64,000 nt of DNA, from positions 62,001-126,000 of the forward strand of contig RECY01000024.1 of NCBI GenBank assembly GCA_007693785.1, written 5' to 3'. Of this stretch, positions 1 to 64,000 are shown piece by piece (positions within the stretch are counted from its first letter, which is position 1; each line of letters begins with the position of its first letter). The notes under the pieces are model-generated. The model saw only the letters and a program-made list of their open reading frames with translations, made no database searches and had not been told where the DNA came from. This DNA comes from Phycisphaerales bacterium (GTDB lineage Bacteria; Planctomycetota; Phycisphaerae; Phycisphaerales; UBA1924). The translations under genes and the position numbers were made by a program.

Positions 1-1
1 G

Positions 2-199
2 GGCACCGGGCTGGGGCTCGCGGTCGCCGAGGGGATCATCCACGAGCACGGCGGGGTGATCCTGGCGAAAAACCGCCCCGAGCGGGCGGGGGCCGTGTTC
101 GAGATTCTCCTCCCGAGCGAGGCGGCGTCCAAAGATCCCCCGACGCACGCGCCAGCCGCCCCGGACCCGACCGCCAGCCCAGAGAGGCCCGCACCATGA
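2..199 (+). CDS. Sensor histidine kinase, C-terminal end (partial)
   Basis: Only the last 65 codons are inside the window. The first residues read GTGLGLAVAEGIIHEHGG, the G2 box of the HATPase_c domain that closes over ATP in two-component sensor kinases. After the last beta strand (GAVFEILLPSE) comes a short Pro/Ala-rich tail. The stop codon overlaps the start of the response regulator by 4 nt (ATGA), so the two genes are translationally coupled and very probably form a cognate pair. The sensor and membrane parts lie upstream of the window, so the signal cannot be inferred. Confidence 0.85.
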   Translation, partial: GTGLGLAVAEGIIHEHGGVILAKNRPERAGAVFEILLPSEAASKDPPTHAPAAPDPTASPERPAP

Positions 200-837
200 C
201 CGAGCCGCACGTCACCGACCCGGTCCATGCCGAGCCCGCGGCTCTGTCGATCGTCGCCCTGGATGACGACGCGGACTTTCGCGAGTACATCGGCGCGATG
301 CTCACGGGGGAAGGGCACGACGTGCGCACGGTCGCGACGCCGGGCGAGTTTTTCGCTGCGTGTGAGAGCCGCCTGCCGGACGTCGCGTTGCTGGATATGA
401 AGATGGGCGAGCACTCGGGCGAGCAGGTTCTCAGCGAGATCCGTTGCCGGTGGCAGACGCTGTGCGTGATCGTCGTCACCGGGTACCCGTCGCTGGAATC
501 GATGCGCCAGACGTTCAAGGCCGACGTGTACGACTATCTCGCCAAGCCGTTCAGCATCGAGGAGTTGCGCCGCGTGCTCGTCCAGGCGGCCGAGGCTTTC
601 GGGCTCGGACAACGCCCGCAGGACCGCCTCCGCGACGAGCTCGGGCGTCAGATCCGTCTCGCCCGCACCGAACGCGGGTGGACGCTCAAAGATCTTTCTG
701 AAGCGAGTAAAATCTCGGTCAGCCAGCTCAGCTCGATCGAGCGCGGCGCCCACCTGCCGAGCCTGGAATCGCTGCTGCACATCGCTCAGGCGTTGCGGGT
801 CCGCCCGAGCCTCTGGCTCGACGCCGCGGGGTTCTGA
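196..837 (+). CDS. Response regulator: REC domain fused to XRE-type HTH
   Basis: Two-component response regulator of 213 residues. The REC domain spans about residues 17-132, with the acidic pocket D23-D25, phosphoacceptor D67 in LLDMKM, the switch threonine T95 in VVTGY and the conserved lysine K117 in AKPF. Residues 145-205 form a helix-turn-helix of the Cro/C1 (XRE) type (RTERGWTLKDLSEASKIS) in place of the usual OmpR or NarL output domain. The gene starts inside the stop codon of the kinase gene. It probably binds DNA when phosphorylated; its targets are unknown. It converges on mntR with only 4 nt between the stops and no visible terminator. Confidence 0.85.
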   Translation: MTEPHVTDPVHAEPAALSIVALDDDADFREYIGAMLTGEGHDVRTVATPGEFFAACESRLPDVALLDMKMGEHSGEQVLSEIRCRWQTLCVIVVTGYPSLESMRQTFKADVYDYLAKPFSIEELRRVLVQAAEAFGLGQRPQDRLRDELGRQIRLARTERGWTLKDLSEASKISVSQLSSIERGAHLPSLESLLHIAQALRVRPSLWLDAAGF

Positions 838-841
838 GCGA

Positions 842-1261
842 TCAGGCCCCGTTCCGGCGACGGGTCTCGGCCCGCATCCGGTCCAGCGTCACTTTCGAGA
901 CGTGGTGCTCGATGCCTTCCGCGTCGATCTCGGCCGTCCGCGCGTCCACACCGATCGATCGAAGGAACGCCACGACCGCCTCGTGACGCTCCAGCGACAT
1001 CGACGCTAGCTTCCGCCCCTTCGTGGTCAACGCCACCGGGCCCCGCGGCTCCTGCGTCGCCAGCTTCTGATCCACCAGACGCTGCACCCGGCGCGTCACC
1101 GTCACGTGGCTCACCCCGAACCGTTCCTGCAGATCCCGCACGCGGCAGGCGCCGAGCCGGGTGGCGATCTCCGCGATCGCCTCCACATAGTCCTCGTCGA
1201 CCTCTGATGCGTGGTCGTCCCGCGTGCGCACGTGCCCGGCCTGCTTGATCGATTCGCCCAA
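842..1261 (-). CDS. mntR: MntR-like manganese-responsive regulator (DtxR family)
   Basis: A 139-residue winged-helix metalloregulator. Residues about 22-85 form the DtxR-type DNA-binding domain (DYVEAIAEIATRLG then RVRDLQERFGVSHVTVTRRVQRL). The following helix carries metal-site residues in the pattern typical of MntR (RHEAVVAFLRSIGV, then DAEGIEHHVS). There is no SH3-like C-terminal domain, so the length matches MntR rather than DtxR or IdeR. The longest reading starts at a TTG; a GTG ten codons further in is possible. It lies 16 nt downstream of panD on the same strand and is probably co-transcribed with it. No Mn transporter gene is nearby. It would repress Mn uptake or activate efflux. 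Confidence 0.8.
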   Translation of the reverse strand: MGESIKQAGHVRTRDDHASEVDEDYVEAIAEIATRLGACRVRDLQERFGVSHVTVTRRVQRLVDQKLATQEPRGPVALTTKGRKLASMSLERHEAVVAFLRSIGVDARTAEIDAEGIEHHVSKVTLDRMRAETRRRNGA

Positions 1262-1277
1262 CGCCCGCGCCCCCGTC

Positions 1278-1652
1278 TCACACGCTCGGCTCGTACCGCA
1301 TCAGCTCCGCGACCGTGTTGTCCTCGTTCATGATCAGCACCTTCGGGCGGTGCTCGCGGTACTCCGCGTCGTCCATCAGCGCAAAGTGCAGGATGATCAG
1401 GCGGTCGCCCGGCTCCACGTGGTGAGCCGCCGCCCCGTTCACCTCGATCTTCTTCGACCCCGGCTCCCCCCGGAAGACATAGGTCTCGAACCGCGCCCCG
1501 CTCCGGCAGTTGGCAACCAAGACCGCGTCGTTGACCCGCAGCCCGATCTGGGCCAGAAAATCCGCGTCGATGGTGATCGAGCCGACGTAATCCGGGCGGG
1601 CGGCGGTCGTCGTCGCCATGTGGATCTTGCTGTGCAGCACTTTGCGCAGCAT
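1278..1652 (-). CDS. panD: Aspartate 1-decarboxylase proenzyme
   Basis: Makes beta-alanine from L-aspartate for pantothenate and CoA synthesis. At 124 residues it has normal length. The start at MLRKVLHSKIH matches the family N terminus, K9 is the expected active-site lysine, and the autocleavage site G24-S25 (YVGS), which gives the pyruvoyl cofactor, is in its canonical place. NGAAAHHVEPGDRLIIL is also characteristic. The ATG is preceded by GGAGG at good spacing; the longer open frame upstream lacks family similarity. It is divergent from the methyltransferase at 1786 and followed by mntR. The partner panC lies about 59 kb away at 60422. Confidence 0.95.
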   Translation of the reverse strand: MLRKVLHSKIHMATTTAARPDYVGSITIDADFLAQIGLRVNDAVLVANCRSGARFETYVFRGEPGSKKIEVNGAAAHHVEPGDRLIILHFALMDDAEYREHRPKVLIMNEDNTVAELMRYEPSV

Positions 1653-1785
1653 CGGGCCTCCAAAACCGGGATCAGGGGGCTGCCGAAAACATGGCAACCT
1701 CGTGTCCCGGAAGGATCGTAGACCGTCTGCGAGCCCCTTTGCTCGGCGTATCCTTGGGGCGGAAGCCGCTGGAAAGGTCTCGCCC

Positions 1786-2730
1786 ATGCCCGCCCGCTCC
1801 CCGCTGAACGCCGAGGCCGCCAAGTCGCTTTACAAGCGCGTCGTGCGCAAGCTCATGCGTGCCGGGCTCGCGGACGTGGAGGCCCACCTGCAGACCATCG
1901 ACCAGGCGCTCGCGGCCGACGCGGACCGCGTCGCCGTGTGGCGCGGCTCGCTCGCCGACGGGGCCGCGGTGCTCGAAGACGGACGCGAGCCCGCCGAGCT
2001 CACCCGCAAGTACCGGAGCGAGCTCGCCTTTTGGGTCAACGTCGTGAAGAACACCGAGCGCGTGCCCGGCTTCGAGGGCGAGTTCGAGGCGACGTTCGGC
2101 GGCTGGCAGCGCGACCGCCTCAACGAGCTGGGGCGATTTCTTGAGCTCCCGGAGGGGCTGGCTCTCTGCGAGTGGTGCGCCGAGCGGGTCGCGGTCGAGA
2201 TCGGCGCGGGCCCCTACCCGATGCTCGCGGTCGCGACGTGGAAGGCCGCGGTCGCGGTCGATCCGCTCGCCGACGGCTATCTCGCGGAGGACCTGCTCCC
2301 CAAGCGCGCGCACGCCGACCGGCTCATCTACCTCGCGGCCCCGGGCGAGCGCGTCCCTCTCCCCGCCGGCTCGGCCGACCTGGTTGTGATCGAAAACTGC
2401 CTCGACCACGTCTCCGACCCCGCCCGCGTGATGCGCGAGGTCCGGCGACTGCTCAAGCCGGGCGGGCTCTGCTGGATCCTGGTCGACCTGATGGACTATC
2501 GCGACGAGATGCACCCGCACGCCTTCAACGAGGCACGCCTCCGTGCCCTGCTCGCCGAGGCCGGCTTCGAGACCCTCCGCGATCGGGTGAGCGATCACAA
2601 GTCCCACCCGGAGGCCTACGGCGAGCTCCGGGCCCTGCTCCGAAAGCCCATCGTCTGCACCACCGGCGAGGCGGCGCCGGTCGTGGAGCCGCGCCCCGTC
2701 GCCCAGCACGCGAAGCCCGCCGGTGTCTGA
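1786..2730 (+). CDS. SAM-dependent methyltransferase (type 11)
   Basis: A 314-residue protein whose second half is a class I SAM methyltransferase fold: motif I VEIGAGPYPML, then the acidic loop VAVDPLAD, then the post-motif region SADLVVIENCLDHVSDPARVMREVRRLLKPGG, typical of Methyltransf_11. The first 120 residues are helical and not recognised. The chosen ATG gives MPARSPLN and leaves about 130 bp of divergent upstream DNA shared with panD. It is first in a run of four overlapping genes (next overlap 8 nt) that also encode a membrane GT-C-like protein, a GT2 and another methyltransferase. The substrate is therefore perhaps a glycan or lipid-linked sugar (inference). Confidence 0.75.
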   Translation: MPARSPLNAEAAKSLYKRVVRKLMRAGLADVEAHLQTIDQALAADADRVAVWRGSLADGAAVLEDGREPAELTRKYRSELAFWVNVVKNTERVPGFEGEFEATFGGWQRDRLNELGRFLELPEGLALCEWCAERVAVEIGAGPYPMLAVATWKAAVAVDPLADGYLAEDLLPKRAHADRLIYLAAPGERVPLPAGSADLVVIENCLDHVSDPARVMREVRRLLKPGGLCWILVDLMDYRDEMHPHAFNEARLRALLAEAGFETLRDRVSDHKSHPEAYGELRALLRKPIVCTTGEAAPVVEPRPVAQHAKPAGV

Positions 2731-5107
2731 GCCCGGACCAACGCCGCGCCAGCGCACGCCCGCCGCGCTCTGGCTCTTCCCCGTCGTCCTCTGGGCGTTC
2801 GCGACGCTCTTCCTCGGCGGCGACCTCGGCAAGTGGAACGACGACTTCACCTTCAGCACCCGCGACCCCGCGACCGGGCAGTACGACACGCTCCGCATCC
2901 CGCAGCGCAACCCCGAGACCGGCGGCTACCAGTTCTGGAGGCCGCTCCACTTTCTCACCACCGCCCCCCTCCAGACGCTGCTGTGGGACCACCCCCGCGC
3001 GCTCCACGCGATCCAGGCGGCCGCCCACGGGCTCGTCTCGATCCTGTTGTACGTCTTCCTACGCACCATCCTGCGCTCCAATGCGGGTGCGGCGGCGGGG
3101 GCGCTCCTCTTTCTCGTATATCCCGTTCACCACCAGGCGGTCTTCTGGACCAGCGCCCTCTCCACAACCCTCGCGACCGGCGTGGTGCTGACTCTGCTCC
3201 TCGTGTACGCCGGCGTTGTTCGCGGGCGAGTTCGGTGGTGGTGGGCGATCCCGCTCCCGGTGCTCGCCTTCGGGGCGGCCTGCTTCAACGAGCAACCGAC
3301 CGCCCTCCTCGGCGCGATGCCCCTGCTCGCGGCCGCGCTCGCCCCGCGAGGGCAACCGTTCGTGCGCACGATCCGCGACGCGCTGCTCATCCCCGGTGCG
3401 TGCGGGCTCGCGCTGCTGCTCTATATCACCCTTTACATCACCACCAGCGACGGGCGGCTCCCCGGCACCTCGCCCGACTCGTTCGTCGCCACCGGTGGCT
3501 TGCCCGGTGAAATCGCCCGCGTCGCCCGCGACGCGACCGCCTGGCTCATGCTCTACGACTTTCGCAAAGGTGCCCTCGCCTTCGGGGTCGAGACCCTCCT
3601 TGTGCACCCTTGGCGGTCTCTCGCCTTCGCCGGCGCCTTCACCCTCGCCCTCCTCCCCTGGCTCCGCCTCCCGGCCCTCGGTGGGACGAGCGTCCCGCCC
3701 CTCGCGCCGAGCTCTCCCCCCCTGGCACCGACCCTTGTCCCCCCCAGCACCCCCCGGTGCGCCCTCGCGACCATCGTTTTTGCGCTGCTGGCTCTCACGC
3801 TCGCTTTTTTCCCGGTGGTGCTGATCCGTCAGTACCAGCTCGTTGATTCTCGACTGCTCTACGCGGCCGCCGTCGCGCTCGCGACGCTGGTCGCGCTCGC
3901 GATCGACGCTGGGCGGGCGGTGCTCCCGCGACAAGTCAGCGTCGTCGGCAGGCTCACGCTGCTCATCGCGTGCTTTCTGGGCGCGACGATGCTTGTCGGC
4001 GTGCAGGGCGCGCGACAGGCCCGCTGGGCGCAGGATGTGGCGCTGGCCGAGCGGTTGCGCGAGGTGCTGGCGGACCCGCCGGACCGGGTCTACTTCTATC
4101 CGGTGCGCATTGACGACCGCGCGACGCGCACGGGCGCGTGGCGGTTCGACGACGCGTTCTGGTCGCCCTTTGCCTACCCGTGGGCGGGGTTCCAGTTTGT
4201 GCAGCGTGTGGTGTATGCGCGTCGGGAGTTGTATAGCGGGTTTCTCTGGCTCTGGGAGACGCCGCAGCCTGTCGTCGGCTTCGATGAGCACGGCTTGCGC
4301 CTCCGCTACGAGATGGATTTTCTGTGGCCCTGGGGGTGGGACCTCGTGACCGGCGAGCCGACGACCGACGCCATGCGCGCACACCCCCCCGGGCACGTCG
4401 TCTGGTGGTCGGCCGTCGTGCCCTTTGCGGTCGAACGCGACGGCTCGCCCACCTTCTACACCCGCGTGCGGATCGAGCGGGCCGATAACGACGACGCGGA
4501 CGTCGAGATCCCGCTCCTGCGCGACGCGCTCGCGAGCGGGCGCATCCCGCCCGCGACGCTCTCGGTCTACGACTGGACGCGGAACGACCGTGTCGAGCCG
4601 ATCGAAGGGTGGCGCGACGTGCGCACAGGCGAGGCGATCGCGTTCGCCTGGCCCGCGCCGTGGCACGCGATGCACCACGCGGCCGAGCTTGCGGTGAGGG
4701 ACGTGGCGGTGGGAGGAAAGGGCGCGATCGCCACGCCGTTACCCGCGCGCGGTGAGCCGACGCGGGCGTTTTTCCGAGCGACGCTGACGCCCGCGGTTGC
4801 GGAGGGGTTGCGTCGCGACGACGGCGTCCGGATCCAGGTTCTGCTCGACGGGGAGGTGGTTGGCACGCTCCGCCTGTCGGCCGCCGAGCAGTGGGCGATG
4901 GGGCGGTGGGCGGCGTTCGACGTGCCGATCCCGGCGAGCGAGCGAGGGGCGGTTCTGGAGATCCGGGCGAGCCGCCTGCTCGCTCCGGTGCCGGGGGACG
5001 CGGGGTTCTCGGTCCTGGTGACCAGCGGTTTGCGGGATCGGGTGACACCGGAGCCCGCCCCGGGCGAAGGCGATGACGTATCGTCTGCCCCGGAGGCCCG
5101 GCCATGA
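2723..5107 (+). CDS. Polytopic membrane protein, probable GT-C-type glycosyltransferase
   Basis: A 794-residue protein starting at GTG, overlapping the upstream gene by 8 nt. The first 450 residues hold about ten hydrophobic segments. After the first one is an acidic pair in a luminal or periplasmic loop (KWNDDFTFS), followed by RPLHFL and HAIQAAAHGLVSILLY. This layout resembles GT-C enzymes that use polyprenyl-phosphate sugars (PMT or TMTC-like), where such acidic residues are catalytic. The last 300 or so residues are soluble and beta-rich and not recognised. The adjacent polyprenyl-phosphate GT2 would supply the donor, which supports the call. It could instead be a non-catalytic membrane protein. 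Confidence 0.6.
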   Translation: MSEPGPTPRQRTPAALWLFPVVLWAFATLFLGGDLGKWNDDFTFSTRDPATGQYDTLRIPQRNPETGGYQFWRPLHFLTTAPLQTLLWDHPRALHAIQAAAHGLVSILLYVFLRTILRSNAGAAAGALLFLVYPVHHQAVFWTSALSTTLATGVVLTLLLVYAGVVRGRVRWWWAIPLPVLAFGAACFNEQPTALLGAMPLLAAALAPRGQPFVRTIRDALLIPGACGLALLLYITLYITTSDGRLPGTSPDSFVATGGLPGEIARVARDATAWLMLYDFRKGALAFGVETLLVHPWRSLAFAGAFTLALLPWLRLPALGGTSVPPLAPSSPPLAPTLVPPSTPRCALATIVFALLALTLAFFPVVLIRQYQLVDSRLLYAAAVALATLVALAIDAGRAVLPRQVSVVGRLTLLIACFLGATMLVGVQGARQARWAQDVALAERLREVLADPPDRVYFYPVRIDDRATRTGAWRFDDAFWSPFAYPWAGFQFVQRVVYARRELYSGFLWLWETPQPVVGFDEHGLRLRYEMDFLWPWGWDLVTGEPTTDAMRAHPPGHVVWWSAVVPFAVERDGSPTFYTRVRIERADNDDADVEIPLLRDALASGRIPPATLSVYDWTRNDRVEPIEGWRDVRTGEAIAFAWPAPWHAMHHAAELAVRDVAVGGKGAIATPLPARGEPTRAFFRATLTPAVAEGLRRDDGVRIQVLLDGEVVGTLRLSAAEQWAMGRWAAFDVPIPASERGAVLEIRASRLLAPVPGDAGFSVLVTSGLRDRVTPEPAPGEGDDVSSAPEARP

Positions 5108-6183
5108 GGCTCACCGTCGTGGTGCCCGCGTACAACGAGCAGGAGAACGTCCGCCCGCTGACCGAGCGGCTGCTGCGCACGCTCGAGCCGCTCGACGCGG
5201 ATTTCGACGTCCTGTTTGTCGATGACGGGAGCACGGACGGGACGCTGGACGCCCTGCGGGAGCTCCGCCGAGCGCACCCCGCCAGGGTCGGGTTCCTCAC
5301 GCTGAGCCGAAACTTCGGGCACGAGATCGCGACGACCGCCGGTCTTGACGCGGCCGACGCGGACGCGGTTGTGCTGATTGACGCGGACCTGCAGGACCCG
5401 CCGGAAGAGATCCCCGCGATGCTCGCCAAGTGGCGGGCGGGCGCGGACGTGGTGTACGCGGTGCGCCGTCGGCGCCCCGGCGAGCCGGTGTTCAAACGCT
5501 GGACGTCGTTCGCGTTCTACCGGTTGATGCGCGCGCTGAGCGACGTGGACGTGCCGCCGGACGCGGGCGATTTCCGCGTGATGGACCGGAAGGTCGTGGA
5601 GGCGGTGCGCCGGTGCCGGGAGAACCCGCGGTACATCCGGGGCCTTGTGAGCTGGGCGGGGTATCGCCAGGAATCGCACGTCTACGACCGCGAGCCGCGC
5701 CACGCCGGGGAGACCAAGTATCGGTTGCGGAGCATGATCCGCCTGAGCCTGATCGCGATTTTCGGGTTCAGCCTGACGCCGCTGCGTGCGACGATGTGGA
5801 TCGGGCTCGCGGTGGTGCTGCTGAGCGGCGTGCTGGCGGCGGCGGTCGCGGCCGAGCGGGTGTTCTTCGGGGCGCAATGGCCGGGCTTCGCGCTGCTGGC
5901 GTGCGGGATGTTCCTGCTCGGCGGCGTGCAACTGACAATGCTGGGCGTGATGGCGTACTACCTCGGGCAGGTGTTCACGAGCGCGCAGGGTCGCCCGCTC
6001 TACCTCATCGCCGAGCACTCCGGCCCGAGGGCGGACGCCGGGCCGAACGCGAGCGGGGAGGACGGGTTTGGACGAGGCGCTGTACCGGGAGATGGGCGAG
6101 CGCGAGCGGACGTATTGGTGGTTCGTCGCGAAGCGCCGGATCGTGCGCGCGCTGATCGACAGGCACCTGACGCGCCCCGCTGA
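5104..6183 (+). CDS. GT2 glycosyltransferase, DPM/GtrB-like polyprenyl-phosphate sugar transferase
   Basis: GT2 enzyme with the GT-A signature near the N terminus: VVVPAYNEQENV, DDGSTD at residues 40-45 and DADLQDPPEE at 93-102. GDFRVM and the substrate loop GETKYRLRSMIRLS are typical of dolichyl- or undecaprenyl-phosphate sugar transferases such as GtrB and ArnC. Two transmembrane helices follow (about residues 225-250 and 260-290). Family similarity ends near YLIAEHSG. The remaining 38 or so residues are Arg/Ala-rich and are read out of frame over the start of the next gene. It overlaps the upstream gene by 4 nt. It probably loads a sugar onto undecaprenyl phosphate for the neighbouring GT-C-like protein. 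Confidence 0.85.
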   Translation: MRLTVVVPAYNEQENVRPLTERLLRTLEPLDADFDVLFVDDGSTDGTLDALRELRRAHPARVGFLTLSRNFGHEIATTAGLDAADADAVVLIDADLQDPPEEIPAMLAKWRAGADVVYAVRRRRPGEPVFKRWTSFAFYRLMRALSDVDVPPDAGDFRVMDRKVVEAVRRCRENPRYIRGLVSWAGYRQESHVYDREPRHAGETKYRLRSMIRLSLIAIFGFSLTPLRATMWIGLAVVLLSGVLAAAVAAERVFFGAQWPGFALLACGMFLLGGVQLTMLGVMAYYLGQVFTSAQGRPLYLIAEHSGPRADAGPNASGEDGFGRGAVPGDGRARADVLVVRREAPDRARADRQAPDAPR

Positions 6184-6811
6184 CGCCGCCCGCCCGAAGC
6201 TGATCGATCTGGGGTGCGGCACGGGGGCGCTGCTCCGCGAGTGTGCGCACGCGTTCGACGTCGCGGGCATGGACACGCACGAGGCGGCGATCGAGGCGTG
6301 CGCGCGCGACGGGCTCGACGTCCGCTTCGGCACGCTCCCGGACGCCGTCCCGTTCGAGCCCGGCTCTGCGGACGTCGTGGTGCTGAGCGATGTGCTGGAG
6401 CATGTCGAAGAAGATCACGCCTCCGCGGGAGCCGCGGCGGCCCTGCTCCGTCCCGGCGGGCTGCTGGTCTGCACCGTCCCGGCGCACCCGTGGATGTGGA
6501 CCGCGCGTGACGAGCTGCACCACCACAAACGGCGCTACACCCGCCCGGCATACGAGCGCGTCTTCGAGCACGCGGGGCTTGAGCCCGTGCTGGTGAGCTG
6601 GTACAACACCACGCTCTTCCCGCTGATGGGCGCGTTCCGGCTCGCGAAGCGCGTGCTCCCCGCGGGGCGGGCGGGGCCGGACGTCACCCCGCTGCCGGGA
6701 CCGGTGAACGCGCTGCTCCGCACGCTGTTCGCGATCGAATCGAGCCGGCTCGTTCGCGGACCGCTGCCGTTCGGGGCCTCGCTGATCAGCGTCCATCGGT
6801 GCTGCGGCTGA
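6068..6811 (+). CDS. Class I SAM-dependent methyltransferase
   Basis: A 247-residue methyltransferase of the group often found beside DPM-like GT2 genes: an N-terminal YREMGERERTYWWFVAKRR segment, motif I KLIDLGCGTG, then DVVVLSDVLEHVEED and LLRPGGLLVCTVPAHPWMW. The TTG start keeps the conserved YWWF segment and implies a 116-nt overlap with the end of the GT2 gene; an internal ATG eight codons on would still overlap by 92 nt. The substrate is unknown, but the context suggests a sugar or lipid-linked intermediate. The gene ends about 25 nt before the hairpin that terminates hppA from the other side. Confidence 0.8.
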   Translation: MDEALYREMGERERTYWWFVAKRRIVRALIDRHLTRPADAARPKLIDLGCGTGALLRECAHAFDVAGMDTHEAAIEACARDGLDVRFGTLPDAVPFEPGSADVVVLSDVLEHVEEDHASAGAAAALLRPGGLLVCTVPAHPWMWTARDELHHHKRRYTRPAYERVFEHAGLEPVLVSWYNTTLFPLMGAFRLAKRVLPAGRAGPDVTPLPGPVNALLRTLFAIESSRLVRGPLPFGASLISVHRCCG

Positions 6812-6835
6812 GCGGGCGGAGGGTGGTGGCGGCAT

Positions 6836-6864
6836 AAAAAACGCTCCCGCGCAGGGCGGGAGCG
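6836..6864 (-). terminator. Rho-independent terminator of hppA
   Basis: A 9-bp perfect stem (6842-6850 with 6856-6864, CGCTCCCGC) around a 5-nt loop, followed on the minus strand by six T residues (plus-strand A run at 6836-6841). It lies 33 nt after the hppA stop and may also slow transcription arriving from the plus-strand methyltransferase. Confidence 0.85.
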
Positions 6865-6896
6865 TGTCGGGTGTGGCGTTGGCGTGCGGCGGGGGA

Positions 6897-9758
6897 TCAG
6901 CTCAGGCCGAGCAGGGCGCCGATCTCCGGGCTGAACTTGACGACCAGGCCCGCGGCGACGACCGCGACGGAGCTGAGGAGCTTGATGAGGATGTTGAGCG
7001 AGGGGCCGCTGGTGTCCTTGAAGGGGTCGCCGACGGTGTCGCCGACAACGGTCGCCTTGTGGTCCTCGGAGCCCTTGCCGTAGACGATCGCGTCGGGCTT
7101 GCCTGCCTGGACAAAATCCTCGGCCCGTGTGCGCATCGCGTCGAGGAGCTCGGCGGGGATCTTGCGCTGCTGCTCGGGGTTGTTGAGCACGTCGTCCGCG
7201 GTGATCTTGCCGTAGCTTTCGAGGAGCTTCTTGGCGTTGTCCCACGCGCCGCCGGCGTTGGCCATGAAGACGGCGACCGCGAAGCCGCAGATCAGCCCGC
7301 CGGCGAGGATGCCCATGGTGCCCGCCACGCCGAGGATGAGCCCGGCCGCGACCGGCACCGCGACGACCAGCAGTGAGGGAACGACCATCTCCTTGAGAGC
7401 GCCGGTGGTGGCGATGTCCACGCAGGCGGGGTAGTCCGGGTAGGTCTTGCCGTCGACCTCGATGCTCTTGGGCCAGTTGTCGGGGTTGTGGAGTTCGGCC
7501 TCGCCCATGCCCTTGGCGCGGAGGCCGGCGCGGATCTGGGCGAACTGGCGTCGGCACTCGGTCATCATGGTGTTCGCAGCTCGTCCGACGGCGTCCATGG
7601 TGAGGGCGCAGAAGAGGAACGTGAGCATGACGCCTATGAAGAGCCCGCCGAGCACGTTCGGGTTGGTCAGCGAGGCGTCGTAGTAATCGAGGATGTCGCT
7701 GATGGTGCTGCGCCGGGTCGGGACGATTTCGACGGGGACGGTGGCCCCGGCGTTGGCGCCCACGCCGGGCATGGCGACGAGGAGCCTTTCGCTCATCGCG
7801 AGCTCGTTGCCGCGGAGGTTGGCGGTGGTCGCGTCGAAGTCGTTGCGCGAGCCGTAGACGGGCATGGGAACGCCGCGTTCGAGTTGCTCGATCGCGGCGA
7901 GTGCGATGGGGTCGCGGACGGTCTTGATGATGAGCATCGCGCCGGAGCGGAGGGTGCGGTCGGTCGAGCCGCGGGCGAGTTCGGCCTCGCTCAGGCCGTC
8001 GGGGATGATCAGCGCGAACTTGCGGTGCCCGGAGTAGACGGCGTACGGATCGTTCTCGCCGATGCCCTGCGCGGCGCGTTCTTCGGCGGTCATGGTCTGA
8101 ACGATCTGTGTGGAGTCCCGACGGGACTGCTTCTCGAGCTGGGTCTGGACGACCTGGACATAGGCCGCGAGGAGCGCGAGTGCGGTGAGGGCGGCCGAAC
8201 CGATGGCGAAGCCCTTGCCGGTGGCGGCGGTGGTGTTGCCGAGGCTGTCGAGCAGGTCGGTGCGCTCGCGGACCTTGGGATCCTGCCCGGACATCTCGGC
8301 GTTGCCGCCGGCGTTGTCGGCGATCGGGCCGTAGGCGTCGGTCGCGAGGGTGATGCCGAGCGTGGAGAGCATGCCGACGGCGGCGATGCCGACGCCATAG
8401 AGGCCCATCAGGAAGTTGTCGCTCCCGCCGGCAAAGTTGTACGCGACGAGGATGGCGACCACGACCGCGAGGAGGCACGCCCAGGTGGAGCGCATGCCCT
8501 CGGCGATCCCGCTGATGATGACGGTCGCGGGGCCGGTGAGGGCCTGCATCGCGATGCGCCGGGTGGGCTTGTGCTCGTAGCTGGTGCAGTACTCGGTCCA
8601 CCAGGCGATGAACAGACCGGCGACGAGGCCGGCGATGATGGAGAAGCTGAACCGCCACCAGGTGATCATGCCGGAGCCGTCGGGCAGCTCGATGTTGCCG
8701 AGGAGGAAGTAGGGCACGGCGAAGGCGGCGGCGATGATGAACGCCGAGGCGATGTAGACGCCGCCGTGGAGGGCCTTGAGCAGTTGGGCGAAGGAGGCGT
8801 CCTCCTTGGTGCGGACGCTGAAGACGCCGACGATGGAGGCGAAGATGCCGATGCCGGCGAGGGCGATCGGGACGACCGCCATCTGGATGGCGAGGTCGGT
8901 CTGCTCGACGACGTTGAGGGCGAGGAGGCTGAAAGCCGCGGCGACGCCGAGGCCGATCGCGGCGATGATTGAGGAGTAGTACGACTCGTAGAGGTCGGCG
9001 CCCATGCCGGCGACGTCGCCGACGTTGTCACCGACGTTGTCGGCAATCACCGCCGGGTTGCGGGCGTCGTCCTCGGGGATGCCGGCTTCGACCTTGCCGA
9101 CGAGGTCGGCCCCGACGTCGGCGGCCTTGGTGAAGATGCCGCCACCCACGCGGGCGAAGAGCGCCTGGAGACTGGCGCCCATCTTAAAGCTGATCAGGAT
9201 CGCGACCATCTCCGAGAGCAGGCTCTTGGGGTCGCCGTCGCCGATGCCGAGGCTCTCCCCGAAGTTGCTGAAGATGAAGAACCAGAAGCTGACGTCGATG
9301 ATCGCGAAGCCGACGCAGGTCAGGCCCATGACCGCGCCGGCGCGGAAGGCGACGCGGAGGCCGTCGTTGAGGCTGGTCCGGCAGGCGGCGGCGGTGCGGG
9401 CGCTGGCGTTGGTCGCGGTCTTCATGCCGAACCAGCCGCAGACCGCCGAGAGGAACCCGGCGACCGGCACGCCGACCATCGCCCAGTAGGGCTCGAGCTC
9501 GAAATACCCGAGCACCGCGAGCAGGGCGACGATCACCACGAAGACGATCGCGACGACCTTGAACTGGCGGGCGAGATAGGCCTTGGCGCCCTGACGGACG
9601 GCCTCGGCGATCCGGACCATCTCATCGTCGCCCTCGGTCTGCTTCATGATGGACTTGGTGAGGGCGAACGCCGTCAGCAAGGCCGCCACGCCCGCGATCG
9701 GGGCGAGGTAGAACAGCGTCGGGATATCGATGACCGCGAGCGACAACGGGTCCGTCAT
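6897..9758 (-). CDS. hppA: Membrane-bound ion-pumping pyrophosphatase (K+-dependent type)
   Basis: Hydrolyses PPi and pumps H+ or Na+ across the membrane. The core signatures are present: GGGIFTKAADVGADLVGK (206-222), DDARNPAVIADNVGDNVGDVAG (230-251), TDAYGPIADNAGGNAEM (473-489) and KATVVGDTVGDPFKDTSGPS near the end. In GNTTAATGKGFAIGSA (507-522) the position that is Lys in K+-independent enzymes is Ala, so it should be K+-dependent. It has 953 residues against about 660-800 usually. The excess lies in a soluble insertion at about 537-692 and smaller ones near 750-790 and 850-895. The chosen ATG (MTDPLSLAVIDIPTLFYL) starts just before the first membrane helix. It stands alone with its own terminator. 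Confidence 0.95.
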   Translation of the reverse strand: MTDPLSLAVIDIPTLFYLAPIAGVAALLTAFALTKSIMKQTEGDDEMVRIAEAVRQGAKAYLARQFKVVAIVFVVIVALLAVLGYFELEPYWAMVGVPVAGFLSAVCGWFGMKTATNASARTAAACRTSLNDGLRVAFRAGAVMGLTCVGFAIIDVSFWFFIFSNFGESLGIGDGDPKSLLSEMVAILISFKMGASLQALFARVGGGIFTKAADVGADLVGKVEAGIPEDDARNPAVIADNVGDNVGDVAGMGADLYESYYSSIIAAIGLGVAAAFSLLALNVVEQTDLAIQMAVVPIALAGIGIFASIVGVFSVRTKEDASFAQLLKALHGGVYIASAFIIAAAFAVPYFLLGNIELPDGSGMITWWRFSFSIIAGLVAGLFIAWWTEYCTSYEHKPTRRIAMQALTGPATVIISGIAEGMRSTWACLLAVVVAILVAYNFAGGSDNFLMGLYGVGIAAVGMLSTLGITLATDAYGPIADNAGGNAEMSGQDPKVRERTDLLDSLGNTTAATGKGFAIGSAALTALALLAAYVQVVQTQLEKQSRRDSTQIVQTMTAEERAAQGIGENDPYAVYSGHRKFALIIPDGLSEAELARGSTDRTLRSGAMLIIKTVRDPIALAAIEQLERGVPMPVYGSRNDFDATTANLRGNELAMSERLLVAMPGVGANAGATVPVEIVPTRRSTISDILDYYDASLTNPNVLGGLFIGVMLTFLFCALTMDAVGRAANTMMTECRRQFAQIRAGLRAKGMGEAELHNPDNWPKSIEVDGKTYPDYPACVDIATTGALKEMVVPSLLVVAVPVAAGLILGVAGTMGILAGGLICGFAVAVFMANAGGAWDNAKKLLESYGKITADDVLNNPEQQRKIPAELLDAMRTRAEDFVQAGKPDAIVYGKGSEDHKATVVGDTVGDPFKDTSGPSLNILIKLLSSVAVVAAGLVVKFSPEIGALLGLS

Positions 9759-9943
9759 GGCCTGGCTCTCTCCGCGTTTGGGGATGCCGATGCCGGGCGG
9801 GAGGCTTCCGAGGCCCGTGGATCGGCTGTCCGTCGGTTGAAAGGGCGAGAGTGTAGCCACCGCCCGGGAACGGTGCAGGCTGTTCCCCTCACCGACCGCA
9901 CCGGCATCGACTGATACCCTGAATTAAGGGATTGCTCTCCCGC

Positions 9944-12900
9944 TTATCGCACTTTGGCTAGTTGCTCACCCATGCGTTTGCCGGAGACGGGCATCGCGGT
10001 CCCGAGATCCTGGGCGAAGAGCGAGACGCGGAGCTCCTCGAGCATCCAGCGCATCCGGTCCAGCTCCGGGTCCTCGATCGATTGGAGGGCGTGGGCCCGG
10101 GCCCGCTCGGCGTAGTGCCCGACCCAGAGGCCGAGCTCCGCCATCGCTTTCTGGTCCTTCGCCAAGCCGCCACGCCGGAGGCGTTCGAGCCGCGACGAGA
10201 CGGCCTTCAGATACCGCGGAAAATGTCGCAGCCACGCCTGCGGCGTCCGCACCAAAAAGCCCTCGGGCATCAGGAACGCGAGCTGGGCCCGGATGTCCGC
10301 GACCGAGCCCGCCCAAGGCGGGGGGAGGGGCCCCTCGAGCGCCAGCGTGACCTTGTGGAGCTCCTGGACGATGCCCTCGACGGTGCGGAAGACCTCGTGG
10401 ACGTGGGGGGAAAGATCCGGGTAGGCCTCGTGCAGGCGGCGCTCGAACGCGGCCCCGTCGCGGACGGGCTCCCGCCCTTCCAGGAACGCCCGTTCGACCG
10501 CCAGTTCCGCGATCGTGCGACGGATCGAGGCCGACGAGCCGAGCGGGGCGTATCGCAGCGCGAGCTTGTCCACCCCGGGCATGTGGGCGACCAGGGCGTC
10601 GATCTCTTTGCGGACCTGGTAATAGAAAAGACGCCGGAGCCCGGCCCTCGTCTCCCGTTCGGCGGCGGCCGGGTTCTCCAGCAGGCGGAGGGCAACCTTG
10701 TCCCCCTCGCAGACCAGCGATGGGAAGGCGGTGATGGTCGCGCCGGCGCGATGGGCCTCGACGCGCTCGGGGAGCTCGTCGAAGTCCCAGGTTCGGAGGT
10801 CGTCGCGGTTGTAGGGGGAATCGGCGAGGCGTCGGAGGGAGCCGCGGACGTCGGTTTTGAGGGTCTTCTGGAGGTTGCGGACGTCGCGCCCCCGCCCGAT
10901 CTCGCGCCCGCGTTCGTCCACGACGCTGAACGCCATGCGGAGGTGGAGCGGGAGGGCCTTCTCGTCGAGCGCGTCGCGCGGGAGCGGCTCGTGCGCACGG
11001 GCGGCGACGGCCGCCGCGACCTGCTCGAGGAGCGAGCCTCGCCCGAACTCGATCGTGCGCACGAACTCTTTGGCGAACTCCGGCGCGGGGCCGATGGCGC
11101 GTCGGAATTTCTTTGGGAGCAGACGCACGAGCTCGGCGATCTTGGATTCGAGCATCCCCGGCACCAGCCACTCGGCCCGGTGCGGGTCGATCGCGCCGAG
11201 CTGGGTCAGCGGGACGACGGCCGTCACGCCGTCGCGCTCGCCGTCCGGGTCGATCGCGTAATCCAGGCTGAGACGCTGCCCGAGCGACTCGATCTCATCG
11301 GGGTAGAGCTCCGGGCGGGCGAGGGTGTGGCGCTCGCCGACGAGGTCGTCGCGGGTCGCGTAGAGCAGTCGCCGGTTCTTCTCGTCCCCCTCGCGCTCGG
11401 CGAGCTTGCGGAAGCGGTTGAGACGCTGCACGTCGTAGACGTCCGGCGGCAGGCGCTGCTCGTAGAACGCGAGCAGCGCGTCGGGCACGTAGAGCGAGCC
11501 GGGGGCACGAAGCTTGGCTTCCTCGCGCCTGAGCTCCTCGATGAGGCGGTCGTTGTGGCGCTTGAAGCCGGCGTCGATGTTGCTCTCGCCCTCGACGAGG
11601 GCGTAGTGGATGAACATCTCGCGGGCCGAGGCGGGGTCGATGGGTCCGAACTCGACGCGTCGGCGTTCGACCAGGTCGAGCCCGAAGAGGCTGACCTTCT
11701 CATAGCAATAGACGCGCCCGGCCCGCGCGTCCCAGTGCGGCTCCGCGTGGGTCCGCTTGACCAGGTGCGCCCCGACGCGCTCGATCGCCGCGGGCTCGAT
11801 CTTGGCGACCGCGCGGGCGTAGAGCTTGCTCGTGCGCACGAGTTCTTCGGCGACGAGCCACTTCGGGCGGGTCTTGAAGACGCCGGAGCCAGGGAAGATG
11901 TGGAAGCGCAGGCCGCGCGGGCCCTTGTACTCGCCCGCCTTGTCCAGCGTGCCGACGTTGCTGAGCAGCCCCGCGAGCAACGCCTCGTGGACAACGCTCG
12001 GATCGGTCTCCTTTCGGTTGGGCTCGAAGCCCATCTCGACGATCAGCCCGCGGAGCTGGCGGTGCGTTTCGATCCACTCGCGCATGCGGACGTAGCTGAT
12101 GAAGTTGGCCTTGCAGGCCTTCTTGAGTTGGCTGGAGCCGAGCTTTTCCTTCAGGTCGTGGTAGAAGCGCCAGATCTTGAGCAGGGCGATGAAGTCGCTG
12201 TCTTCGCTGGCGAACTTTTCGTGGGCCGCGTCGGCCTCGTGGCGTTGGTCCATCGGGCGGTCGCGCGGGTCCTGGGCGGCGAGCGCACTGGCGATGATCA
12301 GCACCTCGGTCACGCACCCCGCCTCGGCCCCCGCGAGCAGCATCCGCCCCACGCGCGGGTCGATCGGCAGCTTCGCGAGGCGCTCGCCGATCGCGGTCAG
12401 CTCCCGCCGCTCGTCGATCGCGCCGAGCTCCAGCAGCGTGTCGTACCCGTCGCGGATCAGCCTGCCCTCCGGCGGCTCCACAAACGGGAACGACTCCGGG
12501 TCCCCCAGGCGGAGCGCCCGCATGCGGAGGATCACCGACGCGAGGTCCGTGCGCACGATCTCCGGCGGCGTGAACGCCTCGCGGGCGTCGAAGTCCTCTT
12601 CGGCGTATAAGCGGACGCACACACCCGGGCCGACGCGCCCGCAGCGCCCCTTGCGCTGGTCGGCCGAGGCCTGGCTGATCGGCTCGATCGGGAGCTGCTG
12701 AACCTTCGTCCGCGGGTTGTAGCGGCTGATGCGGGCCGTGCCGCAGTCGATCACCGCGCGGATGCCCGGCACCGTCAGCGAAGTCTCCGCGACGTTGGTC
12801 GCGATCACGACGCGCTGCCCGCGCCCTTGCTTGAACACACGCTGCTGCTCGGCCGTCGTGAGGCGCGCGTACAGCGGCAGGATCTCCAGACCCCGCCCGA

Positions 12901-13846
12901 GCACGCCGGCGTGCTCCTCCAGGTGCTTGGCGGTCTCGCGGATCTCCCGCTCGCCCGGCATGAAGACCAGCACGTCCCACGGCGCGTCGCGACGCAGCTC
13001 CTGCAACGCCTCCAGCACGGCGTCCTGCAGGCTCCGATCGTCCTCGTCGGGGGCCTCGGTCATCAGCGGGCGGTACCGCGTTTCCACCGGGTACATCCGC
13101 CCCTCGACCATCAAGACCGGCGCGCCGCCGAAGTGATCCGCAAAGCGCTGCGGGTCGATCGTCGCGCTGGTGATGATCAGTTTCAGGTCGGGGCGCTTGG
13201 GCAGGAGCTGGCGGAGATAGCCCATGAGAAAGTCGATGTTGAGGCTGCGCTCGTGGGCCTCGTCGATGATGATGGTGTCGTAGCGCCGGAGCCGGCGGTC
13301 GGTCTGGATCTCGGCGAGGAGGATGCCGTCGGTCATGAGCTTGACGGCCGTCTGCTCCGAGGTCTGATCCCCAAAGCGGACCTTGCTCCCGACGACGGTG
13401 CCGAACGGGACGTTGAGCTCGTCGGCGATGCGCTGCGCGACGCTCCGGGCGGCGATGCGCCGGGGCTGCGTGTGCGCGATCACGCCGGCCCGCCCGCGCC
13501 CGATCTCCAGGCAGATCTTGGGGAGCTGGGTCGTCTTTCCGCTCCCGGTCTCGCCGCAGAGGACGACGACCTGGTGGTTGCGGATGGCTTCCGCGATCTC
13601 CTCGCGCCGCTCGGAGACGGGCAGGTCGGGCGGGTACGTGATCTTCTTCGGGATGCCCGCTTCGCGCCGGGCGCGGCGTTGCACGCTGCGTTCGATCGCT
13701 TCGGCGAGGGGTCGCATCGTGCGCTCAGACGTATCGCCGCGCTCGTGCGCACGGTTCAGGCGCGTGCGCAGGCGTGCGCGGTCGGAGCTATCGCACGAGG
13801 CGAGCGAGGCTCGGAGGGCACGGAGATCCGGGGCACGTTCACGCAC
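9944..13846 (-). CDS. hrpA: ATP-dependent RNA helicase HrpA (DEAH box)
   Basis: DEAH/RHA helicase of 1300 residues, the same size as the E. coli enzyme. Walker A GETGSGKT lies at about residues 98-105, motif Ib TQPRRIAA, DEAH at 195-198 (IIIDEAHERSLNIDFLMGYL), SAT motif III, and the helicase_C, HA2 and OB-fold regions follow, with the long HrpA-specific C-terminal domain. The start is a judgement: the GTG at 13846 adds the segment SSDRARLRTRLNRAHE, which aligns with the N terminus of E. coli HrpA, while the ATG at 13717 would omit it. With the GTG start only about 40 bp separate it from the divergent ABC gene. The role is 3'-5' RNA/RNP remodelling, known in E. coli for mRNA processing and rescue of stalled ribosomes. 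Confidence 0.93.
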   Translation of the reverse strand: MRERAPDLRALRASLASCDSSDRARLRTRLNRAHERGDTSERTMRPLAEAIERSVQRRARREAGIPKKITYPPDLPVSERREEIAEAIRNHQVVVLCGETGSGKTTQLPKICLEIGRGRAGVIAHTQPRRIAARSVAQRIADELNVPFGTVVGSKVRFGDQTSEQTAVKLMTDGILLAEIQTDRRLRRYDTIIIDEAHERSLNIDFLMGYLRQLLPKRPDLKLIITSATIDPQRFADHFGGAPVLMVEGRMYPVETRYRPLMTEAPDEDDRSLQDAVLEALQELRRDAPWDVLVFMPGEREIRETAKHLEEHAGVLGRGLEILPLYARLTTAEQQRVFKQGRGQRVVIATNVAETSLTVPGIRAVIDCGTARISRYNPRTKVQQLPIEPISQASADQRKGRCGRVGPGVCVRLYAEEDFDAREAFTPPEIVRTDLASVILRMRALRLGDPESFPFVEPPEGRLIRDGYDTLLELGAIDERRELTAIGERLAKLPIDPRVGRMLLAGAEAGCVTEVLIIASALAAQDPRDRPMDQRHEADAAHEKFASEDSDFIALLKIWRFYHDLKEKLGSSQLKKACKANFISYVRMREWIETHRQLRGLIVEMGFEPNRKETDPSVVHEALLAGLLSNVGTLDKAGEYKGPRGLRFHIFPGSGVFKTRPKWLVAEELVRTSKLYARAVAKIEPAAIERVGAHLVKRTHAEPHWDARAGRVYCYEKVSLFGLDLVERRRVEFGPIDPASAREMFIHYALVEGESNIDAGFKRHNDRLIEELRREEAKLRAPGSLYVPDALLAFYEQRLPPDVYDVQRLNRFRKLAEREGDEKNRRLLYATRDDLVGERHTLARPELYPDEIESLGQRLSLDYAIDPDGERDGVTAVVPLTQLGAIDPHRAEWLVPGMLESKIAELVRLLPKKFRRAIGPAPEFAKEFVRTIEFGRGSLLEQVAAAVAARAHEPLPRDALDEKALPLHLRMAFSVVDERGREIGRGRDVRNLQKTLKTDVRGSLRRLADSPYNRDDLRTWDFDELPERVEAHRAGATITAFPSLVCEGDKVALRLLENPAAAERETRAGLRRLFYYQVRKEIDALVAHMPGVDKLALRYAPLGSSASIRRTIAELAVERAFLEGREPVRDGAAFERRLHEAYPDLSPHVHEVFRTVEGIVQELHKVTLALEGPLPPPWAGSVADIRAQLAFLMPEGFLVRTPQAWLRHFPRYLKAVSSRLERLRRGGLAKDQKAMAELGLWVGHYAERARAHALQSIEDPELDRMRWMLEELRVSLFAQDLGTAMPVSGKRMGEQLAKVR

Positions 13847-13885
13847 GGGCGGATGGTAGATCGCCGGGCCGCTATGCTGCGGGCG

Positions 13886-14662
13886 ATGCTGGAGACCGAC
13901 GCGGTCATCAAGCGGTACGACGGCGTGCCGGCGGTCGACGGGGTCAGCCTGCGGACCGAGCCCGGGCGGACCACGGCCCTGATCGGCCCGAGCGGGTGCG
14001 GCAAGAGCACGCTCCTCCGCCTTCTGGTCGGGCTGATCCTCCCCGACGAGGGGCGGGTGCTGTTCGATGGCGAGCCGCTGACCCGCGCGAGCCTGCGGGG
14101 CGTGCGCCACCGCCTCGGCTACGTCATCCAGTCCGGGGGGCTCTTCCCGCACATGACGGCGCGGCAGAACGCCACGCTCCCCGCTCGCCACGCGGGCGCG
14201 AAGGGCGGATGGACCAAGGCGAAGATCGCGGCTCGCCTCGACGAGCTCGCCGCCCTCACGCACTTCCCGGAAGACGGGCTCGATCGCTACCCCGGCGAGC
14301 TCTCCGGCGGGCAGCGTCAGCGCATCAGTCTGATGCGAGCGCTGTTTCTGGACCCTGAGGCGCTGCTGCTCGATGAGCCGCTGGGGGCGCTCGATCCGCT
14401 GATCCGGGGCGAGCTGCAGCACGAGCTGCGCGAGATCTTCGCGGCGCTCGGCAAGACCGTCGTGCTCGTGACGCACGACCTGGCCGAGGCGGCCTACCTC
14501 GCGGCGTCGGACATCGTGCTACTGAAAGACGGCAAGATCGTGCAGCGTGGGGCGTTCGCGGACCTGCGCGACCGACCAGGCGACGCGTTTGTGGAGCGGT
14601 TCATCGCGGCTCAGACCGAGCGTGTCGAGGCCCTCGTCGGGACGGGTGGGGGACGGGCGTGA
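13886..14662 (+). CDS. ABC transporter ATPase, osmoprotectant (OpuCA/ProV) type
   Basis: A 258-residue ABC ATPase: Walker A GPSGCGKS, Q-loop YVIQSGGLFPHMT, signature LSGGQRQRI, Walker B ALLLDEP, H-loop VTHD. The Q-loop context and the partner gene match quaternary-amine importers. It lacks the C-terminal CBS domains of OpuCA. ATG at 13886 is used; an in-frame ATG four codons earlier (13874) is possible, and neither has a strong ribosome site. Its end overlaps the next gene by 4 nt (GTGA). It energises uptake of glycine betaine, choline or a similar compatible solute (substrate inferred from family only). Confidence 0.85.
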   Translation: MLETDAVIKRYDGVPAVDGVSLRTEPGRTTALIGPSGCGKSTLLRLLVGLILPDEGRVLFDGEPLTRASLRGVRHRLGYVIQSGGLFPHMTARQNATLPARHAGAKGGWTKAKIAARLDELAALTHFPEDGLDRYPGELSGGQRQRISLMRALFLDPEALLLDEPLGALDPLIRGELQHELREIFAALGKTVVLVTHDLAEAAYLAASDIVLLKDGKIVQRGAFADLRDRPGDAFVERFIAAQTERVEALVGTGGGRA

Positions 14663-16191
14663 GGTTCATCGCGATCACATGCGCTTTGCTAGCGGCTCTG
14701 ATGCTCGGGGCGTGCGCCGGCGAAGACGAGGCCGAGACGCACCGTGCGCGTGCGCACGAAGCAGGCGCACGCCCGACGGTGGTCGTCGGGAGCAAAACGT
14801 TTACGGAGTCGGTGATTCTGGCCGAAACGCTCGCGCAGCTCGCGCGGGAGGGCGGGGCCGATGCACGCCACCGGTCCGACCTCGGCGGCACCCGCGTGCT
14901 CTTCGAGGGCCTCCGCCGCGGTGATATCGACGCGTATCCCGAGTACACCGGCACGATCCGCTACGAGTTGCTCGTGAACCTCAATATCGAGACCGATGAA
15001 GAGCTCGCGCCCGCGCTGGAGGCGATGGGGCTGCGGATGACGGAGCCGCTGGGGTTTAACAACACGTACGCGATCGGGATGACCGAGGCGCGGGCCGAGG
15101 AGCTTGGGATCACGCGGATCAGCGACCTGCGCGACCACCCGGGCTTGGTCATCGGCTTCAGCAACGAGTTCATGGACCGCGCGGACGGGTGGCCGGCGCT
15201 CCGCGACGCGTACGGGCTGCCGCATCGGCGGGTGTCGGGCGTGGACCACGACCTGGCGTACCGCGGGCTCGTGGGCGGCTCGATCGACGTGATGGATCTC
15301 TACGCGACCGACGCCGAAATCGCCTATTACGGGCTCCGCGTGATCGAGGACGACCGGTCGCACTTCCCGCGGTATGACGCGGTGATCCTGCACCGGGCGG
15401 ATCTGGGTGAGCGCGCGCCCGGGGTCGTCCGCGCCTGGTCGCGCCTCGCGGGGACACTCGACGAGGCGTCGATGTCGGCGCTGAACGAGCGGGCGAAGAT
15501 CGGGCGCGAGGCGGAGGCGCTCGTCGCGCAGTCCTTCATCGCCGAGTCGTTTGGCGTCGAGACAGAGGTGTTCGTCGAGGGCCTCTGGGGCGGGCTGTGG
15601 CGTACAACGCGGGAGCAGCTCGTGCTCGTGGGTGTGTCGCTGGGGCTGGCGGTGGTGGTCGCGGTGCCGCTGGGTTTGTTCGCGGCACGGGTGCCGCGTG
15701 TGCAGCAGCCGGTGCTCGGGGTGGTCGGCGTGTTCCAGACGATCCCGGCGCTCGCGATGCTGGTGCTGCTGATCCCGGTGTTCGGGCTGACGCCGGAAGC
15801 CGCGATCGCGGCGTTGTTCCTGTACAGCCTGCTCCCGATCGTTCGGAACACGCACGCGGGGATCGTGGGCATCGCGCCGGACGTTCGCGAGTCGGCCCGG
15901 GCCCTCGGGCTGCGCCCGTGGTTCGTCATCCTGCGGATCGAGCTGCCGATGGCGTTGCCGATGATTCTCGCGGGGATCAAAACCGCGGCCGTGATCAACA
16001 TCGGCACCGCGACGCTCGCCGCCCTGATCGGCGCGGGGGGCTACGGGCAGCCGATTCTGACCGGCATCCGCCTGGACGATTTCAGCTTGATCCTGCGCGG
16101 GGCGATCCCGGCGGCGGCGATGGCGCTGGCGGCTCAGGGGCTTCTGGACCTGGTCGAGCGCGCCGCGGTCCCGCGCGGTCTTCGCGCATAA
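14659..16191 (+). CDS. Osmoprotectant-type substrate-binding lipoprotein fused to permease
   Basis: A 510-residue fusion. Residues 1-19 are a lipoprotein signal with lipobox LGAC (C19). Residues about 38-300 form an OpuAC/ProX-like binding domain (VVVGSKTFTESVILAETLAQL, YPEYTGTI, DLYATDAEIAYYGL). Residues about 310-505 are a BPD_transp_1 permease with the EAA-type loop ESARALGLRPWFVILRIELPMALPMILAGIK. In most OpuB/OpuC systems these are separate genes, though fused versions are known. The GTG start overlaps the ATPase gene, and the two genes give a complete importer. As a lipid-anchored N terminus is outside the membrane, the binding domain is held next to the permease. Confidence 0.88.
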   Translation: MRFIAITCALLAALMLGACAGEDEAETHRARAHEAGARPTVVVGSKTFTESVILAETLAQLAREGGADARHRSDLGGTRVLFEGLRRGDIDAYPEYTGTIRYELLVNLNIETDEELAPALEAMGLRMTEPLGFNNTYAIGMTEARAEELGITRISDLRDHPGLVIGFSNEFMDRADGWPALRDAYGLPHRRVSGVDHDLAYRGLVGGSIDVMDLYATDAEIAYYGLRVIEDDRSHFPRYDAVILHRADLGERAPGVVRAWSRLAGTLDEASMSALNERAKIGREAEALVAQSFIAESFGVETEVFVEGLWGGLWRTTREQLVLVGVSLGLAVVVAVPLGLFAARVPRVQQPVLGVVGVFQTIPALAMLVLLIPVFGLTPEAAIAALFLYSLLPIVRNTHAGIVGIAPDVRESARALGLRPWFVILRIELPMALPMILAGIKTAAVINIGTATLAALIGAGGYGQPILTGIRLDDFSLILRGAIPAAAMALAAQGLLDLVERAAVPRGLRA

Positions 16192-16265
16192 TGCTGAATC
16201 GGCTCGTTCCCCCTGCCCGAAAGCGGTGAGCGGGAATAGGTCTGGATGAAGTTCTGTTCACGTGC

Positions 16266-16293
16266 TTGACGCACGGTGCGCAGCGTGTAGTCT
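16266..16293 (+). promoter_or_regulatory. Possible sigma70-like promoter upstream of egtBD
   Basis: TTGACG at 16266-16271 and TAGTCT at 16288-16293, 16 nt apart, about 55 nt before the egtB start. The -35 box is good and the -10 box is weak. Planctomycete promoter rules are not well enough known to be sure. Confidence 0.25.
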
Positions 16294-16349
16294 GCGAGAG
16301 GTCCGGATTCGAACCCTCAAGAGCGTGTTCAGGCGCGTCTGGAATCCAG

Positions 16350-17720
16350 ATGTCACCAGCCGGAAACGAGCCAGGAACTGCGGGGCACTCCGTCGGGAAC
16401 GCCGCGCGCCTCATCGATCGCGCGGCGTTGCGTGATCGGTACGCCGAGGTCCGCGCGACGACCGAGCGGTTGTGCTCGCCGCTCGAGCCGGAAGATTTCA
16501 ATCTTCAGACGATGCCGAACGCGAGCCCTGCGAAATGGCACGCGGCCCACACAAGCTGGTTTTTCGAGCGTTTCGTGTTGTGCGCGCACGACCCGTCGCA
16601 CACGGTGTTTGATGAGCGGTGGGAGTATCTGTTTAATTCGTATTATAATGCGGTGGGCGATCGTCACTGCCGGGCCCGACGCGGCGGGCTCACGCGCCCG
16701 ACCGTTGGCGAGGTGATGCGCTACCGCTGGCACGTGGACGAATCGATGACGCGCCTTTTAGAGCGCGAGAGCACCCCACCGGAGGCGCTGGCACTGATCG
16801 AGCTCGGGCTGCACCACGAGCAGCAGCATCAGGAACTGCTGCTCACCGACATCCTGCACGGGTTCTGGGATAACCCGCTGCTGCCGACGTACGACGCCGG
16901 GGAGGTCACGCCCGAGCCGGCTCGCGATCCCGGCGAGATGGGCTTTGTCGCGTTCAATGCGGGCGTGCGCACGATCGGGCACGCGGGGGATGGGTTCGCC
17001 TACGACCACGAGTCGCCGCGTCATCGGGTGTTTCTGGAGGCGTTCGAGATCGGCGATCGGCTCGTGACCAACGCGGAGTATGCCGAGTTCATCGGCGACG
17101 GTGGGTATGCGCGGAGCGAGCTTTGGCTTGACGAAGGTTGGGCTGCGGTGCGGGGCGAGGGCTGGCGCGGGCCGCTGTACTGGCACCGCGGGGGACCTCC
17201 GGGTGATCGCGATGCGGGTGAGGCGCCGCGCCGCATGTTTACCCCCCGCGGGGATCTGGCGCTCGATCCGCACGCGCCGGTCTGCTGCGTGAGTTTTTTC
17301 GAGGCGGACGCGTACGCACGCTGGCGCGGGTGCCGCCTGGCGACGGAGTTTGAATGGGAATCGGCGTGCGCGGCGCATGCGGGGTGTGGCGTGCCTGCGG
17401 GGGGCAATCTGCTGGAATCCCGCGAGCTCCGCCCGCTTGGTGCCGTTGAACGCACCGGCTCATCGCCGATCCGTCAGGCTTACGGCGACTGCTGGGAATG
17501 GACGCGGAGCGACTACGCCCCGTACCCCGGCTACAAGGCCCCGCCGGGCGCGGTGGGGGAGTACAACGGCAAATTCATGTGCGGGCAGTTCGTGCTGCGG
17601 GGCGGGTCGTTCGCGACGCCGCGATCGCATCTTCGCGCGACCTACCGCAACTTCTGGGCCCCCGCGACGCGGTGGCAGTTCTCAGGGATCCGTCTCGCAA
17701 GAGGCGGCGCGGAGGCGTAA
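16350..17720 (+). CDS. egtB: Ergothioneine synthase EgtB (hercynine-modifying sulfoxide synthase)
   Basis: Non-haem iron enzyme joining hercynine to a thiol donor (gamma-glutamylcysteine or cysteine) with O2. Of 456 residues, the first 180 form the DinB-like domain with the expected three-His iron site: H67 in AKWHAAHTSWFFE, and H156 and H160 in HHEQQHQE. The rest is the FGE-sulfatase-like domain (FEIGDRLVTNAEYAEF, VCCVSFFEADAYARWRGCRLATEFEWESA, GDCWEWTRSDYAPYPG, VLRGGSF). The ATG chosen gives MSPAGNEP; the frame is open further upstream without family similarity. egtD follows after 2 nt. No egtA, egtC or egtE is nearby, so the thiol donor cannot be decided here. Confidence 0.93.
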   Translation: MSPAGNEPGTAGHSVGNAARLIDRAALRDRYAEVRATTERLCSPLEPEDFNLQTMPNASPAKWHAAHTSWFFERFVLCAHDPSHTVFDERWEYLFNSYYNAVGDRHCRARRGGLTRPTVGEVMRYRWHVDESMTRLLERESTPPEALALIELGLHHEQQHQELLLTDILHGFWDNPLLPTYDAGEVTPEPARDPGEMGFVAFNAGVRTIGHAGDGFAYDHESPRHRVFLEAFEIGDRLVTNAEYAEFIGDGGYARSELWLDEGWAAVRGEGWRGPLYWHRGGPPGDRDAGEAPRRMFTPRGDLALDPHAPVCCVSFFEADAYARWRGCRLATEFEWESACAAHAGCGVPAGGNLLESRELRPLGAVERTGSSPIRQAYGDCWEWTRSDYAPYPGYKAPPGAVGEYNGKFMCGQFVLRGGSFATPRSHLRATYRNFWAPATRWQFSGIRLARGGAEA

Positions 17721-17722
17721 GC

Positions 17723-18691
17723 GTGACCACGACCGTGAAGATGACCGACCTGCACCCCCCGGCCGACGATGTCCGGGCCGACGTTTTGGAAGGCTTGCAA
17801 GCGGAGGGGCAGAAGACGGTCCCGTGCAAGTATCTGTACGACGCGCGGGGTTCGGTGTTGTTCGACGAGATCACCGAAACCAAGGCGTACTACCCGACGC
17901 GGACGGAGATGTCGATTTTCGATCGCGAGTCCGCCTCGATCGCGGACGCGGTGGGGCCGAGGGCCGCGGTCATCGAGCTGGGCTCCGGCGCGAGCCTGAA
18001 GATCCGGAAACTCCTAGACATCCTCGACGAACCCGCGGCGTACGTCTCGGTCGAGATCTCCAAGGAGCACCTCGCCCAGTCGGCGGAGGAGGCGGCTCAG
18101 GCCTATCCCGACGTCGAAGTGCAGGCGGTGTGCGCCGATTTCACGCGCCCGATCGAGATGCCGGAGATCGAAGCCGATCACGACTCACGCCTTGTCTTCT
18201 TCCCGGGCTCCACTATCGGGAATTTCACGCCCGAGGGCACGCGAGCGATGCTCGCGCGGATCCGGGAGTTATTGATTTCGGAGGCGGACGCCGCGATCGT
18301 GGGTGCCGATCTCGAAAAAGACCCGAGCATTCTGCGTGAGGCGTACGACGACCCCGACGGCGTGACGGCCGCGTTCAACCTGAACCTGCTCGAGCGCCTG
18401 AACCGTGAGCTCGGGGCGGATTTCGACCTCGCGTCCTTCCACCATGAAGCCCGCTACAACGACCAAAAGAAGCGGATCGAGATGCACATCGTGAGCGATC
18501 GCGAGCAGACGGTCTCGGTCGCGGGGCACCGGGTCCGGTTCGGGGCGGGCGAGACGATCCATACGGAGAACTCGCACAAGTTCACCACGGCGAAGTTCTC
18601 GGCCCTCGCGGGCGAAGCCGGGCTCCGCCTCGACAAGGCCTGGACCGACGAGAACGACCTTTTCTCGGTCAACCTGCTCCGTCGCGCCTGA
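17723..18691 (+). CDS. egtD: L-histidine N-alpha-methyltransferase EgtD
   Basis: Trimethylates histidine to hercynine, the substrate for EgtB. It has 322 residues, the usual size. Family signatures are KYLYDARGSVLFDEITETKAYYPTRTE, motif I VIELGSGASLK, the segment LVFFPGSTIGNF and the C-terminal ENSHKFTTAKFSALA. The start is GTG, preceded by GGAGG at 17711-17715, inside the end of egtB, so the pair is translationally linked. A strong terminator follows 48 nt after the stop, which marks a two-gene ergothioneine operon. Confidence 0.95.
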   Translation: MTTTVKMTDLHPPADDVRADVLEGLQAEGQKTVPCKYLYDARGSVLFDEITETKAYYPTRTEMSIFDRESASIADAVGPRAAVIELGSGASLKIRKLLDILDEPAAYVSVEISKEHLAQSAEEAAQAYPDVEVQAVCADFTRPIEMPEIEADHDSRLVFFPGSTIGNFTPEGTRAMLARIRELLISEADAAIVGADLEKDPSILREAYDDPDGVTAAFNLNLLERLNRELGADFDLASFHHEARYNDQKKRIEMHIVSDREQTVSVAGHRVRFGAGETIHTENSHKFTTAKFSALAGEAGLRLDKAWTDENDLFSVNLLRRA

Positions 18692-19008
18692 TCCGATCCC
18701 CGCGGATATCCCGCTAGACCGTGTGAATCTGTGACGCCCGCACGCCCGGGCCCGAGTTTTCGGGCCCGGGCGTGCGTTGTTTGTGGTTCTCGGTCTCCAA
18801 CATCCCCCGGTGCGCGGGCTGATGGCTTCCCCGCGCCTGCCGATCCGGCACAGACGGGCGGGGAGCGGCTTCCGAGACGGTCGCGTCGTGCAGTGGGGTT
18901 CGGTTCGCGCCGATGCCGAGAGCCGGTCGGAAGGGCGCCGTCGAGGCGTCGGTGTCCCGGCGCGGCCGGGGTGTGTGTCCAAGTGTCAGGTTGCAGGGAG
19001 TACGCGGC
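18692..19008. other. Intergenic region between egtD and the lipoprotein gene (317 bp)
   Basis: It holds the egtBD terminator at 18739-18784. The remaining 225 bp presumably carry the promoter and leader of the lipoprotein gene. A purine-rich GCAGGGAG lies eight bases before its ATG. I see no convincing promoter boxes, riboswitch or small gene. Confidence 0.5.
18739..18784 (+). terminator. Rho-independent terminator of egtBD
   Basis: A perfect 17-bp stem (18739-18755 with 18760-18776, arm CGCACGCCCGGGCCCGA) with a 4-nt loop GTTT, followed by TTGTTTGT. It is the longest perfect hairpin I noticed in the window. Confidence 0.85.
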
Positions 19009-21795
19009 ATGTCGAACGAACGAGCGTCGAACCGATGGGGTTTCCGTGGGCAGACGGGGCGTAGGGTCGTGATCACGGCCGTGGTCGCGGGTCTGGCGGG
19101 CGGGCTGAGCGGGTGTGCGAGCGACGGAGAGCGCACGAGCGGCTTCTTCCGCTCGAACAGCAACGTCCGCACGATCGAGATCGACGCGGGCAAGGCGACC
19201 GCGACGGTCGATCCGAACGCGGCCCGGGGGAGCTACACGAGCGAGTGGTACCAGGAGCAGGCGCGCGGCGTCGAGCTCCCGGCGAAGTGGCTGAGCGAGG
19301 CCCGCGACGCGACGGCGGCGATCGAGGCGCGTCGCGCGGCTGCGCAGTCGGCGATGGTCGAGAGCGAGGCGGACCGTCGCGAGCGCATGGCGCTCGCCGA
19401 CGCGGGGCGCGAGGCCGCTTTCAGCCGTGAATCCGCCGCCCGGAGCGAGGCGCAGCGGATGAACACGGTGTTCGGCGCGAAGATGACCGAGTTCTCCGCG
19501 CAGGCCGACGCGCGGGCGATGCTCGCCGAGTCCGCCGATATGCGTAACGCGGCCGAGCTGAACGCCAGCATCCGCGAGTGGGAGGCGGAAGCGAACAAGC
19601 TCCGCGCCGACAGCGAGCAGGGCTGGAACCGCGCTCTCGCCGAGCACGCCCGGATGCTCGCTGAGCGTTCGGCTGTGGAGGAGCGCGGGCGTGCGAACAT
19701 CGAGGAGATGACCCGTCGCGTGGACCTGACCGAGCAGCGGGCCGGTGCGAAGGTCAGCTCGCTGCGTCAGCAGTCGCAGTCGATCACCGAGCGGACGACC
19801 GCGCTGGTCAGCGAGCTGAACCAGCAAGTCGAGACCGTCAGCGAGCAGACGACCGCTGAGGTCAGCGACCTCCGCCAGCGCGCCCGCTCGTTGCGTGACA
19901 GCACCTCGGCCCAGTCGAAGGGCCTGCTCAGCGAGGCGTCGTCGCTCGACACGATCGACGTCGATCGCCGCTACGAGCTCGAACTGATCGGGACCGAAGC
20001 GAACTACGCCGAGTCGCTCGCCAAGGCCGAGGAGATCCGTCGTCAGCTCGAAGCCGACGAGGACAGCCTGCTCGCCGGGGTGCAGCGTCGCGAGGCGGAC
20101 CACACCGAGTCGTTCGACCGCGTACGGAGCGATTTCGATTCGGCGATCGCGTCGGTCGAGTCGTCCTTCGAGCAGGGCCTGAGCGACATCGATGTGATGC
20201 GGAGCGAGGCGGACCGCCTGGAGCGTCAGGCCCGCGCCCAGTTTGTGAACGCCGAGGCCGAGGCCCGCGCTCGCGCCCTGCGTGAAGAGAGCGCCCACCA
20301 GCGTGCGCTGGCGGAGGCGGACTACGAGCGTCTCCGCGCCGGCGCGGAGAGCGAGGCGGCGAAGATCTCGGCCGAGACGGCTCGCCAGGTCGCCCAGCAG
20401 GTGCGCAGCGGGAGCTGGTCGCTCCCGGGCAACACCAACCCGGTCGCAAGCGGCGTGAGCCCGAACAGCGACACGCCCCAGATGGCCGAGCCGAGCACGC
20501 GTCCGAACGTGGTCGAGCCGGACCGCGTCGCGCAGTTCCGGACGAAGCTGGCGGAGGTTGTGAAGCTCCGCATGCAGGCGGACGCTCAGGAGAAGGCGTT
20601 GTACGCCGACGCCGACCAGCGCCGCGCCGACTTCCGGGCGTGGTACGAGGAGAAGGTGGCGGCTCACGACGCGTGGTCGTCGGAGATCGAGTCCACGCGT
20701 CGCAAGGGCTTCGCGTCGATCGCCGAGCGTCACGCCCGGATCGACGCGACGCTCGCCCAGGCCGACGCGGCCCGCAACCGGGCGCTCGTCGACGCCGAGA
20801 GCACCCGCAAGGAGACGCTGGCGCGGATCACCAAGCTCCGCGCCGAGGCCGAGCAGCTCGAGCGGACCGGCGAGGCCCGGGTCGAGCAGCTGCTCGCCCG
20901 CGCCGACGCGACCGAGCGGAACGGTGTGACGCGTGTGGAGAACCTGCAGGTGCAGCGTGAATCGACGCTCCGCCGCGGGAACGCCGAGTCCGCCCGCCTC
21001 GCCGCCGAGGCCGACGCGCTCGAGCAGTCGCAGCGTGCCGTCGTCGCCCAGATGATCCGCGAGATCGAGTCGTCGGAGCGGATGCTGGTGGCCGAGCTCG
21101 CCCGCCTGGACCGTGCGGCCCAGAGCTTCTACGAGATCGCCGAGGCGACCTACAACGAGGGCCTGTTCGCGGCCGAGACCTTCGACCGCATCGCTCAGGC
21201 CAACGCTTCGGAGCTGGCGGCGACGCACGAGACGCAGCGCCGGATCGCGCAGGCCGAGGTCGGCTACATGCGTGAGCTGGCGTCAGCGCAGCGTCTGACC
21301 GCCGAGGCCGCGGTCGACCGCAAGCTCGCCGACGCGGAGCGTCAGGTCAGCGATCACCTCGCGCAGGACACGATGACCCGTGCCGAGATCGCGGCCCGGG
21401 CTCAGATGGCTCAGGCGGAGGTGAACAACCAGTTCACGATCGCCGGCGCCGAGGAGCACGCCGTCCGCGCTCGCTTCGACGCCCGCATCGCGATGACCGA
21501 GTCGGACCGCAACCGCGCCTACGCCCGTCTCTACCTGGAGCGTCAGCAGCAGCAGCGCCGCGTCGAGCAGGCGATGGCCGCCGCCGCCGCCTACGAAGAA
21601 CTCAGCCGCGAGGCCCTCGCCCGTCTGAACGAGCGTTCGGACCGCTTCAACCGTACGGCCGACCAGAACTGGGACAGCCGCCTCGCCCTCCCTGCCAACT
21701 TCCCCATGCCCACGCCCGTCGAGAAGCTCGACAGCGATGGCGCCAACATCTTCAACCAGCGCGGCTTCGTCAACGTGCCCGAGCCGCAGCAGTAA
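19009..21795 (+). CDS. Very large coiled-coil lipoprotein, function unknown
   Basis: A 928-residue protein. The N terminus is a lipoprotein signal (RRVVITAVVAGLAGGLSGC) with lipobox LSGC, cysteine 36, so it should be lipid-anchored in the cell envelope. After a 60-residue linker (GFFRSNSNVRTIEIDAGK) almost everything to about residue 890 is Ala/Glu/Arg/Gln-rich and predicted helical by eye. It contains many short runs such as AEAEARARALREES, ERQQQQRRVEQAMAAAAAYEEL and QRALAEADYERLRA. A Ser/Pro/Asn gap near 470-500 divides two helical halves. The end is non-helical (NFPMPTPVEK to VNVPEPQQ). The chosen ATG follows GCAGGGAG. No enzyme motif is recognised. A long envelope spacer or scaffold is plausible, but that is only inference. 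Confidence 0.8.
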   Translation: MSNERASNRWGFRGQTGRRVVITAVVAGLAGGLSGCASDGERTSGFFRSNSNVRTIEIDAGKATATVDPNAARGSYTSEWYQEQARGVELPAKWLSEARDATAAIEARRAAAQSAMVESEADRRERMALADAGREAAFSRESAARSEAQRMNTVFGAKMTEFSAQADARAMLAESADMRNAAELNASIREWEAEANKLRADSEQGWNRALAEHARMLAERSAVEERGRANIEEMTRRVDLTEQRAGAKVSSLRQQSQSITERTTALVSELNQQVETVSEQTTAEVSDLRQRARSLRDSTSAQSKGLLSEASSLDTIDVDRRYELELIGTEANYAESLAKAEEIRRQLEADEDSLLAGVQRREADHTESFDRVRSDFDSAIASVESSFEQGLSDIDVMRSEADRLERQARAQFVNAEAEARARALREESAHQRALAEADYERLRAGAESEAAKISAETARQVAQQVRSGSWSLPGNTNPVASGVSPNSDTPQMAEPSTRPNVVEPDRVAQFRTKLAEVVKLRMQADAQEKALYADADQRRADFRAWYEEKVAAHDAWSSEIESTRRKGFASIAERHARIDATLAQADAARNRALVDAESTRKETLARITKLRAEAEQLERTGEARVEQLLARADATERNGVTRVENLQVQRESTLRRGNAESARLAAEADALEQSQRAVVAQMIREIESSERMLVAELARLDRAAQSFYEIAEATYNEGLFAAETFDRIAQANASELAATHETQRRIAQAEVGYMRELASAQRLTAEAAVDRKLADAERQVSDHLAQDTMTRAEIAARAQMAQAEVNNQFTIAGAEEHAVRARFDARIAMTESDRNRAYARLYLERQQQQRRVEQAMAAAAAYEELSREALARLNERSDRFNRTADQNWDSRLALPANFPMPTPVEKLDSDGANIFNQRGFVNVPEPQQ

Positions 21796-21866
21796 GACGG
21801 GAGCGGGGCGAACCCCCGAGCCCGCACGGGTGAAGTCTCACCCGGCACACACCCAGACCCACCGCG

Positions 21867-21900
21867 CCGGCCCCGCCTTCCCAGGCGGGGCCGGTGTCTA
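21867..21900 (+). terminator. Probable terminator of the lipoprotein gene
   Basis: An 11-bp perfect stem (21867-21877 with 21884-21894, CCGGCCCCGCC) with a 6-nt loop, followed by TGTCTATTCCTAT. The T tract is interrupted, so the call is less certain. It lies about 70 nt after the stop, between convergent genes. Confidence 0.6.
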
Positions 21901-21923
21901 TTCCTATATCAACAGCGCCGGAT

Positions 21924-24485
21924 TCAGTCTTCGGTCTCGCGAACAATCATCTCGCCGCGTTCGACGCTCCAGTCGTTGCCCAGGAAGCCCGCCACTCGCA
22001 CGGCTTCCATCCCGCGCCGCCAGACGTCCGCCTCGAACAGCGTAAAATCCGGGTACGCGACGCCGCTGGTGAAGATCGGCAGGTGGTCGCCCGCGCGCAT
22101 CGCGGCCAAGCACGTCCCGCCGATGAGCCCCACCGAGGCGACGGGATCATCCGGGCGCGGGAGCACGCCGAGCAGGCCCAGCCTCTCGCCCTCGTGCGTG
22201 TCATCACCGATTCGCACCGCGCCGGCGCGGACGTCCATCGCCGCGCCCTCGGGCACCATCACGCCCCACGCCCGGTTGGTGTCGCGGTTCCCGTACAGGA
22301 TCACGCTCCGCCCGGCGAAGGCGCCCGCCTCGAAATCGCGGTCGGCGACGGTTTCCAGCAGCCCGTTGCCGCGGTACCAGAACCGTTCGGCGTCGTACCT
22401 CGCGCGAGACACCGCCCAGAGGTTCTCCTCGGGTGAGCCACCGGTCCCGTAGACCAGCACCGGGCGGTGGTTGAACGCCGACTTGAACAGCCCGGATCGC
22501 GCGGGTGTTTTTTCCGACGACTCGTCGATGGCGCCCGTCACCCGCCACCGCCCGCTCGCGTCGTCGCGGTCGAGGCGGATTTCCAGCGTGCCCCCCCGAT
22601 CGACCGGGCGTGTGCGCACGCGTTGCCCGTCGAGTTCGATACGCACAGCCGCCGGGGGCTTGGTCGAATCCGACGCCGTGCCGAGACGGAGACGCAGGCG
22701 TGCGATGTTGGACGTCTCGCCCGTGACCGCGACAACGCCGCCCGCCCCGCGTTCGCGGCGGAGTCGCAGCTCGCTGGGCTCCAGCGGACGCGTCTGCTGC
22801 TCGACCCGCGCCCAGAAGTGTCGGGCGTTGACGCCCGGAAACGCCGTGACGAACGCGAGCTCGTCGGGCCCGTCACCGGTGGGGCCTAGGTCGATCGTGC
22901 GGCGCTGAAACATCTCGAACATCGGCGGCCAATCCACGCAAGCCGCCCCCGGGCCCTCGGTGTCCCACCAGTGCCCCGCGCCGGGCTGCTCGTGATAGCC
23001 GACGTCGTCGTGCCACGCCGAGAGCTCATCGCGCATCGTCCGCGCCTCGCGAACGGGCACGGTCTCGTCGGCGTCCCCGTGCAGGATGTAGACGCCGAGG
23101 CTCGCGAGGTTCTTCTGCATCATCAGCGTGCGGCTCGGGAGCGTCGCGCGACGGAAGACCTGCGCGACCGGATCGCTCGCGTCCAGGTCCGCCGCGCCGT
23201 AGCTCCAGAAATCCACCCACCCCGCGCTCGACCCGACCGCGGCGAAGCGGTCCGGGAAGGTCGTCGCCAAGTGCCACGCGCCGTGCCCGCCCATCGAGTG
23301 CCCGGTCAGCCACGTCTTCTCGGGCGCGGTCGCCAGCGTGCGCTGCGCGTGCTCCAGGGCCTCGATCGCGTCGAGGCGGCCCCAGTCTTCCCAGTCGAAG
23401 CCGAACGGGCGACGGTTGGTCGGCGCGACCAGGTGCGCCCAGTCTTTCGCCGAATACGCCGCGGCTTGATTCGGCGCATCAACCCCCGCCCCGTGGGTGC
23501 TCAGCACCAGCCCGTCGGCCTCCGGGCTCGACGCCGGGCGCAGGGCGTATTTCTGCACGCTCCCGTCCACCTTGCTCCCGAACGTGACCACGCGCACGTC
23601 CTGCTCGCCGACCGCCCGCGTGCGCACACGCCCCTCGCCCAGGAGCGAGCCGTCAGCCGCCAGGATGCGCAGGCGGAACTCGATCGTCCCGGGCTCGTGC
23701 GCGCGCATCGACGGCAGGTCCACCCGGACGGGGCGCACCGACTCGCCCGGAAGCGATGGGAGCGCCGTCTCGGCGACGATCGGCGCGCCGTCGCCACCCT
23801 CATACGCCACCAGCGCGCGAGCGCCCCCGATCGCTTTGAACCCGTAATTTGACAGCACCACCTGCCCAAACAGCCCTGAGCCGTCCTGGCCGACCACGTA
23901 ATCCGGGAGCGTCACGTCCGGCAGCACCTCCACGGTGTATTCAGGCGCGAGCGCGCGCACGCGGGTGTTCCCCCGCGCCCCTTGCAGCAGCACATAATTC
24001 GGCCCCGCGTTGAACATCACCGGCAGGTGGACGAACTCGAAACCGTACAGGTCGCCCACACGCAGGCGTCCGTTGATGAACGCCATCGAGTGCCCGCGGA
24101 TCTCCAGACGCACGGGGCGCGGGCTCTCGCTCTGGATTTCTAGCAGCATCCACCCGCCACGCCACGTGCGCCCCTCGAACACGCCCGGTTCATCGCTCTC
24201 CAGACGCGACCACGCGACCGAAAACCCGTCGGGGCGTTCGACCTCGTCCCCTTCGATCACCGGTCGCCACGTGCCATCGACGACCGACGCCATCAGCGTG
24301 TCCAGCGGGAACGGCACGCGCCCGCCGCGTCCGACGGCGGGGAGCACCAGCGCCGACTCGGGGCGAGCCTCCCACGCCGGGGCGGGCGCCTCCTGCCCGC
24401 GTGCGGCTTCGCCCCCGAGCAGCCCCCCGCACGCCGCCGCGAGGCTCGCCGCACCGATCCATCCTTGCCGAACGCTGCTGCGCAT
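21924..24485 (-). CDS. Secreted alpha/beta hydrolase, prolyl-oligopeptidase-like
   Basis: An 853-residue exported protein with a signal peptide ending near ARGQEAPAPA (about residues 29-35). A beta-rich N-terminal half precedes a hydrolase domain with LSTHGAGVD (329-335), nucleophile elbow GHSMGG (S397), acid candidate in LHGDADETVPV (D471 or D473) and His in PGAGHWWDTEG (H505). This is a serine-hydrolase triad of the S9/PHB-depolymerase-like class. The C-terminal 330 residues include a region with VLVYGTGGSPEENLWAVSRARYD and end in GMEAVRVAGFLGNDWSVERGEMIVRE, as in large uncharacterised planctomycete hydrolases. It probably acts on an extracytoplasmic ester or peptide; the substrate is unknown. 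Confidence 0.75.
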   Translation of the reverse strand: MRSSVRQGWIGAASLAAACGGLLGGEAARGQEAPAPAWEARPESALVLPAVGRGGRVPFPLDTLMASVVDGTWRPVIEGDEVERPDGFSVAWSRLESDEPGVFEGRTWRGGWMLLEIQSESPRPVRLEIRGHSMAFINGRLRVGDLYGFEFVHLPVMFNAGPNYVLLQGARGNTRVRALAPEYTVEVLPDVTLPDYVVGQDGSGLFGQVVLSNYGFKAIGGARALVAYEGGDGAPIVAETALPSLPGESVRPVRVDLPSMRAHEPGTIEFRLRILAADGSLLGEGRVRTRAVGEQDVRVVTFGSKVDGSVQKYALRPASSPEADGLVLSTHGAGVDAPNQAAAYSAKDWAHLVAPTNRRPFGFDWEDWGRLDAIEALEHAQRTLATAPEKTWLTGHSMGGHGAWHLATTFPDRFAAVGSSAGWVDFWSYGAADLDASDPVAQVFRRATLPSRTLMMQKNLASLGVYILHGDADETVPVREARTMRDELSAWHDDVGYHEQPGAGHWWDTEGPGAACVDWPPMFEMFQRRTIDLGPTGDGPDELAFVTAFPGVNARHFWARVEQQTRPLEPSELRLRRERGAGGVVAVTGETSNIARLRLRLGTASDSTKPPAAVRIELDGQRVRTRPVDRGGTLEIRLDRDDASGRWRVTGAIDESSEKTPARSGLFKSAFNHRPVLVYGTGGSPEENLWAVSRARYDAERFWYRGNGLLETVADRDFEAGAFAGRSVILYGNRDTNRAWGVMVPEGAAMDVRAGAVRIGDDTHEGERLGLLGVLPRPDDPVASVGLIGGTCLAAMRAGDHLPIFTSGVAYPDFTLFEADVWRRGMEAVRVAGFLGNDWSVERGEMIVRETED

Positions 24486-24627
24486 CGTGGACTCCGTCTG
24501 TCGAACGTGATCACCGAACCGATGCCGAAGCCTACCGCACGAGGGCCCGCGAGGTGGAACGCCCGGCCGCTGGCGGATTCATGAGAATCGCGAAGCCGAG
24601 CGCCGCATCCGGGCGAACGATGCACAC

Positions 24628-25737
24628 ATGAGCGAGACCCCCCGCGACGTGTCCCCGCTGTTCGAACCCCTCATCGTCCGCGACGTCACGATGCGCAACC
24701 GCGTCGGCGTCAGCCCGATGTGCCAGTACGCCTCCGAGGGCGGCCTGCCCAACGACTGGCACCTGGTCCACCTGGGCTCCCGAGCCGTCGGTGGCGCGGG
24801 GCTCGTCATCGCCGAGGCGACCGCGATCAGCCCTGAAGGACGCATCACCCCGGATGACGCGGGGATCTGGAGCGACGAGCACGTCGAGCCCTGGGCCCGC
24901 GCGACCCGGTTCCTCGCGCAGTGGGGGGCCGTCCCCGCGATCCAGCTCGCCCACGCCGGGCGTAAGGCGAGCTGCTGGACGCCGTGGCTCAACAAGCCCC
25001 GCGGCACCATCCCCGCAAGCGAAGGCGGCTGGCAGCCCATCGCCCCGAGCGCCCTCGCCTACGACGAACGCCTCGCGACGCCGACCGCGATGAATCAAGC
25101 CGAGATCGACCGGATCGTTGCCGCCTTCGCCAAGGGCGCCGAGCGTGCGCTCGCCGCGGGGTTCCGCATGGTCGAGGTCCACGCCGCCCACGGCTATCTG
25201 CTCCACTCGTTCCACTCCCCCCTCGCCAACCGGCGCGACGACCGCTACGGCGGCTCGTTCGAGAACCGCACGCGCCTGACCGTCGAGATCGTGCGCGCGA
25301 TCCGCAAGGTCTGGCCCGACGCGCTCCCGCTTGCGGTGCGACTGAGCTGCACGGACTGGATCGAGGGCGGGTGGACGCTCGACGAGTCCGTTGCGCTGAG
25401 CCGCGTGCTCAAGGACGAGGGCGTGGACCTGATCGACTGCAGTTCCGGCGGCGCGGCCCCCGGCGGGCCGATGGTGATGGAGCCGGGCGCACAGGTCCCG
25501 TTCGCCGAACGCATCCGGCGCGAGGCCGATGTCCTCTCAATGGCCGTCGGCGGCATCACCAAGCCCCGCCACGCCGCCCAGATCGTCGCCGATCACAAAG
25601 CCGACGTCGTGCTCCTCGCCCGCGAACTGCTCCGCGACCCCTACTGGCCGGTCCACGCCGCGATCGAGCTCGGCGCGTACGACGACTGCCCGTACATCCC
25701 GCGCTACGACCACTGGGTGAAGCCGAAGACCGACTGA
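24628..25737 (+). CDS. NADPH-dependent flavin oxidoreductase (OYE, YqjM/NamA-like)
   Basis: Old-yellow-enzyme family, 369 residues, TIM barrel with FMN. It starts with LFEPLIVRDVTMRNRVGVSPMCQYA, which has the class III (YqjM) form with the redox-sensing cysteine (C32) at the FMN. QLAHAGRKAS binds flavin, and HAAHGYLLHSFHSPLANRRDDRYGG carries the substrate His pair and the family signature. VGGITKPRHAAQIVADHKADVVLLARELLRDPYWP is the phosphate-binding end of the barrel. It reduces activated C=C bonds of enals, enones or nitro compounds in vitro, and its physiological role is usually stress or xenobiotic handling. It is divergent from the hydrolase gene at 24485. Confidence 0.92.
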   Translation: MSETPRDVSPLFEPLIVRDVTMRNRVGVSPMCQYASEGGLPNDWHLVHLGSRAVGGAGLVIAEATAISPEGRITPDDAGIWSDEHVEPWARATRFLAQWGAVPAIQLAHAGRKASCWTPWLNKPRGTIPASEGGWQPIAPSALAYDERLATPTAMNQAEIDRIVAAFAKGAERALAAGFRMVEVHAAHGYLLHSFHSPLANRRDDRYGGSFENRTRLTVEIVRAIRKVWPDALPLAVRLSCTDWIEGGWTLDESVALSRVLKDEGVDLIDCSSGGAAPGGPMVMEPGAQVPFAERIRREADVLSMAVGGITKPRHAAQIVADHKADVVLLARELLRDPYWPVHAAIELGAYDDCPYIPRYDHWVKPKTD

Positions 25738-25746
25738 GCCTCCGTT

Positions 25747-25775
25747 GGTGGCACAGCTCTCCGAGCTGTGCCACC
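25747..25775. repeat. Perfect hairpin after the OYE gene
   Basis: A 13-bp perfect inverted repeat (GGTGGCACAGCTC at 25747-25759 and its complement at 25763-25775) around TCC. The outer flanks GTTGG and CCAAC can extend it. It has no T tract, so it is not a classic terminator; it may be a REP-like palindrome or an mRNA end-stabiliser. No second copy was found in this window. Confidence 0.6.
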
Positions 25776-25834
25776 GGGGCCCAACGTCTGGTACGATCCG
25801 CCTCGCCCTGTTCCGGGCGATGTGGAGACGATGC

Positions 25835-28800
25835 ATGGCGACGATGAGCCGTTGGTGGGTGCTGGTGCTGGGTGTGGCGGCGTTACTGGGTGCGCCGGCG
25901 TTCGCGGACGAGCCTGCCCAGGATGCCGAGGATGCCGAGGACGCGGACGTTGAAGCCGCTGAAGCCGGCGAGAAGCCCCCCAGCGTCTGGAACGTCGACG
26001 AGCCCCGCGGCCCCACCTTCGAACGCGACATCGACGTCACCGAGGGCACCTGGCTCAGCCTCGACGTCTCGCCCGACGGCGAGTGGATCGCGTTCGACCT
26101 CCTCGGCGACCTCTACATGATGCCCATCGAGGGCGACGAGACCGGCGAACGCGTCCGCAAGCTCACCGGCGGCATGAGCTGGGACATGCAGCCCCGCTTC
26201 AGCCCCTGTGGCACCAAGATCGCCTTCACCAGCGACCGCAACAGCATCGATAAGGACGGCAAGGTCAGCTCCAAAGCCGGCGACAACATCTGGACCATCG
26301 ACCTCGACTCCGGCGAGCTCACCCAGATTTCCAATGAGCCCTTCCGCCTCCTCAACGCCCCCGCGTGGCACCCCTCGGGCGACTACATCGTCGCGCGCAA
26401 GCACTTTACGAGCCGCCGCTCTCTTGGCTCCGGCGAAATGTGGATGTACCACGCCGCGGGCGTCCGCGCCGGCGCGACCGGCGGCGTGCAACTCACCGAA
26501 AAACCCACCGACCAGAAGGACGTCAACGAGCCCGTCTTCAGCCCCGACGGGCGCTATCTCTACTTCTCCGAGGACGCCAGCCCCGGGCAGAACTTCGAGT
26601 ACAACAAGGACTCCAACCAGCAGATCTACGTCATCAACCGACTCGACACCGAGACCGGCGAGCAGCAACGCTACATCACCGGCCCCGGCGGCTCCGCCCG
26701 CCCCACGCCCTCGCCTGACGGTGAAAAGATCGCCTTCGTCCGGCGCTTCGACGGGCGCAGCGCGCTGCACATCTTCGACATCCGTTCCGGGCGCGTCGAC
26801 ATGGTCCACAACGACCTCGAACGCGACATGCAGGAAGCCTGGGCGATCCACGGCGTCTACCCGACCATCGCGTGGACGCCGGACAGCACGTCCATCGTCT
26901 TCTGGGCGCGCGGCAAGATCCGGCGGATCGACCTGAACGAGGACCGCAGCGCCGGCGACGTGCGCACGATCCCGTTCCGCGTGCGCGACACGCGGACGCT
27001 CGCCGAGCCGCTGCGGTTCGCGATCGATCCCGCGCCCGACGAGGTGCGGGCGCGGATGCTCCGCTGGGTGCAGGTTGCGCCGAACGGCAAGCAGGTCGCG
27101 TACCAGGCGCTCGGGAAGATCTGGATCAAGGACCTGCCCGACGGCACGCCGCGCCGCCTGACCGAGCAGGACGAGCACTTCGAGTTCTACCCCGCCTGGT
27201 CGCGCGACGGGCGCCAGCTCGTGTACACCACCTGGCACGACGAGCAGCTCGGCTCGGTCCGCGTCGCGGACATGGAAACCGGCGAGACGTGGCGCGTCAC
27301 GCGCGACCCCGGGCACTATGTCGAGCCGGCGTTCTTCCCGCTCGGCGGCTCGGTCCTCTACCGCAAGGTCGGCGGCGGGGGCGTCGTCAGCCCGTTGTGG
27401 GGGCGCGAGCCGGGGATCTACCGCGTCACCGCCGTCCAGCGCCTGGCGCCGAGCACGCCCGAACTGCTCACCCGAGACGGGGTCCACCCCCAGTTCGGCA
27501 ACAGCAACACACGCCTGTATGTCACGCGGGCCGCCTTTGCCCGCGACGCCGACAACCGCAAGCTGATCGAGATCGAACTCGGCGGCGAGCACCAGGGGCG
27601 CGAGCGCGAGCTCTACACGAGCACCTGGGCGCAGGACTACCGCGTCTCGCCCGACGGCAAGTGGGTCGCGTTCGTTGAGCGGTTCAACGTCCACGTCGCG
27701 CCGATGGTGCGCACGGGGCGGGCGATCGCCATTGGGCCGAGCACGACGTCGATCCCCGTGCAGCGCGTCGGCGAGGACGCGGGGTGGCACGTCCACTTCT
27801 CGGGCGACAGCCAGCGCCTGCACTGGTCGCTCGGCCCGACGCTCTTTACGCGGGAACTTAGCGACAGCTTCGCCTTCCTCGACGGCTCGCCCGAAGAGGC
27901 CCCGGACCTGACGGCCGAGGGTATCGATATCGGCTTCAATTTCCCGCACGACAAGCCCGAGCGCACGATCGCCCTCGTCGGCGGGACCGTTTACACGATG
28001 GACCCGGACGCCGAGGATTTCGGGCGGATCGAGAACGCGACCGTGCTGATCGAGGGCAATCGCATCACCAGCGTCGGCCCGCGGGGTGACATCCGCGTGC
28101 CGAGCGGCGCGGAGGTGCTCGACGTCAGCGGGCAGGTCGTCCTCCCGGGCTTCCTAGAGGCGCACGCGCACGGGCCGATGGCGATCAACGGTATCACGCC
28201 GCAGCACAACTGGGTGAACGCCGTGCGCCTCGCCTTCGGCGTGACGACGGTGCATGATCCCTCGAACGACACCGCGTCGATCTTCAGTTCCAGCGAGATG
28301 ACGATGGCCGGGGCCAACGTCGGGCCGCGGACGTTCAGCACGGGGACGATCCTGTACGGCGCCGCCGGCGGGTTCGCCGCCCCGGTCGAGAGCTACGACG
28401 ACGCGCTCTTCCACCTCCGGCGGATGCAGGCGGTGGGGGCGTGGAGCGTCAAGAGCTACAACCAGCCGCGGCGTGACCAGCGTCAGCAGGTCGTCGAGGG
28501 CGCGCGCGAGCTCGGCATGATGGTCGTCCCCGAGGGCGGGAGCACCTTCATGCACAACCTCACCATGATCGTCGACGGGCACACCGGGATCGAGCACACG
28601 TTCCCGGTCGAGATCGTCTACGACGACGTCCTCCAGCTCTGGAAGCCGGAGCCCGATCGCGGGCTCGCCTCGGTCGGCGTCGGGTACACGCCCACGCTCA
28701 GCGTCGCCTACGGCGGGCTCACCGGCGAGATCTACTGGTACCAGCAAGACGAGCTCTGGAAGCACGGGAAGCTGCGGAGCTTTGTGCCGCCGGAGATCAT

Positions 28801-29329
28801 CATCCCGCGCGCCCGCCGCCGGTTGATGGCCCCGCAGGAAGATTTCAACCACTTCCTGTGCGCACGTATTACCAAGCAGGCGATCGACATCGGCATCCCC
28901 GTCCAGCCCGGCGGGCACGGGCAGATGCCCGGGCTCAACACCCACTGGGAGATCTGGATGATGGCCCAGGGCGGCATGTCCAACCTCGAAGCCCTGCGCT
29001 CCGGCACCTACGACGGCGCCCGCCACCTCGGGCTCGACCGCGACCTCGGCTCGATCACCCCCGGCAAGCTCGCCGACCTGGTCGTCATCGAACCCGGGCG
29101 CGACCCGACCCGCGAGATCCGCGACAGCGAGTTCATCCAGTGGACCATCGCCAACGGGCGCGTCTACGACGCGAAGACCATGGGCGAACGACAGCCCGGC
29201 GGCGAGCTCGCCAACGCGCCAACCTTCTACTGGATGGACCCGAACTACTCGCCCTCCAGCGTCCCGCCCGCCTTCACCGGGTGCGAAGGGTGCGGCTACC
29301 CGACCGCCTGCTCGTGGGGGCACCCGTAA
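25835..29329 (+). CDS. Secreted TolB-like PD40 repeat / amidohydrolase fusion
   Basis: A 1164-residue exported protein. The signal peptide is MATMSRWWVLVLGVAALLGAPAFA, and GGAG seven bases upstream fixes the ATG. Residues about 60-700 hold WD40-like PD40 repeats (SPDGEWIAFDLLGDLYMMPI, FSPCGTKIAFTSDRN, FSPDGRYLYFSED, SPDGEKIAFVRRFDGR, SRDGRQLVYTTWHDE). From about 705 comes an amidohydrolase: ALVGGTVYTMDPD, metal site HAHG near residue 776, GIEHTFPVEIV, and the late GSITPGKLADLVVIEPGRDP. The family includes imidazolonepropionase- and prolidase-like enzymes. The substrate is unknown; the propeller probably selects a peptide or oligomer. Confidence 0.85.
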   Translation: MATMSRWWVLVLGVAALLGAPAFADEPAQDAEDAEDADVEAAEAGEKPPSVWNVDEPRGPTFERDIDVTEGTWLSLDVSPDGEWIAFDLLGDLYMMPIEGDETGERVRKLTGGMSWDMQPRFSPCGTKIAFTSDRNSIDKDGKVSSKAGDNIWTIDLDSGELTQISNEPFRLLNAPAWHPSGDYIVARKHFTSRRSLGSGEMWMYHAAGVRAGATGGVQLTEKPTDQKDVNEPVFSPDGRYLYFSEDASPGQNFEYNKDSNQQIYVINRLDTETGEQQRYITGPGGSARPTPSPDGEKIAFVRRFDGRSALHIFDIRSGRVDMVHNDLERDMQEAWAIHGVYPTIAWTPDSTSIVFWARGKIRRIDLNEDRSAGDVRTIPFRVRDTRTLAEPLRFAIDPAPDEVRARMLRWVQVAPNGKQVAYQALGKIWIKDLPDGTPRRLTEQDEHFEFYPAWSRDGRQLVYTTWHDEQLGSVRVADMETGETWRVTRDPGHYVEPAFFPLGGSVLYRKVGGGGVVSPLWGREPGIYRVTAVQRLAPSTPELLTRDGVHPQFGNSNTRLYVTRAAFARDADNRKLIEIELGGEHQGRERELYTSTWAQDYRVSPDGKWVAFVERFNVHVAPMVRTGRAIAIGPSTTSIPVQRVGEDAGWHVHFSGDSQRLHWSLGPTLFTRELSDSFAFLDGSPEEAPDLTAEGIDIGFNFPHDKPERTIALVGGTVYTMDPDAEDFGRIENATVLIEGNRITSVGPRGDIRVPSGAEVLDVSGQVVLPGFLEAHAHGPMAINGITPQHNWVNAVRLAFGVTTVHDPSNDTASIFSSSEMTMAGANVGPRTFSTGTILYGAAGGFAAPVESYDDALFHLRRMQAVGAWSVKSYNQPRRDQRQQVVEGARELGMMVVPEGGSTFMHNLTMIVDGHTGIEHTFPVEIVYDDVLQLWKPEPDRGLASVGVGYTPTLSVAYGGLTGEIYWYQQDELWKHGKLRSFVPPEIIIPRARRRLMAPQEDFNHFLCARITKQAIDIGIPVQPGGHGQMPGLNTHWEIWMMAQGGMSNLEALRSGTYDGARHLGLDRDLGSITPGKLADLVVIEPGRDPTREIRDSEFIQWTIANGRVYDAKTMGERQPGGELANAPTFYWMDPNYSPSSVPPAFTGCEGCGYPTACSWGHP

Positions 29330-29388
29330 CGGGAGCTCCGAGCTCGGAACAGCAAAGCAGCGGATCGGATTGCGAGTCATCGAATGTC

Positions 29389-29513
29389 CGGTGCCCCGGA
29401 AATGCCCACCGCGGGCTTTTCCGGGTCGGCGTTCACCGGCATGGATCCGCGCCGCCCTCGCCCGGATCCCGGAAAAGCTCCGCCGCAGACGGCTCCGCGT
29501 TTCCGGGGCACCG
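29389..29513. repeat. Dispersed palindromic element, copy 1 (14-bp terminal inverted repeats)
   Basis: 125 bp bounded by CGGTGCCCCGGAAA and its reverse complement. Each end is itself a long hairpin (29389-29427 and about 29476-29513), separated by a unique spacer. It is closely similar to 32530-32656 and, in one half, to 52456-52500. It lies between the amidohydrolase gene and infA. It looks like a MITE-like or paired REP element; no coding capacity. Confidence 0.75.
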
Positions 29514-29544
29514 ATCCGAAGCGATAGTCATCACAAAAGCAACA

Positions 29545-29566
29545 GACGCGCCCAAGCAGGCGCGTC
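29545..29566 (-). terminator. Possible terminator of infA
   Basis: An 8-bp stem (GACGCGCC at 29545-29552 with its complement at 29559-29566) with a 6-nt loop. On the minus strand it is followed by TGTTGCTTTTGTG. It lies about 43 nt after the infA stop. Confidence 0.5.
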
Positions 29567-29608
29567 CGATTTGGCGATCTGCACATCTGGCCCTTTGGCC
29601 CTCTCGCC

Positions 29609-29836
29609 TCACCGCCCGCGGAATGTGATCCGCCCCTTGGTCAGGTCGTACGGGCTCATCTCCACCGTCACCGTGTCGCCCGGCAGGATGCGGATGTAGT
29701 GCTTGCGCATCTTCCCGCTCACGTACGCCAGGATCTCCGTCTGCTGGTCGTTCGGCAGACGGACCTTGAACATCGCGTTGGGCAAGGCCTCAACAACGAC
29801 GGCCTCCATCGTGAACTTGTCATCCTGCTTCGGCAT
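29609..29836 (-). CDS. infA: Translation initiation factor IF-1
   Basis: 75 residues, one S1/OB-fold domain: [54 protein letters not shown], an almost complete match to the family. It binds the 30S A site with IF-2 and IF-3 during initiation. In many bacteria infA lies in the spc/alpha ribosomal operon, but here it is alone, flanked by a hairpin element and a methyltransferase-like gene. Confidence 0.97.
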
Positions 29837-29929
29837 GCGGGCTGCGATCTCCGGTCGGGGTGCGTTCGCTGATTTCGGGGAGGCTCAGGATAGCGCTCTG
29901 CACGCCCCCCGTCCTCCCGCCCCGGTTCC

Positions 29930-30598
29930 TCACCGACGCCGCCGCTCCCGGTTGCGGTCCCGCTCGCCCGCCCCCGCCTTCTTCGGCACCTTCTGCTGCA
30001 CCACCACGTCCTCCACCCCCCGGTAGGTCACCAGCACCGCCCCGACCTCCGCCACGCGGTGGAACAGCCGCTCCAGCGTCCCCTCCTGCCCGGGCCAGGG
30101 GTAGGCGAAGACCACATCAAAATCCCCCGGGTCCGCGTCCAGTTCGGCGTACCCGTCCAACCCGCCCTCGTGGAGCCACGCCGCCTCGTCCGACGCCCCG
30201 TCCGTGATCGCCTGGCATTCGTCGGGGATGAACGTCCCGCACGCGAACCGGGCCGGGATCGCGAGGTCCTCCGCGAGCGCCTCGGACTCGTCCACCAGCT
30301 CCTGGTGGTACTCGATCCCGACGGCATCAAACCCCAGCAGCGACGCCAGCAGCGTCGCCACCCCGAACCCCGAGCCCCACTCGCAGAACGCGTCCCCGGG
30401 CGCAAAGCCCGAGTCCCGCAGGCTCCGCAGCGCCGACTCGACCCGCGCAAAATCGCTTGGCACAAACCCCGGCGGCACCGCCCCGTGCCGAGCGTCAAAA
30501 TACGCGTTGATCCGACGATCCGACTCGGCCAGTAACGCCGCCACCCGCTCGGGCGAACGGGAACGTGGGGCAGGAAGTTCCAGAGTGCGCAGGGGCAT
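29930..30598 (-). CDS. SAM methyltransferase-like protein
   Basis: A 222-residue protein. FCEWGSGFGVATLLASLLGFDAVGIEYHQELVDESEALAEDL is a Rossmann motif I and II region of a class I methyltransferase, and DFDVVFAYPWPGQEGTLERLFHRVAEVGAVLVTYRG is the later catalytic-strand region. The first 75 residues are not recognised. The last 20 are very basic (KVPKKAGAGERDRNRERRRR), which could bind nucleic acid. The substrate is unknown. It lies between infA and the mutase gene on the same strand, with gaps of 93 and 39 nt, so co-transcription with either neighbour is possible. Confidence 0.65.
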   Translation of the reverse strand: MPLRTLELPAPRSRSPERVAALLAESDRRINAYFDARHGAVPPGFVPSDFARVESALRSLRDSGFAPGDAFCEWGSGFGVATLLASLLGFDAVGIEYHQELVDESEALAEDLAIPARFACGTFIPDECQAITDGASDEAAWLHEGGLDGYAELDADPGDFDVVFAYPWPGQEGTLERLFHRVAEVGAVLVTYRGVEDVVVQQKVPKKAGAGERDRNRERRRR

Positions 30599-30637
30599 CC
30601 AAGTCAGCTTACCGACGCACGGCGTAAGCGAAACGGA

Positions 30638-32425
30638 TCACCACTCCGGCCCGCCGGAGTACCTGCCGTAGATGTCGGCCATCGCCTGGACCATCTCGCC
30701 CAGGGTCGCGCCCGCCATCGCGCCGTTGACCAGGCTCGGCATCACGTTGTGCGTGTCGAGCCCGAGGTCGGCGGCCGCCTCGGCGTAGCCCTTGCCGGGC
30801 TCGCTCGAGCCCCCGCCCGGGTCGCCGTCGCGGCAGGTCACGCGGATCCGGTCCAGGGCCTGCGCGACGAGCGTCTCGTCGCGGGCCTGCTTGAAGGCCG
30901 CGAGGCGGGCGGTCTGGTCCACCTCGACCTCCGGCCCGATCGCGAGGATGTCGATCGGGCGACCCTCCTCTTTATCCACGTACTCGTTCAGCCCGACGAT
31001 GATCCGGTCGCCGCTCTCGCACTCCTCGGCGAAGCGGTAGCTCGCCTCGGCGATCTGGCGTCGGAAGTAGCCCTTGTGGATGCCCGCGACGACGCCGCCG
31101 TGCCCGCTGTTCTCCGCCGGCGTGTTCTTGCTGGCCAGCTTGAACGGGCCGCCGCCCATCGCGTCGATCTCGGCGATGTACGCCAAGGCTTCGGCCTCGA
31201 GCCGGTCGGTCAGCTCCTCGATGAACCAGCTCCCCCCGAGCGGGTCGGTCACGCGGGTGACGCCCGTCTCGTGCGCGAGGATCTGCTGCGTCCGCAGCGC
31301 GACCGTGACGGCCTGCTCGGTCGGCAGACCCAGCGTCTCGTCCATGCTGTCGGTGTGCAGGCTCTGACACCCGCCGAGCACGGCGGCCATCGCCTGATAG
31401 GCAACGCGCACGATGTTGTTCAGCGGCTGCTGCTCGGTCAGGCTGCACCCAGCCGTCTGCACGTGCGTCTTCATGTACCACGACCTCTCGCTCTCGGCCC
31501 CGTACCGCTCGCGCATCATCCGCGCCCAGATCCGACGGGCCGCACGCAGCTTGCAGACCTCTTCGAAGAACTCGTTGTGGCTGTTGAAGAAGAAGCTCAG
31601 GCGCGGCGCGAAGTTCTCGACGTCCAGCCCGCGCTCGATGCACGCTTCGACGTACTCCATCCCGTCCCGCAGCGTGAACGCCAGCTCCTGCGGGCCCGTG
31701 CTCCCGGCCTCGCGGATGTGGTAGCCCGAGATCGACACGCTGTTCCACTTCGGCACCAGCGCCGACTGGAACTCGATCGTGTCCACCACCAGCTTCACGC
31801 TCGGCTCCGGCGGGTAAATAAACTCGTTCTGCGCGTGGAACTCTTTGAGGATGTCGTTCTGCAGCGTCCCGCCCAGCGTGGACCAGTCGATCCCGCGCTG
31901 CATCGCCATCGCGAGGTACATCGCCCAGATCACGCACGCCGGCCCGTTGATCGTCTGGCTCACCGTCACCGAGTCGATCGGGATGTCGGCGTAGAGGCGG
32001 TGCATGTCCTCGATGGTGTCGATCGCGACGCCGCACTTGCCGACCTCACCCATGCTGAGCACGTCGTCGGAGTCGCGCCCCATCAGCGTCGGCAGGTCGA
32101 ACGCGGTCGAGAGCCCGGTGTTGGCTTTGGTCTTGGTGCTCGCGGCTCGGAGGAGGTACTTGAACCGGTTGTTCGTGTCGTCGGCCGAGCCGAAGCCGGC
32201 GAACTGGCGCATCGTCCACAGGCGGGAGCGGTAGCCTTGCGGGAAGAGCCCGCGGGTGTAGGGGAACTGCCCGGGCTCGGGGATGTCGCGGTCGATGTGC
32301 CGGAGGCTCTCGGCCGGGCTCGCGGGCCCGTAGCTCGGATCGAGCACCAGCCCGCTGATCGTGACGGCGTGCGGGTCGATGTTGCCGGCCGAGTCGATGC
32401 CGGGGCCTGTGAACGTGGTTGTCAT
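30638..32425 (-). CDS. Acyl-CoA mutase large subunit, probably isobutyryl-CoA mutase (IcmA-like)
   Basis: A 595-residue TIM-barrel subunit of a B12-dependent carbon-skeleton mutase, without a B12-binding domain. It has YTRGLFPQGYRSRLWTMRQFAGFGSADDTN, AFDLPTLMGRDSD, GGTLQNDILKEF and TEQQPLNNIVRVAYQAMAAVLGGCQSLHTDS. The two residues that separate substrates are F75 (Tyr in methylmalonyl-CoA mutase) and Q199 (Arg there, contacting the carboxylate). Phe/Gln is the pair known from isobutyryl-CoA mutase, so conversion between isobutyryl- and n-butyryl-CoA is more likely than methylmalonyl-CoA. ATG at 32425 gives the family-like N terminus. The B12 domain must come from another gene, most likely 37567-38736. 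Confidence 0.85.
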   Translation of the reverse strand: MTTTFTGPGIDSAGNIDPHAVTISGLVLDPSYGPASPAESLRHIDRDIPEPGQFPYTRGLFPQGYRSRLWTMRQFAGFGSADDTNNRFKYLLRAASTKTKANTGLSTAFDLPTLMGRDSDDVLSMGEVGKCGVAIDTIEDMHRLYADIPIDSVTVSQTINGPACVIWAMYLAMAMQRGIDWSTLGGTLQNDILKEFHAQNEFIYPPEPSVKLVVDTIEFQSALVPKWNSVSISGYHIREAGSTGPQELAFTLRDGMEYVEACIERGLDVENFAPRLSFFFNSHNEFFEEVCKLRAARRIWARMMRERYGAESERSWYMKTHVQTAGCSLTEQQPLNNIVRVAYQAMAAVLGGCQSLHTDSMDETLGLPTEQAVTVALRTQQILAHETGVTRVTDPLGGSWFIEELTDRLEAEALAYIAEIDAMGGGPFKLASKNTPAENSGHGGVVAGIHKGYFRRQIAEASYRFAEECESGDRIIVGLNEYVDKEEGRPIDILAIGPEVEVDQTARLAAFKQARDETLVAQALDRIRVTCRDGDPGGGSSEPGKGYAEAAADLGLDTHNVMPSLVNGAMAGATLGEMVQAMADIYGRYSGGPEW

Positions 32426-32529
32426 GCCAGAATCTCCAAAGACACACGCCGCCGATCGGAGCACGGCAGCAATTCAGAAAGGGCAAGCCCCGTCGCTTCA
32501 TGATTCTACGGGCCTCCCCGAGGCCTGTC

Positions 32530-32656
32530 CGGTGCCCCGGAAACGGCCCGCCGCGGGCCTTTTCCGGGTCGGCAATCAATCACGTTGATCTTTGCCGCCC
32601 GCACCCGACTCCCGGAAAAGCTCCGCCGCGGACGGCTGCGCGTTTCCGGGGCACCG
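32530..32656. repeat. Dispersed palindromic element, copy 2 (14-bp terminal inverted repeats)
   Basis: 127 bp with the same ends as copy 1 (CGGTGCCCCGGAAA and complement). It has an outer hairpin at 32530-32568, a variable spacer, and the second hairpin from about 32615 to 32656. TGTC precedes both copies 1 and 2, and ATCC follows both. It lies in the divergent gap between the mutase gene and rdgC, so it is not simply a terminator. Confidence 0.8.
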
Positions 32657-32849
32657 ATCCTGCCCCCTGCTGATCTCCACCGCAACCGACAGCTTCTCCG
32701 GATTCTCGCCCACACCTGCGGGAATGTGCGCAAAGAAGCTGTCGTCTGCGCCTCGCGCCTCGACCCGTGCCGGTTCGGGCCGGATACTGCCCCCTGCGCC
32801 GGGTGGGGCCGTCGGATCGGGCCCGGGTCTCGGCGGGAAGGAGCCCGGA

Positions 32850-34187
32850 TTGCCGTTTCTTCGAGGACAGGTCAGTTTCTGCCGGCTCGGCATCGCCGCC
32901 GGGCCCGGGATCACCACCGACCAGGGCACGCTGGACGTGCTGAGCGAGCACACGATCAGCCCCGGCCCGCGGGTGGGGGCCCCGGCGGAGGTGGAAGCCG
33001 GCTGGTGCGCCGGGCGGCATCTCTACGACGAGCGGTTCACCTACGACAAGAACGTCCTGATGGACGGCGCGATCTGGCAGGCCGGGCTCCGCATTGACAC
33101 CAACCGCGTGCCGGGCGAGGTCAAGCGGGCGATCAAGGCCCAGCACGAGGACGCGGCCGTCACCGCCCCCGGCGGCTTCCTCTCCCGCGGGCAGAAACGC
33201 GAAGTGAAGGACCTCGTCGAGCGCGCGCTCCACGACGAACTCGCGAGCGGCAAGCACCGGCGCAGCGCGCTGGTCGACGTGCTCGCGGACACCGACCGGG
33301 GCGTCCTGCTCTCGGCGGCCGCGGGGAACGGCGTCATCGAGAAGCTCTGCGCCCTCTACCGCGAGACGTTCGGCGACTCGCTGACGCCGCACTCGGCCGG
33401 GGCGATCGCGAGCGCCCTGCTTAGCGACATGGGCCGCCGGCGCGAGCTGGAGGACGCCCTCCCGACGCCCTTCACCGAGGCCCCGAGCGGGGCCGACGGC
33501 TCGCCGCCCGAAGTGAGCTGGGCCCGCGGCTCCAACGAACCGGCGGACTTCCTGGGCAACGAGTTCCTTCTCTGGCTCTGGTTCCGAACGGATCAGGGCG
33601 AGGGGATGATCACGGCCGACCTCGACAAGGGCGCGAAGGCGGAGGTCGCGGTGGCGCTGGATCGGACGGTGGAGATGGAGTGCGCCTGGGCGATCACGGG
33701 CAAGCAGACGCTGAAGGGGGATACGGACGGGCTGAGCCCGTTCCGCTTGCCGGAGGCGTGGGACGCGCTGGGGACGGGCAAGTGGCCACGCCGGGTCGGG
33801 ATGCTGCTGGCCGAGGGGGCGGAGCAGTGGATGTTCAGCTTTCAGGGGGACCGGTGGCTGGTCTCGGGCTGCACGCTGCCGAGCACGGAAGAAAAGTTCG
33901 AGACGGTGCGGGAGGCGAACGAGTTCCGCGTGGCGCAGGTGCGCCGCTTGGACGAGCTGCTGATCGGCACGTACCGCTCGTTCCTCGCGTTGCGGACGAG
34001 CCCGAAGTGGGCGGAGGAGCGCCAAGCGATGCGGTCGTGGATCGCGGGGCGTCGCCCGGAGCGTCGGGGCCGCCCGGTTGCCCCGAGTGCAAAGCCCCGC
34101 CCGCCGGTGGAGGTCCCCGCGCCGGATGCGACCCCGGCAGCGGACGGGGCGTCGTCAGAAGCGGCTCCGTTCGCGGCCAACGCCTGA
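32850..34187 (+). CDS. rdgC: RdgC-family recombination-associated protein
   Basis: A 445-residue protein. LPFLRGQVSFCRLGI at the start and FLGNEFLLWLWFRTDQGEG in the middle match the RdgC group found outside Proteobacteria, with RLDELLIGTYRSFLALRTSPKWAEE near the end. E. coli RdgC is a DNA-binding ring that modulates RecA. The start is TTG with GGAAGGAG seven bases upstream. Family similarity begins exactly there, although the frame is open 86 codons further back through element copy 2. The last 60 residues are Pro/Ala-rich and probably disordered. No other recombination gene is adjacent. Confidence 0.7.
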   Translation: MPFLRGQVSFCRLGIAAGPGITTDQGTLDVLSEHTISPGPRVGAPAEVEAGWCAGRHLYDERFTYDKNVLMDGAIWQAGLRIDTNRVPGEVKRAIKAQHEDAAVTAPGGFLSRGQKREVKDLVERALHDELASGKHRRSALVDVLADTDRGVLLSAAAGNGVIEKLCALYRETFGDSLTPHSAGAIASALLSDMGRRRELEDALPTPFTEAPSGADGSPPEVSWARGSNEPADFLGNEFLLWLWFRTDQGEGMITADLDKGAKAEVAVALDRTVEMECAWAITGKQTLKGDTDGLSPFRLPEAWDALGTGKWPRRVGMLLAEGAEQWMFSFQGDRWLVSGCTLPSTEEKFETVREANEFRVAQVRRLDELLIGTYRSFLALRTSPKWAEERQAMRSWIAGRRPERRGRPVAPSAKPRPPVEVPAPDATPAADGASSEAAPFAANA

Positions 34188-34262
34188 ATCAGGTGGTGCG
34201 GGAGATGCCCGGTCGCGCGGCAGGGCAACACCGGTATTGTGCGCAAATGTTCAGGACGGGTG

Positions 34263-34289
34263 TTGCGGGGGGCTCGGGTTGTGTATGAT
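34263..34289 (+). promoter_or_regulatory. Possible promoter for the RRM gene
   Basis: TTGCGG at 34263 and TATGAT at 34284 with a short 15-nt spacer. If used, the transcript would have a leader of about 115 nt before the ATG at 34411. Weak evidence, by eye only. Confidence 0.25.
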
Positions 34290-34410
34290 GGTGCTGCACG
34301 TTGCATGCTGGGCTGTCCAGCGGGGCGTGCGTCTGCCGGAATGGGTCAGGCCGAGAGTGCCCCATGCCGGAAGGATCGGTTCGACTCTCGGGATGATCGG
34401 TAGTATCGAA

Positions 34411-34767
34411 ATGCGGATTTACGTCGGAAACCTCCCGTACAGCACGAATGACATGGAACTCCGCGAAATGTTCGGGGAGTTCGGGAACGTCACGGACGCG
34501 TCCGTGGTGATGGATCGGGAGACCGGTCGCTCGCGTGGCTTCGGCTTCGTCGAAATGGACGATGACACGGCCAACGAGGCGATCGAGCAGATGAACGGTC
34601 GGGACATGGGCGGCCGCGCCCTCGTCGTGAACCAGGCCCGCGAGCGTGCCCCCCGCAGCGGTGGCGGCGGCGGTGGTGGTCGCGGTGGCTACGGCGGCGG
34701 CGGCGGTGGTGGCGGCTACGGCGGCGGAGGCGGTGGTGGCGGCGGCGGCCGTCGCGGCGGCTGGTAA
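34411..34767 (+). CDS. Glycine-rich RNA-binding protein (single RRM)
   Basis: 118 residues. Residues 1-78 are one RRM: RNP2 is IYVGNL (3-8) and RNP1 is RGFGFVEM (42-49), both with the aromatic RNA-stacking residues. Residues 83-118 are almost pure Gly with Arg and Tyr (RGGYGGGG, GRRGGW), as in cyanobacterial Rbp and plant GRP cold-shock proteins. It probably binds single-stranded RNA as a chaperone; in cyanobacteria such genes are cold-induced. ATG at 34411 is exactly where the RRM begins. The gene has its own terminator and a non-coding leader region of 223 bp upstream. Confidence 0.93.
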   Translation: MRIYVGNLPYSTNDMELREMFGEFGNVTDASVVMDRETGRSRGFGFVEMDDDTANEAIEQMNGRDMGGRALVVNQARERAPRSGGGGGGGRGGYGGGGGGGGYGGGGGGGGGGRRGGW

Positions 34768-34820
34768 ACCACACGGGCCCACGCCCGACCCCGGCACCTG
34801 ACACTATTTCAAGACACCAC

Positions 34821-34854
34821 GCGGGCCCGCTCCAAGAGCGGGCCCGCTTTGTTT
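34821..34854 (+). terminator. Rho-independent terminator of the RRM gene
   Basis: A 12-bp perfect stem (GCGGGCCCGCTC at 34821-34832 with 34836-34847), 3-nt loop, then TTTGTTT. Confidence 0.85.
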
Positions 34855-35010
34855 CTCAACCTCGCCCACCACAGCCGGGCCCTCCCATCGGCCGCATCGA
34901 ATCTGCGGAACCCCTCGGCGTCTTGCCGATGCCGCCCGGTCGCCGTTACGTTGTGCGGCACCACACGCCGGCGCCTGGAGGGATGGCGACGGCACACGGA
35001 GGCTCCACCC

Positions 35011-37122
35011 ATGCCCGCTGCCCGCCCGCGACGTTCGGTTCTTTCCCGGTCCATCGCCCCCTGGCTGGCCTCGGTCGGCCTGGCGATGGGTGTTAGCGCC
35101 GCCGCCCCGGTCGCCTCGGGCGACGAGGGCATGTGGCTGGTCAACCAACCCCCAAAGGAGATGCTGCGCGAGCGGTACGCCTTCGAGGCGACCGACGCCT
35201 GGATGACGCACCAGCAGCGGAGCGCCTGCCGCCTGAGCTCCGGCGGCTCCGGCTCGCTCGTCTCGGCGAACGGGCTGGTGCTGACCAACCACCATGTCGC
35301 GCGGGGGCTCATCGCCCAGCTCACGACCGAGGACCGCAACCTGCTCCGCGACGGCTTCCTCGCCCGTGCGCACGATGAGGAGCTCAGGTGCCAGGGCGCG
35401 TCGATCGACGTGCTGATGGAGATCGAGGACGTCACCGAGCTGGTCAACGCGGCCGTGCCGGAGGGCGCGACCCCGGGCGAAGCGAACGCCGCCCGTCGGC
35501 GGATGATCGCGGAGATCGAGGAGGCGTATAAGGCGCGCACGGGTATGGAGTCGCAGGTCGTCACGCTCTATCAGGGCGCTCGCTATCACCTTTACGGGTA
35601 CAAGCGGTACACCGACGTCCGCCTCGTCTGGGCGCCCGAGGGCGTGATGGGGCACTTCGGGGGCGACGTCGATAACTTCGAGTACCCGCGGTACAGCCTC
35701 GACGCGGCGTTCCTGCGTGTGTACGAGGACGACAAGCCGGCCCAAGTTGAGCATCACCTGACCTGGAGTGAGGACGGGCTTGAGGAAGGCGACCTGGTCT
35801 TTGTCTTCGGGCACCCCGGCAGCACGCGGCGTCTCAACACGTTCGAGCACCTGCGGTTCATCCGCGACGTCGAGCTGCCGCAGCGTTTGAACGAGAACTG
35901 GCGGATGGAGAGCAAGCTGCGCGAGTTTGTGAGCCGCGGCGAGGACAACCGGCGTGTCGGCTCCAGCTCGCTGATGGGCGTGCAGAACGGTCGGAAGTTT
36001 CGCACGGGTATGCTCGAGGGGCTGCTGGACCCGGAGCTGATGTCGCGCAAACGCGAGCAGGAGGCGGCGCTGCGGGCGTTCGTCCGTGAGGACGCCGATC
36101 GGCGGGCGGCGTGGGGCGACGCGTGGCAGCAGGTCGCCGACGCGCGACAGGTCTATCGCGAGTTCTATCACCGCCAGCGCGCGCTCAGCATCTGGTCGGA
36201 CCTTTACGCCCACGCGCTGCACGTCGTGCGACTGAGCGAGGAACTGCCCAAGGAATCCGGCGCGCGACTGAGCGAGTACCGGGACACGAACCTGGAGAGC
36301 GTCTACCGGCGTCTGTACGCGGAGACGCCGATCCATGAGAATTTGGAGATCGAGCGGCTCACCGCGGCGCTCAGCTACCTGGCCGAGTCGATGGGCGGGG
36401 ACGACCCGCTGGTGCGCCGGGCGCTGGGGGGCAAGCCGCCGCGGGCCCGGGCGCGGGAGCTGGTGGAGAACACACGCCTGTTCGACGCAGAGATCCGCCG
36501 GGACCTGGTCGAGGGCGGGGCGGACGCGGTGGCGTCGAGCGATGACCCGATAATCGAGCTGGCGCGGGCGCTGGACGCCGAGGACCGGTGGCTGCGGGAG
36601 TGGTATGAGAACGAGGTCGAGGGCCCGGAACGCGAGGCGTACGCGAAGATCGCCGAGGCGCAGTTCGAGATGCTGGGCGAGAACCAGTACCCGGACGCGA
36701 CGTTCACCCTCCGGATGACCTTCGGCACCGTCGAGGGTGTAACGGTGGGCGGCGAGCCGTTCCCGGCGATCACCGATTACGCTGGGATGTACGCGCGGGC
36801 CGAGGCGCGAGAGGGCGAGGCGGACTTTACGCTCCCGCAGCGGTGGCTGGACAAGCGCGAGGCGCTCGATGAGTCGGCGGCGCTCAACTTCGTCTCCACC
36901 GTCGACCTCATCGGCGGCAACTCCGGCAGCCCCGTTGTCAACCGCGAGGGCGAGCTCGTCGGGCTGATCTTCGATGGGAACCTTGATTTCCTCGCGACGG
37001 ACTTCATCTACCCCGGCGGCGAGGGACGCGGCGTCGCGGTCGACGCCCGCGGCATCCTCGAAGCACTCCGCAGCGTGTACGAGGCGGAAGAACTGGTCGC
37101 GGAGCTGGTCGGCGGGGAGTAA
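35011..37122 (+). CDS. S46-family dipeptidyl-peptidase (DPP7-like), exported
   Basis: A 703-residue serine exopeptidase. The signal peptide lies within residues 1-37, and GGAGG eight bases before the ATG sets the start. The chymotrypsin-fold triad is split by a helical domain: His in TNHH (94/95), Asp in FGGDVDNFEYPR (about 219-221) and Ser in GGNSGSP (S638). Eighteen residues after the Ser is Gly (FDGN); this position is Arg in Asp/Glu-specific DPP11 and Gly in DPP7, so hydrophobic P1 specificity is predicted. It removes dipeptides from oligopeptides in the periplasm, supporting growth on protein. Confidence 0.9.
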   Translation: MPAARPRRSVLSRSIAPWLASVGLAMGVSAAAPVASGDEGMWLVNQPPKEMLRERYAFEATDAWMTHQQRSACRLSSGGSGSLVSANGLVLTNHHVARGLIAQLTTEDRNLLRDGFLARAHDEELRCQGASIDVLMEIEDVTELVNAAVPEGATPGEANAARRRMIAEIEEAYKARTGMESQVVTLYQGARYHLYGYKRYTDVRLVWAPEGVMGHFGGDVDNFEYPRYSLDAAFLRVYEDDKPAQVEHHLTWSEDGLEEGDLVFVFGHPGSTRRLNTFEHLRFIRDVELPQRLNENWRMESKLREFVSRGEDNRRVGSSSLMGVQNGRKFRTGMLEGLLDPELMSRKREQEAALRAFVREDADRRAAWGDAWQQVADARQVYREFYHRQRALSIWSDLYAHALHVVRLSEELPKESGARLSEYRDTNLESVYRRLYAETPIHENLEIERLTAALSYLAESMGGDDPLVRRALGGKPPRARARELVENTRLFDAEIRRDLVEGGADAVASSDDPIIELARALDAEDRWLREWYENEVEGPEREAYAKIAEAQFEMLGENQYPDATFTLRMTFGTVEGVTVGGEPFPAITDYAGMYARAEAREGEADFTLPQRWLDKREALDESAALNFVSTVDLIGGNSGSPVVNREGELVGLIFDGNLDFLATDFIYPGGEGRGVAVDARGILEALRSVYEAEELVAELVGGE

Positions 37123-37142
37123 GCCGCGGGGCAAGGGGTCGA

Positions 37143-37430
37143 TCAGTTCGTGAGTGCCGCGTAGATCACGGCACCCCATGCGCCGAAGTGGATCGCTGCG
37201 ATCGCGTAGGTCATCAGCACGAAACCGGTCTTGGCGCGCTTGTGCTTGAAGACCTGTTGGGCGAGCAGCGCGCCCGGCCACCCGCCGAAGAGAGCGAGCA
37301 TGTGGAGCGTGCGTTCGCGCGTGCGGGTGCGCCCCCGTTCGGCGGCCCACTTGTCCCGCCAATAGACGATCATGGTCGCCAGACTCACGAGCAGGTAGAC
37401 GATCGCGGCGATCAGCAGCGGGTGCGGCAT
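37143..37430 (-). CDS. DUF1294 small membrane protein
   Basis: 95 residues with two or three hydrophobic helices: PLLIAAIVYLLVSLATMIVYW, then DKWAAERGRTRTRERTLHMLALFGGWPGALLAQQVFKHKRAKTGFVLMTYAIAAIHFGAW. The FGGWPGALLAQ...HK.AK..F core defines DUF1294. The function is not known in any organism; some homologues carry an N-terminal cold-shock domain, absent here. Convergent with the peptidase gene and divergent from the B12/MeaB gene. Confidence 0.85.
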   Translation of the reverse strand: MPHPLLIAAIVYLLVSLATMIVYWRDKWAAERGRTRTRERTLHMLALFGGWPGALLAQQVFKHKRAKTGFVLMTYAIAAIHFGAWGAVIYAALTN

Positions 37431-37566
37431 GACGGGCCTTTCGGCGAGATGAGGGACGCGGAGGCAGCCTAGCCCATGCCGAGGGCCCGTTCCGAGCAAT
37501 CGTTCCGGGGGCAAGGGCGGCGGCTCCGGACATGTCCGCCTGGGGGAATCGGCCATAGACTCGCGT

Positions 37567-38736
37567 ATGACATCCACCCTCCACACGCCGACGACCGAGT
37601 TTGAGAAGAAGGACCGCTGCGCGGACCTGGACCACCGCCCGCGGGTGCTGCTCGGGAAGATGGGGCTCGACGGGCACGACCGCGGGGTGAAGGTGATCGC
37701 CCGGGCGCTGCGGGATTCGGGCGTGCACGTGATCTATTCGGGGCTGTGGCAGACGCCGCGGTCGCTCGCGATCAGTGCGCGGGACGAGGACTGCGACGTG
37801 ATCGCGGCGAGCATGATGAGCAACTCGCACCTCTCGCTGGGGCCGAAGCTGCTGGAAGCGCTCCGCGAGGTCGGTCGTGGGGACATCCCGGTGCACATGG
37901 GGGGGATCCTGCCGCAGGAGGACTTGCCGAAGCTGCGGGAGATGGGGGTCGCCAAGTGTTTCACGACGGGCACGGGACTGCAGGAGATCGTGGACGCGGT
38001 GCGCGAGGTCACGCTCGTGCGCACGCCGGAGGTCGAGAGCCGGCACCCGACGGCCCAGCTCGCGCGGGACATCTCGCTGCTGCATGATGGAAAGACGAGC
38101 CGCGGCAGCGCGAGGCGCCGTCGCCCGACGCGCGTCATCGGCGTCACCGGCTCGCCCGGCGCGGGCAAGAGCACGCTGGTCGCGCAGCTCGTCGGCGAGT
38201 ACACGCGGCGGGCGAAAGAGCGCCCGGAACTCGGGCGGTGCGCGGTGGTCGCGTTCGACCCGAAGAGCCCGATCACGAGCGGGGCGCTGCTGGGCGATCG
38301 CCTGCGGGTGGACTTCAACGCGCTGGGCGAGGCCGTGTTCTACCGGTCGCTGGCGATCAGCGGGGAAGACTACCACGCGGTGCCGGAGATCATCGAACTG
38401 ATCGGCGGGGCGGTGGAGGGTGGTTCGGGCAACGAGGGCCCGTACGAGACGCTTTTTGTCGAGACCGTGGGGGCGGGGCAGAACGAGACGCGGATCCGGG
38501 ATCATGTGGACCGGACGGCCGTGGTGCTGACGCCCGGTATGGGCGACGCGGTGCAGATGGATAAGGCCGGGATTTTGGAGATCGCGGACCTCTTCGTGTG
38601 CAACAAGGCGGATCACCCGGGCGAGCACGAACTGGTGCGCGACCTGCGGGACGTGGCCGGGAAGCGGGCGATTTTGGAGACGGTCGCGACGCACGGCAAG
38701 GGGGTTGCAGAGTTGCTGGATGAGTTGCTGAAGTGA
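37567..38736 (+). CDS. B12-binding domain fused to MeaB/ArgK-type G-protein chaperone
   Basis: A 389-residue fusion. Residues about 25-150 are a cobalamin-binding domain: DGHDRG with axial ligand H37 (DxHxxG), then ASMMS and MGGILPQEDL. Residues about 188-388 are a MeaB/ArgK GTPase: P-loop GSPGAGKS (195-202), VAFDPKSPITSGALLGDRLR, FVETVGAGQNE and base motif NKAD. MeaB loads and protects B12 in mutases. The domain order is that of the N-terminal half of IcmF (B12, then MeaB), and the missing mutase barrel is what the gene at 30638-32425 encodes. Together they probably form one two-gene mutase with a built-in chaperone. ATG 37567 is the first start in frame. Confidence 0.9.
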   Translation: MTSTLHTPTTEFEKKDRCADLDHRPRVLLGKMGLDGHDRGVKVIARALRDSGVHVIYSGLWQTPRSLAISARDEDCDVIAASMMSNSHLSLGPKLLEALREVGRGDIPVHMGGILPQEDLPKLREMGVAKCFTTGTGLQEIVDAVREVTLVRTPEVESRHPTAQLARDISLLHDGKTSRGSARRRRPTRVIGVTGSPGAGKSTLVAQLVGEYTRRAKERPELGRCAVVAFDPKSPITSGALLGDRLRVDFNALGEAVFYRSLAISGEDYHAVPEIIELIGGAVEGGSGNEGPYETLFVETVGAGQNETRIRDHVDRTAVVLTPGMGDAVQMDKAGILEIADLFVCNKADHPGEHELVRDLRDVAGKRAILETVATHGKGVAELLDELLK

Positions 38737-38766
38737 CGGGGCGGCAAGGAAGAGCGGGGGTGGGGT

Positions 38767-39456
38767 TCAGCCTTGTCCTCGTATCATGTCGAGCACGGTC
38801 ACTTCCGCGGTCGTTGGGCGGATGCGGTCGGTCAGCAGCAGCAGCATGGCGATCCCGGCTCCGGCGACCGAACCACCGATGTGCGCCATAAGCGCGACGC
38901 CGCTTTCGGAGGCCCCGGCGCTCTCCATGATCTGAAAGATGACGTCTTTCAGGAAGTAGCAGCCGACGACGATCCATGCGGGCACTTCGAAGTTGCCCGG
39001 CTGGTAGAGAAACAGCCAGTAGAAGACGTTCACGTCGTTCTTCGAGAAGAAAATGATGAACATGCCGGTGATGCCCGCGATCGCGCCGCTGGCGCCGAGG
39101 GCGGGGCCGTCGCTGATCATGCCGTGCGCATAGGCGGAGACCATCCCGAAGAAGAAATAGCACGCGAGGAAGAGCGTGTGCCCGAGTTTGGCGTTGACGG
39201 CGTTCCCGAAAACGAACAAAAAGATCATGTTGCCGACCAGGTGCATGGTGTCGGCGTGGGTGAGCGTGGCACCGAGGAGGCCGGCCTCGCTGGCCCATTG
39301 CCCGGAGCCGTGCAGCATCCAGATCGGCAAGGCTTCCGCGTCTTCGTGCAGTGCAGGGAAGGTCGCGACGCTCACCAGAATGGTGAACGCGATCAGCACC
39401 CAGTTCGCGATGGGTATCCGCTCCATCGGGACGTCGACTTGGTAGGGGAGGATCAT
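38767..39456 (-). CDS. Rhomboid family intramembrane serine protease
   Basis: 229 residues with about six or seven membrane helices. The catalytic dyad is Ser123 in GASGAIAG and His192 in LMAHIGG, with HLVGN (72-76) giving the oxyanion His and Asn. It cleaves membrane proteins within the bilayer; the substrate is unknown. Its ATG overlaps the stop of the zinc-ribbon gene upstream by 4 nt, so the two are co-translated. Homologues with this MILPYQ... start are frequent in bacteria of many phyla. Confidence 0.93.
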   Translation of the reverse strand: MILPYQVDVPMERIPIANWVLIAFTILVSVATFPALHEDAEALPIWMLHGSGQWASEAGLLGATLTHADTMHLVGNMIFLFVFGNAVNAKLGHTLFLACYFFFGMVSAYAHGMISDGPALGASGAIAGITGMFIIFFSKNDVNVFYWLFLYQPGNFEVPAWIVVGCYFLKDVIFQIMESAGASESGVALMAHIGGSVAGAGIAMLLLLTDRIRPTTAEVTVLDMIRGQG

Positions 39457-40274
39457 CGGTCGTCCTCCTCGCCGTCGTGTGGGTTGGTCGAAGCGAGGCC
39501 GAAGGCGGTCAATGCGGCCAGCGCCACCCAAGCCGCGGTGAACGCGGCGCTCTGGCTCTCCGTGGGGGGGATGACGGCGTATGTCAGATCGAACTCGGGC
39601 ATTTCCACGACGAAACCCTCCGGCCGGTCCGGGGGCGTGACAGCGAGGGCGCCGATCGTCCCGAGGAGGGTGAGCCCGGCGGCGATCGTCCCAATGACCC
39701 GTCCGCCGCGTCCTCGCACGGGGATCAGTGCCGCCGAAGCGACGATGGCGCCGAGCAGGAAGACCATCCCTCGGTGCGGTGCGTCGGCCGCGAGCGCGAT
39801 GGCGATCCAGATCCCTGCCCCGGCGGCCGCGCCCACGCCGGCGCTGATCGCGGCGAGCCCGAAGCGAGCGGGCGTGGGCGCGACGTGATCCGTCTTCGGG
39901 CGAACGACGCGTGTCTGCACGCCGCGCCCGGTCTGGGCGTTGGTGCCGCAGTGCATGCAGATGATCGTTTCGGGCGCCATCGCGTAGCCGCAGCCCGGGC
40001 AGGAGACCTGGGTTTCAACTGTCCCGACGCCCGGAGCCGATGCCACGTCGTCGAGCAGGGCCGCCATGACGTCGGGCTCCTCGGTGACCAAAGGCACAGC
40101 CGTTTCTGCGGCGAAAGGGGTCGGCGCGACAGCGACCGCCGGGTTCATTGATTGGGTTTGGGCCTTTGCGGCGCAGGCCCGGTGGGCGTATCGCCCGGAT
40201 CGATCGCGGATGCGCGGCGCGTTGGCGCAATCCGAGCCGCAGATCACACAACGTTTTTCGGCCGCGTCGGGCAT
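39453..40274 (-). CDS. Zinc-ribbon membrane protein, function unknown
   Basis: 273 residues. Two Cys clusters are present: an N-terminal RCVICGSDC with a later HRAC (about 9-34), and a zinc ribbon CPGCG...CMHCG near 95-115. Then come four or so hydrophobic helices (FGLAAISAGVGAAAGAGIWIAIALAA, MVFLLGAIVASAALI, VIGTIAAGLTLLGTIGALAV, AAFTAAWVALAALTAFGLA). The start is the ATG preceded by GGGGGAG. It is upstream of and overlapping the rhomboid gene, so it may be a partner or substrate of that protease (inference). No known family recognised. Confidence 0.7.
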   Translation of the reverse strand: MPDAAEKRCVICGSDCANAPRIRDRSGRYAHRACAAKAQTQSMNPAVAVAPTPFAAETAVPLVTEEPDVMAALLDDVASAPGVGTVETQVSCPGCGYAMAPETIICMHCGTNAQTGRGVQTRVVRPKTDHVAPTPARFGLAAISAGVGAAAGAGIWIAIALAADAPHRGMVFLLGAIVASAALIPVRGRGGRVIGTIAAGLTLLGTIGALAVTPPDRPEGFVVEMPEFDLTYAVIPPTESQSAAFTAAWVALAALTAFGLASTNPHDGEEDDR

Positions 40275-40412
40275 CGACACTCCCCCGGGGTCTCCACTGC
40301 GACGCACGATACCGAACAGCGCACGCTCGCACAAGGAAACTTTCAGGAACAGATTCGGGAGCTCGGGCGGCTACTGTTGCCTTCCCCCGGGGGCGCGGGA
40401 TGAGATCGGAGC

Positions 40413-42137
40413 GTGCGTGTGAGCGGCGGTCGGGACCAGGACGCGTCTTCGGGGGGCGGGGCGGATCAGCCTCGGGCAGATCGGCCCGCCGGCGACGGAC
40501 GCCCGGACGAGCACGAGGCGGAGCCGGATGCCAACGGCGAGGATCGCGGGTACGACGGGCCGGAGCCGACGCTGGACCCGGAGGCGGTTGATCCTTCGGA
40601 GTCCCCCTCGGCCGCACCGCGCGGGCCTCGGGCCCGGCGTCAGGGGCTGACCGAGGACGGGCGGCTCATGCACGGGAAGCTGGCCGGGCTCAGCATGTGG
40701 GGCGCGATCGCCGTCCTGAGCTGGCCGATCCTCACCGAGAGTTTTTTGAACTCGCTGGTGGGGCTGACGGACACGGTGCTGGCGGCGGGGCTCGGCGAGG
40801 CCGAGACGGACGCCGTCGGCGGCGCCAGCTACATCATGTGGTTCATCGGGCTGACGATCATGGCGCTCGGGGTCGGGGCGACGGCCCTGATCAGCCGCTC
40901 GGTCGGTGGCGGGCGGATCGGGGTCGCCAACGCGGCGCTCGGGCAGACGCTGCTGCTGGGCGTGGCGTGCGGGTTTGTGGTGGCGGTCATCGTGGCGGCT
41001 TCGGCCGGGCCGCTGGCGCTGCTGATGAACCTCTCGGGCGAGGCGGGGGCGGCGTTCCGGAGCTATCTCTACGTCATCTCGCTCGGCGTGCCGTTCGCGA
41101 GCGTCCTGTTCTGCGGGATCGCCTGCTCGCGCGGTGCGGGGGACACGATCGGCCCGCTCTGGGCGATGGTCGTGCGCAACATCGTGAACATCATCGTCAG
41201 CTTCGCGCTCTCCGGCGTGGACATCACGCGGACGCAGCTCGTCGACGGCGAGCCCGTGCAGCAGGTGCTGCTCGCCAACCCGTTCGGGTTCAACCTCGGG
41301 GTGCTGGGGATCGCGATCGGGACGGTCGCGGGCGACATCGTGGGCGCGGCGGTGCTGATGCGGATGGCGGTCGGGGGCAGGTGGGGGATCCGGCTCAAGG
41401 CGCGGTGGCTCCGCCCGCACTGGCTGACGGCCCGCCGGATCGTGCGGGTGGGGTGGCCGAATTTTCTTGAGACGCTGGGGATGTGGGTTGGGAACTACCT
41501 GCTCGTGCTGATGGTGGGTTCCTTGGGGGCGGGGATGCTCGGGGCGCACATCGTCGCGATCCGGATCGAGGCGTTCAGCTTCCTGCCGGGGTTCGCGATG
41601 GGGATCGCGGCCGCGACGCTCGCGGGGCAGTACCTCGGGGCGGGGAGCGAGAAGCTGGCTCGGCTGGCGGTGCTGCGGTGCGCGGCGATCGGGGCGACGG
41701 TGATGTTCCTCTTCGGGCTGGCGTTCATGCTCTTCCCGCGGGCGATCGTGTCGCTCCTGAGCTCGCAGCCGGCGCACCTGGAGGAGGTGCCGCGGCTGCT
41801 GGTGATCTGCGGCGCGGTGCAGATCCCGTTCGCGATCGCGATCGTGTTCCGTCAGGCGCTCCGCGGTGTCGGCGACGTGCGCGTCGTGCTGGCGTTGACG
41901 TGGATCACGACGTACCTCGTCCGCCTGCCGCTGGCGTATGCGCTCAGCGGGGTGGACCTGAAGGTGACGCGGATGGTGGACGGCGAGGCCGTGACGACGG
42001 TGCTGCTGGAGAACCCGTTCCCGTTCGAGGCGAGCCTGTGGGGGCTGTGGCTCGGGATGTGTATCGAGCTGGTGATCCGCGGGGTGGTGTTCACCGCGCG
42101 GTACCTGCAGGGGGCGTGGACGAAGAAGCAGGTGTAG
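40413..42137 (+). CDS. MATE family efflux transporter
   Basis: 574 residues. The first 80 are hydrophilic, acidic and probably disordered. Twelve membrane helices follow in two related halves: ISAIAVLSWPILTESFLNSLVGLTDTVLAAGLGE-like opening, AALGQTLLLG, GDTIGPLWAMVVRNIVNIIVSFAL, and the second half with VGWPNFLETLGMWVGNYLLVLMVGSLGAGMLGAH and RQALRGVGDVR. It exports drugs or cationic metabolites using Na+ or H+. GTG at 40413 gives the longest form; a second GTG two codons later is equally possible. Divergent from the zinc-ribbon gene with 138 bp between. Confidence 0.9.
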   Translation: MRVSGGRDQDASSGGGADQPRADRPAGDGRPDEHEAEPDANGEDRGYDGPEPTLDPEAVDPSESPSAAPRGPRARRQGLTEDGRLMHGKLAGLSMWGAIAVLSWPILTESFLNSLVGLTDTVLAAGLGEAETDAVGGASYIMWFIGLTIMALGVGATALISRSVGGGRIGVANAALGQTLLLGVACGFVVAVIVAASAGPLALLMNLSGEAGAAFRSYLYVISLGVPFASVLFCGIACSRGAGDTIGPLWAMVVRNIVNIIVSFALSGVDITRTQLVDGEPVQQVLLANPFGFNLGVLGIAIGTVAGDIVGAAVLMRMAVGGRWGIRLKARWLRPHWLTARRIVRVGWPNFLETLGMWVGNYLLVLMVGSLGAGMLGAHIVAIRIEAFSFLPGFAMGIAAATLAGQYLGAGSEKLARLAVLRCAAIGATVMFLFGLAFMLFPRAIVSLLSSQPAHLEEVPRLLVICGAVQIPFAIAIVFRQALRGVGDVRVVLALTWITTYLVRLPLAYALSGVDLKVTRMVDGEAVTTVLLENPFPFEASLWGLWLGMCIELVIRGVVFTARYLQGAWTKKQV

Positions 42138-42171
42138 GCGGGGTGCTGGCGACGGGCGGCCGCGACACGGC

Positions 42172-44163
42172 TCAGTTGAGCGTCTCGCCCTGGCGACGGA
42201 TGATTGAGCCGTCGGGGGCGCGGTAGTCGAGGCGTTCGGCGAGGCGGTCGAAGCTGAACGGCGTGTCCCGTGCTTCGGCCTGCGCGTCGAAGATCTCGTT
42301 CTGACGCGCGGCGTTGGCGTCGCCGGTCGCCGCGAATTGGAAATCCTCGGCGGTCGCCGGGTAGACCGCCCGGATGCGCACGATCGCGACCGCCATCCGG
42401 TGCGGGAGCGCCACCGCGAGCATCCGCTGCTCCTCGGGGATCTGATCGTCGGCGAGGCGCGGGTCGATGGGCTCGCTGGCTTCCACGACCGCGTCGCGGA
42501 AGCGCCGGACGTCGAGGACGTCCGCGTTCGACGACATCATGCCCGAACGGGCCACCATCGCCATCTCCTCGGGCTCGACCGGGGACATCCCGGCGGGGAT
42601 GCGCCGATTGAACCGGTCGGCGACGGCGCCGAAGCCGCTCGTGCGAGCCATCGAGAGGAGGTCCTCCTGCTCGGCACGGAGCGCCTCGAAGGCCGCCAGT
42701 TCGATCGCGTCGGCACGGACGTCTTCGCGGATCTCGTCGAGCGAAGCGGGCGGGGCCTCCGGGCGCGTGTCGAGCACGCTGAAGTAGATCCGCGACTGCC
42801 CGCGAGCGCCGAGCGCCGGGTGCGCCAGGTATGGCACGCCGACCTGGAGCCCGAATTCGCCCTGGCCCGCGAGCTCCCGCACCTCGAATACAAAGTCGGC
42901 CAGCGGGAACCGCTGGTTGCCGATCCGGATCTCGGCGTCGCTGAACTGGGGAAGGCGGCGGAGCTCACTGGCGGAGAGGAAATCGCTGTCGATGACCTCG
43001 ACGGTGGGGAGCGGGATGCGCACGCCGAGGACCTGCTCCACACCTTCGACCACGGCTCGGGCGATCTCGGCGAAGTCGGGCTGCTGCTCGCTCCAGTCGC
43101 TGGGGAGGACGTAGTACGGCCCTTCCTGCTCGAAGCGGCGGACGGCGCGGAGGATCTCGGCGCGGATGACCTTGTCGGCCTCCTCCGCGACACGGGCCGC
43201 GAGCTCGTCGCGGAGCGTCGCCTGCACGCGCAGACGCTCGTCGGCGAACTCCCCGGGGAAGACGTCGCGGTTCTGACGCCAACGCTTGTTGACCTCGACC
43301 GGATCGGGCGTGATCGAGGCGAGGATCCGGTTGGCGTCCAGCTCAAGCGTGGCGACCTTGACGCCCTGCGGGCGGAGATAGCCAAAGGGGAGCTCGGCGT
43401 CCCGCGGGCGGGACGAGGCGTTCGGCGAGCCGGCGGCGGGGATGTTCTTGAACCGCTCGAAGTGGGCCTGGAGTTCGGCCTCGCTCGGCTCGGGCACCCG
43501 GTCCGCGAAGCGGTCCTGCCCGATGATCAGCACGTCGGCGAACACCGTCCGGCGACGGTCGGCGGAGGCGAGCAGCGTCCGCGGGAGGCTGAGCCGGTTC
43601 GCCGAGGCGTAGATGTTCCGCAAACGCACGATCCCGCGGGCCTTGGCGACGGTGCGATCGAAATCGTCCAGCGTCATGCCCGCGCGCTGGGCGAGCAGGG
43701 GGCGGCTCTCGATCAGGATCTGGCGCGTCCGCTCGATCTCGTCACGCCCCATATCGGCGGCAAGGATCTGCTGGGCGACCTCGGCCCCGAACTGGATCGC
43801 GTATTGCGTCTGCACGAGCTGCGGCGCCAGGTTCGCGATCCACTGCTCCCCGTCATCCGGGCCGCCAACCAGTCCGGCTTGCTCGGCGGCGATCGAGAGC
43901 AGGTACCAGTGCTCCGGGTCGGGGTCGATCCCGACGACGCCGCGGACCAGCAGCGGGCTGAACTGATCGAGCACCTGGACCTCGATCGCGGCGCGTTGCA
44001 GGTCGGACTGGGTGACCTTGCGTCCCTGGACCGTCGCGACCGCCTGGTTGGCGGGGTTCATGCCGAGGTTGTTGATCGCCTCGGGCGCGACGAAGGCGAT
44101 CATCAGGAGGATCCCGAAGATCACGAGCATCCACTTGGTGTGCTTGCGGAGGAACTTGAGCAT
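42172..44163 (-). CDS. PpiD/SurA-like membrane-anchored periplasmic protein
   Basis: 663 residues. An N-terminal anchor (KFLRKHTKWMLVIFGILLMIAFVAPEAI, residues 4-31) is followed by the SurA_N-like start VATVQGRKVTQSDLQRAAIEVQVL, as in PpiD. The rest is helical with a beta-rich middle. I do not find a clear parvulin domain (no GGDLG or FSxDPSS-type motifs), so it may be a chaperone without prolyl-isomerase activity. It is on the same strand as rpsD, but a terminator lies between. It probably assists folding of exported proteins at the inner membrane. Confidence 0.6.
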   Translation of the reverse strand: MLKFLRKHTKWMLVIFGILLMIAFVAPEAINNLGMNPANQAVATVQGRKVTQSDLQRAAIEVQVLDQFSPLLVRGVVGIDPDPEHWYLLSIAAEQAGLVGGPDDGEQWIANLAPQLVQTQYAIQFGAEVAQQILAADMGRDEIERTRQILIESRPLLAQRAGMTLDDFDRTVAKARGIVRLRNIYASANRLSLPRTLLASADRRRTVFADVLIIGQDRFADRVPEPSEAELQAHFERFKNIPAAGSPNASSRPRDAELPFGYLRPQGVKVATLELDANRILASITPDPVEVNKRWRQNRDVFPGEFADERLRVQATLRDELAARVAEEADKVIRAEILRAVRRFEQEGPYYVLPSDWSEQQPDFAEIARAVVEGVEQVLGVRIPLPTVEVIDSDFLSASELRRLPQFSDAEIRIGNQRFPLADFVFEVRELAGQGEFGLQVGVPYLAHPALGARGQSRIYFSVLDTRPEAPPASLDEIREDVRADAIELAAFEALRAEQEDLLSMARTSGFGAVADRFNRRIPAGMSPVEPEEMAMVARSGMMSSNADVLDVRRFRDAVVEASEPIDPRLADDQIPEEQRMLAVALPHRMAVAIVRIRAVYPATAEDFQFAATGDANAARQNEIFDAQAEARDTPFSFDRLAERLDYRAPDGSIIRRQGETLN

Positions 44164-44210
44164 GGGCGGGGCCTTGCGCTCGGGGTGAACGGTCGCGTGC
44201 GGACGGGTGG

Positions 44211-44247
44211 AAAGAGAAAACGGGCCGACCGGCTCGCCGATCGGCCC
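44211..44247 (-). terminator. Terminator of rpsD
   Basis: Hairpin GGGCCGA (44222-44228) with TCGGCCC (44241-44247), extended by weaker pairs. On the minus strand it is followed by GTTTTCTCTTT. It lies between rpsD and the PpiD-like gene. Confidence 0.75.
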
Positions 44248-44298
44248 GCGTCTTGCGGCGATATCGGCGGGCCGGCGTCGGCCCGTCCAGAACAGCGA

Positions 44299-44898
44299 TT
44301 AGCGGTAGAACTCGACAATCAGGTTCATGTTGACGCCGAAGGGCACCTGGTCGGGCGTGGGGAGCGCGGTGATGCGTACCGTGAGCTCGCCGGGGTTGAC
44401 GTCGATCCAGCCGGGGACTTCGTGCCCGGACATGGTCTCCATCGTTTCGCGGATGTTCTTCTGGATCTTGGGCTTCAGGGTGATCACGTCGCCGACCTTG
44501 ACCTCGAAGGAGGGGCGGTCGGTCTTGCGCCCGTTGACCAGCACGTGCCCGTGCGCGACGAGCTGGCGGGCCTGCCAGATCGTGCGGGAGAGCCCGGATC
44601 GGCGGACAACGTTGTCGAGGCGGCGCTCGAGGAGCTGCAACAGCAGGTCGCCGGTGTTGCCGGCGCCGCTCTTGGCGCGGTCGACGTAGCGGCGCATCTG
44701 GCGCTCGAGGACGTGGTAGTGAAAGCGGAGCTTCTGCTTTTCCTGGAGGCGGACGCCGTAGTCACGCAGGCGGCGGCCGCGGAAGCCGTGGATGCCGGGG
44801 GGCGTGAGCTGACGCTTGCTGGTGTGCTTCGGGTTGTCCTCGATGGGGACGCCGACGCGACGGGAAAGGCGAACCTTGGGGCCGGTGTACCGAGCCAT
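44299..44898 (-). CDS. rpsD: 30S ribosomal protein S4
   Basis: 199 residues: MARYTGPKVRLSRRVG, RDYGVRLQEKQKLRFHYHVLERQMRRY, and the S4 RNA-binding fold RLDNVVRRSGLSRTIWQARQLVAHGHVLVNGRKTDRPSFEVKVGD. It is a primary binder of 16S rRNA in 30S assembly. The start ATG lies behind GGAGACATGC and matches the family start; longer readings are not conserved. It is not beside rpsK, rpsM or rpoA as in the usual alpha operon. It is divergent from purF and has a terminator 51 nt after the stop. Confidence 0.97.
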   Translation of the reverse strand: MARYTGPKVRLSRRVGVPIEDNPKHTSKRQLTPPGIHGFRGRRLRDYGVRLQEKQKLRFHYHVLERQMRRYVDRAKSGAGNTGDLLLQLLERRLDNVVRRSGLSRTIWQARQLVAHGHVLVNGRKTDRPSFEVKVGDVITLKPKIQKNIRETMETMSGHEVPGWIDVNPGELTVRITALPTPDQVPFGVNMNLIVEFYR

Positions 44899-45264
44899 GC
44901 ATGTCTCCGTCCACCCGGGCCTTGATTCAAGGCTCGGGGGTGCCCGCGGTTTGGACCCCGGTGCGGGGTTGGCGAGCGATCTGTGCCGGGTGGCCGCGGC
45001 TGCGGTCCGGCGGAGTGATCCGGTCTGGATGTCGTCCGACTCGCCCGACGTTCGGGCGAGGGACGGGCGCGGAGCCCGCGCTGGGCAGACTGAAGCCCTC
45101 GGGGGCGGGGAAGTCAAGCAAGGGAAGGAGGGTGGACACTCTGCAATGGGGCGGGCAGGTCAGGAGAAGGGGGTGTTTTCTCGCATCGTGCCGTGCTGAC
45201 CACCTTCATAGACTCCCGCACCCGAGCCGCCCCAGGCGCATCCCAACCCGGAGAGCCCAGCCGC
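44899..45264. other. Divergent gap between rpsD and purF (366 bp)
   Basis: This must hold both promoters and any rpsD leader. I see no convincing -10/-35 pair, purine riboswitch, PurR-like palindrome or small gene. Next to rpsD is GGAG on the minus strand, and next to purF is GGAGAG on the plus strand; both are ribosome sites. Confidence 0.4.
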
Positions 45265-46821
45265 ATGACGCCGCCGACGCCCGCCAGCCGACCCCACGCA
45301 TCGCCGGGCGTCCGCGTCCCCTTGCCGGTTCTCCAGACCGGGGTTGCGGGGGGCGGTGCGGAGAAGAAAGAGAAGTGCGGCGTCTTCGCCGTCTGGGGGC
45401 GGGACGACGCGGTCCACCTGAGCTATCTCGGCAACTATGCCCAGCAGCACCGGGGGCAGGAGTCGGCGGGGATCGCCGTGACCGACGGCGTCCGCATCGA
45501 GGCCCACGTCGCGATGGGGCTGGTCTCGGACGTGTTCAACGCGGCCGCGGTGGGGCGTCTGGAGGGAGTCGGGAGCGAGCAGGGGCGACGGGTCCGCGGG
45601 GCGATCGGGCACACGCGGTATTCGACGGCCGGCGGCTCGCTCGCCTGCAACGCCCAGCCGATCGTCGAGAGCTACCACGGCGGGCAGGTCGGGGTCGCGC
45701 ACAACGGCAACCTCATCAACGGCCCCGCCCTGCGCCACCGCTTCGAGCAGGACGGGCACATCTTTCACACGACGAGCGACACCGAGGTGATTGTCCACCT
45801 GCTCGCGACGCCGAGGCAGTCGCGGACGCCCGACCCGCTGGCCGCGACGTTCCGTCGTCTGCAGGGAGCGTACTCGGTCGTGATGCTCTTCCCGGACCGG
45901 ATCGAGGCGGCGCGGGACCCGTGGGGGTGGCGCCCGCTGGTGCTCGGGGAGATGCCGGACGGCGCGCCGGTGGTCGCGAGCGAGACGGTGGCGCTGGACG
46001 TGGTGGGGGCGAGGTTTGTGCGCGAGGTGGAGCCGGGGGAGATCGTGACGCTCTCGAACGAGGGCGTGTCGAGCCGCCGCTTTGCGGACCGGGCCGAGCG
46101 TCTGGCGATGTGCGTCTTCGAGCACGTCTACTTCGCGAGCCCGGCGAGCAACGTGTTCGGGCAGAGCGTGCAGGCGGCGCGGGAGGCGATGGGGGCGAAG
46201 CTGGCGGGGGAAGCGCCGGTGGAGGCCGACTATGTGATGCCGATGCCGGACTCCGGTCGCAGCGCGGCCAACGGCTACGCGCGGGCGAGCGGGATCCCAT
46301 ACCGCGAGGGGATCGTGCCGAACCGGTACGTGGGGCGGACGTTCATCAAGCCGACGCAGGAAGAGCGACGCGCGGCCGTGCGCCTGAAGTTGAACGTCAT
46401 CCGCGAACTCGTGCAGGGGCGACGCCTGATCGTGGTGGACGACTCGATCGTGCGCGGGACGACGACGCGCGAGAAGATGATCCAGATCCGCGAGGCCGGG
46501 GCGAAGGAGATCCACCTCCGCATCAGCTGCCCGCCGATCCGGCACCCGTGCTACTTCGGCGTGGACTTCGCGCGCCGGGAAGAACTCATCGCCGACCAGC
46601 TCGGCGCGGTCGAAGAGATCCGCACATACCTCGGCGTCGACAGCCTGCATTACCTCTCGCTGGAAGGCCTGCTGAGCTGCGTGCAACGCCCGGGCGGGGA
46701 CTATTGCACCGCGTGCTACAGCGGCGAGTATCGCCTGGATATCGAGCACCCGACGACGGAAGAAGTCGTGAGCTGCGGGCAAGGGGCGATCTTCCCGGAG
46801 GTGATGGAGGGGGAGGGGTGA
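45265..46821 (+). CDS. purF: Amidophosphoribosyltransferase
   Basis: First committed step of purine synthesis: PRPP plus glutamine to phosphoribosylamine. 518 residues. The glutaminase nucleophile is Cys38 in KCGVFAVWG, so a 37-residue propeptide must be removed, longer than the 11 of B. subtilis. GNYAQQHRGQESAGIA, GHTRYST and HNGNL confirm the Ntn domain. The PRPP loop is LIVVDDSIVRGTT. Cysteines in MCVFEHVYF, IRHPCYFG and CTACYSG correspond to the four ligands of the [4Fe-4S] cluster in the B. subtilis type. ATG follows GGAGAG. It stands apart from other pur genes. Confidence 0.95.
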   Translation: MTPPTPASRPHASPGVRVPLPVLQTGVAGGGAEKKEKCGVFAVWGRDDAVHLSYLGNYAQQHRGQESAGIAVTDGVRIEAHVAMGLVSDVFNAAAVGRLEGVGSEQGRRVRGAIGHTRYSTAGGSLACNAQPIVESYHGGQVGVAHNGNLINGPALRHRFEQDGHIFHTTSDTEVIVHLLATPRQSRTPDPLAATFRRLQGAYSVVMLFPDRIEAARDPWGWRPLVLGEMPDGAPVVASETVALDVVGARFVREVEPGEIVTLSNEGVSSRRFADRAERLAMCVFEHVYFASPASNVFGQSVQAAREAMGAKLAGEAPVEADYVMPMPDSGRSAANGYARASGIPYREGIVPNRYVGRTFIKPTQEERRAAVRLKLNVIRELVQGRRLIVVDDSIVRGTTTREKMIQIREAGAKEIHLRISCPPIRHPCYFGVDFARREELIADQLGAVEEIRTYLGVDSLHYLSLEGLLSCVQRPGGDYCTACYSGEYRLDIEHPTTEEVVSCGQGAIFPEVMEGEG

Positions 46822-47003
46822 GGGGGAAGCGGGCGCGCCAGGTTGGGTTTAGCTTGTGGAGACCAAGGTTTGGTGATAACCCTGGGCCAAGTCCGTGGCG
46901 TGTTCGGGATGATCGAACTGCTTGGAACTGGATCAATGGGCGATCGATTAAGAAATTATATATAATCGGCGCACCACTCCGAATTAATAAATATATTAGA
47001 ACC

Positions 47004-47468
47004 ATGCTATTTATGGCATCGCAAGTAGCGGCTGTTTCTGGCGCGTTTGTTGCGGTTTTACTAGTCGTTCGTTTTCATAATTTTTTCTCGAATGACTCTT
47101 ATATGATGCCCTTGGTTGCGGTCGCGATCGCTTTCGGTGGAATGGCTCCGCTCGGGGTGCCGGCGATGTTGCTTTACCGACGAAGGCTGCGATTGATCGT
47201 AGAATGGTCATTGCTTCGTGGACGCTGCCCTTTATGTGTTCAGCCGCTGCGAGGTGTTTTGATGGAAGTGGACGGTTGTCGCGTGTGCCAAAGATGCTGC
47301 GCTGCCTGGCGACTCCCTGATGATGGTGCGGGTATCGAGATCTGCGAAAAATGTAGCTACGACTGTTCATCGCATTTTCCAGATGACAGTGGTCTATTAA
47401 CTTGTCCAGAATGTGGCGAGCAGTGGCGGGTGGTGCCGATCGGGGATGAACGCAAGGAGCCGTCGTGA
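47004..47468 (+). CDS. Small zinc-ribbon membrane protein in an AT-rich islet
   Basis: 154 residues. Two membrane helices (ASQVAAVSGAFVAVLLVVRF, MPLVAVAIAFGGMAPLGVPAMLLY) are followed by a cysteine-rich soluble part with CPLC (75-78), CRVCQRCC (92-99), CEKC (114-117) and CPEC (134-137), probably binding two zinc ions. The base composition is clearly lower in GC than the surroundings, with codons such as TTA, CTA and AGT, above all from 46940 to 47100. A TATAAT lies at 46961. Its end overlaps mqnD by 4 nt (GTGA), which suggests it is expressed with mqnD. No family recognised; the composition hints at recent acquisition or weak selection. Confidence 0.65.
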   Translation: MLFMASQVAAVSGAFVAVLLVVRFHNFFSNDSYMMPLVAVAIAFGGMAPLGVPAMLLYRRRLRLIVEWSLLRGRCPLCVQPLRGVLMEVDGCRVCQRCCAAWRLPDDGAGIEICEKCSYDCSSHFPDDSGLLTCPECGEQWRVVPIGDERKEPS

Positions 47469-48430
47469 CGATCGATCTGACCCTCGCCCACTCTCCCGAT
47501 TCGGACGACCTGGTCATGTGGTGGCCCATCGTCGGCATGACCGACGAGCGCGGCGAGCCCGTGGCGGGCGAACGGGGGCGGCCGGCGATCGATACGGCGG
47601 GGTTCCGGTTCCGCGCGGTCGCGCGGGATGTGGAAGAGTTGAACAAACTCGCGGTCGGGCAGGCGATCGGGCAGGCGTCGACGGGCGAGCGGTACGACGT
47701 CACCGCGATCTCCGCGGGCGCGTACCCGAGCGTGCAGGACGTCTTCCGGATCACCGCGTGCGGCGGGTCGTTCGGGGAGAACTACGGGCCGAAGGTGGTG
47801 GTGCGCGAGGACGACCTCGCGCGCACGATCGCGGACGTGCTGGACCGCGGCGGGACGGTCGCCGTCCCCGGCACCAACACGACGGCATTCCTTGTGCTCC
47901 GCCTGCTCGCCCGCGAGGCCCGCCCCGGCGCGACGCTGGCGCACCGCGAGATGCGGTTCGACACGATCCCGGGCGAGGTCGCCGAGGGTCGGGCGGACGC
48001 GGGGTTGTTGATCCACGAGGCGCAGCTCACGTTCGCCTCGCTTGGGCTGCGGGTGCTGGTGGATCTTGGGGAGGCGTGGCACGGGTTGTACGCGGAGCCG
48101 CTGCCGCTGGGGTTGAACGTCGTTCGGCGGGACCTCGACGATCGGTTCGGGCCCGGCACGGTGGACACGCTCGCGGGCGTTTTGAATCGGAGCGTTGAGC
48201 ACTGTTTGCAGGAGCGGGCGGCCTCGCGCGAGTTCCTCCGCATGCGCGCCGGCGACGAACGCCCCGAGTGGCGCGACGACGCGCTTGTGGACAAGTACCT
48301 CTCGATGTACGTCAGCCCGCTGACGCTGGCGATGGGCGATCGGGGGCGTGCGGCTTTGGAACGTCTTTACAACCTTGGAAGCGAGGCGCGGCTCACCGCT
48401 CCGGTGGCGCGGGTCGATCTCGCGGGTTGA
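47465..48430 (+). CDS. mqnD: 1,4-dihydroxy-6-naphthoate synthase (menaquinone, futalosine pathway)
   Basis: 321 residues with a periplasmic-binding-protein-like fold. The diagnostic N terminus LAHSPDSDDLVMWW and the block YDVTAISAGAYPSVQDVFRITACGGSFGENYGPKVVVRE match MqnD; GEVAEGRADAGLLIHEAQLTF is the substrate-binding segment. It converts cyclic dehypoxanthine futalosine to 1,4-dihydroxy-6-naphthoate. MqnA is a relative, but the SPDxDD and GxSFGExYGP motifs favour MqnD. The start is GTG overlapping the small zinc-ribbon gene. The other mqn genes are not in the window. Confidence 0.85.
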   Translation: MTIDLTLAHSPDSDDLVMWWPIVGMTDERGEPVAGERGRPAIDTAGFRFRAVARDVEELNKLAVGQAIGQASTGERYDVTAISAGAYPSVQDVFRITACGGSFGENYGPKVVVREDDLARTIADVLDRGGTVAVPGTNTTAFLVLRLLAREARPGATLAHREMRFDTIPGEVAEGRADAGLLIHEAQLTFASLGLRVLVDLGEAWHGLYAEPLPLGLNVVRRDLDDRFGPGTVDTLAGVLNRSVEHCLQERAASREFLRMRAGDERPEWRDDALVDKYLSMYVSPLTLAMGDRGRAALERLYNLGSEARLTAPVARVDLAG

Positions 48431-48466
48431 GGCGCGGGGCTGGGCGGGGCTCGGTATCCTGCCCGC

Positions 48467-49213
48467 ATGGAACTGATCAAGACCAGCCTTGGTGTGGCCG
48501 TTGAAACCGACGGCGGTGAAGTCCTCATCCGCCACATCATCGGCATCGGGCGCAACTACGCCGAGCACGCGACTGAGCAGGGTGCCGACGTCCCCGAGCG
48601 CCCCATGTATTTCACCAAGAACCCGATGGCCGCCTGCCTCGACGGGGACGACATCGTCATCCCCGACATCTGCCGGGACCCCGCGACCGGTGGCGACCAA
48701 GTCGACTTCGAGGCCGAACTCTGCGTGGTCCTGGGTGAGACCGTCCGCGACGTCCCCGAAGACCGTGCGCTCGAGACCGTCCTCGGCTACTGCTGCGCCA
48801 ACGACGTCAGCGCCCGCTGGTGGCAGAAGCACGGCTCCGGCGGGCAGTTCTGCCGCGGCAAAAGCTTCGACACCTTCTGCCCCCTCGGCCCACGCCTCGT
48901 CCCCGCCAGCGAGATCCCCAACCCCCAGAACCTCCGCATCACATGCAAGGTCAACGGCCAAACCATGCAAGACGGCTCCACGAGCGACATGATCTTCAGT
49001 GTCGCGCACTTGGTCGCGGAGCTGAGCCGGGGGACAACGCTGCTCGCGGGCACAGCGATCCTCACCGGTACGCCGAGCGGCGTCGGGATGGCTCGAAAGC
49101 CGCCGGTCTGGCTGCAAGCCGGGGACGTGGTTGAGGTGGAGATTGAGCAATTGGGCGTGGTGAAGAACCGCGTCGCGGCAAATCATGCAAAGTCGAATGG
49201 AAATAGTTTATGA
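48467..49213 (+). CDS. Fumarylacetoacetate hydrolase family enzyme
   Basis: 248 residues with the FAH C-terminal fold: IIGIGRNYAEHATEQG, PMYFTKNPMA, metal ligands in VDFEAELCVVLG (D..E.E), CCANDVSARWWQKHG, GKSFDTFCPLGP and ILTGTPSGVGMARKPPVWLQAGDVVEVEIEQLG. Relatives hydrolyse acylpyruvates or decarboxylate/isomerise homoprotocatechuate intermediates, and the substrate cannot be told from sequence. The last codons are AT-rich (NHAKSNGNSL) as the sequence enters an AT-rich gap, so the C terminus may be slightly altered from the family. Confidence 0.88.
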   Translation: MELIKTSLGVAVETDGGEVLIRHIIGIGRNYAEHATEQGADVPERPMYFTKNPMAACLDGDDIVIPDICRDPATGGDQVDFEAELCVVLGETVRDVPEDRALETVLGYCCANDVSARWWQKHGSGGQFCRGKSFDTFCPLGPRLVPASEIPNPQNLRITCKVNGQTMQDGSTSDMIFSVAHLVAELSRGTTLLAGTAILTGTPSGVGMARKPPVWLQAGDVVEVEIEQLGVVKNRVAANHAKSNGNSL

Positions 49214-49328
49214 ATTAGGGTTTTGAACGGAGTCAATATTGGCATGTAGTGTGTGTGTGTGCAGAATGCGTCAACAAGTTATTCACAAATAGTATAGATT
49301 AATATACTTTATATAAGTGCATTGGCAA

Positions 49329-49353
49329 GGGTAGCTTGGGCTGCCCTTTTTTT
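49329..49353 (+). terminator. Strong rho-independent terminator
   Basis: Stem GGGTAGC (49329-49335) with GCTGCCC (49340-49346), one G-T pair, loop TTGG, then seven Ts. It lies 116 nt after the FAH stop in an AT-rich gap. It may end the FAH transcript or a small RNA starting in the gap. Confidence 0.85.
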
Positions 49354-49383
49354 ATTTGCACATAGCGTTCAGAAAGGAAGCGA

Positions 49384-49590
49384 ATGCGAGGTAGATATCA
49401 TGGTATGAACCAGAGAAAATGCCTGAAGATGCTGCGTGCACATGGGTGCGAAGTAATAGTCAAGCGAGCGTCTGGCGATTTGAAAGTCCACGTCCCCGGA
49501 GAAGCCAGGCCGCGAGAGTTCAGCGGACATAGAAAAGACGCACAGCGGACGATGACACACCTTTTGTGTCGATTAGCTCGAAAAGAGTAG
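49384..49590 (+). CDS. Small basic protein in an AT-rich islet, function unknown
   Basis: 68 residues, basic: MNQRKCLKMLRAHGCEVIVKRASGDLKVHVPG, then RTMTHLLCRLARKE. AAAGGAAG precedes the ATG at close spacing, and a terminator just upstream isolates it, so it seems to have its own transcription. Composition is lower in GC than the neighbours. The beta-like middle vaguely recalls HicA, but the HicA catalytic His is missing. It could be a small regulatory or toxin-like protein, or a spurious frame. It converges on the TlpA-like gene 11 nt away. Confidence 0.45.
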   Translation: MRGRYHGMNQRKCLKMLRAHGCEVIVKRASGDLKVHVPGEARPREFSGHRKDAQRTMTHLLCRLARKE

Positions 49591-49601
49591 AAATCAGAAT
49601 T

Positions 49602-50090
49602 CTACAGCTCGCCCTTGATCACCCGCTCGATCTCGCCTTCCGAGCCCGGGCCCCAGCCGCTGGACTGGTGCTTGATTTTGCCGTCGCGCCCGATGACGAC
49701 GATGGTGGGGATGCCTCGGACGCCGAACTGTTTCGCGGCCGCCTCGCCCCGGACGATCAGTGGGTAGCTCACGCCGAGTTCGGCCATCGTCTGCGCCGGG
49801 TCGCGGTTGTCGTTGACGTTGACGCCGAAGATAACGACGCCCTCGTGCGCATAGCGACGGTGCAGCCGGTCCATCGCGGGCATCGCGGCGATGCACGGCG
49901 GGCACCAGCTCGCCCAGAAATCGAGCACCACGACCTGCCCGCGGTAATCGGCGAGGCGGACGCCGGTGCCATAGGCGTCGGTCAGCGTCAGGTCCGGCGA
50001 GGTCGAGCCGACGCTCACGCCGGGCTTGAACAAATAGATCCCGCCTAGCACAACAACGATCGCGGCGATCCCAGCGACGAGCTTGCCCAT
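49602..50090 (-). CDS. TlpA/ResA-like thiol-disulfide oxidoreductase
   Basis: 162 residues. One N-terminal membrane anchor or uncleaved signal (LVAGIAAIVVVLGGIYLF), then a thioredoxin fold of the AhpC-TSA/Redoxin type: SPDLTLTDAYGTGVRLADYRGQVVVLDFWASWCPPC with active-site C63 and C66, and cis-Pro in VRGIPTIVVIGRDGKI. It acts outside the cytoplasm, reducing or isomerising disulfides, for example in cytochrome c maturation. No ccs or res genes are adjacent. Confidence 0.9.
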   Translation of the reverse strand: MGKLVAGIAAIVVVLGGIYLFKPGVSVGSTSPDLTLTDAYGTGVRLADYRGQVVVLDFWASWCPPCIAAMPAMDRLHRRYAHEGVVIFGVNVNDNRDPAQTMAELGVSYPLIVRGEAAAKQFGVRGIPTIVVIGRDGKIKHQSSGWGPGSEGEIERVIKGEL

Positions 50091-50249
50091 GTCAAAACCC
50101 CCTGCACAGCGTGTGCAAGGAGAGCATCGGCCGACGTGCGGGGCGGCTCGTCTCAGGGGTTGCCCGCGTGGGTTCTCGGGCGTGAAGCTGTGCGGGTCGA
50201 CGCGGACGGGGTCTGGGCCTGGATGATCGACACCAGCGGCGGCGCACGC

Positions 50250-50819
50250 TTAGAACGCGACCTGCGGGTTCTGGCGCATCGCCGCGTCTTCGAGCTCGAA
50301 GTACGTCGCGGTCTGGAAGCTGAACATCCCGGCGATGATGTTGCTCGGGAACTGGCGGACGAGCTGGTTGAGCGCGCGCACGTTGCCGTTGTAGAACCGG
50401 CGGGCCGCGGCGATGCGGTCCTCCGTGTTGCTCAGCTCGGCCTGGAGGGCGCTGAACTGCGTGTCGGCCTTGAGCTGGGGGTACGCCTCGGCGAGCGCGA
50501 AGACCGATCGCAACGCCCCGGCCAGCACGTTCTCGTCCTTCGCCTGGCTCTCGGCCGAGCCGTGGTTGGCCATCGCCGCGTTGCGGGCCTGGATGACTTT
50601 TTCGAGCGTCTCGCGTTCGTGGCTCGCGTACCCCTTGACGGTGTTCACGAGGTTGGGGATCAGGTCGTAGCGGCGTTTGAGCTCGACGTCGACGCCGGAC
50701 CAGCTGTCCTTGAGCGTCTGGCGGAGGGTGATCAGGCGGTTGTAGATCGCGATGACGTAGAACGCGACCAGCAGCAGCAGGCCGCCGAGGACGATGAGGA
50801 TGATCAGCCAGGGTTCCAT
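50250..50819 (-). CDS. LemA family protein
   Basis: 189 residues. An N-terminal membrane helix (PWLIILIVLGGLLLLVAFYVIAIYN) precedes a four-helix domain: LRQTLKDSWSGVDVELKRRYDLIPNLVNTVKGYASHERETLEKVIQARN, ENVLAGALRSVFALAEAYPQLKAD, RRFYNGNVRALNQLVRQFPSNIIAGMF. These are the LemA signatures. The role is unclear, but the gene is often paired with a DUF3137-type membrane protein, as here, 49 nt downstream of that gene. Confidence 0.93.
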   Translation of the reverse strand: MEPWLIILIVLGGLLLLVAFYVIAIYNRLITLRQTLKDSWSGVDVELKRRYDLIPNLVNTVKGYASHERETLEKVIQARNAAMANHGSAESQAKDENVLAGALRSVFALAEAYPQLKADTQFSALQAELSNTEDRIAAARRFYNGNVRALNQLVRQFPSNIIAGMFSFQTATYFELEDAAMRQNPQVAF

Positions 50820-50868
50820 GTGCGGGTCTCCCTCGGAACGTGGTGCGTGAACGGCGGGGAACGTCGGG

Positions 50869-51846
50869 TCAGCGCCCGAACGGGTTGGGGCGTTGCGGTG
50901 GGGTCGGGTTTGCGGGTGTTTCGGTGCCGAACGGGCCCGGCTGCGTCGGCAGCGGGGGCGGTATCGGGACGTGCCCCTGCTGCGCGGCCGGGACGTTCAG
51001 GCGTTGCCCGGCGGGTTGGGCGGCCCGGTGCTCTTCCGCAGCTGGCACGTTAAGCCGCGGCCCGCGCCGCGACTGCGTTGCTTGGGCTTGCGATTCCAGT
51101 TCCAGCAGCAGGTGCCTCGGCCACTGGGCGAAGAACCCGTCGGCCCAGCGCAGCGCGTCCTCGAACGCCCCCACGCTCCAGCGCTTCCGCCCGTCGGCCA
51201 GGCAGCACCGCCCGCGCTCGATATCCACCGTCGGCCCCGGGTTCTGCAGCAGAAACTCCATCATCCGCGGGTGGCAGACGTCGTACGCGAAACGACGGTC
51301 CGTGCTCTGCACGTGGAACCGCTTGTTGAACTCGGCCGATTCCATCTCGATATCCCGCGAGCCGAACACGCTCGTCAGCTTGTCGAACAAGCCTTCCGGG
51401 CGGATCAGCATGTTCGGCACCGGCCCGAAGGGCAGGTCCAGCGCGCAGTACGAAAACCGGTACGTCGTCGTCCGCCGGCTCTTCCCCGATCCGGTCGTGA
51501 TCTTGTACCGGTAGTCCCCCATCTTGCACGCGAACCGACGACCGCCGAGCTCGACGCTCCCGGTCATCGTGTTCATCGCGCACCGCGAGTGCCCGCGCCG
51601 GAACAGCTCGAAGGTCTGGAAAAGATCGTCGTGGCTGTGGTCGACGCCCGGGTGGAAGGCGAGCCCGAGGCGGGCCGCCAGGTCGGCCTTCTCCTGGCGT
51701 CGCTTTTTTTCCTGCTTCCACGCGTAGAACGAGCCGATCCCGGCGACAACAAAGAAGATCAGGAAGATCACCCACGCGAACGAATCGCTCGCCAGCGTGA
51801 GCGGCGGCACGGTCGCGAGGGCGAGGGTGTGGATTCCGAGCGGCAT
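50869..51846 (-). CDS. DUF3137-like membrane protein paired with LemA
   Basis: 325 residues. Two hydrophobic stretches near the N terminus (GIHTLALATVPPLTLA and FAWVIFLIFFVVAGIGSFYAW), then a basic linker (KKRRQEKADLAARLG), then a soluble alpha/beta domain with SVELGGRRFACKMGDYRYKI and FNKRFHVQSTDRRFAYDVCHPRMMEFLLQ, the phrase pattern seen in DUF3137 and related LemA partners. The last 65 residues are Pro/Gln-rich with two copies of RLNVPAA. Upstream of and co-directional with LemA, so a two-gene operon is likely. Function unknown. Confidence 0.7.
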   Translation of the reverse strand: MPLGIHTLALATVPPLTLASDSFAWVIFLIFFVVAGIGSFYAWKQEKKRRQEKADLAARLGLAFHPGVDHSHDDLFQTFELFRRGHSRCAMNTMTGSVELGGRRFACKMGDYRYKITTGSGKSRRTTTYRFSYCALDLPFGPVPNMLIRPEGLFDKLTSVFGSRDIEMESAEFNKRFHVQSTDRRFAYDVCHPRMMEFLLQNPGPTVDIERGRCCLADGRKRWSVGAFEDALRWADGFFAQWPRHLLLELESQAQATQSRRGPRLNVPAAEEHRAAQPAGQRLNVPAAQQGHVPIPPPLPTQPGPFGTETPANPTPPQRPNPFGR

Positions 51847-51941
51847 CGTGCGCAGGATATCGGATCGGGCGGGCGTGTGGCCGCCACTTTCGGGACGGGT
51901 TCGGCACGGCCCTCGCCGGGGCCGGTCGCGGGCGGGAGCCG

Positions 51942-52424
51942 ATGGCGAAGAAGAAGATCAACCCGTCCTCGGCCGAGCCGGTGATCGAGAACCGCAAGGC
52001 CCGGCACGCCTACGAGATCACCGAGACGCTCGAGGTCGGGATCAAGCTGCACGGGTCGGAGGTGAAGGCCGTCCGATCCGGGCTGATCTCGCTCGGTGAG
52101 GGCTACGTCTCGGCGACGGAGATCCCGCCGACGCTGACGCTGCACTCGGTGAACATCGGCGAGTACCAGCCGGCCGGGGCCCTGATGCACGCCGCCGTGC
52201 GCCAGCGGACCCTCCTGGCGCACAAGCGCGAGATCGTCAAGCTCGCCCGCCAGATGCAGACCAAGGGCGTCACGATCGTCCCGCTCAAGCTCTACTTCAA
52301 GAACGGCTACGCGAAGCTGCTCATCGGCCTCGGCACGGGCAAGACCTCGTTCGACAAGCGCGAATCCATCAAGGAACGCGAGCACGAGCGCGATATCGCG
52401 CGGGCGATGAGCCGCCGGGCCTGA
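51942..52424 (+). CDS. smpB: SsrA-binding protein SmpB (trans-translation)
   Basis: 160 residues: ENRKARHAYEITETLEVGIKLHGSEVKAVRSGLISLGEGYV, the OB-barrel tmRNA-binding surface, then LKLYFKNGYAKLLIGLGTGKTSFDKRESIKERE and the basic tail that enters the decoding centre. It delivers tmRNA to stalled ribosomes. No tmRNA (ssrA) gene was found in the window. The half copy of the dispersed repeat follows the stop and probably serves as its terminator. Confidence 0.95.
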   Translation: MAKKKINPSSAEPVIENRKARHAYEITETLEVGIKLHGSEVKAVRSGLISLGEGYVSATEIPPTLTLHSVNIGEYQPAGALMHAAVRQRTLLAHKREIVKLARQMQTKGVTIVPLKLYFKNGYAKLLIGLGTGKTSFDKRESIKEREHERDIARAMSRRA

Positions 52425-52455
52425 GCCTCGGTTCTGGTGTGTGCCCCGGTGGACC

Positions 52456-52500
52456 CGGTGCCCCGGAAACGCGGAGCCGCCGCGGCGGAGCTTTTTCGGG
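52456..52500. repeat. Dispersed palindromic element, half copy 3
   Basis: Starts with the same CGGTGCCCCGGAAACGCG as the right end of copy 2 read on the other strand and continues through GCCGCCGCGGCGGAGC to a TTTTT run. Only one hairpin unit is present. It lies between convergent smpB and atpC. The hairpin plus T run could end smpB transcription. Confidence 0.75.
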
Positions 52501-52520
52501 TTCTGGGTTCCCCGCCGGCC

Positions 52521-52970
52521 TCAGATCGCCTTGCCGCGGTACCGCTCGGCCATCGCCAGCTTGGCGCGGGCCGCCCGGACGTCCTCGGTCAGCTTCGCCT
52601 GCTCGCCCATCCGGTCTGTGGCGCCCTCCGGCACCTTGCGGGCCTCGGCCTCGGCCAGCTCCGCACGCGCTTCCTGCTCGACCAGACGCTCGGCCTCGAC
52701 GGCCTGCTCGGCCAGCACCGTCAGCTCGTTCGCCGCCATCTTCACGAAACCGCCGCGGATGAAAAACCCGCGGTCCCCGCCCTTACCCTTGTCCGTATCG
52801 GCGACGCGCAGCTCCAGCGGGCCCACGCCCAGGCGGGCGAGGATCGGGGCGCGGTTCGGGAGCACGCCGAACAGCCCGTCCCACGCGGGGACCGAGGCGT
52901 ACTCGAGTTCGCCCTCGAACAGCTTCTTGCTCGGCGTCACAACCCTGCACGTGAAGCTCTTGGCGGCCAC
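52521..52970 (-). CDS. atpC: F-type ATP synthase epsilon subunit
   Basis: 149 residues: KSFTCRVVTPSKKLFEGELEYASVPAWDGLFGVLPNRAPILARLGVGPLELR, the beta-sandwich of epsilon, then FFIRGGFVKMAANELTVLAEQAVEAERL and a helical C terminus rich in Ala/Glu. It couples gamma rotation in F1 and inhibits wasteful ATP hydrolysis. The start is GTG behind GGAGG. The rest of the atp operon is absent: upstream is the divergent TPR gene and downstream is smpB, so atpC is transcribed on its own here. Confidence 0.9.
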   Translation of the reverse strand: MAAKSFTCRVVTPSKKLFEGELEYASVPAWDGLFGVLPNRAPILARLGVGPLELRVADTDKGKGGDRGFFIRGGFVKMAANELTVLAEQAVEAERLVEQEARAELAEAEARKVPEGATDRMGEQAKLTEDVRAARAKLAMAERYRGKAI

Positions 52971-53176
52971 TGGCGTCCTCCGTCTGCGGGTTTCGGCGTC
53001 CTCGACGACGCCTCAAGGGGCCCATCATAGCCCCCGGAAGACCCGACACGCTTCGCGAACCCCCCGGGGGCGACCCGGCCCGGGCGGGCGTTAGAATGCT
53101 CGGCCCGTCGCGGTCCCGCCACACGGCAGACGCACCCGACGAGGGCGGATCGGCGTACGTTCGGAAGGAGACCGCG

Positions 53177-54676
53177 TTGGCGATGTTCGGGAAGAAGAAA
53201 AAGGACGAAGACGGCGCCGTCGCGGAGACCGCCGCGTCGGCCCCCGCCCCCTCCACCGCGCTCGTGCCCGACCCCGCCCGTGCCCGCAAGTTCTTCGAGC
53301 ACGCCCGCACCGTCCACGAGACCACCAACTATGAGTACGCGATGCAGTCCTGGCTCCGCGGGCTCCGCTTCGACCCCACCGACATGAACGGGCTCGAGGG
53401 CTTCTTCAGCTCCTGCGCCATGTTCCTGGGCTCCGGCAAGGGCAAGATCAGCAAGGAGACCGCCAAGATCTTCGACGGCAAGGGCGACGTCGAGAAGTTC
53501 CTGCTCACGCTGCTCGCCTGGGGCACCAAGCCGACCGAGGCCGCCGCCGCCGTCCGCGCCGCCGAGTTCGCCGCCAAGATGAGCCTCGGCGAGCAGGTCT
53601 ACTGGATCTCCGAACGCGCGATCCCGCTGACCCTCGGCGAGAAGAAGCCGCGGAAAGATCTCTTGCTGAAGCTGGTGGAGGCGAACGAGAAAGTGGGGGC
53701 GTACGACCTCGCGGTGAAGGCCGGGGAGGGCGCGATGCGGATCGACCCGGCCGATAGCGAGCTCCAGAACCGGATGCGGAACATGAGCGCGCAGGCGACC
53801 ATGAGCCGCGGCGGCTTTGACGACGTCGGGCAGGAGGGCGGCTTCCGCAAGAACATCCGCGACTCCGCCAAGCAGCGCCAGCTCCAGGAAGAGGAGCGGA
53901 TCGTCAAGACCGACGACGTGAAGGACCGCGTGGTGCTCACCGCCGAGGCCGCGTTCAAGGAACGCCCGGACGACCTCCCGACCATCAGCAAGCTGGTTCG
54001 CGCGCTGCGTGAGCGCGGCAAGCCGGAAGACGAGCAGCGCGCCGTCCGCGTCGCGATGGACGCTTATCAGCGGACCAAGCAGTTCCGCTTCCGTCAGGAG
54101 GCCGGAGAGATCAAGCTCCGCATGGCTCGGCGCAAGCTGGAGGAATACCGCGAGCGTGCGGCCCAGAACCCCGAGGACGCCCCCGCTCAGGAAGCGCTCG
54201 CCAAAGCCGAGCGAAAATTCCTGGAGATGGAGCTGATCGAGCTCAACGCCCGGGTTGCGAACTATCCGACGGACCTGGGGCTGAAGTACGAGCTCGGGCG
54301 TCGCCAGTTCCGTGTGGGCGACTACGAGGCCGCGATCGCGCTGTTTCAGGAAGCCAAGAGCGACACGAAGCACCGCTCGTCGTCGCTCAAGTTCCTTGGG
54401 GAGTCCTTCGAGCAGATCGGCTGGTACGACGAAGCGATCGCGACTTTCCGCCAGGCGATCGAGCACCACAGCGATGAGAACAACGAGCTCGGCATGGAGC
54501 TGCGGTACGGGCTGATGTCCGCGCTCGCGAACAAGGCCGATCGGGAGCGCGACATGAGCGCCGCCGAGGAGGCCGACAAGCTCGCCTCCGCGATCGCGAT
54601 CCAGCAGATCGGCTACCGCGACATCAAGGCCCAGCGCGACCGCATCAAGAAGACGATGGGCGAGTTGCGTGGGTGA
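53177..54676 (+). CDS. TPR-repeat protein, function unknown
   Basis: About 499 residues. The N terminus is FGKKKKDEDG followed by an Ala/Pro linker. Residues about 60-500 are helical, with recognisable TPR units such as NYEYAMQSWLRGLRFDPTDMNG, AYDLAVKAGEGAMRIDPADSEL, KYELGRRQFRVGDYEAAIALFQEAKSD and FEQIGWYDEAIATFRQAIEHHSDEN. A Lys/Glu-rich middle may be coiled coil. TTG at 53177 has AAGGAG at ideal spacing; ATG at 53183 is the alternative, two codons in. No signal peptide, so it is a cytoplasmic scaffold. It overlaps kdsB by 8 nt; divergent from atpC. Confidence 0.75.
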   Translation: MAMFGKKKKDEDGAVAETAASAPAPSTALVPDPARARKFFEHARTVHETTNYEYAMQSWLRGLRFDPTDMNGLEGFFSSCAMFLGSGKGKISKETAKIFDGKGDVEKFLLTLLAWGTKPTEAAAAVRAAEFAAKMSLGEQVYWISERAIPLTLGEKKPRKDLLLKLVEANEKVGAYDLAVKAGEGAMRIDPADSELQNRMRNMSAQATMSRGGFDDVGQEGGFRKNIRDSAKQRQLQEEERIVKTDDVKDRVVLTAEAAFKERPDDLPTISKLVRALRERGKPEDEQRAVRVAMDAYQRTKQFRFRQEAGEIKLRMARRKLEEYRERAAQNPEDAPAQEALAKAERKFLEMELIELNARVANYPTDLGLKYELGRRQFRVGDYEAAIALFQEAKSDTKHRSSSLKFLGESFEQIGWYDEAIATFRQAIEHHSDENNELGMELRYGLMSALANKADRERDMSAAEEADKLASAIAIQQIGYRDIKAQRDRIKKTMGELRG

Positions 54677-55457
54677 GACGCCCCCGAGCCGCCTCGACCC
54701 GTCCGGCCCCTTCGCCGTCGCGATGATTCCCGCCCGCATGGGCTCGGAGCGGTTCCCCGGCAAGGTCCTCGCCGCCGAGACAGGGCGACCGCTGATCGCC
54801 CACGTCATCGACCGCGCCCGGGCGGCGTCGTGCGTCGCCCGCGTCGTGGTCGCGACCGACAACGAGCGCGTGCTCGCGGCCGCCAGCGACGCCGGGGCCG
54901 AGGGCGTGCTGACCTCGCCCGCCCATCCCAACGGGACCAGCCGCCTCGCCGAAGCCGCCGAGGCGCTCACGCTCGACCCGGGAACCATTGTCATCAACGT
55001 CCAGGGCGACGAGCCGGAGATCGAGCCCGCGGTGATCGACGCGGCCGCCGACGCCCTCCTCGCCGACCACGGCGCCTCGATCGGCACCGTCGCCTCCCCC
55101 CTCGCCCCCGGGCAGGATCCCGCCGACCCGAACATCGTCAAAGCCGTGCTCGCCGCCAACGGGCGCGCCCTCTACTTCACCCGCGCCCACGCCCCGCACG
55201 CCCGCGACCCCGCCGACGCCCCGGCCCGCCCCCTCAAGCACGTCGGCGTCTACGCCTACCGCGCCGCCTTCCTCGCCGAATACGCCCGCCTCACGCAAAC
55301 CCCCCTCGAACGCACCGAGCGCCTCGAGCAACTCCGCGCTCTGGAGCACGGGCGGGTGATCGCGGTCGCCGTGATGGAAACCGCCCATGCCGGGATCGAC
55401 ACTCCCGAGCAGTACCGGGCGTTCGTCGATCGCTGGCGGGCCTCTCAGCCCCAATAG
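54669..55457 (+). CDS. kdsB: 3-deoxy-manno-octulosonate cytidylyltransferase
   Basis: 262 residues. Activates Kdo as CMP-Kdo for lipopolysaccharide inner core. MIPARMGSERFPGKVLA is the nucleotide-binding start, followed by VVVATDNERVL, INVQGDEPEIEP with the metal Asp, YFTRAHAPHARD, KHVGVYAYRAAFL and the closing GIDTPEQYRAF. GTG start, overlapping the TPR gene by 8 nt. With lpxB at the window edge it implies an LPS-bearing outer membrane. Confidence 0.92.
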   Translation: MGETPPSRLDPSGPFAVAMIPARMGSERFPGKVLAAETGRPLIAHVIDRARAASCVARVVVATDNERVLAAASDAGAEGVLTSPAHPNGTSRLAEAAEALTLDPGTIVINVQGDEPEIEPAVIDAAADALLADHGASIGTVASPLAPGQDPADPNIVKAVLAANGRALYFTRAHAPHARDPADAPARPLKHVGVYAYRAAFLAEYARLTQTPLERTERLEQLRALEHGRVIAVAVMETAHAGIDTPEQYRAFVDRWRASQPQ

Positions 55458-55555
55458 CCCCGAGAACGGGCCATGAGACGCTCGCCCCCGGACGCCGGGG
55501 CGTTCGCCTCGGCGCCCCGGCTGGTGCGGTTCACCAAAACTTGATACGCTCTGAT

Positions 55556-57511
55556 ATGCCCCTCGCGCCAAACGTCACTCTTCTGCTCAGCCCCGACGCC
55601 CAGACGCCGGGTTCGTCCTACCGCAACCTCTCCTCCCGGCGTCCCCCCCCGCCCAGCGACGACGACAGCGCCGCCAACCTCCTTTCCGGCGCGGGCAGCC
55701 GAACCACCAGCACCGAGTACTACTCCCCGATCCCCGACGGCTACAAGCACGGGCGTCACAAGTACGTCGCCGTCTTCGGCACCGTCATGAGCGGGCTCGG
55801 CAAGGGCATCTTCGCCTCCAGCCTCGCCAAGATGCTGCGCGACAAAGGCCTCACCGTCGCCCCGGTCAAGCTCGAGGGCTACCTCAACATCGACGCCGGC
55901 ACCCTCAACCCCTACCGGCACGGCGAGGTGTTCGTCCTCGACGACGGCACCGAGTGCGACATGGACCTCGGCACCTACGAGCGACTCCTCGACCTCAACC
56001 TCGGCAAGCACAACTTCATGACCGCCGGGCGGATCTACTCCGAGATCCTCGACCGCGAACGCCAGGGCGTGTATCTCGGGCGCGACGTTCAGATGATCCC
56101 GCACGTCACCGGCGAGGTGAAACGCAAGCTCCGCGAACTCGCCGTCCGGGGCGACGGCGAGAAGCCCGCCGACGTCGTCTTCGTCGAAGTCGGCGGCACC
56201 GTGGGCGACTACGAGAACGGCTTCTACATCGAGGCCCTCCGCGAGCTTGCCTTCGAAGAAGGCCCCGAGTCCACCTGCTTCGTCGCGCTCACCTACATCA
56301 TCGAGCCGGCCGCCCTGGGCGAGCAGAAGTCCAAAGCCGCCCAGCTCGGCATCAAGCGCCTGATGGAAGCGGGCATCCAGCCCCACGTCATCGCTTGCCG
56401 AGCGACCCATCCCGTGCAGCGCACGGTGATGGAAAAGATCGCGATGTTCAGCAACGTCAGCCAGCGCCGCGTCTTCAGCATGCACGACCGGCGCAGCATC
56501 TACACCATCCCCGACGAAATGCGCCAGGAAGGGCTCGACCGCGAGATCATGAGCGTGCTCGACCTGCACGACCGCGTCGACTTCGCCCACGAGGACGAGG
56601 CCCGCGAGCGGTGGTCCACCTTCGTGCGCGCGCTGGTCCGCCCCAAACGCCGGCGACTCAACGTCGGCATCACCGGCAAGTACGCCAACCTGCGCGACGC
56701 CTACGCCTCCATCGACAAGGCCCTCGAGCACTGCGCCGCCCACCTCGCCTGCGACGTCGACCTCCGCTGGGTCGACACGACCGAGTTGAGCGACCAGAAC
56801 GTCGCGAACGCGCTGAGCGGGCTCGACGCCGTCATCGTCCCCGGCGGCTTCGGCACCCGCGGCGTCGAGGGCAAGATCGCCTGCGTCAAGCACTGCCGCG
56901 AGCAAGGCATCCCCTACCTCGGCATCTGCCTCGGCTTCCAGGTCGCCGTCATCGAGTTCGCCCGCAACGTCCTGGGTCTCCCCGGCGCGACCAGCACCGA
57001 GTTCGACCCCGAATCCCCCGACGCCGTCATCAGCGAACTGCCCGAGCAGAAACGCATCGAGGGCCTCGGCGGCACCATGCGCCTCGGCGCCCAGGACGTC
57101 CGCGTCGAAGCCGGCTCACTCGCCAGCTTCCTCTACGACGGCACCACCAGCATCCGCGAACGCTTCCGACACCGCTACGAGGTCGAGCCGAGGTACATCG
57201 AACGCCTCGAAGCCGCGGGCCTGATCTTCAGCGGCAGGCACCCCGAGCAGCCCATCATGCAGATGCTCGAGCTCCCGCAGTGGACCGGCGACGAGGAAGG
57301 CGCGGGCGACCGCCCCACGCACCCCTACTTCATCGCCGCCCAGTACCACCCGGAGCTGACCAGCCGCCCGCTCCGCCCGCAGCCGATGTTCATGGGCCTG
57401 CTCGCCGCCGCGATCGACCGCCAGCCCCAGCCCGAGGGCGAGCCCTCCTCCCGCGACGACGTGCTGCGCCGCTGGCTCCGCCGCCCGGCCCGCAACGGGC
57501 AGCTCGCCTGA
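55556..57511 (+). CDS. pyrG: CTP synthase, divergent and extended
   Basis: Makes CTP from UTP, ATP and glutamine. 651 residues against about 535-550 usually. The first 67 residues are a Pro/Ser-rich extension, and about 30 more follow the end. The synthetase domain starts YVAVFGTVMSGLGKGIFASSLA (70-91), where most enzymes have VTGGVVSSLGKG; KLEGYLNIDAGTLNPYRHGEVFVLDDG replaces the near-invariant KxDPYxNxDPGTM. The glutaminase domain is intact: GGFGTRGVEGK, C458 in GICLGFQ, and H598, E600 in AQYHPE. No other in-frame ATG precedes the domain. Catalysis looks possible despite the motif changes. Confidence 0.9.
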   Translation: MPLAPNVTLLLSPDAQTPGSSYRNLSSRRPPPPSDDDSAANLLSGAGSRTTSTEYYSPIPDGYKHGRHKYVAVFGTVMSGLGKGIFASSLAKMLRDKGLTVAPVKLEGYLNIDAGTLNPYRHGEVFVLDDGTECDMDLGTYERLLDLNLGKHNFMTAGRIYSEILDRERQGVYLGRDVQMIPHVTGEVKRKLRELAVRGDGEKPADVVFVEVGGTVGDYENGFYIEALRELAFEEGPESTCFVALTYIIEPAALGEQKSKAAQLGIKRLMEAGIQPHVIACRATHPVQRTVMEKIAMFSNVSQRRVFSMHDRRSIYTIPDEMRQEGLDREIMSVLDLHDRVDFAHEDEARERWSTFVRALVRPKRRRLNVGITGKYANLRDAYASIDKALEHCAAHLACDVDLRWVDTTELSDQNVANALSGLDAVIVPGGFGTRGVEGKIACVKHCREQGIPYLGICLGFQVAVIEFARNVLGLPGATSTEFDPESPDAVISELPEQKRIEGLGGTMRLGAQDVRVEAGSLASFLYDGTTSIRERFRHRYEVEPRYIERLEAAGLIFSGRHPEQPIMQMLELPQWTGDEEGAGDRPTHPYFIAAQYHPELTSRPLRPQPMFMGLLAAAIDRQPQPEGEPSSRDDVLRRWLRRPARNGQLA

Positions 57512-57535
57512 CGGCGATTCCTCGCGTGAACCCTG

Positions 57536-58336
57536 TCAACCCCGCCGAACACCCTCGTCCTCTTCCAATGCCCTCGCCGCGTCCTCCAGCAGGCACGCGC
57601 TGAACCGGTCCGCGTGCCCGAGCGACACGCGGCAGTTGTGCAGCATCGTCTGCGCGTGCATCAACGCCTCGATCGCGCCATCGACCACCCCTGCGCGCAC
57701 GAACACGTGGATCGCCCACGGGCGGTTGGTCGCGTTGTCCGGCTGGATCTCGGCGAGGTGCCACCGGACGGCCGACGCGATCCGCTCGCGCAGCCCCGCC
57801 GAGTCTTGCCGCCTCGCGAAGCGATCGAGCGCGTGCAAAGCCGCGAGCTCGCCCTCGGTCCAGACCTCGATCGCGCCGTCGTGCGTGCCCGGCAGCAACG
57901 CGCCCTCCCCGTGGGCGATCAGGGCGTAGGGGTCGAAGGCGTCTTCACCCTGCGCTAATGCACGCCACAGGCGGGCCTCCGGCGGGAGCGCCGGCTCGCT
58001 CGGGGGCCCCGGCGGGGGCACGCCGAGCAAGCAGGCGAGAAAATCACGATCCGCCGGGCGGCGGTTGCCGAGCTCGTCGCGGAACTCGTGGGCAAAGCGG
58101 CGACGTCTCTCCGGCTCGCCTCCGGGCCCGGGGCTGTCGTTTGGTATCGGTGGCGCGAGGGGCGTGCTGACGAGGCCCGGTGCGGCGGCTGAACGACACG
58201 CCGCAACCCACCACCCGAGAACGTTCGGCGTGCCCCGCGTCACGCGCCCGCTCCGCGTCGGGCGTACGGTGGCTGCCGAGGGGTTTCCTTCGCGTTTCGC
58301 ACGTTCAAGCGCTCCTCGGTCTGAAATCCTCGGCAC
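57536..58336 (-). CDS. Hypothetical protein
   Basis: Up to 266 residues; the true start is unclear because the first 80 are low-complexity Arg/Pro/Ala. The C-terminal 180 look like a folded domain: ERRRRFAHEFRDELGNRRPADRDFLACLLGVPP, YALIAHGEGALLPGTHDGAIEVWTEGELAALHALDRFA, RWHLAEIQPDNATNRPWAIHVFV, AIEALMHAQTMLHNCRVSLGHADRFSACLLEDAARALEED. It uses ordinary genome codons. It has no signal peptide or membrane helix, and I do not recognise the family. Convergent with pyrG and divergent from a small zinc-ribbon gene. Confidence 0.6.
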   Translation of the reverse strand: MPRISDRGALERAKREGNPSAATVRPTRSGRVTRGTPNVLGWWVAACRSAAAPGLVSTPLAPPIPNDSPGPGGEPERRRRFAHEFRDELGNRRPADRDFLACLLGVPPPGPPSEPALPPEARLWRALAQGEDAFDPYALIAHGEGALLPGTHDGAIEVWTEGELAALHALDRFARRQDSAGLRERIASAVRWHLAEIQPDNATNRPWAIHVFVRAGVVDGAIEALMHAQTMLHNCRVSLGHADRFSACLLEDAARALEEDEGVRRG

Positions 58337-58368
58337 CTTCGCGACGAGTTATCGGTACGCTGTTTCTG

Positions 58369-58656
58369 ATGGCTGTCCTTGATCGTCCGCCGCCTTCGCG
58401 CCTCATGCGGCGCATGTGCCCGAGTTGTGGGCATCGGGGCCATGCGCTTCAACAGGAATGGCCCCGTCGCCCCGTCGCCTGCCCGGGGTGCGGCGTGGAC
58501 CTCTACGCGCGTCCGCCGAGGAGCTACGCCGAGATGGAAGGCCTGATCCCCGCGAGCCCGGGCCCGGCGCGGCGACCACATCGGACCGCGCTCGCGGTCC
58601 GCGTGTTCGCGTCCGCAGCCCGATCGATTCGACGCCTCCTCGGCTCGCGAACCTGA
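58369..58656 (+). CDS. Small zinc-ribbon protein
   Basis: 95 residues. MCPSCGHRGHALQQEWPRRPVACPGCGVDLYARPPRSYAEMEGL has a CxxC-CxxC zinc ribbon (about residues 18-42), followed by a basic C terminus (VRVFASAARSIRRLLGSRT) that could be amphipathic. No function can be given. The ATG is 32 bp from the divergent start of the hypothetical gene, and the frame is open further upstream. It is convergent with the GT2 gene. Confidence 0.5.
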   Translation: MAVLDRPPPSRLMRRMCPSCGHRGHALQQEWPRRPVACPGCGVDLYARPPRSYAEMEGLIPASPGPARRPHRTALAVRVFASAARSIRRLLGSRT

Positions 58657-58673
58657 ACACGTCCGCGCCCGCG

Positions 58674-59624
58674 TCAAGAAGCCGGCACCCATCGCACGGT
58701 CGGCTCCGGCTGGGGTCTCGGCGTCCGCCAGCCATGGGCTGCGGTGACCGACCAGGGCTCTTGGAAAAGCCGGTAGTCCGGCGCGGCCGTGATCGCGTGC
58801 GGGCGACGCGTCTCGTGATACAGGTGGTACGCGTGGGTCCCCCGAACCGCGACCGTGAGACGGAGCCGGGGGCGTAACGCGTGCAGGCGTCGGCTCAGGT
58901 CGTCGTCGTCAAAGCCGGAACCCTGATAACGCTCGTCATACCCGTTGACGTCTCGGAGCGCCCGCACGCCGACGGCGTGGTGCCCCCCGATCGTTTTGGG
59001 CTTGTGCGGCTTGAGCATGCCGAGATCGCCGAGCCCGAAACGCCGCCCCGCGTGCTGCGCGACGTAGCGCGCGTGCCGACGCCCGAGCGCGACGCGCTGC
59101 GGGCGTGTCGCCAAACTGCGCACCAGCGCCGGGCCCAGGCGCGGGTCCAGGAGCGCGTCCGTGCGCACGCGTCCGGTCTGCGCCGGGTCGAGTTCGAATC
59201 GATAGGGAATGACCAGTTCGGCGCCCCGTTCGGCGTGGGCGGCGTGCTGCGCGACCGTCTCCGGCGCGAGCAGCGTGTCACCGTCCAGCACGAGCACCAG
59301 GTCCTGCGGGCGCGGATCGAAACAGGCCTCGATCGCCCGGAGCCCGTTGTTGCGGACCTGATTCAAGCGAGGCTCGCCCTGATGGTCGCGCGCGGTGTGG
59401 ACGAGCGGCGGGGGTTCACGACCGGCGTCGCGAGCCGACGAGGCGACCCGCGGCCAGAGCTCGGCGATCAGCTCCGCGATCGAGCCGTCCGCCCCGTGCC
59501 CGTCCGTCGTCAGAGTCACCGAATCCGGTGGGCGTGTTTGGAGCGCGATCGATGCCAGGCACGCCCCGAGGTGCCGGGTCACGTGCGTTGGGATCAGAAG
59601 GTGGACGCGGGGCGTGTCGGGCAT
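58674..59624 (-). CDS. GT2 family glycosyltransferase
   Basis: 316 residues, no membrane helix. VHLLIPTHVTRHLGACLASIALQTRPPDSVTLTTDGHG is the GT-A nucleotide-binding start, VLVLDGDTLL carries the DxD-type metal site, and GYDERYQGSGFDDDDLSRRLHAL contains the acceptor/catalytic acidic motif (ED-like) of GT2 enzymes such as WfgS and chondroitin-polymerase relatives. It transfers a sugar from a nucleotide donor, perhaps to LPS or an exopolysaccharide; the acceptor is unknown. The start is the ATG at MPDTPRVH; the longer frame upstream is not protein-like. Confidence 0.82.
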   Translation of the reverse strand: MPDTPRVHLLIPTHVTRHLGACLASIALQTRPPDSVTLTTDGHGADGSIAELIAELWPRVASSARDAGREPPPLVHTARDHQGEPRLNQVRNNGLRAIEACFDPRPQDLVLVLDGDTLLAPETVAQHAAHAERGAELVIPYRFELDPAQTGRVRTDALLDPRLGPALVRSLATRPQRVALGRRHARYVAQHAGRRFGLGDLGMLKPHKPKTIGGHHAVGVRALRDVNGYDERYQGSGFDDDDLSRRLHALRPRLRLTVAVRGTHAYHLYHETRRPHAITAAPDYRLFQEPWSVTAAHGWRTPRPQPEPTVRWVPAS

Positions 59625-59835
59625 GGCGTTCAGAGCGGTGGCGCGGATGAGGCAGACAGTAGGGCCTGGAACGGGCAGAGCGGCTCGGGGAGGCACGCCG
59701 ACCGTTTCCCGCCCGTCGAACGCGCGTTGTGCTGCAAGCCCGACCCGAGGCGGCCGATACCAAGCGACGAGCGTTGCACGGGGCTGTTCGCGTGTGCGTG
59801 GTTCGGTGGTGTCGGCCTTGCGGATCGGAGCGGCA

Positions 59836-60363
59836 ATGGCTTCGGACGGTTCTAACGCGGCGAGAGCCTCCACCGGGTGGATGACGGTGCCCCCGCCCCC
59901 GACCGGGCCGGGCAAGGTCTTCCGCCCGGAGACGGCGTCGCCCGCCCCGAGCCGCCCCCGTGCGCCGGAAACGGAAGCCCCCGCGCCGCCCGAGCCCCCG
60001 GAAGCGATCCCGCACGCCCCGCGATCGGGGACGTTCCACCCGGACGGCGACGCGCTCCGAAAGTTTGAGGCCGAGCTCGACGTCGCGGAACTCGACGATC
60101 GCGACCGCCCCAGCTCAACGTGGTCGGCCCGCGCCCGCTCGATCTGCCGAAGCTCCATGGCGTTTCAGAGCCGACGCATGTGCTACGTCGACCGGATGAT
60201 CGTCGCGGCGGTGCATCTCATCGACGACAAGCCGGTGACGCTCTTTGGGCGCGTCCGCGCGTGCGAGTACGAGTCCGAAGGGCAGTACCGCGTCGAGATG
60301 GACCTGGTCCCGATGCCCGAGAGCAAGGCGCTGACCGACTGGATCGAAGCCCGCTTGAAGTGA
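59836..60363 (+). CDS. PilZ-domain-like protein
   Basis: 175 residues. The first 65 are Pro-rich and probably disordered. Residues about 80-170 look like a PilZ barrel: DDRDRPSSTWSARARSICRSSMAFQSRRMCYVDRMIVAAVHLIDDKPVTLFGRVRACEYESEGQYRVEMDL. The c-di-GMP motif RxxxR is only loosely present and the later (D/N)xSxxG is degenerate, so ligand binding is uncertain. It lies 58 nt upstream of panC on the same strand. A second PilZ protein follows panC. Confidence 0.6.
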   Translation: MASDGSNAARASTGWMTVPPPPTGPGKVFRPETASPAPSRPRAPETEAPAPPEPPEAIPHAPRSGTFHPDGDALRKFEAELDVAELDDRDRPSSTWSARARSICRSSMAFQSRRMCYVDRMIVAAVHLIDDKPVTLFGRVRACEYESEGQYRVEMDLVPMPESKALTDWIEARLK

Positions 60364-60421
60364 TCCCAGAGGCCTCGGCGTCCCCGCGAGGGCCCGCGTC
60401 GCGTCGGGCGTCGTTCTACCC

Positions 60422-61276
60422 TTGGCGGCTGTGGATCTCTTGCGGACCAACGCGGATCTCCGTGCCTTTTCGCCCGCGGGGTGCGTGCTGTCGCCAACGA
60501 TGGGGGCCTTGCACGCGGGGCACGCGGCGCTGATCGCGCAGGGCGTTCGCGAGGCCCGCGCGCGGGGGCGCCGGGCGTTGGTGACGGTCTTCGTCAATCC
60601 GACGCAGTTCAACGACCCGGCGGACCTGGCGGCTTACCCGCAGACGCTCGATGATGATCTGAGCATCTGCAAGCAAGCCGGGGCCGACGCGGTATACGCT
60701 CCCGCACGCTCCGAGGTCTACCCGCCCGGTACTGAAGTCGAGCGTCCGTCGCTCCCGCCGGTCGCGACCGAGCCCGGGCTGGAGGACGCGCACCGACCCG
60801 GGCACTTTGAGGGTGTCTGCCAGGTGGTGCTGCGTCTGTTCCGCCTGTGCGAACCGTCGGCGGCCGTCTTTGGGGAGAAGGACTGGCAGCAGCTTCAGGT
60901 GGTCCGCGCGATGTCGGCTCAAGAGGCGACGGGGGTCGAGATCCTGAGCGCCGCGACGGTGCGTGAGGCGGACGGGCTCGCGATGAGCAGCCGAAACGCC
61001 CGTCTGGATGGCGCCGCCAGGGCGCGAGCGCGCAGCCTCGCGCAGGCGTTATCGGCCGGCGGGGCCGAGCAGGACCCGGGCCTGGCGGAGGCGGCGATGC
61101 GTCGCGTGCTGGACGGGGCCGGGGTGCGGGTCGAGTACGCGGTGGTCCGAGAAGCCGTCTCGCTGCGTCCGGTGGCAGGGGGGGCAAGCGGGGAGGGTTC
61201 GGCGTATCGGGCGCTCGTGGCGGCTTGGAGCGGGGGCGTTCGCCTGATCGATAATGCCGCCTGGCCGAGCCCTTGA
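60422..61276 (+). CDS. panC: Pantothenate synthetase
   Basis: Joins pantoate and beta-alanine with ATP. 284 residues. PTMGALHAGHAALI is the HIGH-type ATP site, FVNPTQFNDPADLAAYPQTLDDDL binds pantoate, RPGHFEGVCQVVLRLF and VFGEKDWQQLQVVRAM continue the active site, and the KMSKS-like SSRNARL follows. The start is TTG at 60422; a GTG three codons later would also keep the fold. It sits between PilZ-domain genes. With panD at 1278 it supplies both ends of the beta-alanine branch. Confidence 0.93.
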   Translation: MAAVDLLRTNADLRAFSPAGCVLSPTMGALHAGHAALIAQGVREARARGRRALVTVFVNPTQFNDPADLAAYPQTLDDDLSICKQAGADAVYAPARSEVYPPGTEVERPSLPPVATEPGLEDAHRPGHFEGVCQVVLRLFRLCEPSAAVFGEKDWQQLQVVRAMSAQEATGVEILSAATVREADGLAMSSRNARLDGAARARARSLAQALSAGGAEQDPGLAEAAMRRVLDGAGVRVEYAVVREAVSLRPVAGGASGEGSAYRALVAAWSGGVRLIDNAAWPSP

Positions 61277-61354
61277 ACGTCTCCTCGACAGAATAGAAGC
61301 TGGATCCCGGGCGGGGAGCATCCGATCTTCTCCACGAGTTTCAGGGGGTCTCGG

Positions 61355-62203
61355 ATGACACATCCCGGCGGGGCATCTTTCGATCGGCAGGGCAACCGGG
61401 GCGGTGGGGGACGCCGCGTCGGTCGCGTGGGCGGTCGTGCGCAACCGATGGGCCCGATCCCGCGCGAGCGATTCGATCGCTTCGCCTTGCGGGCGGAGAT
61501 CCGCGTGACGGAGCTGGAGGCGGACGGGTCGCCGGGCCCGACGTTCCAGGCGCTCGGCGTCAATCTGAGCCGGAGCGGGATCGCGTTCAGCAGCAAGCGG
61601 ATGGTGCACGAGGGGCGGGGCGTGTTCGTGCAGGTTGTGACGCTCCACGCGAGCGGGGCGCAGCCCCGGATCATGTTCGGGTATGTCAAGCGGTGCGCGT
61701 ATGAGGCCGGGCGCGGGTACGTCGTCGGCGTGCAGTTTGCGGCGGCCCCGATGCACCCGGCGGTGTCGGCCTGGCTTGCCGAGCAGCAGTCCAGCGAATT
61801 GGCGGGCACCGTGCCCGTCGTCGGGGTCGCGATCGGGGACGACGAGCCGCTCCACGAAGGCCGGGGTGGGACGATCCAGGACCGTCGGCACGACCGCACG
61901 GCGATGAGCATCCACGTGGAGGCCGCGGTGGTGAACCGGCTCGGTGTCCCGGGCTCGCCGTTCCGCTGTCGGACGCGGGACCTCTCCTCCAGCGGGCTGG
62001 CGTTGCTCTCCGGGCGGGCGATCGAGGTGGGGCACACTGTCCTGCTCCGGCTGCCCCGATCGATGAGCGGGGGCTCGGGCTGCGTCGCGGCCGTCGTACG
62101 CCGGTGCGAGCAGACCGGCCCCGGCGAGTTCGACATCGGGCTGGCGTGCGTGGAGATGCCGAACACGCCGATCATCACGGCGTGGATCGCCAAAGCCGCC
62201 TGA
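61355..62203 (+). CDS. Protein with two PilZ domains
   Basis: 282 residues. After a Gly/Arg-rich leader, PilZ domain 1 (about 37-140) has RERFDRFALRAEIRV with VNLSRSGIAFSSKR, and domain 2 (about 178-280) has DRRHDRTAMSIHVEAAV with TRDLSSSGLALLSGRAIEVGHTVLLRLPR. The NxSxxG and DxSxxG motifs are clear in both; the Arg-rich motif before each is looser. Tandem PilZ proteins can act as c-di-GMP receptors in motility or surface polymer control. ATG follows CAGGGGG. No cyclase or flagellar gene lies nearby. Confidence 0.8.
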   Translation: MTHPGGASFDRQGNRGGGGRRVGRVGGRAQPMGPIPRERFDRFALRAEIRVTELEADGSPGPTFQALGVNLSRSGIAFSSKRMVHEGRGVFVQVVTLHASGAQPRIMFGYVKRCAYEAGRGYVVGVQFAAAPMHPAVSAWLAEQQSSELAGTVPVVGVAIGDDEPLHEGRGGTIQDRRHDRTAMSIHVEAAVVNRLGVPGSPFRCRTRDLSSSGLALLSGRAIEVGHTVLLRLPRSMSGGSGCVAAVVRRCEQTGPGEFDIGLACVEMPNTPIITAWIAKAA

Positions 62204-62302
62204 GTTCCGCTCGGCCGCGTCCATCGCAAACTGTGGCGGCACGCGGTGCGGGGGTGTACCGTGAAGGCCCGGCGCCATCCCGCGCCGCTCTGGAGGCCGC
62301 AC

Positions 62303-63436
62303 GTGCACAAGAGCCCGCTCCGTTCGTTCCACGCCGACCACGGCGCGCAGATGGTCGAGTACGCCGGCTGGGAGATGCCCCTCCGATACCCCGCGGGCGT
62401 CCTCGCCGAGCACCACCAGGTGCGGAACAGCGGCGGCATCTTCGACGTCTCGCACATGGGGCGTGTCGAGTTCAAGGGCCGTCACGCCCGCCGCCTCCTC
62501 GAACGACTCTGCACACGGCGCGTCTACGACATGCAGGAAGGCCAGGCACGCTACAGCCTCGTCTGCAACGAGCAAGGCGGGGTGAAGGACGACGTGCTCG
62601 TCTACCGCATGGACGACGACAAGTTCATGCTCGTGGTCAACGCCGCCAACCGTGAGAAGTTGCTGAAGCACTTCGAAGAGGTCCGTGCAGCGGGCGATCT
62701 CTCCTGCTCCATCGACGACCAGACGCTCAAGACCGCGATGGTCGCGATCCAGGGCCCCAAGGTCATGGACCTGATCTCGCGCGTCTCCAGCGAGATCCCG
62801 AACCTCAAGCGCTACCGCTTCACGGTCAAGAACCTGATGATCGTCAAGCTCATTGTGAGCCGCACCGGCTACACCGGTGAGGACGGCGTCGAGGTCATCC
62901 TCCCCGCCAACGCGATCGGCATGGCCCTGAAGCTGCTGATGAAGGACATCGACCCCAACGCCGACGACGCCCTCATCAAGCCCGCCGGGCTCGCCGCCCG
63001 CGACTCCCTCCGCACCGAGGCCGGCATGCCCCTCTACGGGCACGAACTCGGCGAGGAGATCAACGCCCTTTCCTGCGGCATCAACTTCGCGATCAACATG
63101 GACAAGGCCGACGAAGAACGCGGCGAGGCCTTCATCGGCCTCGAAGCCCTCCAGAAAACCCAGGGCGAGGGCGGCTCCGCCCGCACCCTCGTCGGCCTCA
63201 AGCTCGACGGCAAGCGCAGCCCGCGACAGGGGCACGCCGTCTACGCCGGTGATCAGCAGATCGGCGAGGTCACCAGCGGCTGTCTCAGCCCCACGCTCGG
63301 CTACCCCATCGCGATGGCGATGGTCGCACGCGAGCACGCCGAGCCGGGGCGCACGCTGAGCGTCGACATCGGGCGTGTCCGCCTGGAGGGCGAGACGGTC
63401 CCGCTCCCGTTCTACAAGGCGCCGAAGAAAAGCTGA
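62303..63436 (+). CDS. gcvT: Aminomethyltransferase, glycine cleavage T protein
   Basis: 377 residues. KSPLRSFHADHGAQMVEYAGWEMPLRY, VRNSGGIFDVSHMGRVEFKG, AIQGPK, SRTGYTGEDGVEVILP, KPAGLAARDSLRTEAGMPLYGHEL and EVTSGCLSPTLGYPIAMAMV are the standard GcvT blocks. It moves the aminomethyl group from H protein to tetrahydrofolate. The GTG at 62303 has GGAGG six bases upstream and matches the family start, better than the GTG 14 codons earlier. The H and P proteins are not in the window. Confidence 0.93.
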   Translation: MHKSPLRSFHADHGAQMVEYAGWEMPLRYPAGVLAEHHQVRNSGGIFDVSHMGRVEFKGRHARRLLERLCTRRVYDMQEGQARYSLVCNEQGGVKDDVLVYRMDDDKFMLVVNAANREKLLKHFEEVRAAGDLSCSIDDQTLKTAMVAIQGPKVMDLISRVSSEIPNLKRYRFTVKNLMIVKLIVSRTGYTGEDGVEVILPANAIGMALKLLMKDIDPNADDALIKPAGLAARDSLRTEAGMPLYGHELGEEINALSCGINFAINMDKADEERGEAFIGLEALQKTQGEGGSARTLVGLKLDGKRSPRQGHAVYAGDQQIGEVTSGCLSPTLGYPIAMAMVAREHAEPGRTLSVDIGRVRLEGETVPLPFYKAPKKS

Positions 63437-63502
63437 CGCCCGCCTCGGGGATGTTCACGCCGGGGGCGTTGACCCGGGGTCGCTCGGGGTCTTCACTCCG
63501 CC

Positions 63503-64000
63503 GTGCCCGGCAAACCCGCCAAGCTCGGTTCCCGTTCGACGCGTTCGGTGCGCCGTGAGAAGCCGTGGCTGCTCTTTACCGGCTTCGAGCCCAGCGGCGA
63601 CGACCACGCCGCCGCCGTCATCGCCGAGCTCAAACGACGCCACCCGGACCTGCCGATCCATGCCTGGGGCGGGCCCAAGATGGCCGCCGCCGGCGCGGAG
63701 ATCGTCGAACAAACCGGGCAATCGGCCGTCATGGGCATCCCGAGCCTCGGCAAGATCCTCGAGCACCAGCGCATCAACGCCCGCATCAAACACTGGCTCG
63801 ACACGCACGGCGCGACGGTGCACATCCCCGTCGATAGCCCGGCCGCCAACTTCCCCATCTGCAAGATGGCCCAGAAGCGCGGGCTGAAGGTCGTTCACCT
63901 CGTCGCCCCGCAGGTCTGGGCGTGGGGGACGTGGCGGATCCGCAAGCTCCGTCGCCTCAGCGACCTCGTGCTCTGCCTGCTCCCCTTCGAGGAGCCCTGG
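63503..64000 (+). CDS. lpxB: Lipid A disaccharide synthase, N-terminal part (partial)
   Basis: 166 codons run to the window edge. After a basic leader (KPAKLGSRSTRSVRREK) comes LLFTGFEPSGDDHAAAVIAELKRRHPDLPIHAWGGPKMAAAGAEIVEQ, the GT19 start (family: GEPSGD and GG..M..AG), then MGIPSLGKIL, INARIKHWLDTHGATVHIPVDSPAANFPICKMAQKRGLKVVHLVAPQVWAWGTWRIRKL, which has the PQVWAW signature. It condenses UDP-diacylglucosamine with lipid X. GTG at 63503 is a plausible start and GTG 63545 the alternative. An Asp-to-Glu-like change, GFEPSGD in place of GEPSGD, adds one residue. Confidence 0.85.
   Translation, partial: MPGKPAKLGSRSTRSVRREKPWLLFTGFEPSGDDHAAAVIAELKRRHPDLPIHAWGGPKMAAAGAEIVEQTGQSAVMGIPSLGKILEHQRINARIKHWLDTHGATVHIPVDSPAANFPICKMAQKRGLKVVHLVAPQVWAWGTWRIRKLRRLSDLVLCLLPFEEPW

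Follow-up and report, generated by a model that had tools for sequence, protein, structure and literature searches.

A Phycisphaerae coiled-coil lipoprotein family with an antiparallel covariation register, probably an SMC-arm-like hairpin

In a 64,000-nucleotide stretch of Phycisphaerales DNA (contig RECY01000024.1, positions 62,001 to 126,000; hereafter the window), we analyzed a gene for a 928-residue lipoprotein with two long coiled coils, and sequence statistics place these coils antiparallel, with residue i beside residue 922-i. The protein is probably an envelope lipoprotein that folds back on itself as an antiparallel coiled-coil rod, that is, a hairpin resembling the arms of SMC proteins and perhaps acting as a stalk or spacer. 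New here are an 18-residue repeat with distinct helix faces, an antiparallel covariation register between the coils, and indels that avoid the paired stretches. A family without recognized domains thereby becomes testable, with a predicted residue-level antiparallel register, a length, and a second contact face.

A lipoprotein family in part of one class

The open reading frame with its lipobox is as the first-pass annotation described it (Table 1). An upstream ATG at 18913 would give 960 residues, but we favor the start at 19009 because of its GGGAG ribosome site and because it places the signal peptide first. A 924-residue antisense ORF (18454-21228) is most likely a shadow of the biased codons of the lipoprotein gene. 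Upstream lies a gene pair matching FGE-sulfatase/DinB and Methyltransf_33 in Pfam, presumably EgtB/EgtD-like, and the terminator of its methyltransferase gene is the one site returned by the terminator scan; shuffled sequences gave a mean of 1.2, so that the count itself is ordinary. With a terminator upstream and a convergent neighbor downstream, the gene fits the single-gene unit proposed for it. The terminators proposed on its two sides fared differently: the upstream one stands with its 17-bp stem, whereas the downstream candidate is a GC-rich hairpin without a clear T-run and absent from the scan's output.

Table 1. Features of the lipoprotein gene and its flanks (positions in the window; residues of the lipoprotein)
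Feature	Position	Strand	Basis
Intrinsic terminator of upstream methyltransferase gene	18739..18776	+	17-bp stem
Lipoprotein coding sequence, stop included	19009..21795	+	ORF, 928 aa; homologues
Signal peptide and lipobox LSG-C36, residues 1-36	19009..19116	+	sequence; homologues
N-terminal linker, residues 37-96, with conserved LPxxWVSEA at ~89-97	19117..19296	+	homologues
Arm 1 of proposed hairpin, residues 97-418	19297..20262	+	repeat, covariation, indels
Possible elbow in arm 1, residues 237-242	19717..19734	+	AF2 break, both models
Phase break of 18-residue repeat, residues ~305-315	19921..19953	+	repeat axis; AF2 break 316-317
Tip, residues 419-503: end of coil 1 and Ser/Pro-rich loop	20263..20517	+	23 of 38 indel events
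Arm 2 of proposed hairpin, residues 504-825, antiparallel to arm 1	20518..21483	+	covariation, indels
Possible elbow in arm 2, residues 677-684, facing 237-242 in register	21037..21060	+	AF2
Base of coil 2, residues 826-890, without coil 1 partner	21484..21678	+	register; 12 of 38 indel events
Conserved NWDSRLA, residues 887-893, foot of arm 2	21667..21687	+	homologue conservation
C-terminal tail VNVPEPQQ	21769..21792	+	homologue comparison
12-bp GC-rich hairpin between convergent genes	21867..21894	.	read off sequence, no clear T-run

By a separate rule on the residues preceding the Cys, 74 of the 75 homologues carry a lipobox, and the remaining one, L152, has a truncated start. The Cys is presumably acylated. 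Residue +2 after it (n = 74) is S in 27, A in 23, E in 8, G in 7, T in 6, Q in 2, and N in 1. Under the Lol rule of E. coli, lipoproteins without Asp at +2 go to the outer membrane; by analogy, the lack of Asp at this position suggests the outer membrane as the site.

The protein has no recognized domain, as had been noted from the sequence alone. Pfam and PHROGs gave only weak matches, those of Pfam all below the curated cut-off and those of PHROGs including PHROG 200 "lipoprotein" at E 0.012, while NCBIfam and PADLOC gave zero. No Pfam family was found at E 0.001 among 36 homologues. Against PDB chains, phmmer with the lipoprotein found none up to E 0.1; the family profile found one chain up to the same limit (E 0.043), and no SMC chain.

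The homologues form a patchy, real family within the class Phycisphaerae. A one-sequence search found a homologue in at least 15 of 61 genomes (up to 14 candidates scored per genome). Profile searches, scoring up to two candidates per genome, found matches in at least 57 of 400 sampled genomes of the same order, at least 37 of 397 of the class, and at least 13 of 392 in a phylum sample, the last made up of 8 from the same class and 5 with just weak matches to a flotillin relative. Within the same taxonomic family, where up to five candidates were scored, at least 42 of 163 genomes have a match and 121 have none among those candidates; three further groups gave at least 10 of 39, 12 of 89, and 8 of 114 genomes (up to 7-10 candidates in the latter two). 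All these counts are lower bounds and include a few weak or partial matches. The first-pass annotation had linked such proteins to the unusual envelope of planctomycetes at large, and these results narrow the link to part of one class.

Because the homologues span at least three orders at pairwise identities of 17-98%, the family is not a chance assembly. The 13 named contigs, all from MAGs, are labeled Phycisphaerales (10), Phycisphaerae (1), Planctomycetota (1), and "bacterium" (1). The tree mostly tracks taxonomic families, with one family (f1) on both sides of the midpoint root and two others (f20 and f23) mixed, suggesting mainly vertical inheritance with loss. The 75 homologues were obtained from 85 sequences by merging identical cores, with up to 31 extra loci and the named contigs added; one homologue (L083, genome G302), split in two pieces, was excluded.

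Neighboring genes point to no functional partner. Antisense shadows apart, the widest shared cluster occurs in 9 of 41 loci and is local synteny (RibD, a weak RNase HII match, an NADH dehydrogenase subunit, RecA, triosephosphate isomerase, YicC, and peptidases); across the family, the neighbors are unrelated housekeeping genes that differ by group. Our literature searches found no paper on this family, which is not proof of none, and as far as they reach the family is conserved and uncharacterized.

Helix repeat and antiparallel register

The helices are coiled coils as predicted, but heptads, the pattern to be checked according to the first-pass annotation, are replaced in both coils by an 18-residue repeat (18/5, 3.60 residues per turn). 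Autocorrelation of a 36-sequence profile leads at lags of 18, 36, 54, and 72 (z 17.6, 16.2, 14.2, and 10.4). For large hydrophobic residues the period is 100.0 degrees per residue, with power 25.2, in coil 2, and 99.25, with power 11.3, in coil 1. The power of Ala falls in the second harmonic (61.8 in coil 2, at 160 = 200 degrees; 32.1 in coil 1, at 159.25), and so does that of acidic residues (42.7 and 33.0). In coil 2 the axes of small, charged, and bulky residues lie at 2, 93, and 356 degrees, giving two opposite contact faces, one of Ala only and one bulky, with charges between them. Coil 1 has a single phase shift of the repeat, at residues ~305-315, where the repeat axis moves from ~144 to ~37 degrees. 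A straight helix has 3.63 residues per turn, as given in excerpts of PMC4786415; since 18/5 is close to this value, little supercoiling is expected. The shared repeat also explains the likeness of the two coils, which might otherwise suggest an internal duplication.

The context loci hold 582 ORFs of at least 300 residues, in which the Ala peak was sought within 150-170 degrees. Every one of the 43 ORFs of the family has it between 159.5 and 160.5 degrees; the other 539 have a 99th percentile of 9.8 and a maximum of 10.2, except four antisense shadows of the family gene (above 11). Outside the window, the same genome supplied 532 ORFs for comparison (158-162 degrees), of which one unrelated ORF reached 12.6 and the others at most 8.8.

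The antiparallel register comes from regularized covariation between coil 1 and coil 2, summed along every antiparallel and parallel line for 71 homologues (effective number 43-60 under three weightings; 4 of the 75 rows, with coverage below 90%, dropped). The top antidiagonal is i+j=922, with a smoothed z of 6.98 compared to 2.60 for the best parallel diagonal, and it was reached by none of 300 row permutations (maximum 4.36) and by none of 200 in a second run. The signal is spread over all four segments of arm 1 (z 3.0, 4.9, 3.4, and 2.2) and falls to 0.3 and -0.0 in bands 10 residues off the line; the unsmoothed peak on the same line is at 924. Individual residue pairs that covary include 131/791, 217/707, and 282/644. 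Disjoint random halves peak at 922 and 921, the signal of the first being matched or exceeded by 3 of 100 permutations. Four subsets of 23 sequences peak at 922, 920, 922, and 920, with permutations reaching the signal in 0 of 50 cases for two subsets, 1 of 50 for one, and 11 of 50 for one. The two tree clades, taken without permutation, have top smoothed antidiagonals of 925 and 921.

Parts of the chain depart from this line. Residues 62-96 are off register (z -3.1 at 922), and the hairpin is not extended into the linker; residues 97-150 alone peak at 949, with 1.3 at 922; and residues 361-418 score 904 (3.5) just over 922 (3.2). A weaker, unexplained line lies near 982 (band z 3.6, smoothed 3.2), and an angular analysis did not single out the contact face. 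An early simple MI pass with a maximum of 3.5 had been taken as no clear signal and was overturned by the smoothed regularized analysis. In a positive control with 23 SMC sequences, the best antidiagonal was the expected antiparallel register (sum 1175; 1 of 200 permutations reached it). A parallel diagonal outscored it, however (5.05 versus 4.58), making this a partial control and the method noisy at 23 sequences. The lipoprotein analysis also suggests that coiled-coil topology can be read from about 70 sequences when weak covariation is added up along diagonals.

Indels fall where this register would allow them. Coil 1 (residues 97-457) is exactly 361 residues long in 66 of 75 homologues and coil 2 (506-890) exactly 385 in 67, and the loop between them, 48 residues in the window protein, ranges from 0 to 83. 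Compared with the window protein, 73 homologues carry 38 indel events: 23 in the tip, 12 at the base (one being the contig end of L158), and 3 beginning at 408-409, at the edge of the tip. No event is confined to 97-407 or to 516-825. With 108 residues (408-515), the largest deletion, found in two related members, L096 and L097, takes away the tip and is symmetric in the register (408+515=923). The count leaves out the truncated L152, the alignment influences where exactly a gap ends, and events recur among related members; moreover, the zones were drawn from the covariation register, so that indel placement is a consistency test. Length constancy as a special "ruler" sign was rejected, since the SMC arms of 23 of the same genomes are equally constant (an N arm of 315 residues in all 23, and 0.22 gap openings per 100 in the C arm).

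AF2 models agree with the nearly continuous helix and single Ser/Pro-rich gap described earlier. For the window protein (pLDDT 78.8, pTM 0.52), predicted helices cover 92-236, 243-315, 318-466, 504-676, and 685-883, with the gap at ~458-505; a distant member, L089, gave pLDDT 80.1 and pTM 0.50. Confidence is modest, both models are monomers, and their alignments largely overlap. Both break at paired heights, at 237-242 and 677-684 in the window protein (sum ~920) and at 201-211 and 649-654 in L089 (~231-241 and 679-684 in window numbering). These kinks were rejected as true hairpin turns within each coil: repeat phase is continuous there (it changes by 6 and 5 degrees, out of a maximum of 90), Pro and Gly are few (Pro+Gly at most 0.03), and covariation is lacking. 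A whole-protein covariation scan has a weak peak at 1361 (3.5), near the second kink. Since the kinks face each other in the coil 1-coil 2 register, they are elbows at most, and a folded elbow is possible. In Foldseek searches MukB was the best match for both models, with condensin in the top four, at TM of just 0.07-0.18; VIA-align gave F-BAR helices at Z 12.4, a score that its documentation describes as common for long helices and as usual where a helical model has no clear match. Neither method found a trustworthy relative, presence in or absence from their lists is not decisive, and no unlisted family is excluded.

From register to architecture

In the favored hairpin, the chain would exit the membrane via the ~60-residue linker, arm 1 would climb ~48 nm (322 residues x 0.15 nm), the chain would turn at the Pro-rich tip far from the membrane, and arm 2 would return, so that its conserved foot ends near the lipid anchor. 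The NWDSRLA motif of this foot (N conserved in 61, W in 66, L in 66, and A in 67 of 75 homologues) would face the lipobox Cys if the register reached the end (36+886=922). A V-P motif within the final 14 residues, present in 43 of 52 members of the same order versus 1 of 23 from other orders, may bind a partner near the foot. The large-hydrophobic face would, as a guess, be the intramolecular contact, leaving the Ala-only face free to pack on another hairpin in a dimer, bundle, or row. No enzyme activity would be expected, and our best guess is that the lipoprotein is an envelope stalk or spacer, stiff enough to keep its tip, or whatever partner the tip may bind, at a set height above the membrane. 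Folding back would limit its reach to ~48-58 nm instead of ~120 nm. Excerpts of PMC5394234, on other planctomycetes, describe periplasms that can be greatly enlarged, so that what sets or bridges distances there becomes a question.

The two contact faces also admit a bolder arrangement, which we regard as unlikely: hairpins or single helices standing side by side via opposite Ala faces as a lipid-anchored fence or tube. In flotillin walls, as excerpts of PMC11260169 describe them, helices stand side by side with A/G-E-A/G-E repeats, without heptads, and with charges pointing in and out. HflC walls share this design, with a two-face small-residue power of 15.4 over 31 sequences, perpendicular charges, and bulky residues on one small face. 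The two-face signal is strong in a flotillin relative, L065 (21.1 in a 100-residue window; 31% identity with E. coli YqiK over 451 residues), and in E. coli HflC (15.1), and the family-wide Ala peak is in keeping with it. However, HflK gives a negative result, so wall formation stays a bold reading. YqiK and QmcA rise barely above their shuffled versions, and then just in certain windows; PspA, no SPFH protein, is borderline, doing the same in one window. Among other E. coli proteins, TolC, TolA, Tsr, and AtpF are negative. Further points against a wall are the 98-degree periodicity of HflC compared with 100 in the lipoprotein, the missing SPFH domain, and the unrelated ORF of the same genome that reached 12.6; a dimer or four-helix bundle of hairpins would fit the pattern equally. 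Its most specific form, a ~50-nm lipid-anchored palisade in the Phycisphaerae envelope, built through the free Ala face as an SPFH-like wall without an SPFH domain, is slightly less likely still. No SPFH wall helix listed in PMC11260169 (44-189 residues) would match its arms in length.

Covariation fits a hairpin and an antiparallel homodimer equally. In such a dimer coil 1 would lie on coil 2 of the other chain, the tip would be a mid-rod hinge, and anchors at both ends could bridge two membranes. We give it only a small chance, because the 0-83-residue loop and the symmetric 108-residue deletion are simpler to explain as the loop of one hairpin and because both AF2 monomers break at paired heights. 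The ~120-nm unfolded parallel filament of the first-pass annotation is very improbable: helix phase does run on unbroken over most of each coil, the break at 305-315 excepted, but the antiparallel covariation, the symmetric tip deletion, the indel placement, the paired AF2 breaks, and the lack of a parallel diagonal signal between the coils indicate a hairpin instead.

Comparison with known coiled-coil systems

PrgA of Enterococcus is a surface protein with a long coiled-coil stalk, a wall-anchored Gram-positive adhesin with a globular part. It ranked fifth in Foldseek for the second model (E 0.027), but the lipoprotein has no such globular domain. Omp-alpha of Thermotoga maritima attaches to the membrane through an SLH domain and a C-terminal segment; no SLH match was found by Pfam at E 0.001 in 36 members of the lipoprotein family. 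Like the proposed lipoprotein rod, Omp-alpha is a long coiled-coil spacer of the envelope, in the form of a ~50-nm rod; it is modeled as a four-stranded coil in excerpts of PMC5082667, whereas the lipoprotein has an N-terminal lipid and a proposed hairpin.

SPFH wall helices, as in flotillin and HflC, share with the lipoprotein a non-heptad repeat whose small residues line two opposite faces, the remaining two carrying the charges. This two-faced design is present in the lipoprotein and absent from HflK itself. SPFH wall helices are shorter (44-189 residues in excerpts of PMC11260169, versus arms of ~320) and have periods of 98-99.5 degrees (HflC 98) compared to 100.0. Lacking an SPFH/Band 7 domain by Pfam, the lipoprotein was rejected as an SPFH protein.

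The closest architectural parallel is with the arms of SMC, Rad50, and MukB, which likewise pair two long antiparallel helices in fixed register around a central turn, with a possible elbow. For the lipoprotein, sequence statistics point to such antiparallel arms, whether within one chain or between two. The lipoprotein was rejected as an SMC protein, with no Pfam match at E 0.001 in 36 members and no PDB SMC chain found by the profile up to E 0.1; SMC-like segments, which in a profile search would have counted against the first-pass annotation, are thus not seen in the sequence, and the resemblance is one of architecture. ATPase heads and a hinge domain are missing, a lipid anchor is added, no sequence similarity was found, and the SMC heptads recur at 102.5-102.75 degrees versus 100.0 (coil 2) and 99.25 (coil 1) for the large hydrophobics of the lipoprotein. 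Yet SMC arms, like the lipoprotein coils, are nearly free of indels over class-wide divergence, and they are ~50 nm long, as are the rods of Omp-alpha (PMC5082667, in excerpts).

Genes flanking the lipoprotein gene

The two genes immediately upstream of the lipoprotein gene encode an FGE-sulfatase/DinB protein and a histidine-specific methyltransferase, which we take to be an EgtB/EgtD-like pair. One cluster of antisense open frames like the one overlying the lipoprotein gene, probably shadows of biased codons on the opposite strand, is present at 13 of the 41 loci in the neighbourhood comparison.

Coordinates of features in the window and at homologous loci
Sequence	Positions	Strand	Feature
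Window	12827-14662		ABC ATPase gene, preceding the fusion gene
Window	14659-16191		OpuAC substrate-binding and ABC permease domains fused, 510 aa
Window	16266-18691		FGE-sulfatase/DinB, then Methyltransf_33
Window	18454-21228	(-)	Antisense ORF, 924 aa, overlying most of lipoprotein gene
Window	25745-29329		PD40 propeller plus amidohydrolase, 1194 aa
L083	3732-4895; 14298-16379		Split homologue
L087	5793-13053		Tandem homologues
L065	301-2457		Flotillin relative

Split and paired homologues

The homologue in genome G302 (L083) is split in two, with its second half about 10 kb ahead of the first on the same strand and a masked stretch. The two tandem homologues of L087 are 62% identical to each other, and G1120, a genome of the same genus, also carries two.

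A flotillin relative

The flotillin relative L065 (also L066-L069) comes from a distant planctomycete genus. Its ORF of 718 aa (open frames 718-726) gave no Pfam match at E 0.01; it contains three near-perfect 18-residue repeats and shares 31% identity with E. coli YqiK.
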